A stretch of DNA of 36,086 nucleotides from Linderina pennispora. Lineage: Eukaryota; Kickxellomycota; Kickxellomycetes; Kickxellales; Kickxellaceae. The position numbers and the translations under genes are program-made. Of the stretch, positions 1 through 36,086 are shown one piece after another. Under the pieces are notes generated by a model. That model saw only the letters and a list, made by a program, of their open reading frames with translations, made no database searches and had not been told where the DNA came from. The stretch is taken from positions 1-36,086 of the forward strand of contig NW_024468342.1 in NCBI RefSeq assembly GCF_002104995.1. The letters are read 5' to 3'. The stretch's first letter is position 1, and the number at the start of each line of letters is the position of its first letter.

Positions 1-1114
1 CTGCCATTTGGAAAAACCCTTTTGTCAACCAACCAACCCTGCAAAAAATTAGCAGCGTGACGATCCCTCGATCTGAATTCTGCCGCTTACAGGTTGGTTG
101 CAATAAATGCTGCTGGTTTTTTGGTCTATACCTGCGCTCTCCATGTCCCTCTCCATGCTCTTGCCGCGTGCCAGTGATTTCTGCTCTTATTGCATGAGGC
201 CATGCCTGTTGTGACAGGCAAGCTGTCAAAATCATCCATTGTGCCAATAATCGGCGCCCCCACGCCAAGGTCCCGATGTCCGCATCCACGAATACTGTTG
301 GTCGGGGCACCGACAGGTGGAGGGCGGAGTCTTGGCTTTGTTGCTATCCTCCTGCCACACTTCTGCTGATCACCAAAGATACTCCGCAACACATATTTCC
401 GCAAAAAAGCCAATGCCACTTGGCGACTGCGGCATCCCGACTAGCACCACTCTAGTGCCACGTTCGCTCAGTGCTCCTGTGATCCATGGCCTAGTCTGCG
501 TTGTCTGTGGGCTTGCACTGGGCTGTAACTGGGCTCTGTGGCAATGAGACACTGAGGAAGAATGCAAATTTGCTGATTATTCAGCACCGCCTGTCTCAGG
601 GATCGAGTCTGCATACAAGAAGCAAAGCTGGGCAAGAATCTGCCCACACCTAGGAATGCCCAATGTCCCCCTCCAAAGCGCATACAGGCTGAGCCGAGAT
701 GCAGTTCGCTTAGGTCTACCCGCTTCCTTGTGCAGCACACTAGCATTGCAGATGGCCTTCTCATGCTGCTGCTGCAGGACTGGCCGCCAGCCAATAACGC
801 CGTTTCGGATCAACAAAGTGCATGTCCTTGCCCATTATCTTTCGCAAAACGGAGGAGATGGCTGCTGACCCAGGTCAAGGTCCACGAGGCTCGAGTGAAC
901 ATAGCGTATTGTAAAACTGTCACCGACAACTGCATGGCTTACTACAGCGATCCACTCTGCATACCACCTATTTTCTCCGCCCTCCCTTCTATTTTGATAC
1001 TGGGACAGGACACGCTTTACCCCTGGCCACCTCCAGTGATGTTCCTCGCTACTCCACAAGTGCAAGGCATTGGTTATTTTCAGCAGCGGGTATATGTATT
1101 ATCGCATAAGTGTG
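1..1114. other. Left-edge region without a convincing gene
   Basis: Several overlapping open frames of 60-140 codons occur on both strands. None shows a signal peptide, membrane segment or family motif, and none continues into a neighbour. I see no RNA gene or clear repeat here. It may be intergenic sequence or the decayed remains of a gene. Confidence 0.4.
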
Positions 1115-1600
1115 TCAAGGAATTACCGTCAAATAGGCCCTATGAGTAGGCCGTCTATCGCTATCCACCAGGGTAACCACGCGCGATTCATGGGCCCACA
1201 TACCATACAGGCCGTGCAGCGAACACATACCAGTCATAGTAGTGACGTTATTCATCGTCATTGCCCGGTCAGCGAGGGTGATGAAACCAATGGGCATGTC
1301 GCCGTCTTCGCTAGTACATATAATCTCACTCCTGGCAGATGTCTGACGTCTGCCGCACTGCAGCTTCACTTGCACCATGCACCGTTCAAACAGCGACAGC
1401 CTGGCCTCTAGGGAACAAGCGGAGTCAGTCGTGTCGCCCATTTGGGCCAGCAACGGCGCCGCCCACTTTTCAAAAGTCATAAATGCCGATCGGGGTTGCC
1501 TCAGCATATTCCTAATAATTGCAGCCATCTGCTTGCCCGTGGCCAGCCATATCCGGGGCGAAGAAGGGGCCGGTGCCTTGCTTGCCTTTGGAACCGCCAT
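1115..1600 (-). CDS. Hypothetical 161-aa protein
   Basis: The frame starts at an ATG (MAVPKASKAP...) and ends at TGA after TVIP. I do not recognise the family. In favour of a real gene are codons typical of the window's genes (AAG, CTG, GCC) and a TATA-like sequence (CTGTATAAAG, reverse strand, 1711-1723) about 115 nt upstream, the spacing seen for better-supported genes here. The protein is Met-rich and lacks a signal peptide or obvious membrane helix. Against it, an opposite-strand frame (1377-1640) contains a hydrophobic stretch that could also be coding, and the gene lies in a gene-poor region beside mobile-element relics. Treat as uncertain. Confidence 0.35.
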   Translation of the reverse strand: MAVPKASKAPAPSSPRIWLATGKQMAAIIRNMLRQPRSAFMTFEKWAAPLLAQMGDTTDSACSLEARLSLFERCMVQVKLQCGRRQTSARSEIICTSEDGDMPIGFITLADRAMTMNNVTTMTGMCSLHGLYGMWAHESRVVTLVDSDRRPTHRAYLTVIP

Positions 1601-2042
1601 TGCCTGGGTTACGTACGTTTTTCCTTGGGTTTCGCTTTGACAACCAGCAATACAATAAATGACAAGGCAAGCAAAATGAGCTGTGGAGAGGGAGGAGAGC
1701 GCATACAGTAGGACTTTATACAGCGACTATAGCTGGATATTATATAGCCCTTGCTGTTGCTGAGCATAGGTGATGGACACTCACAGTCACCGATAAGGGT
1801 GTATGTGTGGCAATCTTTGGGAACAAAATAGACAGATTACGAACAGCCGCACTTGCGAATAATTGCAAGAGATGCTTGAACAATCTACCTCAACGACTTC
1901 GATAAGCATCAGTGGTAACAATGTTGGGAAATGTACCAACAGTCATATTCGGTTCAGCCGATGGCGGTTGCAGAGCAGTGCTGGTTTGCCTAGCATGAAT
2001 CAAGAGGAGCGGCAGACTGGAACGGTCCAGATTTTACAGATT
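1601..2042. other. Intergenic stretch
   Basis: AT-rich and without a convincing reading frame. It holds the TATA-like element at 1711-1723 and a second TATA-rich run near 1735-1750, which could serve the minus-strand frame ending at 1115. Confidence 0.4.
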
Positions 2043-2860
2043 CTATAAGCCGGTGGGGTTAGCCGCCAGGAAGTTGGTGCTAGACATCTGATATCTCATT
2101 ACTAGAATTACTCTGGTCACGATGCGAGCTCGGCTGCTAGTCAGCATGGGTTGACATGTCGATACAAGCATCACGGCGAACCGGTCATTTGAACGTGTCA
2201 GATGATTGTTGGTGCAATGGCGATCAGGGTGCCTAGAGGCAACTGCCTGGCGGAGCTTCTGTGCAGGCGTATAAATACACACTTGACATGCATTATTGAA
2301 CTCAGCCTTAGACACATTGCCCATTGTACTGTGCAGTGTGTTTTTGCGGCTGCGAATATCAATCAATTTGGCCAGAATCCGCTGTAGGCAAGTGCCATAG
2401 TGCAACACAATGTTGTTCTTGTATGCTGTTAGCAGCTCGGTATCCACGTATGTTGCTACTTGATTCATTTCACGTACACCATGTAGCTCGATATCGCCAT
2501 TATGTAATAGATAGTCATAAATATGATATTTAACTACATCACCGAAATCTGCGCTCGACAGTTCTGACTTGTCCTTCCAGTTAACGAAATCCTCGGCAAA
2601 TATGGCCGTCTTTGCCTTCATGTTATGATAGATAAATAAATAAATAGAACGAAACCCCCCTTTTTCACAAATGTTGCAGGGTCAAAAGCATCATCGTCAG
2701 CTAGTTGATGGAGTAATATCCATCGTGCAAGCATGTATGTATGCTCTTTGATGATATTGACGCTATGTACAAATTGCTCTAGGCAGGGCAACATAGAATC
2801 ACGGAAGCCAATACCACCAAGTGATGTCTTTATGACAGTAGTGCTGCGGGTAATATTCAT
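2043..2860 (-). pseudogene. Broken mobile-element-like gene; possible N-terminal part of a Fanzor/TnpB-like protein
   Basis: Two minus-strand frames read on from one another with a single frame change near 2618-2630. The first is an ATG-started 80-residue piece (2860-2618) with a helical segment around LPCLEQFVHSVNIIKEHTYM. The second is a 192-codon piece (2621-2043) with DFVNWKDKSELSSADFGDVV and ATYVDTELLTAYKNNIVLHY. The N-terminal pattern, a helical region with IIKEHTYMLARWILLHQL followed by NNIVLHYGTCLQRIL, resembles what I recall of the N-terminal half of eukaryotic TnpB-like (Fanzor) proteins in early-diverging fungi. No RuvC catalytic acids or zinc ribbon can be seen downstream, so any nuclease domain is missing. 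The assignment is from memory of the family and is tentative; decay of a transposon-borne gene is the safer reading. Confidence 0.4.
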
Positions 2861-3558
2861 TTGAGAAATTCAATAGGCAAGTAAGAAGAGAAATGATGCT
2901 GTTCAGTTTTGCCTTATTGCGTATGCATAGCATTAAGAACGTTTTATTAAAAATGATCTGGCTTGCATGGTTCTTGGGGCCCTTGGCGCTGATACAGTCT
3001 CTTGAATCAGTCTATACAGACTGGGTCCATTGTGGCCCAAATACTACTGCTTACGCATGTTCATAAGACAAATTAATTTATAAAATAAACCCACAAATAT
3101 TGCATAACCACCAGAAGAGCTATATGGTCTTATTCAATAGGTGCTCATAAATAAATATCATAAGTGCTGCACAGCTGGTGATGACCACCTTGATGATGCT
3201 ATGGAAGTTACCAGGCCGGCCGACAATGAGAGCAGCTCTTGCGCTGAACCAATGGAGATATATAGTGGAGACCTGTGACCACTACAATAACAACTTGTCG
3301 CCCTGGTTCCACTGATGAGGTCAGATGCCCCACAAGATCAAAAGGAGTTTACAGAGCAAGTCACCCAAATTTGTGTTGAGGCTTAAAAGAGCTTTCCTTT
3401 TTTTACTACTATACAAGAATTTATAGTCCAAAAGTGTCTGACCATCTACTAGAATCATTTTATTAGGTTAAATAAAAGAAATAAAGAGTTCTGTATATTG
3501 GATATGAGTATTACATAACCTATTCTTCAGCCTGGCCTGCTCTCATCTTTGGGTGTGT
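2861..3558. other. AT-rich stretch without genes
   Basis: No frame of useful length on either strand, and many in-frame stops. It contains A/T-rich runs such as those near 3060-3110 and 3400-3490. It probably belongs to the decayed element region. Confidence 0.5.
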
Positions 3559-3559
3559 C

Positions 3560-4011
3560 GGATGCAACCATTCCTGTTATTATTCATGTTTTATTTACCG
3601 GCTGGTCAAGGGGAAGCAGACCTACAGCAGCAAGCAGCGGCTACAGGCTGCTAGAGGGCCTGATATACAGGATACTCTGGGCCAGCTGGCCATAACTAGT
3701 CCATATGACAAAATTGCTGAGCAGTTTCAGGTGGAGAAAGCACGGGGTTGATGACAGCAAGTGGAACTTGTTATCGGAAGCGATCCATGTCAATATTATC
3801 CAGAGGCACCTAGTAGTGGGGTCAAAGCGTGCTGGCGATGCTGAGGAACGCTTGGGAGTCGAAACAAGGTGCCAGCTGGGCCGAGATGTGCCTTGACAAA
3901 CCAAAGGTGTGCATGGAAAAGGTACAAGAGTTTCTCAGCATTGAAAGCAAAAATGCCCAGCTGACAAAGTCGTGCCGGATGGTCGATAAAACGGCTGATA
4001 AGCATGCTTAG
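3560..4011 (+). pseudogene. Decayed coding fragments, family not assigned
   Basis: From about 3560 a plus-strand frame reads YRLVKGKQTYSSKQRLQAAR, then a block containing DIQDTLGQLAITSPYD, and stops near 3750. A second frame (from 3705) continues with VDDSKWNLLSEAIHVNIIQR and stops at 3896. A third begins at 3829 (MLAMLRNAWESK...). The pieces look like one protein broken by two frame changes: they abut in order and have a similar charged helical character. There is no intact start or recognisable catalytic motif. Position beside the 2043-2860 relic suggests another mobile-element remnant, though on the opposite strand. Confidence 0.35.
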
Positions 4012-5170
4012 AAACTTGTATATAGAGTACTGGAACATTGGAACTAAAAGTATGCATATAAAAGTATGAAAGTTGGATACCTTGAGCGTAGAAAAATTAA
4101 TGGAAATGCTAATAAGAAAAAAGGGAGCGTTGAGAGAGGTTTAGCGCGTTTAGGGAACCGACATGCTATGCCAAGGCTGACAAGCTCTATTTGCTAGGTT
4201 ATACTGCCAAACCGACCTACGTGCACCTGCTGGATACCGGACACCATTATCAGCTACCATTCAACAAAAAGTTAAATATTGCATCAGACAAACAAAATGC
4301 CTAGTACAATCGAGGATAGAAGATATTGACCGACTGCTCCTCAGACTCCAACGCTTCTCCCCTCAACTCTCCTTTGTCTTTGCTATTCCATGCCTATATC
4401 TAACTGTGGTCTGTAAATCGAGGTGGCTGGTGAAGAGGGAGCTAGTTTGAAGAATGGCCAGTTGTGGCTGAGATGGGATCGGGGCAATAATGAAACCAGC
4501 GCAGCAAAAGTCATATTAGCTGTTGTAATTTGCTGTGGTGAGCACTGATGAGTGGAGAGTTTGCATCCAACATCCTCATTCTGCACGTGGGGCTTACAAA
4601 AGCGTTTCCAGCCATGACGAGGCCATGTCACAGGTCACCTTTAAGACTGGCAAAACGCTACACGTGTCTCATACATAACAGTTCTGACGATCGGGTTGCA
4701 GAATCACAGAAAGTCCATGCAGGTATCGCACTGGCGTAGAAAACACCCAGCGAGTAAAAGCATGTTTTTGTAACCAGTACTAACATAAGATAGGGAGAGC
4801 GTCTGCAAATCTGCAAGCCTTAGCCGTAAGCACTGGTGCCCTTCACAATTTATACGGAACCCTCGCTGCCTGGAACAAATCTAAACTGAGCAATCGATGC
4901 ATGGACCTTCCCTATCAAAAAGCATCCGTACCAAATGTTTATGGCAAATAGTCCGTTTTGGAAAGTAGAGCATGGCTAATGGCTCTGACCACTTACAGGA
5001 GTATTGATGCTCAAAGACAGACAAAAAGTTTGGCTTAGATGTTACTATCCATAACAATCGTATTGCATTTGGATTTGTGAAGAATAAGCTGAAATTGTGA
5101 TACATGCTCAATAGCCTCTGTCTTTTATCTGTACTCTATTTGCTTAACCCCCGCACCACATCTATCTATC
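4012..5170. other. Intergenic region
   Basis: Only short, mutually overlapping frames occur, without motifs. The last 100 bases, which include a TTTTAT-containing stretch near 5120, are presumably the promoter and leader of the plus-strand gene at 5171. Confidence 0.45.
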
Positions 5171-5599
5171 ATGTCGAACAAAACAACTGAAGGCATATGC
5201 AGCAGCGTTGTTAAGCGGGCAATTGCATTGGAGCAAGAACAGCGGGATAGGTACTGGCGCACAAACGCAGACGTAGTACAGCTCGAGAGACAGTTACAGG
5301 AGTTTTCCAATTCGGCAAATGAGCACCTTAACCCGACGTTGGTGAACGAGAAAACAAATATAGAGCCCATGCCAGTGTTGAGGACAGCTCTGCCATGCGT
5401 AGACAGGGACGGCAGACGTGAGCTGCTGTGTGACCAGACATTAACTATCGTTACCCAGGATGGCTCTCGTTCCGACGCCGAACCAGTTCGTGTGGCGCAC
5501 GTGGTTCCAGAAGATACCGGGAATGATATGGCGCTCGAACTCGATATGACGTTTACACCACTGACGCAAATTGGCGCAACAACCCTGTACATGCAGTAG
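5171..5599 (+). CDS. Hypothetical 142-aa protein with predicted coiled coil
   Basis: An ATG-started frame ends at TAG after TTLYMQ. Residues about 20-50 (EQEQRDRYWRTNADVVQLER and following) form a charged helical stretch that could be a coiled coil. The remainder is mixed, acidic near the C-terminus, with no signal peptide or membrane helix. I do not recognise the family. The plus strand was preferred over the slightly longer opposite frame (5125-5592) because it has a plausible hydrophilic protein with balanced composition, while the reverse frame is Ser/Cys-rich as expected of a shadow. No operon-like neighbour; the nearest gene is the peptide precursor on the other strand, about 540 bp away. 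Confidence 0.5.
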   Translation: MSNKTTEGICSSVVKRAIALEQEQRDRYWRTNADVVQLERQLQEFSNSANEHLNPTLVNEKTNIEPMPVLRTALPCVDRDGRRELLCDQTLTIVTQDGSRSDAEPVRVAHVVPEDTGNDMALELDMTFTPLTQIGATTLYMQ

Positions 5600-6139
5600 A
5601 CGCCTGCTTATAAACACGCTTATTTATTGTTACCATGGTATCACGGAACATAGACCTCGTATAAACTGCGAGAAAGCCAGTGGCTGAGTATGAGAACGCA
5701 GACAGCTCACAATCCAGTTGACTGGGAGTTGGCACCTATCTCCGTAAGATGCTCCGGGCTTACATGACCCACGGTGTAGCATTACACTAGCAGTGTGAGG
5801 AAAAACGATCGTCGCCAATGACCAATAGTGATCGCCAAGGTCCTCATATATGCGCAATTGTACAAGCGGGCGCTTGTAAGAGCAACTTCGCACCTTTTAT
5901 GGCAATTGCACTTTTACATTCAAAAGCCGATTGATTCATTCGATAGATGAGGGCCGCAGCTTACAGCTCATATATATAGCTGCCGATATCCCCCTCCCAA
6001 AGCCTGCCAAGCTGTACATTTGGGGCACTATGCATTTTATTCCTTCCCTTTGCCTGTTTACGCTCATGTCCTATTTCACTTTTAAATATTATTTGTACGA
6101 AAGGAAAGAGGAGTCCCGGTTGTTAGAGACTGATTGCAT
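5600..6139. other. Intergenic region between convergent genes
   Basis: Lies between the 3' ends of the plus-strand 142-aa gene and the minus-strand peptide precursor. No supported coding frame, RNA or repeat is visible; it should hold both transcripts' 3' ends. Confidence 0.45.
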
Positions 6140-6514
6140 TTACTGGCTAAAGTAGTCCCAACCACGCTGCATAGCAGCCATGTTACGGACACCAGAATCA
6201 CGCTTGCGCTGAGCCCAGTAATCAAAGCCATAGGCTTGATGTGCAGCAGGTGCAGCCACATCAACAGTGGCGCCGCGTTTGCGCTGAGCCCAGTAATCCC
6301 ATCCGCGATGCATAGCAACTGCGTCATCAGCGGAAGCGTCGCGCTTACGCTGTGCCCAGAACTCCAGGCCATAAGCCTTTGGCGCAACCGATACGACAGC
6401 AGTAGGGACTCCAGAAGACGTGGTGGTGGCCCCTGCAGTAGGGAGGGATGCAACACACGGAGTAGTTGAGGCAAGAATAGCAGCAGTGGCGACGACGAAG
6501 TTGGTGAGGTTCAT
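6140..6514 (-). CDS. Secreted Kex2-processed repeat peptide precursor (pheromone-like)
   Basis: A 124-aa precursor. Residues 1-22 form a signal peptide (MNLTNFVVATAAILAS..., likely cut after Cys-Val-Ala). A Ser/Thr-rich spacer follows, then four repeated cores: AYGLEFWAQ (47-55), RGWDYWAQ (70-77), AYGFDYWAQ (94-102) and RGWDYFSQ (117-124). The first three are each followed directly by Arg-Lys-Arg (56-58, 78-80, 103-105); the last ends at the stop codon. Arg-Lys-Arg is a classic Kex2/furin cleavage signal. Spacers begin with Asp/Ala/Ser-rich residues that a Ste13-type dipeptidyl peptidase might trim. This is the layout of yeast alpha-factor and other fungal repeat peptides; the core matches no peptide I know. 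The internal ATG at 6514 is chosen because it starts a clean signal peptide; an in-frame extension to 6592 would bury it. A TATA element lies about 160 nt upstream. Alternatives are a non-mating signalling or antimicrobial peptide. Confidence 0.85.
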   Translation of the reverse strand: MNLTNFVVATAAILASTTPCVASLPTAGATTTSSGVPTAVVSVAPKAYGLEFWAQRKRDASADDAVAMHRGWDYWAQRKRGATVDVAAPAAHQAYGFDYWAQRKRDSGVRNMAAMQRGWDYFSQ

Positions 6515-6670
6515 GGCTGAAGGTATTTCCGGACTAGTAGTGCAGCTAAACTTGCAAGAGGGATAGATATCGGGAGCGAGATATTCTGACAAGGTGGACA
6601 GCAGAGAGGTAAGGGTAGAAGTAATTTTTGTTTGTTGGTGCCATCAGGACAGCTGCATCCTTGATCAAGC

Positions 6671-6680
6671 CCTTTATATC
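6671..6680 (-). promoter_or_regulatory. TATA element of the peptide precursor gene
   Basis: The reverse strand reads GATATAAAGG, about 160 nt upstream of the precursor's ATG. Spacing resembles TATA elements of other genes in the window. Confidence 0.5.
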
Positions 6681-7870
6681 TGTCATGGCTGGGGTGTTTT
6701 GCACGCGCTCCTTCAGTGACTTGGCCGTCGTGGATCTATAGCGGCTTGTTTTTCTCGCATGCCTGATGCTGACACCCTCAATAGCTGTTCTACACCTGCG
6801 CTCTCCTCTCTCTGGGCGGCCAGTGCTGTGATCCGTATGCCGCCTCACTAGTGGTTTTGCGGCCCAACATACAGCCAGCTGATGTCCTCCATGGGCTACC
6901 CTCGCTGGTGTCACGTTGATCTCGTAATAATTGCTCGCCGGACACTGGCTATGCCGTGTTCATGAATGGCTTTTTGACCAAAAAGACATGTATCAACGAG
7001 CGTTCAATGTTGTGCAATGATTATCGTGGGTGTATATCTAGGGAGTCGGTAAGTATACGAATGAGCCCGAAAACACCGACGATTGGTGTTCATTGGCAGG
7101 CAGCGGAGAGGATTGGCGCGCCTCTTTGCTTCCACACTGCTGTTCCGGGATGCACAGACACTGGCGCTATGAATTCATAATTGCGAGGTGAGTGATCCGC
7201 GCCTCATTTTCTCCTACCCGCCAGCCCCGCTTTTACGCTCGCACTTTCCACGGGCTTTGTATTGGTCAGACATCCACATTCTGGACGCCGATTGCCCATC
7301 AGTGATCAACTCGGAACACGCATTTTTGTCAGTACTCTTGCGGTATACACATGAAAATCGAAACGGAGGATTTGGCAGCCGTTTCGCAATACCGCAAGAA
7401 CCTGAGTCACCGGGGTCTGCTGGCAAACAATCCAGTCCCACTGTCCACAATTCTGGGTTGTTGGCACTTATTGGGGCCGTTCAAGGCATCGGCGTCATCA
7501 GTAGAGCGGATGGTATATTTGGCCACCAGGATGCCATTGACCACGGACGACGGCAAATAATTTTGTCGCATTCCAACTTCTTGGCCGCTTTACAGAGCGC
7601 TGGTCACCCAGGCATGCCCAATATCTTGATCATTGTTCCTGCATAGAGTGAAGGTGTAATGGGAGAATGCTCTCTGCATCATATCAAACACATAAGGACA
7701 GGGCTATACTTGTCTATATCCAGGCTGTCTTTTGAATAACATAATGTTTATTATGAACCACATGCACCTTGTTTATGCACGCAGTTTTAATCCCTGAATG
7801 TTTCTACAGCGGTCGCACATGCGGCGCCCAAAAGGCACACATCTTTGGATTCAGAACTTGTGGCAACGCT
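6681..7870. other. Intergenic region
   Basis: No supported gene. A 152-codon open stretch at 7188-7646 begins with GTG and has no usable ATG near its start. The remainder holds only short overlapping frames. It contains the distal promoter of the peptide precursor and the 3' flank of the 231-aa secreted protein. Confidence 0.4.
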
Positions 7871-8566
7871 TTACAAGTATTCATAGCGCTTGGGGACGAG
7901 GTATGACCGGCGTGCAAGTCGGCTAGCAACGGCCTGGTTATGAGCGTCAACAGCCGCATTGATCCCTGTCTGAAGGCCTGTATCGATAAGCTCGATGGTC
8001 AGGTCCGGACCAAGCTCCTTGCCCCATTTGGAGACCTTCCCGCCACGCTGGTTCGCGTGGCTATACAGAGACTCAGCCAGTGTGTATCTAAGATCACTGT
8101 CTTCATCGTCGGCCACATTACGCCTGGCGAAAGAGGACTGGCTCCTGTTGATCGCATTGTTTAGCAGCTTTCCGATAATTGCCTCGACAGCGTCCGGGGG
8201 CAAACTGATGATGTTGGGGATGGGCTTGAATGCCTTGCTAGGGTCATCCTCGCGCTGTTCGACAGCATCATCAACCCCATCGACGGATCCAACCGCCCTG
8301 GCTCCCTCAAAAAGCTCATCGATAGGGGAATCGGCGGAGTCGCCAGCTACAGGAGCATTAGAATCAGTGTCCGAGCCAGTGGGAGTTGGAGCTGCGTCAG
8401 TTGCCGTCGTCAGGGAAGGTGCGCTGTTGTCGGATGTGGCAGTAGGCGCAGCGCTAGTAACCTCAGGGGCCACCTCCACATCGCTGGGGTTAGATTCGAT
8501 GTCGATAGGTGCAGCGGCGGCCAGCGTCGCTAAGATGGTAAATGCAAGGGTAAAGGAAACGCGCAT
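7871..8566 (-). CDS. Secreted protein, 231 aa, Ser/Thr/Pro/Ala-rich N-terminal half, dibasic sites at C-terminus
   Basis: Starts with a clear signal peptide (MRVSFTLAFTILATLAAAAP, cut near residue 19). Residues about 20-85 are rich in Ser, Thr, Pro, Ala and Asp and probably O-glycosylated. The second half is a more ordered-looking helical region with few Gly and no Cys (around PNIISLPPDAVEAIIGKLL and the following segments). Arg-Arg and Lys-Arg pairs occur mid-protein (FARRN) and at the extreme end (LARR, then SYLVP, then KR, then YEYL), which could be Kex2 sites releasing short tail peptides. I do not recognise the family. It is the next minus-strand gene upstream of the repeat-peptide precursor, in a run of secretory-pathway genes. 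A TATA element lies about 140 nt upstream. Confidence 0.8.
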   Translation of the reverse strand: MRVSFTLAFTILATLAAAAPIDIESNPSDVEVAPEVTSAAPTATSDNSAPSLTTATDAAPTPTGSDTDSNAPVAGDSADSPIDELFEGARAVGSVDGVDDAVEQREDDPSKAFKPIPNIISLPPDAVEAIIGKLLNNAINRSQSSFARRNVADDEDSDLRYTLAESLYSHANQRGGKVSKWGKELGPDLTIELIDTGLQTGINAAVDAHNQAVASRLARRSYLVPKRYEYL

Positions 8567-8703
8567 GGTAGGTGAAGATAAGAGTTAGCAGAGTTCTTGT
8601 GCTTGTTGATGAGTGCTTGCCGTGGGTAAGTTGTACAGATGGGAATGCCTGGATGATGTTTTCGCAATGCTGCTTATGTTTAGGACGCACCAGTACTGTC
8701 TGG

Positions 8704-8711
8704 ATTTATAC
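8704..8711 (-). promoter_or_regulatory. TATA element of the 231-aa secreted protein gene
   Basis: The reverse strand reads GTATAAAT, about 140 nt upstream of the ATG at 8566. Confidence 0.5.
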
Positions 8712-9457
8712 CTGGCCATTGCCCTGTAGAGGTAAATGTCTACCATGCCACCCTCTCATTCAAAAGCAGCAGCTATCTCCAAGCTTGCGTTAGTTTTACT
8801 GGCACAGCTAAATTTCTCTGGAAAAGGAATGCTAATTTTAGATGCTGCGCATTGGCGCACACTTGCAAAGGATACTCTTTGAGGAGACCGCATGTCGATC
8901 CCTATTTTCAGATCATGTGCGATTGAGGATATCAGCGAGGAACACTTGGCCAGCACTACCGCCATAGAAACTATTACAAAGGATAGTGATGCTGGTTTCC
9001 TCAGTTCAGTCATACACATGCAGTCGATAAAGGCTGCACACATGTCAAAGAGTGTGCTGTTCTAAATTAATCGCAAACTCACTTCTCAAAAAGACCACTT
9101 TTCTTTCAGATACTGTCATTGTCGCTGCAAAAGGTAGCAGTTGATGGCACCACATCTTGGCACAGCATCTAAAAATATCACGGAGCAAGCGCTTCCAAGA
9201 AGAGCATCATCGACTTCTAGAAGCAGCGCTGGATGAGGAAACAGTTGGAGCATTGCAGTGTACAGCAACAAATCAGAAACAGGTCGTAGAGTGCAGCATT
9301 AGCCGTTCAAGAGATGATCTTTGTAGAGACAAGCCTTTCCAAGAGTGAGAGCAGATCATGTTTACAGTGAACTACCTAAAACAAGCTATCCTCTCCAAAC
9401 GCTGCTAAGCGAGAGAGAGCCTACATCTCCCTGCGGTATCTGGCAAACACATCCGCG
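8712..9457. other. Intergenic region
   Basis: Short frames on both strands without motifs. It separates the promoter of the 231-aa gene from the 3' end of the receptor gene. No RNA gene or repeat recognised. Confidence 0.4.
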
Positions 9458-10984
9458 TTACAGCATGACCATGACCTCCTCCTTGACCTCATCAAGAAGG
9501 ACAAGCGACAGGTCCTTGGACTCCAGGCGGGTGCGTACACGCTCAATAATAACTAGCGGCAGGTTCAGGGCCATGTACGACTCCTCGTTGACATACATGG
9601 AGAAAATCGTGACCAGACGGTCCATGACTGGAACCGGGAACTGCGTGGTCGAGTCGAAGCTAGCACGAGGGAACGCAGCACGCACAGCACCCAGGATGCT
9701 GATAGTGGGGCTGGACTGCACACACTTCTTGATCGGGGTCGGGGGACGATTGCTGTCGTCGCTGTAAAAGCTGGTCTTGTCGAGCGGGTAGTGGACGTTG
9801 TAGATGTCGATTTCCTGGTACTCGTGCATGCGGCGCAGAGCCAGGATGGTTTGGATCTTTAGCTCCTGGTACTCGTCGAGGAAGGCTGTGAATTCGGAGC
9901 AGAAGCACGTGGCAGTGAACTCGCGGAACTTGCAGTATTCGGGCGGCGAATTGAGCATGTCGACAAATTCGCGCCGCATGTCCTCGACCTCGCTAACCAC
10001 CATCTCAATTGGCAGTCGGCCGTGGCGCATGCGGATACGGATGACGTGGGCATTCTTCATGGCGCGCACCAGCGGCACCACGACAGCCGAGATATGCATC
10101 ATCACGGTCGCGACCCAGACAAAGAACAGACCCGACCAGCGCGTGTGCAGGTCGCCGAGTGCCAGCTCCCAGATCAGGAACATCACCAGCCCAATCAGGC
10201 CAGTCGCCTCGCAGACGATCAGATCCACCTTGATTCCATACGCATCGTGCATTTTCCACACACGTGTGAGCAGGATCGGGTTAAGGAACAGGAGGTAGAT
10301 TGCAATGATGACCATGACTGGGACCATGCCCCAGTACATTGGGCAGTCGGTGCTCATGGGCTTCAGCGAGTAGTCCTTGTTGGTGAGGTTGATTGTCAAC
10401 GTAAGCACAATTGCAGCCAGCATCACCGCGCCGATGAAGATGGCCAGGGCCTTGTTTGACACAAACCTGTGCAGCTTCATGTACCGATGCATTCTCTTGT
10501 AGACTGAATTCTGCAGCGGCGGCAGTGCTTTCATTTCGTGTACGTCCAGGTCGCCTAGAAGCGGTTTCTCCGAGCTGATGCTATCGGCGGATGTGCGGTC
10601 GACCGAAGTGGAGCGGCGCAGCTGCCCGTAGAGCATGTGCGTCCTGGACACCACAATGAACTGCACAACGCGCGCAAACAGTGCGGTCATGCACAGGATG
10701 AAGCCAAGGTTAACCATCCACAGTCTGATAAAGCAGGGGACCTCTTTTAACGCAGTGTGGGCCAGCGCAATGGTGCCAACCATGAACGCGCCGGCGGCCT
10801 GCAGCGTGACTAGCACGATCGAGCGCCTTGACAGATCGATGTTTTTTCTTGCCGATTGTATCAGGAACAGTGCCATTGTGACGAGAACAAACACACCGTA
10901 GATCACGCAAATAGCGGTAACAGCGCCAACGCGAATTTTGTAGCTGGAACCACCAGCCTCCCAGGCAGGATTATCGGAAGCCAT
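9458..10984 (-). CDS. Seven-transmembrane receptor with C-terminal RGS-like domain
   Basis: A 508-aa membrane protein. Hydrophobic segments lie at about 19-42, 55-76, 88-112, 179-200, 217-240, 256-277 and 285-306, giving seven helices with a very short N-terminus. A charged loop of about 65 residues sits between helices 3 and 4 and contains a Ser-rich patch. After helix 7 comes a cytosolic region of about 200 residues. Its FREFTATCFCSEFTAFLDEY (353-372) and YVNEESYMALNLP (464-476) segments match the start and end of an RGS fold (regulator of G-protein signalling, a GTPase-activating domain for G-alpha), with a Ser/Pro-rich insertion between them. Such 7TM-RGS fusions are known in fungi and plants. 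Ligand unknown. The start is the ATG giving MASDNPAW; an in-frame TTG five codons upstream was not used. The gene is intact and intronless. It lies among genes for secreted proteins. Confidence 0.85.
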   Translation of the reverse strand: MASDNPAWEAGGSSYKIRVGAVTAICVIYGVFVLVTMALFLIQSARKNIDLSRRSIVLVTLQAAGAFMVGTIALAHTALKEVPCFIRLWMVNLGFILCMTALFARVVQFIVVSRTHMLYGQLRRSTSVDRTSADSISSEKPLLGDLDVHEMKALPPLQNSVYKRMHRYMKLHRFVSNKALAIFIGAVMLAAIVLTLTINLTNKDYSLKPMSTDCPMYWGMVPVMVIIAIYLLFLNPILLTRVWKMHDAYGIKVDLIVCEATGLIGLVMFLIWELALGDLHTRWSGLFFVWVATVMMHISAVVVPLVRAMKNAHVIRIRMRHGRLPIEMVVSEVEDMRREFVDMLNSPPEYCKFREFTATCFCSEFTAFLDEYQELKIQTILALRRMHEYQEIDIYNVHYPLDKTSFYSDDSNRPPTPIKKCVQSSPTISILGAVRAAFPRASFDSTTQFPVPVMDRLVTIFSMYVNEESYMALNLPLVIIERVRTRLESKDLSLVLLDEVKEEVMVML

Positions 10985-11643
10985 CTCTGGAATATGCAAT
11001 GAGATAATGCGACTGTTGTGTATGTATGATGAGAATAGTGTAGCAAATGCAAAAAAAGAAAGAAGTGTAGTTGATGCCGATGAAAATGCAAGTGGGATGA
11101 AAGTGGTTTTGCGAAATGGAGAGGCAGCTGAGAGAGGTTGAGGAGCATGGTGGAGATTATAAAGGCAACGGTATTGAAGCGAATGGGCTTGGCAAGTCCT
11201 GATGGGCAGGGCTGAGGAGATCTGGGCAATTACAATAGTGAAGGGGCTGATATGCGGTGAAAGGTGCGCGCAGTGGGCTTGGCTCTTTGGGATATCTGCG
11301 CATACAAGGCATATAACGCAAAACGGTCATTAGATGGGAGGTCTGCAAAAGGCGATCCTAGCCTCTTTGTAGGATTCTATTTTCTAGCTGGGCAATCCAT
11401 TGTGGATCGCGTTTCCAAGAGCCAGGATACCGCTTGGCAGTGAGAGAGCAAACGCCGGCCGCCATCAGCCAGCCCAACTTTTTCTCCTCGCTACTTTAGG
11501 AGACTCTCCTCGATATCACAGCGTTGGTGCAAAAATAGAAACGAGGAATTTATTTTTGTCGGGAGGACTTCTAGAAATGAACTTGGAGATAACACGGGTG
11601 AATGGACAGGCTTGGGGTGGATCCTGGGGTTTCTTTCTTTTGC
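10985..11643. other. Promoter region of the receptor gene and 3' flank of the 102-aa gene
   Basis: No supported coding frame. The minus strand is pyrimidine-rich directly upstream of the receptor ATG (about 11040-11160). No clear TATA element was found on the minus strand. Confidence 0.4.
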
Positions 11644-11952
11644 TTACTGGACCAGGTGCAGGAGGACCGAGTACACCCAGTTGGCGCTCTGCTGGGTCGG
11701 GGTCTTGTTCTTGAAATAGGCCTTGAGCTGATCCTTCATGTTTTCGGCAGTCTGTGCCACGTCTATGTCGTTGTCGGTCTTGCCAAGATGCTCGAAGAAG
11801 GTGTTGATGTTGGAGACCAGCGCCTCGTTGTTTGCGCTGCCCTTGATCAGCGGCAGGAAGGCCTTGGCCGCCTCGACATCGCGGCGCTGGAACCTGTGCG
11901 GGGCGGCAGTAGCAGCGGCAGCGATGGCAACAAGGACAAGGGTAAGACGCAT
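11644..11952 (-). CDS. Small secreted protein, 102 aa (tandem paralogue 1)
   Basis: Begins with a signal peptide (MRLTLVLVAIAAAATAAP) followed by an Arg-Arg pair (HRFQRRD) that could be a Kex2 propeptide site. The mature part of about 75 residues is predicted helical, without Cys. It shares the elements SNINTFF..LG and DQL.AY.K.K.P.QQ.A.W..SVL with the 103-aa gene 670 bp upstream on the same strand, so the two are tandem duplicates. I know no function for the family. The size, signal peptide and lack of Cys fit an abundant secreted or cell-surface protein, but that is only a guess. Confidence 0.8.
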   Translation of the reverse strand: MRLTLVLVAIAAAATAAPHRFQRRDVEAAKAFLPLIKGSANNEALVSNINTFFEHLGKTDNDIDVAQTAENMKDQLKAYFKNKTPTQQSANWVYSVLLHLVQ

Positions 11953-12617
11953 TTTGCACTAAGTGAGCTTTTGGATTGGAAGAGTTCAGAAAGGAAGAAG
12001 CAGGCTGTTGTGTAGGAGATTTCAAGACGGGGGAGGAGCATGCGTTACAGAGATTCAAAACTGATTTTGGTAGTCAGGACCGACAGCAGCCTTCATATAG
12101 GTCAGCAGGCTGGCAGAGCAAAAAAATTGGTTAGCCAGGCGCAGAGTAGGGCGAAAGAAATGCGTAGGAACGAAATTGACCGAAATTACGTACGGATCGG
12201 TAGCGCGGGTGGATAATAAATTCCGAAACAGTAGTGAGAGACATGCGGAGAAGGTATTGCTGCTCGGCATGACCATGTTTTTTCTTTCAGTGCTGTGCAA
12301 TCAGAGTTATAAAACGGGACCATGTTGGTCAAAGCTAACTCCCCCGAGCTGCGGAGTTACTCCGTTAGGTCCATTCGCATACATGAGGAGCATGATTTAG
12401 ACAGGAACAGTCCCACACTGCATTCGGCAGCAGACATACATGTGGGGGCGAGCACAAGGAAGGCTGCTGTAAACTATAGTTCCGATAGGTCCGGAAAAGG
12501 GGTCCTGTTCTCCCAAGAAAAGGGGTTTAGGGACACAATTAGTTATCAACAGATATAATTGAAAATCGATTATCAGGAAGTACCAAGCTACGGAAAGCAG
12601 AATTAAGCCAAGGGTAT
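11953..12617. other. Spacer between tandem secreted-protein genes
   Basis: Holds the promoter of the 102-aa gene and the 3' end of the 103-aa gene. No credible coding frame. Much of it is A/T-rich compared with the adjoining coding regions. Confidence 0.45.
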
Positions 12618-12929
12618 TTAGGTGAGCAGGGGCGCCAGAACCGACTCGGCCCAGGTGGCAGCCTGCTGGGCCGGGGCCTTGCTCTTGACATAGGCCTGGA
12701 GCTGGTCCTGGATTTTCTTAGCAGTGTCAGCAATTCTTTGCGACTTGTCGGGGTCATCGGAGCCGCCCAGGTTGGCAAAGAAGGTGTTGATGTTGGACTC
12801 CAAGGTTCCGTAATCCTTGGAACCGATAACCATCGGGAGCACAGCCTCGGCACTCTTGTCGTCACGGACAGTGAGCGGGGCGGCAAGAGCCAGGGCAGCA
12901 AGGGCAGTAAGAGCGAGTGCAAAACGCAT
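12618..12929 (-). CDS. Small secreted protein, 103 aa (tandem paralogue 2)
   Basis: Signal peptide MRFALALTALAALALAAP, then a mature region of about 85 residues, highly charged, helical and Cys-free. It is a paralogue of the 102-aa gene downstream: the central SNINTFFANLGG and the C-terminal half containing DQLQAYVKSKAPAQQAATW align closely, whereas signal peptides and loops have diverged. Unlike its partner it lacks the Arg-Arg pair after the signal peptide (TVRDD instead), so processing may differ. A strong TATA element lies about 80 nt upstream. Function unknown. Confidence 0.82.
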   Translation of the reverse strand: MRFALALTALAALALAAPLTVRDDKSAEAVLPMVIGSKDYGTLESNINTFFANLGGSDDPDKSQRIADTAKKIQDQLQAYVKSKAPAQQAATWAESVLAPLLT

Positions 12930-13006
12930 ATTATTAGTGTATGTGAAAGGAAGAAAAAGCTAACTGTCTGGACAAAGACAGGGGTGTCCTGGGTGGTGCT
13001 GGGTTC

Positions 13007-13014
13007 TTATATAT
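13007..13014 (-). promoter_or_regulatory. TATA element of the 103-aa secreted protein gene
   Basis: The reverse strand reads ATATATAA, about 80 nt upstream of the ATG at 12929. Confidence 0.6.
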
Positions 13015-13721
13015 GGTGGGCGTGGCTGGGCTAAATTCCCAGAGCCGCTCCTATTGCGGGCTTGGTTTCTTTTTCTTCAGCCAAGATGTTGCTTGGCCAC
13101 TTGTATGGGCAAAAGGGGGGCAGCTGAAGGAATAAAGAATGTGGTGTCAAGATACAACAATATCTGGAATGGTGTTTGAATACCGGTAGAGTGCGCAATT
13201 CGCATGTACGAGCGCCCTACATTCGGCATTTCGTGCAAGCTGTTCCCAGCAGCGGTATGCAGGCTGCATGGTTGGAAAAAAGCAAATACAAGCCTGAATG
13301 GGGCATCTGTATATTGACAATGCATCACGGGCAACCATGAGCGGGCCCACATTAGGCAATTTGAGGCACGGGCATGTAGTTTGTATTTTTCCCACTGGAG
13401 GTACGCCCTTTGTACGTGCGCCGGTGGAGGGAAGGCCGGGCCACATTCATGGAAGGCACAACAAAGAAAGGGATTGTTGCTCAGACGCAACAGCGGGTAA
13501 GGAGGCTTGGGAGTACAGCACTGCAGCCCCGCGGGAAGCCATCCTGGGCTTTGGCATTCTGACAGGGGGATTTTGGTAAATATCGCAGACGCGAGAAGCA
13601 ATGCAGAAAAATACGAATGCCCGTGGTGCAGCAAGATTAGAAACCCCCACCCATGGCCATAGGGAAATACATCCAAAAGATATAGAAACGGCATTCTGAG
13701 ATAATAAAAGAGCGGACTGGT
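13015..13721. other. Intergenic region, 3' flank of the beta-galactosidase gene
   Basis: A 205-codon minus-strand open stretch (13077-13694) runs through it, but it is Pro/Leu/Cys/His-rich, has no domain motif and lies in the likely 3' UTR of the beta-galactosidase gene, so I do not call it. No repeat or RNA seen. Confidence 0.45.
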
Positions 13722-16127
13722 TTACTGGTCGGCAATGGGCTGGTATCCGCGACGCCTGACAGCCAGACTGTACACCCTGCACAGGGCCCAGGAAGCAGCC
13801 AGCAGGGCGGCAAGCCAAGTGGCATAGTAGGCCAGGCCATGGGCGTCCTCGGGGGCCTCGGGGGCGTGGCGCTCAGGCGACTCGGAGACTCTACGCACAA
13901 TAGCGATTTTCTCCGGGTCACCAGACACCTCCTCCAGCACATACAGCACGCTCTTGTCCATGTCGAGGTAGCCGGGCGGCAGGTGGTAGTACTGCTGCGA
14001 GATCTCGCCGCACTTTTGGCGGCACACGTTGTCGGGCCAGAACCAGCCGCCGTAGTCGCACACCTGGCATGGGCGGTGGTCGCGCTTTTCGGGCGCCCGG
14101 CGCGTCCAGTAGCGGCCCAGGTGGTGCGAGTTGACCCACACATGGCCCTTGGTCATCGACCCCAGGTCAATGGCATAGCGCGACGGCTCGTAGGCACGCA
14201 GCGCTGCCGTGTCGATTTCAATGGCATACCAGCGCAGGCGGCTGCCCGCCGTTGGCTGGGCCGAGTAGGGGTGCCAGAGCACGTGGTCAGGCACCGGCGG
14301 GTCCTCCTTCACGCCCTCCAGCGTCGGCTGCATGGCCCAGCCGTTGCGCGTGACGTCGATGCCGCATACCGAGACTGCGCCGAGCAGGCCGCGCGTATAC
14401 GCCTCCATGTTGTACTGGTTGTGGGCCATGCCCATGGTCTGCGAGAGCAGGGTCAGGGGGGCGGAGTCGGGGGCGGCGCTGAGCACGTGCGCAGGAATGT
14501 CGATGGTGAAGGTGGCCAGGGTGTCGTGGCGGCCATGCGCCATGCCCACATATGAGTCGCCGATGTAAGCGTAGACAAGGTCTCCGGCGTCCTTGAGCAC
14601 AATCTGCGCGTCCTTGCCCTTGCGGCACTGCTTGGGGATGGTAATCTCTGTGCGGTACCACAGGTAGTCGGAGGTGTCGTGGGTCAGCTCGATCTGCTCC
14701 AGCGGCGTCTCGCTGTGGTATGCCATTTTGTTGGGCAGCGCAACACTGCGCACATGCATTTCGTCGAGCCGCAGGAGCGACGCGGGCAGCGGCTCGAAGC
14801 CGGCTGGATGGCGCTGGCTGCGACGCACGCGTTTGGAGAGCCGGGCGGTATTGTAGAGGACCACGGGCTCGCTGCCCTTGTCCTTGCGGACCAGGGTCAC
14901 GGACCAGCGGTGCAAGTCGTAGGGCTGGCCGCGGAACACTGCCGAGACGCTTTCCTGGGCGTTGGCGTTGACCAGGAAGGCCACGTATTCGTCGTCGTCA
15001 CCGTAGACGTGGGCATTGGCGTTCTTTCCTAGGCGCTCGGGCACCGGCACATTGCTGGCAGTCAGGATGTGCTCGGCATCGATCAGGTGGTTGTGGAGGT
15101 CGGCCAGATGCAGGTACTTGGGCCAGTTCTCCAGCCCGTACTCGTCGATGAACCCGTCGTAGTTGTAGGATGTCATGATGAACGGGCCTGAGGTGCGGCC
15201 AAAGTTGGTGCCGCCCTGATACATGTAGTAGGCGACGTATGTGCCGCCGTACGCATACCACTTGGCCACCGCATATGCGATGTCCTCGATAGGCCGGTGC
15301 GGCGCGGCCTCGCCCCAGCGCTGGAACCACCCGGGCCACATCTCCGTCCACATGTCGGGCATGTCCGGGTGCTTGCGGTGGAAGTCGGCCAGGTACTGGT
15401 CGCAGTAAAAGTCGTTCTGTGTTGGAATAACATGGTCGACATCCGAGTACTGCCTGCACATGATCCATGGCACCGTCAGGTTGAAGCTACCGGCGACCTC
15501 CCCGCACCACCTTGCGTACTTGTGCCCGTCCTCGCCCATCCGCCACTCCTTATCGCCGTACTCGTTCTCGATCTGCATGGCAATGAGCGGCCCGCCGTGC
15601 TCGGGCAAGAACCCCCTGGTGACCTCGACCGTCTTTTGAACAAACCTTTTCATTTCGCGCAAAAACGGCTCGTTCCAGGTCCGGAACACAATGTCCTTCT
15701 CGTGCCTCAGCCAGTGCGGGAACCCGCCGTAATTCCACTCGGCGCAGACATACGGCCCGATGCGCAGGACCACGAACAGCCCGTGGCGCTTGGCCGTCTC
15801 GAGAAACAGCGGGAGGTTGGCCCGGTCCGTTGCAAAGTCATACTGGCCCTTGGTGCGCTCGTGCATGTTCCAGAACACATATGTGTCGATGGTGTTGATG
15901 CCGCCCCTTTTGGCCTTTTGCATTAGGCTGTCCCACATTGCCGGCGTGCTGCGCGGGTAGTGGATTGTTGCTGCAGTCAGGATGCGCGGCCGCCCGTCGA
16001 TTAGCATGCCACGCGCCGAGTATCCGACCGTGTACGGGTCGCCCGGCACCACGCGCTCAATGCGCGCGTATCCGCAATGCCCCAGCACCAGCAGTAGCAG
16101 CAGGTGGGTGAGAGCTACGAGCTTCAT
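13722..16127 (-). CDS. Glycoside hydrolase family 35 beta-galactosidase, plant-like, with C-terminal membrane anchor
   Basis: An intact 801-aa protein. Signal peptide at 1-21. The GH35 TIM-barrel covers about 35-350: IHYPRSTPAMW (55-65), GPYVCAEWNYGGFPHWL (124-140), the acid/base Glu189 in QIENEYG, and the nucleophile Glu262 in TEMWPGWF, followed by YYMYQGGTNFGRTSG. The C-terminal half has beta-sandwich-like repeats. A Cys-rich segment near 690-720 (CDYGGWFWPDNVCRQKCGE, then SQQYYHLPPGYL) closely resembles the corresponding part of plant beta-galactosidases. A hydrophobic helix near 765-785 followed by basic residues would anchor the enzyme in a membrane with the catalytic part outside or in the lumen. 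It should hydrolyse terminal beta-galactosyl residues from glycans or plant cell-wall polymers. There is no SUEL-type lectin domain. GC-rich, no introns or frame breaks. Confidence 0.93.
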   Translation of the reverse strand: MKLVALTHLLLLLVLGHCGYARIERVVPGDPYTVGYSARGMLIDGRPRILTAATIHYPRSTPAMWDSLMQKAKRGGINTIDTYVFWNMHERTKGQYDFATDRANLPLFLETAKRHGLFVVLRIGPYVCAEWNYGGFPHWLRHEKDIVFRTWNEPFLREMKRFVQKTVEVTRGFLPEHGGPLIAMQIENEYGDKEWRMGEDGHKYARWCGEVAGSFNLTVPWIMCRQYSDVDHVIPTQNDFYCDQYLADFHRKHPDMPDMWTEMWPGWFQRWGEAAPHRPIEDIAYAVAKWYAYGGTYVAYYMYQGGTNFGRTSGPFIMTSYNYDGFIDEYGLENWPKYLHLADLHNHLIDAEHILTASNVPVPERLGKNANAHVYGDDDEYVAFLVNANAQESVSAVFRGQPYDLHRWSVTLVRKDKGSEPVVLYNTARLSKRVRRSQRHPAGFEPLPASLLRLDEMHVRSVALPNKMAYHSETPLEQIELTHDTSDYLWYRTEITIPKQCRKGKDAQIVLKDAGDLVYAYIGDSYVGMAHGRHDTLATFTIDIPAHVLSAAPDSAPLTLLSQTMGMAHNQYNMEAYTRGLLGAVSVCGIDVTRNGWAMQPTLEGVKEDPPVPDHVLWHPYSAQPTAGSRLRWYAIEIDTAALRAYEPSRYAIDLGSMTKGHVWVNSHHLGRYWTRRAPEKRDHRPCQVCDYGGWFWPDNVCRQKCGEISQQYYHLPPGYLDMDKSVLYVLEEVSGDPEKIAIVRRVSESPERHAPEAPEDAHGLAYYATWLAALLAASWALCRVYSLAVRRRGYQPIADQ

Positions 16128-16515
16128 AATGGAGTAAGGTCTTTGGGGAGTCTGAATACAATAAAATAATACCTGCTTGTTGGAATATACTGTCTGCGCT
16201 TTTACTGAGAATAAAGCAGGACGAAAAAAATACCAAAGAGCAGCACAGGAGCTCCCCTGAGCCTCGCTTTAAAAGGTCTCCCCTTGGTGCGTGCTCAGTC
16301 CCACCCCCTCTCCCATCTGGGCCACCTGACCAGACATGCTCCCTTTCTGGCCGGGAAAGCCGGGATTAGAGGAGGGGCTGCGACCAATATTCGAAGGTCA
16401 CGCTGTGCAGGCCATATGGCCAGCGCATAAATTTGAACGGGTGATGTAATCACGTTTTCTTCTTGTTCTTGGACTGAAATCCTCTGCTGCCACCAGAACC
16501 GTCCTCTGCCGATCG

Positions 16516-16534
16516 AAAAAAAAAAAAAAAAAAA
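16516..16534. repeat. Homopolymer run of 19 A
   Basis: Nineteen consecutive A on the plus strand, intergenic. It is too far from any coding end to judge whether it marks a retroposed 3' end; it could simply be a slippage-prone simple repeat. Confidence 0.9.
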
Positions 16535-16809
16535 GAAGGTCCGCCCAAGCTTATTTCCCCTCCCCAGGTTCTGATTCACAGGATCCAAAAAGGACGTGGC
16601 GAGTTCCACGGGCCACAGTGGAGCAAGCGACCTGAGATTGACCGCGCTTCGTTGTACCAGCCATGTTGACGTGTTTGGGGGAGGATGCAGCCCACTGGTT
16701 CCATGGACACAATGAACCGCGTAAAAAATTCGCATTATTTGTGCCTCCTTTCGATATCTCTTGAAAACACACCGGGCTGGGTTTGCAATGTAGAATTTAT
16801 CGAATAGAG

Positions 16810-17035
16810 GCTAAGAGGGAGAGAAAGAGAAGAAAAGAAAAGAAAAGAAAGAGGAAAAGGGGGAATGGAGCCCCCCTTACGTACATGCCCAGAGGTTTCC
16901 CATGTCCAGATGACAAAACAACACGCAGCTCTGCTCCAGAGAAGGGGGAGGAAGTGAAGACGGTGAGGGGAGAGAGAGAGAGGACAAAAGACAGCTTATG
17001 AAGAAAAATAACAAAGTTGAGAAGGAAGGGGGGGA
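16810..17035. repeat. Purine-rich tract with GAAAA microsatellite
   Basis: Long G/A-rich plus strand (C/T-rich minus strand) immediately 3' of cdc42, including successive GAAAA units near 16829-16853 and GAGAGAGAG near 16970-16982. Likely simple repeat; could form a triplex-prone region. Confidence 0.7.
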
Positions 17036-17058
17036 ACGGTGGTACATCTTTGCCCCCT

Positions 17059-17630
17059 TCAGAGCACCAGACACTTTGACTTCTTCTTCGTCACAGGCGG
17101 CTCCAACGCTGCCACAATGGCCTCGTCAAAGACGTTCTTCAGACCCTTCTGCGTCAGCGCCGAGCACTCGACATACTTGACGGCGCCCAGATCGCGCGCC
17201 AGACGCTCTCCAGCTCCACCGAAATCGGGCGCTGCCGGTTCCCCTCCAGCTTCGCCAGCGTCGCCCGGTCCTCGCGCAGATCCACCTGGTGCCCACGATC
17301 AGACAGGGCACGCCCGGGCAGTGGTGGCGCACCTCCGGGAACCACTTTTCCCGCACGTTCTCGTATGACGCCTGCGACGTCACCGAGAAGCACACCAGGA
17401 ACACGTCGTCTGCGGATAGGACAGCGGCCGCAGCGGTCGTAGTCCTCCTGCCCCGCCGTGTCGAATAGCCCCAAGGTGTACGGCTCATCGCCAATCATTA
17501 CCGTCACCGCGTAATTGTCAAACACCGTCGGCACGTACTCGGACGGAAACTTGTTGGTCGTGTATGAGATTAGCAGGCATGTCTTGCCCACCGCGCCATC
17601 GCCCACCACCACGCATTTAATCGTCTGCAT
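17059..17630 (-). CDS. CDC42: Rho-family GTPase Cdc42, reading frame interrupted by single-base gaps
   Basis: Membrane-bound molecular switch for cell polarity and actin organisation. Starts [17 protein letters not shown] (P-loop at 10-17), then switch [12 protein letters not shown], switch [32 protein letters not shown], and near the C-terminus the guanine-specificity region of family type, a basic patch and the prenylation box CLVL. As given, the frame is lost four times: after DYDR, before DVFLVCF, at GT-QVDLRED, and at VEL-ERLARDL. Each break is explained by one missing base, at CGC-TGC, ACG-ACG, ACC-AGG and CTG-GAG. Adding four to the 572-nt span gives 576 nt, i.e. the family's usual 191 residues. 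Cdc42 is essential in most fungi, so assembly errors are far likelier than a pseudogene. Cdc42 is favoured over Rac by the [11 protein letters not shown] and [13 protein letters not shown] segments. Confidence 0.93.
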
Positions 17631-17989
17631 TCTGCAACCAGTCTTTTTTCCTTCTTGTTTTATAAAAGTCGCGAGAAGACACACAAATAGATGAGAGGAG
17701 AAATGCGTCCAAACAGTTTTTAGGGCCGACTTCGTAGGGAGAGGGAGGAGGAAGCAAGAGAGGCCGTATTATGCTTGGGCAGAAAAAGAAAGGAAAAAGG
17801 AAAATTACAAGGACTGAGAAATTGAAATGAGAAGGGGGAAAGAAGGGCGAAAAATGGCTGCTTGTGCAATAGTGTCTGGCAGCACGAAAAGCCAACTGTC
17901 AACAAGCTCGCGCCCGGCTTTGTCTCTCGGTAGTCTGTGACACACTCGACTGCTATATATTGCACACTTTACAATAGGTAAAAAATGGT
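17631..17989. other. cdc42 leader/promoter region
   Basis: The minus strand is strongly pyrimidine-rich (about 17700-17860) upstream of the cdc42 ATG, as in many highly expressed fungal genes. A TATATA motif lies near 17953-17960. No coding frame supported. Confidence 0.5.
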
Positions 17990-19211
17990 TTAGAGCTTGG
18001 CAGCCTGCTTCCGCTCGTGGTCGTCCAGGGCCAGCAGCGCCTGCTTCCAGTCGGCAGCCAGATCCTCGTAGCTCTCGAGACCCACGCTGACGCGCAGCAG
18101 CGTCGGCTCGGCAGTGACGTCCCAGCCATGGCGCCAGTCCACCAGCGACTCAACGCCGCCCAGCGACCGTGGCGAACGCATGCAGCCTGAGATGGCGGGC
18201 CACAAACAGCGCCTGCTCCTTGGAGCGGAAGTTGACGGCAAACACAGCGCCAAAGCCATGCGGGTGCTGCCGGGCCACGTCGAACGGCGGGCAGATCTGC
18301 TGCAGCGACGCGTGCTGCACGCTATGGATGGCCTTGCCCACCGAAGTCTGCTCGGCCGAGGGCGTGTGGCAGGCGGTATGCACAGCCAGGCGGCGGTGCG
18401 ACTCCAGCAGCGCGACGATGCGCTTGGCAGTCGCCGACTGCTGCGTGATCCGCACCGGCAGCGTCTTGAGCGACCGCAGCAGCAGCCAGGCCTCCAGGTT
18501 GCCGGCGTTCAGCCCCAGAATGTACCGCGCGTACCGCAGGCTCTCGGCAGTCTTGGTATCCTTGGCAACAACCACGCCCGCCAGCAGGTCGCTGTGGCCG
18601 CCCATGTACTTGGTCGCCGAGTGCACAACAATGTCAGCGCCCTGCCGGAACGGGTAGCTGATGGGCGGCGGCGCGAACGTCGCGTCCACCACCAGCTTGG
18701 CGCCCGCAGCGTGCGCCCGCAGCGCGTACTTCTCGATATCGAGGACCTCGCCGGTGGGGTTGATCGGCGACTCAATCCACACCAGATCAACGCCAGCGTA
18801 GTCGCACTCGGCCCCGACCACCTGCACCCCAGGCACCAGGCCCTGGTACTGCTCAATCACCTTCTTGACGCCAAAGTACGCGTGCCCGATTGCAATCTTC
18901 TTGGGCTTCAGCTCCACCAGCACCGCCAGCGACGCCGTCAGCCCCGAGCCGTACAGCACCGCGTGGCCCTCGGTCAGCGTGCTCAGCGCTGCCTCCGCCT
19001 TGGTGGTGGTAGCTGTGCCCTCGCGCGCATACACGTAGCGCTGGTCTGGCCCGTAGTTGTTGGCGGTGACCGAGGCAGAGGAGTACTCGTAAATGGTCGA
19101 CACCGTGATTGGCGCGGCCACATCCGGCGTCACCTGCAGGTGGTCGGCTGCGTGCAAAGCCTGCGTGGACGGCGCCGCAGTATCGTACAGAGGGTTCTTG
19201 ATCTCAACCAT
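17990..19211 (-). CDS. Cys/Met-metabolism PLP-dependent enzyme (cystathionine gamma-synthase/lyase-like)
   Basis: A fold-type I PLP enzyme of the trans-sulfuration family, expected to act on cystathionine or homoserine-derived substrates. YVYAREGTATTTKAEAALS (59-77) is the family's substrate/PLP-loop region; GSGLTASLAVL (88-98) supplies phosphate-binding residues; ESPINPTGEVLDI and DATFAPPP (Asp176, cofactor N1) follow; Lys201 in SATKYMGGHSD is the Schiff-base lysine. The frame is lost after LRLHAFAT near 18165 and resumes one base over as SLGGVESLVDWRHGWDV, running to ERKQAAKL at the end. One extra base in a GG pair explains this, and the corrected length is about 406 residues, normal for the family. 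It resembles the YHR112C/SPAC23A1.14c-type fungal subgroup more than classical Cys3, by memory only. A TATA element lies about 100 nt upstream. Confidence 0.88.
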
Positions 19212-19306
19212 GGGGGTGGTGTCTCTGGGCTTGGCTTCTTGGTTTATACAACTGAAGGAGAGGGAAAATGCTAGTGCCGCTCCCGCTGACGAAACGCCCG
19301 GCTCTG

Positions 19307-19316
19307 CCTTTTATAC
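19307..19316 (-). promoter_or_regulatory. TATA element of the PLP-enzyme gene
   Basis: The reverse strand reads GTATAAAAGG, about 100 nt upstream of the ATG at 19211. The same ten bases occur upstream of the two B genes at 23529 and 25713. Confidence 0.65.
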
Positions 19317-19699
19317 CCACCGCCCCTGCCCTCCCCCTCATCCCAACTCGCACTCTAACGCTGAGACTTTTGTTTTTGCTGCAGGCCTCGCAGAGTACTA
19401 CTCAGTCACCTATTCCTTTTTCCCCTCCCTTGTCCTGCTGGGAGGGCTCGAATCCGCAGACGTCAGGACAACAAAGGGGCGATCTCCATTGTATATTTTT
19501 AGGTATCTGTGCGACGTTCTCGCCATTCACACCCTCGGCTCAGCGACAGCACATCGTCTGTGCATGGATGAGGCGCAGCCTGCGTTGTGGGATCCGAGTC
19601 CGAAAAGAGCACAGTTCCCGGGTGGCTCGGCTCACGCCAGCACACCTTCCGCTCCAAAGACGCCGAACTTGCTGCAAATGAACAATTATGCCCGCGGCT
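19317..19699. other. Intergenic region
   Basis: Lies between the PLP-enzyme promoter and the 3' end of the transporter. Pyrimidine-rich, no supported coding frame. A GGCTCGAATCC near 19447 recalls a tRNA T-arm, but no cloverleaf could be made around it. Confidence 0.4.
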
Positions 19700-21045
19700 C
19701 TACACCTTGACGAACACCTGCCGCGAGTAGGACAGCCTGTTGTATGAAGCAAAGAAAAACGACACCGCCCACAGCGCCCCAACATACATAATCATCCCGA
19801 GGTATTGCGAGCCGTGCCTGGAGTTCGCCAGAATTGCGCCACTGACCGGATTACCAATCCACGCGCTCAGCGCCGACAGCGTGTAGAATATGCCTGTGTT
19901 GCTGGCCAGCTTATCAATGCCAAACAGCTTGGCTGCTGCCAGCGGCACCAGAGTCCAGTATCCGCCAGAGCCAAATCCATAAATGATCCCCATCACCAGC
20001 CCCGAGCCAACGCTGGTAGCAAACGGCCAAATGACTAGAGCACCAATTGTCGAGCAGCCCACGCCAAGCACCAGCGAGTTCAACACGCCGATGTAGTCCG
20101 CCGCCACGCCCATTGCCAGCCGCCCCACGGCATTGGAGACATTCGATACGGCGATCATCACCGACGCCGTCTCCGCCCCCACCCCATGGCTGGTCCAGAA
20201 CTGCGGCAAATACGAAACCGGCACAAGATATGCTGCCGTGGCGAAAGAACACCATCAGGGCCTGTATTGCGAACCGCCGGTCGTGGAACGCCTTCCAGTC
20301 GAAATTCCGCAGCGTGCGGCTTTTGTCTTGGAACGGCACCGCGCACAAAGTAGCACGCGATGGCGCCAAATACTATCGTGTACATCGCAGATATGCGCTG
20401 GCTCCAGGGGACTCCGATGTGCCGGACAAGGAACTCGGTCAGTGGCGCTATTATCAGCCCACCGACGCCCACACCCGAAAGCGCTAGGCCCGTGGCCATG
20501 CCGCGCCGTCTCGTGAACCACCGCGCTGGGGCTGTCGATGCAGGACTGTATACGAGGCCGCAGCCCAGTCCGAAAATTATCCCTTGGGTAAGACAAAATT
20601 GCCATGGCTATCAAGTTCATTTAGCGATTAGTGGCCCTTTGACCTGCAATGCCCCCCTTAGATATGCATGCTTTCTTCTTACCTCACTGCAAAAAGACGC
20701 CGCGAGCGGACCAACTGCCAAACAGACAACGCCAATAAAGCACAGCAGCCTATATGACCACACTTCGGCCAGCCAGCCCGCCAACATGCCCCAGATGTAT
20801 ATTCCAAAGTACATCAGTGTGCCAATATAACTCAGTGTCTTGATTCGTCCTGGGTCGTTGGCAAAATCGATGCGCCGTCAAGTACTCTTGCTGCACTCCC
20901 ATGCATGGAGGGACCCACAGGAAAGCCCCGTCAGTATGAAGCAGCTGGCCAGGACGCCGTAGCGAGTGTATTTGGGGAACTCGCTGGTGCAATCCATTGG
21001 TGCTGCATTAGTCGGCTGATCTGGCGTGCCAACTATGCTTCTCAT
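19700..21045 (-). CDS. MFS monocarboxylate-type transporter (MCH/SLC16-like), one intron and several frame breaks
   Basis: A multi-span plasma-membrane transporter of the major facilitator superfamily, monocarboxylate-porter branch; the substrate in fungi of this branch is often not a monocarboxylate. The N-terminal part reads from ATG at 21045 (MRSIVGTPDQPTN...) into a first helix. Fragments in order: SYIGTLMYFGIYIWGMLAGW, an intron, FCLTQGIIFGLGCGLVYSPA, ARWFTRRRGMATGLALSGVG, then a clean 174-codon C-terminal half from PVSYLPQFW to RQVFVKV. TRRRGMATGLA is the usual loop before helix 5. The frame changes at least three times, near 20910, 20325 and 20235 and possibly more, by single bases, as in neighbouring genes, so assembly error is the likely cause. 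The start could instead be the in-frame ATG at 20997. Confidence 0.82.
20608..20682 (-). other. Spliceosomal intron in the MFS transporter gene
   Basis: 75 nt, with GTAAGA at the 5' end and TAG at the 3' end, and a CTAAT/CTAAA branch-point-like sequence about 20-30 nt before the acceptor. It joins ..FCSE to PWQFCLTQG in phase 0, matching family sequence order. It is the only intron I can define with confidence in this window. Confidence 0.75.
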
Positions 21046-22170
21046 TGACCGGCTGGATACCAGGAGCTGCTGGCTCTGCTCGTGTGTGCTTTACTGCTGT
21101 GCATTGCAAGTATCTACAAAGAGAAATAGGCAAGGAGCTTGTATATTTGAGAGTTCGGAGTGGGAAGCTTTAGCCAGTATTTATGCTGCCGAAACAATCT
21201 TTATCACACCTGTCCTCCCTTGATTCCTGCTTCTTTGCCTGGCACGGAACAACCTGCTTTGGCAGCCCACAGGAGCCGCACCTTTTTAGATGCAAAGATC
21301 GACCCCCGGCTTGAACGGCCATTGCGTGTGAATAAGCGTGCTATTACAATAATTTTTCTAAATCCCGCCGTCCTTTTTTATTCTACCCACGACGGGCACT
21401 CCGACGGCCCGAGACGGCCCAAACGGAGAATAAACAGGGAATATTGGTCAATCGGGCTTATTTTTTTATCGTATGCTACAAGTATTCGCTGAGGATACAA
21501 TTTGCTTCAAGCCAGTTTTTTTCTGAGAGTGGCCAGCGTAAAAAAACACCTTCAGATACTCTGGATGCGGAAATTGCCAACTACACAAGTATTTTCACCA
21601 CGCAACGTGCTTCTAAATCCAGAAATAAGTGACTCAGAGACGGCTGTCTATGCTGCCATACCAACAGATCAATGCCCCTGTGTGACTCGCACTTCATGTA
21701 GACGTCCATTATCTGTAACATTGCTGACAAATAGTCCATGCTGTCGAGTAGGCATATGACAATGATGAGCTTGTAAATGTTCTGTGCAGGAAACGCCAAC
21801 TATGGATGTCCTGCCCTGGTATGTGGATGATTACAGCATCAGCTTAATTTGCATGATGAATGGCTGGAGTATCTGGAATCGGAGATTAAAAAATTTGCGA
21901 AAAAAAGCTATGGATTGCACGGCCAATGTGGGCTGTGTCGGGATCCACAAGGAAAGTGCTGCGGGAAGTAATGAGTGGAGGCAGTTCCAGGAAACGGGCA
22001 TATTTCTGGGTATGAAAAATCTGGAGGCGTTGCCGATGTAGTGTTTGCCTGGGCAGTGGCTCGTGCGAAAATCAAGCAATGCGCGCGCTATCCAGGTCAG
22101 AAGCGAGGAGACAGCACGCATTTTTGAGATAAATTACCAGCCCGCTAGTCATCAACCAAAAGGGTGAAAA
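21046..22170. other. AT-rich intergenic region
   Basis: Short frames only, none with motifs. Base composition drops sharply in GC from the transporter gene. It includes the transporter promoter on the minus strand. No RNA genes recognised. Confidence 0.45.
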
Positions 22171-22605
22171 GGACCTGGTAAATAGGCGGATTCGTATGCT
22201 CATGGTACTTTCAAAACCGGAGGAGATACATAGCAGCTCAGAATGTACATAATCAGCGTGACAAACTAGCTGAATCAGCCTTTGCCCGGAAACTAAAATC
22301 GTCCCTGGAGGGGCAAAAACGCCAAGAGCACCCCTGGTTCTACAGCCTGACGCTGACATAATTGCCATATTTCTTACTTTTCCCCTAAAGAAAACAACCC
22401 CAGCTTGATCGGAAGAAAACTGCAATCTCCGTGCCAAGATTCTATCGGAAATCCAGTTTTTCATGCGAAACTTCTGTTGCTGCGCCGCACCACGCACCCC
22501 AAACCCGATTTTCGCAAAAACAAATATATTGTGAGATGTCTTAGTGGTGCTAAAAAACAGCAGTAAACGGCTGGCTTGGCAAAAATAGAATGGCCGCTGG
22601 ATCGG

Positions 22606-22616
22606 GTATAAAAAGG
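22606..22616 (+). promoter_or_regulatory. TATA element of gene A1
   Basis: GTATAAAAAGG, 115 nt upstream of the A1 ATG. Confidence 0.6.
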
Positions 22617-22720
22617 CGAATGTCAAGCGTGGGCATTCTCAAATCCATATCATTCACACCAGACAACGTCAAGATACTAAAAAAACACCCCACCAAACCC
22701 CTCCCCTACAACTGCCAAGA

Positions 22721-22894
22721 ATGTCTTTCTTCAGCTCGTCCAACAAGCACACTACCGCCAACAAGGTCGTCCTCAGCTCAAAGATTGGTAGCGCCGGTGA
22801 AGGCAACAACTCATTTGACGCTCTTGAATACCTGACCGGGTCTCTTGGCAGCGCCGGATCCAGCAGCGGCCCGACATTCTACGCGCAGCAATAG
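22721..22894 (+). CDS. Gene A1: 57-aa Ser/Gly-rich small protein
   Basis: A short frame, ATG to TAG, reading MSFFSSSNKHTTANKVVLSS, then KIGSAGEGNNSFDALEYLTG and a Ser/Gly tail ending YAQQ. No signal peptide, membrane helix or Cys. It is supported by a paralogue (A2, 24903-25076) of identical length in which most differences are conservative, by conserved TATA and leader (CTCAAATCCATATCAT...CACCAGACAAC), and by clustering with the B genes, which share the core AG.G...FDAL..L. The family is unknown to me. It is presumably an intracellular or unconventionally secreted small protein. Its short length would exclude it from many gene-finders. Confidence 0.75.
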   Translation: MSFFSSSNKHTTANKVVLSSKIGSAGEGNNSFDALEYLTGSLGSAGSSSGPTFYAQQ

Positions 22895-23528
22895 ATATAA
22901 CTTTATACTTTAATCAACTTTGTATCGATTCAAACCGAATATATTTGTGTATTATTCAGTGAAAACTCTCCAGGTGACGTTGCCATGTAGAAAAAGTATT
23001 CGGGCTGGATTTGGCCAAGGCGCAGCAAGTGGATATGAGGCAGAGCTATTGTGCACTGTTTCGCAAAAGTATCTCAACCCCAAGATAGGAGACTGCCTCG
23101 ACAGTTATGCATCAAACATGCTAGTGCAAAGTATCTGTTTTCCGGCGTGTATCAGTAGGACTCTTGTCAACTCTGCCGCAGCCAGCAGCCACCTAGGATC
23201 TCCATTTTGCGAAATAAAAAGGTCTTGGCATCATTGACTCACCGTGCGTGTCATCAGAGGTGGCATGTGCGCTAGGGAGGCGGATACAGCCGGAAGCCCC
23301 TCCCCAAATTCGGATATGCACCCCTTGATTTCTGAAGGTAATGTCAAGAATGGAATTTCCTGTGGCCGCAGGACCTTGAACCTGTGCCAAACATCAATCT
23401 TTGTGGTTGGGGCAAAAGAATACGGGTTAGCTATCAGCTTCATGGTTTGCTTTGTCACGGAAACGTGCGTCAATGTCCTGTGCCACAGAATTGTAGATAT
23501 GTGTGCCAAGATACAACACGCTTGATCT
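22895..23528. other. A1-B1 spacer and B1 promoter
   Basis: No coding frame is supported. From about 23400 onward the sequence is nearly identical to the B2 promoter (from about 25590), including GGGGCAAAAGAATACGGG and TGTGTGCCAAGATAC, indicating conserved or recently copied regulatory DNA. Confidence 0.55.
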
Positions 23529-23538
23529 GTATAAAAGG
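23529..23538 (+). promoter_or_regulatory. TATA element of gene B1
   Basis: GTATAAAAGG, 90 nt upstream of the B1 ATG; identical in B2 within GTATAAAAGGCTCACGCAGA. Confidence 0.65.
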
Positions 23539-23618
23539 CTCACGCAGAACCAGTCATCTCAGTCGATTCCTCACCAAACAACCAATCCTCTACATCTACA
23601 ACACATTCGATCCAAAAA

Positions 23619-23862
23619 ATGACATTGACAGAGAAAACGACCGGCACTACCAAGAAACAGACTAGCCAAGCTCTTCTTCAAGTTGGACAAGACCAACACC
23701 CTCAAAACCACTGCCACCAACGACACGCTGACAGACGGCAACAAGACAGGGGTCCTCGATGCTGGCAAGGGCGGCAGCGCCTTTGATGCCCTCGATGCCC
23801 TGACCAACGGAGGAACATATACTGGCACATACTACAAGACAAACACGTACACCCATCAATAA
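23619..23862 (+). pseudogene. Gene B1: frame-shifted copy of the 80-aa small protein
   Basis: Begins MTLTEKTTGTTKK, after which one extra A in the run AAGAAACAG (23655-23657; AAGAACAG in B2) throws the frame, so the literal product ends after about 55 residues. One base over, the frame continues as in B2: LAKLFFKLDKTNTLKTTATN, DGNKTGVLDAGKGGSAFDAL, then DALTNGGTYTGTYYKTNTY and stop. The total span of 244 nt is one more than the 243 nt of B2. The remainder shows no decay, so an assembly error in a homopolymer is likelier than a true pseudogene; classified as pseudogene only on the sequence as given. Family unknown; shares AGKG...FDAL..L with gene A. Confidence 0.7.
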
Positions 23863-23910
23863 TCCAGCCCTGTGTGTCTTGTAAATATGCTTCATGTTAA
23901 ATATTGCAAA

Positions 23911-24344
23911 TATCACCCCATTTACACATAGCTTTTAGTCTAATTGTAAAATCACTGATTCTCGATGAGCCAAAAATGCACGAGCTGGACTCTGATAGGA
24001 AAACCTTCTGCAGTGCGTGCGCACTAGGTGAAAAGCATGGGCCTGTGCTATTGGCAGAGATATCCAGATTCAGCAGGACACGCAATGTGAGCAGACAGAG
24101 GACCCTCTGATAAAAACTGAGCACACACGGCATACATTATAGCATGCAGTGCTTGTTGGTTTCTGGGATTTGTGATGTAGTTTTTTTTATTTCAAAGGTG
24201 GTATACTTCAACAGACTGGCGAGCAGAACGGAGAGAAGTACCTACGGCATTACTTGCTATACAGCCTCAACAACTGACGAATCTGATTCGTCATCCTGAA
24301 TTGGCCGTGCTGCATAATCGTTGGTCTTGAATGACTGTGGGCTT
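23911..24344. other. Spacer between duplication units
   Basis: AT-rich with no supported gene. No obvious element that would explain the duplication is visible, and no inverted repeats were noticed. Confidence 0.45.
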
Positions 24345-24770
24345 GCCACAATAGATAGGCTAATGTGTCTGGAGTATCGTTTAAAGTTGAAGCGAAAACC
24401 AAACAGCTCAGAACGTATTGTATCTGTTTGACAAACTGGCTGGGTCCTGCTGCTTTCAGAAAGAAAATTTCTCTTGGAGGGAAAAACGCCAAGAACGATC
24501 CTTCATACCGCTTGAATACGACAAAATCCACACTTGGCCTACCTACACTTTTACATGAATACTACAGCAGGATCTGGAAGGCTCATTTTTATGCCAAGAT
24601 TCTATCGGACGGCAGGCTTCAAGCAGGATTTCCTTTGCAGCTGCGCCGCACCGCATACACACTAGTGATGATTTTTTGTAGGTATGAAGGTATGTTGGGT
24701 GACTCGATCGTGGGGCTGAAGGCGGCAGTAAAAGGCTGTCTTGGCAAAAGCTTCATGCCGACTGGATCGA

Positions 24771-24779
24771 GTATAAAAT
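24771..24779 (+). promoter_or_regulatory. TATA element of gene A2
   Basis: GTATAAAAT, 132 nt upstream of the A2 ATG. Confidence 0.6.
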
Positions 24780-24902
24780 GTGAGTATCGAACAGAGGCAT
24801 TCTCAAATCCATATCATATACACCAGACAACAAGGCAGTACGACAACAAGTAAAGCTTCCTTCGCCAAGTTCTTTCCCCAAGCCCCTTCACTATCATCAA
24901 CA

Positions 24903-25076
24903 ATGTCTCTCTACAGCTCCTCCAACAAGCACACTACCGTCAACAAGCCTGTCCTCACCTCAAAGATCGGCAGCGCCGGCGAGGGCAACAACCCTTTCGA
25001 TACTCTTGAGTACCTGGCCGGGTCCCTTGGCAGCGCTGGATCCAGCAACGGACCATCATACTACTCTAGGCAGTAG
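24903..25076 (+). CDS. Gene A2: 57-aa Ser/Gly-rich small protein
   Basis: Paralogue of A1 with the same length: MSLYSSSNKHTTVNKPVLTS, then KIGSAGEGNNPFDTLEYLAG, SLGSAGSSNGPSYYSRQ and TAG. Several codons differ synonymously as well as by substitution, so the copy is not brand-new yet keeps the frame, which argues for selection on the protein. An in-frame upstream extension to 24780 exists, but the leader there matches the untranslated leader of A1, so the ATG at 24903 is the start. No signal peptide or Cys. Function unknown. Confidence 0.75.
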   Translation: MSLYSSSNKHTTVNKPVLTSKIGSAGEGNNPFDTLEYLAGSLGSAGSSNGPSYYSRQ

Positions 25077-25712
25077 GCAATTCTGTATAGTTATAGAGAT
25101 GTATTTATTCCAAATCAATGTTCTTATGGAAAGATCAGCGAGACCTGAATGGTGTTGGACTGCTACAAAAGGCGTTCCGGCTGGGAAAGACAAAACACAG
25201 CCGATGGGTCTTGCGCCAAGTGCCCATGCACTATATCGCGGAAATACCTCAGTTCGAGATAAGAAACTTTTGTCTGTCAGGAAAGCACCGGGTACATCAA
25301 TACCTTGTGCCTGTTTTCCGACGTGTATCAGCATGATTCTGGTCAGCTCTGCCGCAGCCAGCAGCCACCCGACACCCATCCCTGGCAAAAAAAGGAAAAA
25401 AAAAATAGGTCTTGGCACAACTGACTCATTGCGTGTCAGCAGAGGTAGCATGTGCACGGGGCTAAGCCAGCTGGAAGACTCTCCAGGAAAACTCAGATAT
25501 GCACCCCTTGATTTCTGGGGCAATGCAAAAAGTAGGATTGCCCGTGGCCGCAAGACTTCAAAGATCTGAATATCATACCCGTCGCTGCGTTTGGGGCAAA
25601 AGAATACGGGTTAGCTATCAGCTTCATGGTTTGCTTTGTCACAGAAACGTGCATCAATGTCCTGTGCCACAGAATTGTAGATATGTGTGCCAAGATACAG
25701 CACACTTTATCC
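25077..25712. other. A2-B2 spacer and B2 promoter
   Basis: Contains open stretches on both strands, but sequence is shared with the noncoding B1 promoter and frames differ between copies, so none is called. A run of A near 25397-25405 is present only in this copy. Confidence 0.55.
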
Positions 25713-25722
25713 GTATAAAAGG
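25713..25722 (+). promoter_or_regulatory. TATA element of gene B2
   Basis: GTATAAAAGG, 89 nt upstream of the B2 ATG. Confidence 0.65.
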
Positions 25723-25801
25723 CTCACGCAGAACCAGTCAGCTCAGCCGATTCCTCACCAAACAACCAATCCTCTACATCTACAACACATTCGATCCAAA
25801 A

Positions 25802-26044
25802 ATGACATTGACAGAGAAAACGACCGGCACTACCAAGAACAGACTAGCCAAGCTCTTCTTCAAGTTGGACAAGACCAACACCCTCAAAACCACTGCCACC
25901 AACGACACGCTGACAGACGGCAACAAGACAGGGGTCCTCGATGCTGGCAAGGGTGGCAGCGCCTTTGACGCCCTCGGTGCGCTGACCACTGGTGGTGGAT
26001 ACACCGGCACATTCTACCGGGTTAATACATACAGCCGCATCTAG
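25802..26044 (+). CDS. Gene B2: 80-aa small protein
   Basis: Intact frame: MTLTEKTTGTTKNRLAKLFF, KLDKTNTLKTTATNDTLTDG, NKTGVLDAGKGGSAFDALGA, LTTGGGYTGTFYRVNTYSRI, stop. Basic, Thr-rich N-terminal half and a Gly/Tyr-rich end; no signal peptide, membrane helix or Cys. The core AGKGGSAFDAL..LT matches AGEGNNSFDALEYLT of gene A, so the A and B proteins appear to be distant relatives. The longer open frame extending upstream covers the TATA box and leader and is not used. Function unknown. The frame is confirmed by comparison with B1, where most changes lie in the last 25 codons. Confidence 0.78.
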   Translation: MTLTEKTTGTTKNRLAKLFFKLDKTNTLKTTATNDTLTDGNKTGVLDAGKGGSAFDALGALTTGGGYTGTFYRVNTYSRI

Positions 26045-26095
26045 AGATGCATGGTTTGCATATACGCGTTATGTTAGATATTGTAAATACGATTG

Positions 26096-26522
26096 TGTCT
26101 ACCCTTGCGAGAGTTTGTTTATACAGCGAAGTCAATGCTTTATATACATCCAAAAGCAGAAGCAATTAGACTGCAGGTTCTCAGTACGCTGGTATCAACA
26201 ATGATCTGTGTGTGGGCCAAGAGTGCGAGGCAATAGGAAATAAGGGCCAGTAGAGAGCGAGGGATAAGACAAAAGGTGTATAGAATACGCATGTGTTGGC
26301 AATGCTTGTACATGCGTATATTTCTCTCACAGAAAATCGATAAGCATAAGTGGAGTTTTATGCGATAGAGACATCAAAGAATATATTGGCAGAACCAAAG
26401 CCAAAAGAAGAGAGGACAGCGAGTAGGAGACATTTATTGTGCTGCACGAGTTGGTCAGCCCTATATTAGACAAAAAGAAAGGGCTGTGGACAATTTTAGT
26501 TCACCATAAACGGACCTTGAGA
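26096..26522. other. Intergenic region
   Basis: A/T-rich, no supported frame. It separates convergent genes B2 (plus) and the 202-aa gene (minus), so it should contain both 3' ends. Confidence 0.5.
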
Positions 26523-27131
26523 CTATACCATGCCCTGATCCATCAGCATATTTACAACATTATTCATAGCACCTCTGGCCACCAGACCCCATGTAATCAA
26601 GATAACATGCATCATTTCTTGATCAGTACTTGCTGGCATCGACAAATGCCCAAGCCCTTGTGTATCAAAGAGCCCTTCATTGAATGCCGCTACAGCGTTG
26701 CCACTGCCATCATGCAGCTTCCACAGCTTTGCACACTTATCGATAGTCCATTTGTACTTGGTGCCTGATGCATCCGTAAACTTCCAACCACTATTATTGA
26801 CTCGATTTCTTGCGTCAATCCGTGTACCAGGCCCGAGGATTGCGGCAAATCCAGAAACATGAATTTCTGACTCTGCTACCAAAAGCACCTGTTCGTAGTT
26901 TGTGGCTGTTGTATTTGCAGCCATGTCTATGTCACACATGGTCCGTTCGTCATCATCGCTGTCGTAGCCCCCGATTGCTGCGGAAAGCGTAATCTTGGTT
27001 GGCTGAGAATCCAATAAATAGCCGAGCTGGCCGTATATCCTGACCTGCAAAGTAGTGTCTATGTGGCCGCCAAAGATGTTCCAGCCCTTCTTGTTCTTGC
27101 GTTTGACAATGGTAAAGATATTTTCACTCAT
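26523..27131 (-). CDS. 202-aa protein, possible DUF6593/tubby-like fold
   Basis: Starts MSENIFTIVKRKNKKGWNIF and ends LMDQGMV. The middle has an Asp-rich loop (GGYDSDDDERTMCDIDMAAN). The C-terminal half reads GWKFTDASGTKYKWTIDKCA, then KLWKLHDGSGNAVAAFNEG and a hydrophobic helix (MMHVILITWGLVAR). The K.W.. ...LWKLHD..GN.VA.F pattern is what I associate with the fungal DUF6593 and wider tubby/LURP-like families, in which a beta-barrel encloses a C-terminal hydrophobic helix. That match is from memory and moderate at best. No signal peptide. Function unknown; such proteins may be membrane- or lipid-associated. Intact, intronless, less GC-rich than the housekeeping genes. Confidence 0.7.
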   Translation of the reverse strand: MSENIFTIVKRKNKKGWNIFGGHIDTTLQVRIYGQLGYLLDSQPTKITLSAAIGGYDSDDDERTMCDIDMAANTTATNYEQVLLVAESEIHVSGFAAILGPGTRIDARNRVNNSGWKFTDASGTKYKWTIDKCAKLWKLHDGSGNAVAAFNEGLFDTQGLGHLSMPASTDQEMMHVILITWGLVARGAMNNVVNMLMDQGMV

Positions 27132-28155
27132 AGTTCACAATAATAGTCACCAAAAACTGAGGAAAGGAATACAGATGTTGACATTCGGGCAACCCCATGC
27201 CCTTCGCCACCATGTGTAAATCCAAGTCCCCACCTGTATAAACATTGTGGGCCGGAACGGCCCCATCCTCCCCTTTTCTCCTCAGCAATTTCTAGTCATA
27301 TTCATTCCATAAAGCTCACAACTACTGGACTCTCTGAAGGTTAACAACAGAGACTGACAAGAGGGTATTTAAGCAAACGCCGAGCGCGGATACGGAGCCC
27401 TTAGCTAAGTCACGCACAGTCCTGGATAAAAATGCACCATTCTCAGCGAGTACACTACCTTGGGTACGACGGAACAATCCTAGCGGCATGACATATATAC
27501 GATTCGATGTCGAGCAAGTATGATTCAGGTGCCCTGAACGCACATGGAGTGCGGTGCGATGCACAGCTGCAGAATCTGCCGAGGCAGGTGCCTATGCAGC
27601 ACATAGGTGGTGGCTCCCGCTTTATATATAGTTTGCGAGAGAAGTGCCATCAGTCGCCGTTTAGCCAGTCATCGTGGGAGTCAAGGCGGCCAGTAGAATC
27701 AAGGTGTTCGAGTGTGGCAGCGGCCCACTTGTGATGAGGCCATCATACGGGTCACCACCACAGCTCGGATCCATGGAGTCGTCTAGCCCAAGGTCAGCTT
27801 ATGTATCTTTCTCCCTAAGCAGACCGCAAATTAGCTATGGGCCAGTGCCACATTCCAGTATGGGCCACCAGCATGGAACGGCGTCGCAGCACCATCCAGC
27901 GATATCATGCAGCGATCAGTGCCGCTGCCACCACTGCTATTGGTGCAATGGCTGCTGCGGAGGGTAGCTACAGGACATTTGGCGAGAAAGGCATTCCTAG
28001 GAATATTTCAGTAGCTGCTACATTTGAAACAGCAATTCGGCTCGGCTCGGCGCAGGAACCGGAATCAGCTCTCATGGATTTGTGGGCTGACGTTTTCTGC
28101 TCCAGATATCTTTTTGCTCTCCATTTGAATTCAAACTTTGTTCATTACTAAGCAA
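27132..28155. other. Divergent intergenic region with possible degenerate coding
   Basis: Lies between the minus-strand 202-aa gene and plus-strand Tim21 gene. Plus-strand frames 27507-27734, 27674-27967 and 27837-28151 succeed each other with overlaps and might be one broken gene (MSSKYDSGALNAHG..., then SPRSAYVSFSLSRPQISYG, then RFGEKGIPRN-type text), but I recognise no family and cannot support a model. Confidence 0.3.
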
Positions 28156-28950
28156 ATGCAGCGCACACCCATTCTAAGTGCCTGCCGACGCATTCCGCTG
28201 GGTCAACCACTGGCATTACGGAATTTTGCCAGCAGAGCGAACCTAGCCACAGCAGGAGCACCGATCCTTTTGGCTCGACATGTACAGCTGGGACAGCAGC
28301 AGCAGCTACACCAAAAATTCACTCAGCATCGTACATACGCATCAAGCAGTCGTGGACGCGAGATCGCCAGCACAATGGGCAACCTCCTGATTGTTGGCAG
28401 CGTAGTAGGCATGTTTGGATACATCGTATATGTTCTGTACGACAATATGTTTGCCGAACATGGCGTCACGCGTGTCTATAACGAGAGCCTTGACTTGGTC
28501 CGTGCCAACCCAGAGATCACTGGGTTGCTCGGCAGTACCATATCCGGATTCGGCGAGCCCACACATAGCCAGCGCCAGCGCCAGCGCTCGATTGCTCATC
28601 GTGAGTTTGTTGACCCGCAGGGCCGCAAGCGTATGACGATGAAGTACTATGTCGAAGATGCCCACCATGTCACACCCTACCTGGGAGTGGTCAAGGTAGA
28701 TTTGGCTGAATCTCCTGTGACAAAATCATGGGATTTCAACTATATCGTTGTTGATATGTATCAGAAGCAGAACGGGGCGGTGGGCGGCGAGCCGATCGGT
28801 CGAATCGAGGTCTTGCTTACTGAGGAGTTTGCAAAGGAGGTGCGCGAGTTCCAGAGCAAGGCGCGGAACCGCAGGTTCTCCACCGACACCAAAGGCAGCA
28901 GCGACGGCTCATGGTTCAGTGTCCTACACCCATCCAACTGGCGTCAGTGA
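28156..28950 (+). CDS. TIM21: Mitochondrial import inner membrane translocase subunit Tim21
   Basis: 264 aa. Subunit of the TIM23 presequence translocase that binds the outer-membrane TOM complex from the intermembrane space and helps sort inner-membrane proteins. N-terminal region (1-60) is rich in Arg, Ala, Ser and Gln and lacks acids, as for a matrix-targeting presequence. One membrane helix lies at about 76-96 (NLLIVGSVVGMFGYIVYVLY). The intermembrane-space domain follows, with VTRVYNESLDLVRANPEI, a basic Gln-rich loop, VEDAHHVTPYLGVVKVDLAE and FNYIVVDMYQKQNGAVGGEP, family hallmarks. The start is the ATG of MQRTPILSAC; an in-frame TTG six codons upstream is not needed. Intact, no intron. 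Length is close to the family's usual 230-260 residues. Confidence 0.92.
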   Translation: MQRTPILSACRRIPLGQPLALRNFASRANLATAGAPILLARHVQLGQQQQLHQKFTQHRTYASSSRGREIASTMGNLLIVGSVVGMFGYIVYVLYDNMFAEHGVTRVYNESLDLVRANPEITGLLGSTISGFGEPTHSQRQRQRSIAHREFVDPQGRKRMTMKYYVEDAHHVTPYLGVVKVDLAESPVTKSWDFNYIVVDMYQKQNGAVGGEPIGRIEVLLTEEFAKEVREFQSKARNRRFSTDTKGSSDGSWFSVLHPSNWRQ

Positions 28951-30311
28951 GCAATAAAATTAGTGTCAACTCGTAGGCGGTACAACTTGCTGGTGATTAA
29001 TATAAGGGGAGTGTTCTTCCATCTTTCATTATTCACCCCATTGCGAATGCAAAGACGCGGCGGCGGGGAGAAACAACTTTCTGAATATATCCGGCCTAAT
29101 ACAGCCGATTCGCGGGGGGTGCAGCCTTTAGATATTAATGACCGGAAAGCATACGCATATACCAGCTGGGGATGCTGGGGATGCTGGGGATGTGGGGGAT
29201 TCATAATAGAGGCAATGGCATCGGGTCTATATCAGGTCTATTCAGCATATGTAGAAATGGCCGCTTCGCCACTGCTCCCTGTGTTGTGGTTAATGTGGGA
29301 CAGCACGCTAGGGAATACTAGAGCTAGCAAATCCTTAATTTGCACTTGCCCCAGTGTAATCCCCAGGTTGCAACTCGAGGGCTGCATCGTGGGTGTGTAT
29401 CTCGCCATTGGCGCGGGCCAGCGCATATATGGCGTGCGCCGCTGGTGGAGGTGTGCATTTGGTATGCAGTGGACACGTAAGTAATCTATTGGAGTCAGCA
29501 TGAAACCAAGACCGTCTATGCAACCCGCGGCATAACAAAAGTTGCAGGATAGGAGCACCTAGCTAGTTTCTGGAGAGTATCTATGCGAGGTATAATCTGC
29601 CCCAGTGGTACCTCGAAAGGATATTTAATTTTTTACACTGGAGCAACTGGTGTGGAGAGCTGGGCAGGTGGTGGGGGGACGATATTGCCTATTACATTAT
29701 CTACAATATTAATCTTTGCAAAATCTACACCTTTTTCCTGGAGTATGGCCCGCTTTTATGTGTTTCTCCTCCTCCAATGTGCATGTCGAAAAGACATGCG
29801 GGTGTGTTTTCCTTGAATCCCGCTTGTTTTCCCCGATACCATGACTGAGGTGAGCGCTGGATGGCACGATGGCATGTCTGCACCAGGTGAGGGGTGCGGA
29901 GGGGGCGGGGAGGCTGGCAATGGTTAATGAAAAATCTTTTTTGCCGATAATGCAACGAGGGCTCGGGGTTGGTTCATGCCCATGCGAGTTTATGCTATAA
30001 AGTAGTCCACGCGGGCCTGGTCTTGACTGAAGAAAGAACCATCACCAATAGAGCACTGTTAGATTTCAACAACACGTCCTTATTGCCTCGCCTTCCCCGC
30101 AACCCCCTCAGCCTAGCCTTCAACCGCCCAACCCCCTCATATAGCCCTGTCATAGTCGCCGCCAACTGACTTCCTCTTCACCTTTGACGAACATCAGTAC
30201 CTTTTCTCGCGACTTTTATTTGGATTTTTCTTGTTATTCTCATCCATTCTCTAGCAGACAACGAAAAGTCACATTCCCCTCCCTCTACCTCATTCGCCTA
30301 CTACATACACA
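28951..30311. other. Intergenic region, mucin-gene promoter
   Basis: No supported gene in 1.36 kb. It contains a short 9-bp tandem repeat (annotated) and, from about 30080 to 30300, a strongly pyrimidine-rich plus strand immediately before the mucin-like gene, typical of a strong fungal promoter/leader. Confidence 0.5.
29165..29191. repeat. Three tandem copies of GCTGGGGAT
   Basis: A 9-bp unit repeated three times, followed by a degenerate fourth copy (GTGGGGGAT). Simple minisatellite. Confidence 0.85.
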
Positions 30312-33196
30312 ATGATGCTTAAGGCCGTTCTCAGTGTTTTCGCAGTGGCTATTGTCGCCGCTGCCAACGAGTCGCCCGAACATGGTGACGTCAATGTCAA
30401 TGTGCGGATTGCCGGCATGCCCGCAGCTGTGCGGCAGTCTAGCGGTCTGCCCCTGTTCAACATCCTGCCGCGCTTCTCCACGCCCAGCGTCTCTGCCCGG
30501 GCGCGCGTCGATTCCGCTTCTGAGGCCGCAACTGAGGCACCTGCTTCCACTGAGGCACCTGCTACCAACACACCTGCTGCCAATACTCCTGCTGCCGTGG
30601 TTCCCGAGACTATGTCGGCGGCGTCGGTGACTGATCCCGCCATGATTGCTCTGTCTGAGATGGCCGAGAATGCCAAGAACTCTGTCGACCTGGCTTCGCG
30701 CATCATTGCCAACGGCATTACCGCCAACCACCAGCCAGCGGAGAGCGTGATTCAGGCCAGGATTGGCCAGCTCCAGCCCGCTGCTGAACCCGCTGTGCCC
30801 GCCACCTCTGCCACTGTCGCATCGTCGACTGCTGCCCCCGAGACATCGGCCACTGCTGCTGCTACATCGCAGACTGCTGCGTCCGACACAGCGGTCCCCG
30901 TATCGTCGGCGCCTGTCCAGAGCCTTCAGGTCTCGCCCAGCCCGATCCTGGCCGAGTCTGCCACTGGAACCCCGCATGCAGCCAACCGTATTGACACGAT
31001 TGCGTCGTCGTCTAATGCCTCCGATCTATCGGCTTCGGCCACAGCTGTCTCGTCCACGGCTGCTGCTGAGTCCTCTTCAGCTTCTCTGGCAGGCACCTCC
31101 GTCTCGGCTGCCCGTGCGGAGTCCGCTTCGGCAGAGTCATCTGCCACTGCTGCTGCTGAGTCGGCGTCCGAGACCGTTGCTTCGACCTCGGCTTGTCCCT
31201 GCCGCGATCCTCATCAGGATCTATGGCCCGTGCTGACTCTGTATCTGCCGACTCGTCATCGGCCAGCCTTACGCACTGCTGCCTCGTCTGTGGAGGCCGA
31301 CTCTTCGTCGGGAGCAGCAGCGGCTACCTCAGGCACCGCTGCCCGCGCTGATACTGTCTCTGCTGACTCGTCGATCGGCCACTGTTGCCTCGTCGGGCGA
31401 GTGTCCTCGTCTCGGCTGAGTCATCCTCTGTCTTGGCTGAGTCATCCTCTGTCTCGGCTGCCACTATCTCAGGTCCGGCTGCTCGTGCTGATCCTGTTTC
31501 CGCAGACTCGTCCTCTGCCTCAGTTGCCTCGTCGGTGTCCGCCGCCTCTTCGTCAGTCTCGGCTGCTTCCACCTCGGGTGCTGCCTGTGCGTGCTGATAC
31601 TGACTCAGTTGAGAGCTCTGTGTCGCCGGCTACTTTGGTCAGGTCCAGCTTCGGTATTTCCAGCTCGGCTGCTCCTGTGTCGTCGTCTGCCTCTTGCAGA
31701 CAGCACTGCGGCTCCTGCCGTGACTTCGGTTGTTGCCGAGTCGAACTCGGCTGCTCCTGGCCGTAGCCTTCAGTTGTTGCCGAGTTCGACCTCAGTGCTG
31801 CTCCGGCCGTCGACCTCGGTTGTTGCCGAGTCGAGCTCGGCTGCTCCTGCCGTGACTTCGGGTTGTTGCTCGAGGTCGAGATCGCGTGATGCTCCCCGTC
31901 GCCTCGGTTGTTGCTGAGTCGAGCTCGGCTGCTCCGGCGTCAACCTCGGTTGCTGCTCCGGCGTCGACTTCAGTTGTTGCCGAATCGACTTCGGCTGCTG
32001 TTCCAGCATCGACCTCTGTTGCTGTTCCAGCATCGACCTCTGTTGCTGCTCCAGCGTCGACCTCTGTTGCTGCTCCGGCTTCTACCTCTGTTGCCGCTCC
32101 GATGTCGACTTCGGCTGCTGCCCCGGATTCTACCTTGGCTGCTGCCCCTGCATCGACCTCGATTGCCGCCCCCGCATCGACCTCAGTTGCTGCTCCGGCC
32201 ACTACTTCGGCTGTTGCTCCTGCTTCAAGCTCGGCCTCGATGATGACTGCTAAGCCCGGAACTCAGATTGCCGAGAACATTGCGGCCACCTCGGTGTCGA
32301 TTGCGCCGGGTCATCGATCTCGGTCGCTTCGACGATGGTCAGCATTGTGTCTGTGCGTGCGATCACTCTCCTGCCTGATTCTAACATTGCGGGGATCTCC
32401 GATCTCTCGATGTCGGTTAACATGGGTATCCAGCAGGCTACTGCTGCCACAACCGGCACCGCTGTCACCGCTGCCACCGCTGTCACTGCTGCTGCTTCCA
32501 CCTCTGCCTCCGCTGCCACCGCCACTGCTGCCCGTTTCTTCCGTCAGCCCTGCTGATGTTGCCCCGATCACCAACATTGTGCCGGCCACCATCGTGATCG
32601 CGCCTGTTGCTGCTGCTGCCGCGCCGCCGCCGCTGTCACCCAGTCACCACTGTCACTGTTGCCACCTCTTCTATCTTGGCTGCTACCTCGTCTGCGTCTC
32701 CTGCCAGCCAGTCTGGTGCTGACAACGCCGACAGTACCCCTGCTGCCCAGCCCGAGACGACCGAGGTCCAGCAGGTCGATGACTCTGGCATGGCTCCCGC
32801 TCCCGAGGCCGCCAGCGACGGCGAGCAGCAGCAGCAGCAGCAGCAGGAGCCATCCAATGAGCAGTCCCAGCACGACGGCCCAGCCAACAACCAGCGCCGT
32901 AACGACCGCCGCGGTCGCCGTCGTCAGGACCGCAACCGCAGCAACGACCGCGCTGGCCGCTCGGGTCCTACTGAGCAGATGCGCGTTGCTGTCGTCGACA
33001 ACCAGTTCCAGCCGCTCATGATGACCGAGGCGCTGGCTGCCCGCTCGAGTACCACGGCTCGTCGGCGTGCCTCGAGGATAGCGCCAAGAACCAGTACCGG
33101 AGTGCGTGTGGGCAAGGTGATCCGTGTCACATGCCCCTCGGCGCTACCTGCCAAGCCACCCCGGGCGTCGCCAGGGCCACTACGTGCGAGGCATAA
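30312..33196 (+). CDS. Large Ser/Ala/Thr-rich mucin-like secreted protein, frame broken repeatedly
   Basis: Signal peptide MMLKAVLSVFAVAIVAAA, then a short ordered region (NVNVRIAGMPAAVRQSSG, NILPRFSTPSVSARARV) and a helical segment around DPAMIALSEMAENAKNSVDL to ESVIQARIGQL. Beyond residue about 150 the chain is nearly all Ala, Ser, Thr, Val and Pro: units of AARAD.VSADSS (about 31230-31590) and an 8-residue unit TSVAAPAS (24 bp; about 31880-32220). A Gln run and an Arg/Asn-rich segment (32820-32960) follow. Read one base over at the end, the tail contains CPLEYHGSSACLEDSAKNQ and further Cys, finishing ATTCEA and TAA. The frame shifts several times (near 31195, 31370, 31590, 31700, 32300, 32530, 33040), so boundaries inside are approximate. 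Probably heavily O-glycosylated cell-surface or extracellular protein. Could be two genes. Confidence 0.7.
31880..32230 (+). repeat. 24-bp tandem repeat coding for TSVAAPAS
   Basis: Roughly a dozen imperfect 24-bp units of the type GTTGCTGCTCCAGCATCGAC plus CTCT, within the mucin-like gene. Slippage here could change repeat number between strains. Confidence 0.8.
32824..32847 (+). repeat. CAG microsatellite (Gln run)
   Basis: Seven to eight consecutive CAG codons within the mucin-like gene, giving a poly-Gln stretch after SDGE. Confidence 0.8.
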
Positions 33197-33777
33197 GCAG
33201 CATGGCCCACCATAGCACCTGCCTACGCCCTGCTGCAGAACAGGCTCTTTCGTGAGCTGCTCTGCATCTTCGTCTGCAAAACCCCCCCATCTCCTCCGTT
33301 TTCCCGTGCAAGCCATCTCCCTTCTCTCCTCCACCATGGCTGCAAGTCTCTACATCTGTCCTCTATTCCTGGGTGGCCCTGTTGTCCCCAGCGTTCTTCC
33401 TTCCTCCATCAGCCGCCTCACAAGCTACACTTTCCCGTGCTTTCTTGCTCATACCAGCATTTTCTATATAAATCACATGACCATTACTGTGGGGTTTGCT
33501 GATGTCTTGGCTCCATGTCTTCGCGGTACTTGGCGAGCATCACTCTGCTGCCATTGTATTTTCCCGCACCCGACTTCTGGCTTGGTAATCTTGGCCAGTT
33601 CTTGACCTAGCACTGTGCAACAAATAAGAGTCCGGGTGTGGCTAGAGAACGCAGCTAAAAAGGAACACCAGGGCCTGCGCTATTGCTCTCTTGCCCAATA
33701 TTTCCATCGCTCTGCTCTCTTCTTTCCACTCTCGCTGTCCGTTACGCCTCATAATACTGCTATTTTTCTACTCTAAT
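33197..33777. other. Spacer between mucin-like and P450 genes
   Basis: Pyrimidine-rich on the plus strand, especially 33280-33450 and 33690-33775. A 117-codon plus frame (33252-33605) follows the C/T bias, has no motif and is not called. A CTAAAAAGG near 33655 may be the P450 TATA element. Confidence 0.45.
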
Positions 33778-35339
33778 ATGCCCTCTCTCTTGGCCTCCGT
33801 GCCGACCAGCTCACTGTTCTGGTGGGCCACACCCAAGAACCTGACTGCCGGCCTGGTCGCCTATCTTTCGTACGAGATAATCTACGCCTTGTACTTTTCG
33901 CCGCTGCGCAACGTGCCCGGTTCTTTCTGGGCGCGCATTAGCAAAATTCGGACGCTCATTAGTGACATTAAGGGCGACGAGCCCGAGTACATCATTGCGA
34001 ACCAGGAAAAGTACGGCAGCGTGTTTATGCTGGAGCCATACAAAGTGGCCATATGCGACCCGAGCGATTGCCGACTTGTGCTGAGCACGCACGCGTTCAG
34101 GAAGGACAGGCAGTACGGCAACATTGAGTTTTTGGAGCCCAACATGTTCCTAACCGTCGACCCAGAGCTCAACAAGCAGCGGCGGCGGCAAATCGGCCCA
34201 GCGCTGGAATGGCGAGTCTGCGCAGGATGGAGCCCAAGATTCTGGCTGCCGGCGTTGTAACGTTGGTTGACAAGTGGGGAGCCCTGGCGGATGCGGCAGA
34301 GAATGGCGAGGCAAAGGTCAGCTACTTTTACGACTTCTCGATGATGACGTTCGATGTCATTGGCACGCTGGGCTTTGGCAAGATGCACCGGCCGGTGCTG
34401 ACCTCTGACGACCGGCGCATTGTGCGCTGGGTTAACCGCGCCTTTACGCTGATGTTCATGGAGGCCATCCTCCCTTTCCTCAAGCATTCGCCTTTCAACC
34501 GCATCTTGCGGCCGCTGTACCAAGACGCAAGCGATTTCATTACCTTTGGCAATGCAGCAATCAAGCAGCGCAAACAGGAGCTGGAGCAGATCGATGAGGC
34601 CCACAGCGATGAGAAGCCAGCAGATATTCTGCAGAGCCTGATTGACGCCGAGGATCCAGAGTCCAAGGTTCGTATGACTTCCGGACAAGTCACCTCAGAA
34701 AACATCATTACGCTGATGGCTGGTACGGACACAACAAGCAATACACTGTCTTGGGGTATACACTTGCTTCTGCTACACCAAAGTACCACCGGCGCGCTGT
34801 CGAGGAGGTGCGTAGCCAGTTCACGCCAGACCATGTAATCACGTTCGACGAGGCCAAAGCGAGGCTGCCGTATTTGGAGGCATGTGTTATGAGACTCTGC
34901 GCCTGCGTCCGGTATCAGGGAACTTGCCTAGAATCATCCCGCGCGGCGGCGTCGTGATCCAGGGGTACTTCATCCCGAGGGATACTCGTGCTCGGTATGT
35001 CTGGCCGGCGCCAACATGAACCCTGATACTTGGAAGCGCCCGCACGTCTTCTACCCCGGTCGGTTTGTTGACTGCGACTATAACAAGCACCAGGTGCTGA
35101 CCTTCAGCGCTGGTGTGCGAGTGTGCCCCGGAAGAAACCTGGCAATGGTTGAAATCATGACGACCCTGGCCAATGTGCTGAACCGCTTTGACCTGAGGCT
35201 GCCTGAGGACTCGCTGTTCAAGCCTGATATCCGCGACCAGCATGGGCTTCCTATCATCATGCCGCGCAATAACGCAGTAACCTCTGCTCCGATGTTCCCA
35301 GACCGCGACTGTAATGTCGTTATCAGCCGGCGCAAGTAA
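33778..35339 (+). CDS. Cytochrome P450 monooxygenase, frame broken by single-base gaps
   Basis: Heme-thiolate monooxygenase anchored in the ER by an N-terminal helix (about 20-40, NLTAGLVAYLSYEIIYALYF). Then LRNVPGSFWARISKI, the I-helix oxygen-binding motif AGTDTTS (34719-34739), the K-helix ETLR (34891-34902, seen one base over), the PERF-like WKRPHVFYPGRFV, and the heme-binding FSAGVRVCPG (35103-35132) with its Cys ligand. The frame is lost near 34207, 34780, 34887 and 35000. Four missing bases over the 1562-nt span give 1566 nt, or about 521 residues, a normal P450 length. Assembly error is therefore likely, though decay or unrecognised introns cannot be excluded. The ATG of MPSLLASVP is used rather than an upstream in-frame TTG. 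Substrate cannot be told; no biosynthetic cluster partners are nearby. Confidence 0.9.
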
Positions 35340-35481
35340 TCATTATGCCTTGTACATGCGTATTTCTTTCTTACATTCCAATATTTAACGCACACCTCTG
35401 GCCTGCTTTTCTGCTCTGCTCTGGCTCGACATGTGCGGAAATTGACCCAAAAATAGACACGGTATATGCCTGGATGAGAGC

Positions 35482-36046
35482 TTATTTAAATACGGGTGAG
35501 CAAGGGGCTAAGCCACCTGAATGGGGTAGGCCAGGCGTAGCAAAATTAGAAAAGCCCGGCGAGCCCATCACCGCTGCGATTGCTGCTGCCACCGCCAAGG
35601 GAACAGCCAATCCTGGCTGCAAATCGACTGCGCCGTTTGGCTCAGTGGTCGAGCTGGGCTCTTTCTCGGAGCTTTCGAGTGTGCTGGTCGGCGAGGGAGT
35701 GCTTGTAGGCTTATGTGTCGATGTCGGTGTTGGCGTCAGTGTCGGCGTCTGAGAACCAGCCAGCGCCTGGGCACGGCTCAGGTACCCAGCCGGCACGTCG
35801 GCACAAAGGCCGCCGTAGGGCAGTGGTGCCATACAGCCTAACAGCCTTTTCGTAGTCGCCCGGCTTGCCCAAGTACTTTGCGTCATTGATATTCATGTTG
35901 ACTTGGTAGAAGATGCTCGCCCATGAGACAGACGCTGCCGACACGTACGACTTTGTATTGGTGATCTTTGGCGCATCCTTGATGAGGTCCTCGCCATAAA
36001 CAGCACTAGCCAGAATAGCCAGCGGGAGTGTGAGTATCAGACGCAT
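35482..36046 (-). CDS. GPI-anchor-type secreted protein, frame broken
   Basis: Signal peptide MRLILTLPLAILASAVYG, then a short domain (SYVSAASVSWASIFYQVNMN, INDAKYLGKPGDYEKAVRLY). Near 35835 the frame changes and continues as LPYGGLCADVPAGYLSRAQA, followed by a Thr/Ser/Pro stretch (TPTPTSTHKPTSTPSPTSTL) and a hydrophobic end (LQPGLAVPLAVAAAIAAVMG). As written the frame then runs on to 35482. If one G is missing in the GGG before it, the protein would instead finish GLAGLF at a TAA (35546), a textbook GPI-signal ending; total about 166 aa. Signal peptide plus Ser/Thr-rich stalk plus hydrophobic tail indicate a glycosylated wall or plasma-membrane protein. Family not known to me. Its promoter lies at or beyond the right edge. 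Confidence 0.72.
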
Positions 36047-36086
36047 TATGCTATGTATTTAAGGTAATGTAGTGTTTGGAGGGTAG

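Follow-up and report, generated by a model that had tools for sequence, protein, structure and literature searches.

Linderina is a soil fungus of an early-diverging lineage, and the closest described counterparts of the gene reported here are repeat precursors cut by Kex2. The P-factor gene of S. pombe encodes a repeat precursor of this type, dikaritin RiPP precursors (ustiloxin type) carry Kex2-cut repeats with aromatic cores, and Rep1 of Ustilago has Kex2-cut repeats with a repellent-like structural role. Kex2-processed repeat proteins (KEPs) are secreted-type proteins with at least three similar cores between dibasic sites (Le Marquer 2019; Umemura 2020). The criterion described for them in PMC6339444 is at least three near-identical motifs interspaced by KR, RR or KK sites, and PMC7329392 reports 185 KEPs from 16 strains of Zoopagomycota. 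In two yeasts, repeat precursors are known to vary within the species: unit number and peptide type differ in MFalpha1 of S. cerevisiae, with 2 to 6 repeats (PMC5850478), and the P-factor gene has 4 to 8 repeats, with six predicted peptides in 150 strains (PMC6342294).

The window, that is, the whole stretch of 36,086 nucleotides that was analysed, corresponds to contig C217 in an assembly of Linderina pennispora that comprises 26.17 Mb in 222 contigs. An earlier note, made from the letters alone, had described an open reading frame at 6140..6514 with 124 aa and four cores. Translation bore this out, and the strand, which the note left unstated, is minus: the precursor is a single open frame from 6514 to 6140, read as a predicted single exon, with a copy on the other haplotype (contig C112), a paralogue and a second Linderina record. 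About 23 hydrophobic residues are followed by a pro-region and then by four cores; RKR stands directly after each of the first three cores and the stop directly after the fourth. A putative signal peptide spans residues ~1–23 (6446..6514, minus strand), as judged from hydropathy (11-residue Kyte-Doolittle mean up to 1.97 at the N-terminus) and from a hydrophobic stretch at the equal place in the paralogue. The cores, all on the minus strand, read GLEFWAQ (residue 49; 6350..6370), GWDYWAQ (residue 71; 6284..6304, also found by the core-pattern search), GFDYWAQ (residue 96; 6209..6229) and GWDYFSQ (residue 118; 6143..6163). The RKR sites, of Kex2 type, occupy 6341..6349, 6275..6283 and 6200..6208 on the same strand. 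The repeats had been called near-identical; this is correct for the cores, the only parts that are alike, and incorrect for the spacers, which are long and differ. Over residues 25–124 the repeat score was 101 with RKR and 77 without it, against a shuffle maximum of 56 in each case, and none of 2000 residue shuffles reached either value. A cruder statistic on the whole protein counted the 7-mers with 4/7 residues equal to one reference; here 24 of 1000 shuffles reached the precursor's value.

A TATA-like ATATAAA about 160 nt 5' of the ATG (6673..6679) and an AATAAA about 100 nt past the stop (6036..6041) were read directly on the minus strand; their spacing is plausible, and they may serve this gene. 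The paralogue also has TATATAAAAG upstream, comparable to the TATA-like motif of the window. A sigma-70 promoter scan gave no promoter, and that type of scan does not apply to a fungus.

Set beside the motif criterion of PMC6339444, the precursor has four cores and three RKR sites, and its tested features would place it in the KEP class as the term is used in PMC6339444 and PMC7329392. The organism also has the protease that goes with this class, a Kex2-like gene with one P-domain match above the cut-off (E 2.3e-26) and a hydrophobic C-terminal segment. Its exons contain what we take, by eye, to be the subtilase catalytic blocks. The Kex2-processed repeat architecture proposed earlier, including RKR directly after three of the four cores, is supported by cores, sites and protease, and the early-diverging fungus that was suspected is Linderina pennispora (Kickxellales, Kickxellomycetes). 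To call the precursor undescribed was too strong in the strict sense, since NCBI already lists the C112 copy (DL89DRAFT_265205) and the paralogue (DL89DRAFT_313008) as hypothetical proteins and the KEP class has been reported from Zoopagomycota (PMC7329392). What is unfamiliar is the core sequence; this class of fungal peptide precursor was already known.

We think it very likely that the window gene encodes a processed precursor. The precursor would enter the secretory pathway, a Kex2-like protease would cleave after each RKR, and a carboxypeptidase would trim the basic residues, giving peptides that end in [WF]-[AS]-Q. Besides the first piece, which would bear the pro-region, the trimmed Kex2 products would have 19, 22 and 19 residues. 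By family match, S10 carboxypeptidase genes (30 exon-level genome matches) are Kex1 candidates, and DPPIV genes (DPPIV_N, one full genome match and two fragments) are Ste13 candidates. A second, monobasic cut at the Arg before GWDY-type cores may then yield a heptapeptide, GWDYWAQ or GWDYFSQ. All 11 listed G[WR]DY cores, from four non-independent proteins, have an Arg directly in front of them, which hints that cleavage at single Arg residues might set the bounds of the heptapeptide; the basic residue or end after each listed core in these proteins is demanded by the listing pattern.

The Linderina precursor shares with described KEPs the secreted-type layout and the cores between dibasic sites. 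It differs from them in its core, G-[LFW]-[DE]-[FY]-[WF]-[AS]-Q, which our searches detected in Linderina alone, and in its long, unlike spacers. As in MFalpha1 and the P-factor gene, unit number and type vary within the species; unlike these two, it has no Pfam match and an irregular Ste13 signature. Units after Kex2 sites start DASA, GATV and DSGV in the window (XA at 2/3) and DASA, DSGV and DSSA in C112 (XA at 1/3). The KEPs of Rhizophagus irregularis also come from an early-diverging fungus and give Tyr-rich peptides, but they mostly carry yeast-like STE13 signatures (PMC6339444). Because these two alpha-pheromone features failed, namely a Pfam match to the MF_alpha family at E 0.1 and the Ste13 signature, we did not file the precursor with the ascomycete alpha-type pheromones, though it may work like one. 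The pheromone role raised in the earlier note is plausible but found no direct support here: no Pfam family matched at E 0.1, the Ste13-type dipeptides were irregular, and genome profile searches for Ste2 (PF02116, 0 matches) and Ste3 (no match) were empty, with the prokaryotic control silent in both. STE2 has been called an Ascomycota novelty (PMC9202105). A PDB sequence search with the precursor gave two matches, both at chance level.

We compared the window with C112 938,000–967,999 and found that window 3135–17414 aligns to it at 96.1% identity over 14,392 columns, which identifies the window as the second haplotype of that region. By ORF comparison, contig C185 also nearly duplicates a part of C1, so the assembly contains both haplotypes in places. 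In a protein database search, the C112 copy of the precursor (DL89DRAFT_265205) was 73% identical to the window precursor over the whole query. Its cores are GLEFWAQ, GWDYWAQ, GWDYWSH and GWDYFGQ, and RKR follows each of them but the last. The two haplotypes differ by an exchange of units: C112 is without one 25-codon unit (75 nt) of the window, the one that holds GFDYWAQ, and the window is without one 22-codon unit (66 nt) of C112. Traced from position 210 of the C112 copy onwards, the 18-mer offset between C112 and the window is -1 at first, jumps to +74 within the second core and drops to +8 within the core that follows; at this 66-nt switch, GWDYFSQ of the window matches two successive C112 cores in turn. 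Both length changes are multiples of 3 and both switches lie inside core sequence; recombination between core repeats would give such whole-unit exchange and preserve the frame. Together, the two precursors hold five kinds of unit.

The earlier note had named repeats that differ in frame between relatives as a point against its reading, and on this the outcome was divided: the window frame is open, whereas the C112 copy has GGG where the window has GG, and the extra G breaks its frame upstream of the cores. The NCBI model of the C112 precursor seems, from its length, to leave out 19 nt at this place. The best argument that the window frame is right is the register of the paralogue, which matches the window precursor without gaps over 56 residues (22 identical) spanning the place of the extra G. 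In the GH35 beta-galactosidase gene (13722–16127, minus strand), C112 has four one-base insertions, and the window frame aligns with the beta-galactosidase of known structure 3w5f through residues 32–747; single-base errors in C112 are therefore likely. Among 32 one-base gaps outside the KEP repeats in the large aligned block, 24 were extra in C112 and 8 extra in the window. One of the window's own extra bases relative to C112, at 9458, ends the ORF of a receptor-like gene 12 residues early; as C112 reads on there like two relatives, an error of assembly in the window is the probable cause. Taken together, one-base errors seem to be present in both contigs, and the break in the C112 frame could still be genuine.

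The diverged paralogue, DL89DRAFT_313008, encodes 158 aa at C157:2843–3316. On its C144 haplotype, one extra T shifts the frame ahead of the last RKR. A second Linderina pennispora record, EC988_003169, which its locus tag suggests is from another strain, differs from it at 20 of 158 residues. Both proteins keep GLDNQAQ, GWDYFSQ, G[RW]DYFSL and GWDYWAQ, and have only one KR site. Between the two records, 1 of 35 core residues and 13 of 99 other mature residues differ, which is not significant (p = 0.11); when only the three GWDY-type cores are taken as core, the counts are 1/21 and 13/113 (p = 0.70). Homologues with conserved cores, whose absence the earlier note had held against its own idea, are thus present in the paralogue and the second record, and only in Linderina as far as searched.

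At the limited sensitivity of the protein search (1 match among 113 candidates, then at least 3 matches among 8000 scored), no precursor homologue was found outside Linderina. This search depends on 5-residue words in common and would overlook cores that have diverged. A search with the neighbouring receptor gave at least 3 proteins, one of them from Dipsacomyces, which we take to be another Kickxellales genus; Kickxellales genomes beyond Linderina are therefore in the database, at least partly. Within the genome, the exact DNA pattern for YWAQRKR matched 3 times and that for the GWDY core 9 times, all within the two known loci. With up to 2 mismatches, the former gave 30 matches against 15 for its reversed control and the latter at least 111 against 47, about twice the control for both. 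The matches on C1 and C185 were considered as further precursors and rejected, as they belong to one 386-aa ORF of another kind, presumably methyltransferase-like. The word Linderina is absent from the main texts of PMC6339444 and PMC7329392, and in the open-licence literature we found nothing on Linderina or Coemansia with Kex2, nor on mating pheromone receptors of Kickxellomycotina.

About 3 kb upstream of the precursor lies a 7TM-RGS receptor-like gene (9458..10984, minus strand; 508-aa ORF) whose Pfam matches to 7tm_3 and RGS are weak and fall below the cut-off; a 231-aa ORF without a Pfam match lies between the two (7871–8566). The C112 copy of the receptor-like gene has 520 aa and is labelled RGS domain-containing. 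Between the haplotypes it shows 22 synonymous and 2 nonsynonymous codon changes, which points to strong constraint. The 7TM-RGS family has at least about 10 loci in the genome, grouped by eye from 28 exon-level matches, and five of them lie on C112 927,983–1,027,147, within 100 kb around the precursor. Neither C157 nor C144, the contigs of the paralogous precursor, is among the matches to this family. A structure model of the receptor reached a mean pLDDT of 45.7 from three sequences, too poor to use, and a PDB sequence search with the gene gave no match. A receptor-like gene next to the precursor is a lead to a possible pairing, not a demonstration of it; the clustering is suggestive but was noticed after the fact.

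Other features of the region were also recorded. The segment C112:948165–953645, about 5.5 kb, is absent from the window haplotype at about 3135–3140, and ~0.46 kb of it recurs on C144 at 98.7% identity. At 27174–27346, the window has a solo LTR-like element (TGTTGACATT...GGTTAACA) with ACAGA on both sides. Two copies of this element on C144 flank an ORF that looks integrase-like by eye. This LTR, on C144 at 4632–4804, ends ~0.4 kb from the stop of the paralogous precursor, where the C157 haplotype has other sequence. Between 18.9 and 36 kb, Pfam matches to an MFS transporter, DUF6593, TIM21 and a cytochrome P450 mark ordinary housekeeping or metabolic neighbours. On the plus strand, window 30312–32722 has a strong AT skew (-0.465 over 31001–32000), and it holds a 484-aa ORF that matches no Pfam family and one of 277 aa whose Cornifin match is below the cut-off.

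We infer secretion, processing, peptide ends and function, and consider it likely that the gene encodes a KEP giving released peptides, most likely an intraspecific secreted signal. For the peptides as such, an intraspecific signal is our leading guess, a tentative one; they would most likely be used for mate, self or developmental signalling within the species. It is also possible, if somewhat unlikely, that the peptides are directed at other organisms, be they competitors or neighbours of another kind, and not at the fungus itself. Six KEP knockouts in C. cinerea had no apparent axenic phenotype, and their authors favour biotic interaction (PMC9769878); the genus-restricted detection and the turnover of units in Linderina fit such a target as well. 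However, the cores stay alike between the paralogue and the records, and they contain no basic residue, which would be unlike typical cationic antimicrobials.

The processed-precursor reading gains from C112, which keeps four cores and three RKR sites despite the whole-unit changes, and from GWDYFSQ and GWDYWAQ being kept in the paralogue and the second record; we counted against it the detection in Linderina only, the non-significant core conservation between the two records of the paralogue, the extra G in C112, the extra T in C144 and the single KR site of the paralogue. The last three, the KR site being the only one in both DL89DRAFT_313008 and EC988_003169, also speak for a relic, a once working precursor in decay whose frame is broken in one haplotype per locus and whose Kex2 sites have eroded in the paralogue. 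We hold this to be improbable: the window copy has an unbroken frame and retains every site, its frame keeps the gap-free register with the paralogue, and the GH35 insertions make single-base errors in C112 likely, an argument weakened by the window's own base at 9458 and its share of the one-base gaps. Rep1 counts for a repellent-like protein of structural or cell-surface type, in which the repeats would have a physical role instead of a signalling one. The precursor has just four short cores among its 124 aa, and its spacers differ, so we hold this to be very improbable here. Least probable of all would be a dikaritin-type RiPP, with Tyr- and Trp-rich cores cyclised after Kex2 cutting. Aromatic cores in a KEP would suit it, and a DUF3328 (UstYa) gene lies near 22% of KEP genes (PMC7329392). 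In contrast to the dikaritin case, Pfam scans over all 36 kb of the window in six frames (E 0.01, unspliced, so that single exons can be missed) gave no UstYa family, nor was there a match genome-wide, where the prokaryotic control was silent too.

Collectively, our results suggest that the window gene is a genuine KEP that probably works, and its core was unseen outside Linderina in the searches run. The precursor offers a defined peptide to synthesise and test in an early-diverging fungus, with the allelic variants and the paralogue as natural controls. We also put forward, as a speculation with little chance of being right, that GWDYWAQ-type heptapeptides, made by Kex2 and a monobasic cut, are a kickxellomycete pheromone sensed by the adjacent 7TM-RGS receptor or a clustered paralogue of it, and that haplotypes diversify the peptides by exchanging units. 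If true, this would amount to a peptide system for mating or self-recognition that lies outside Dikarya and uses a receptor of an unrelated, RGS-fused type.
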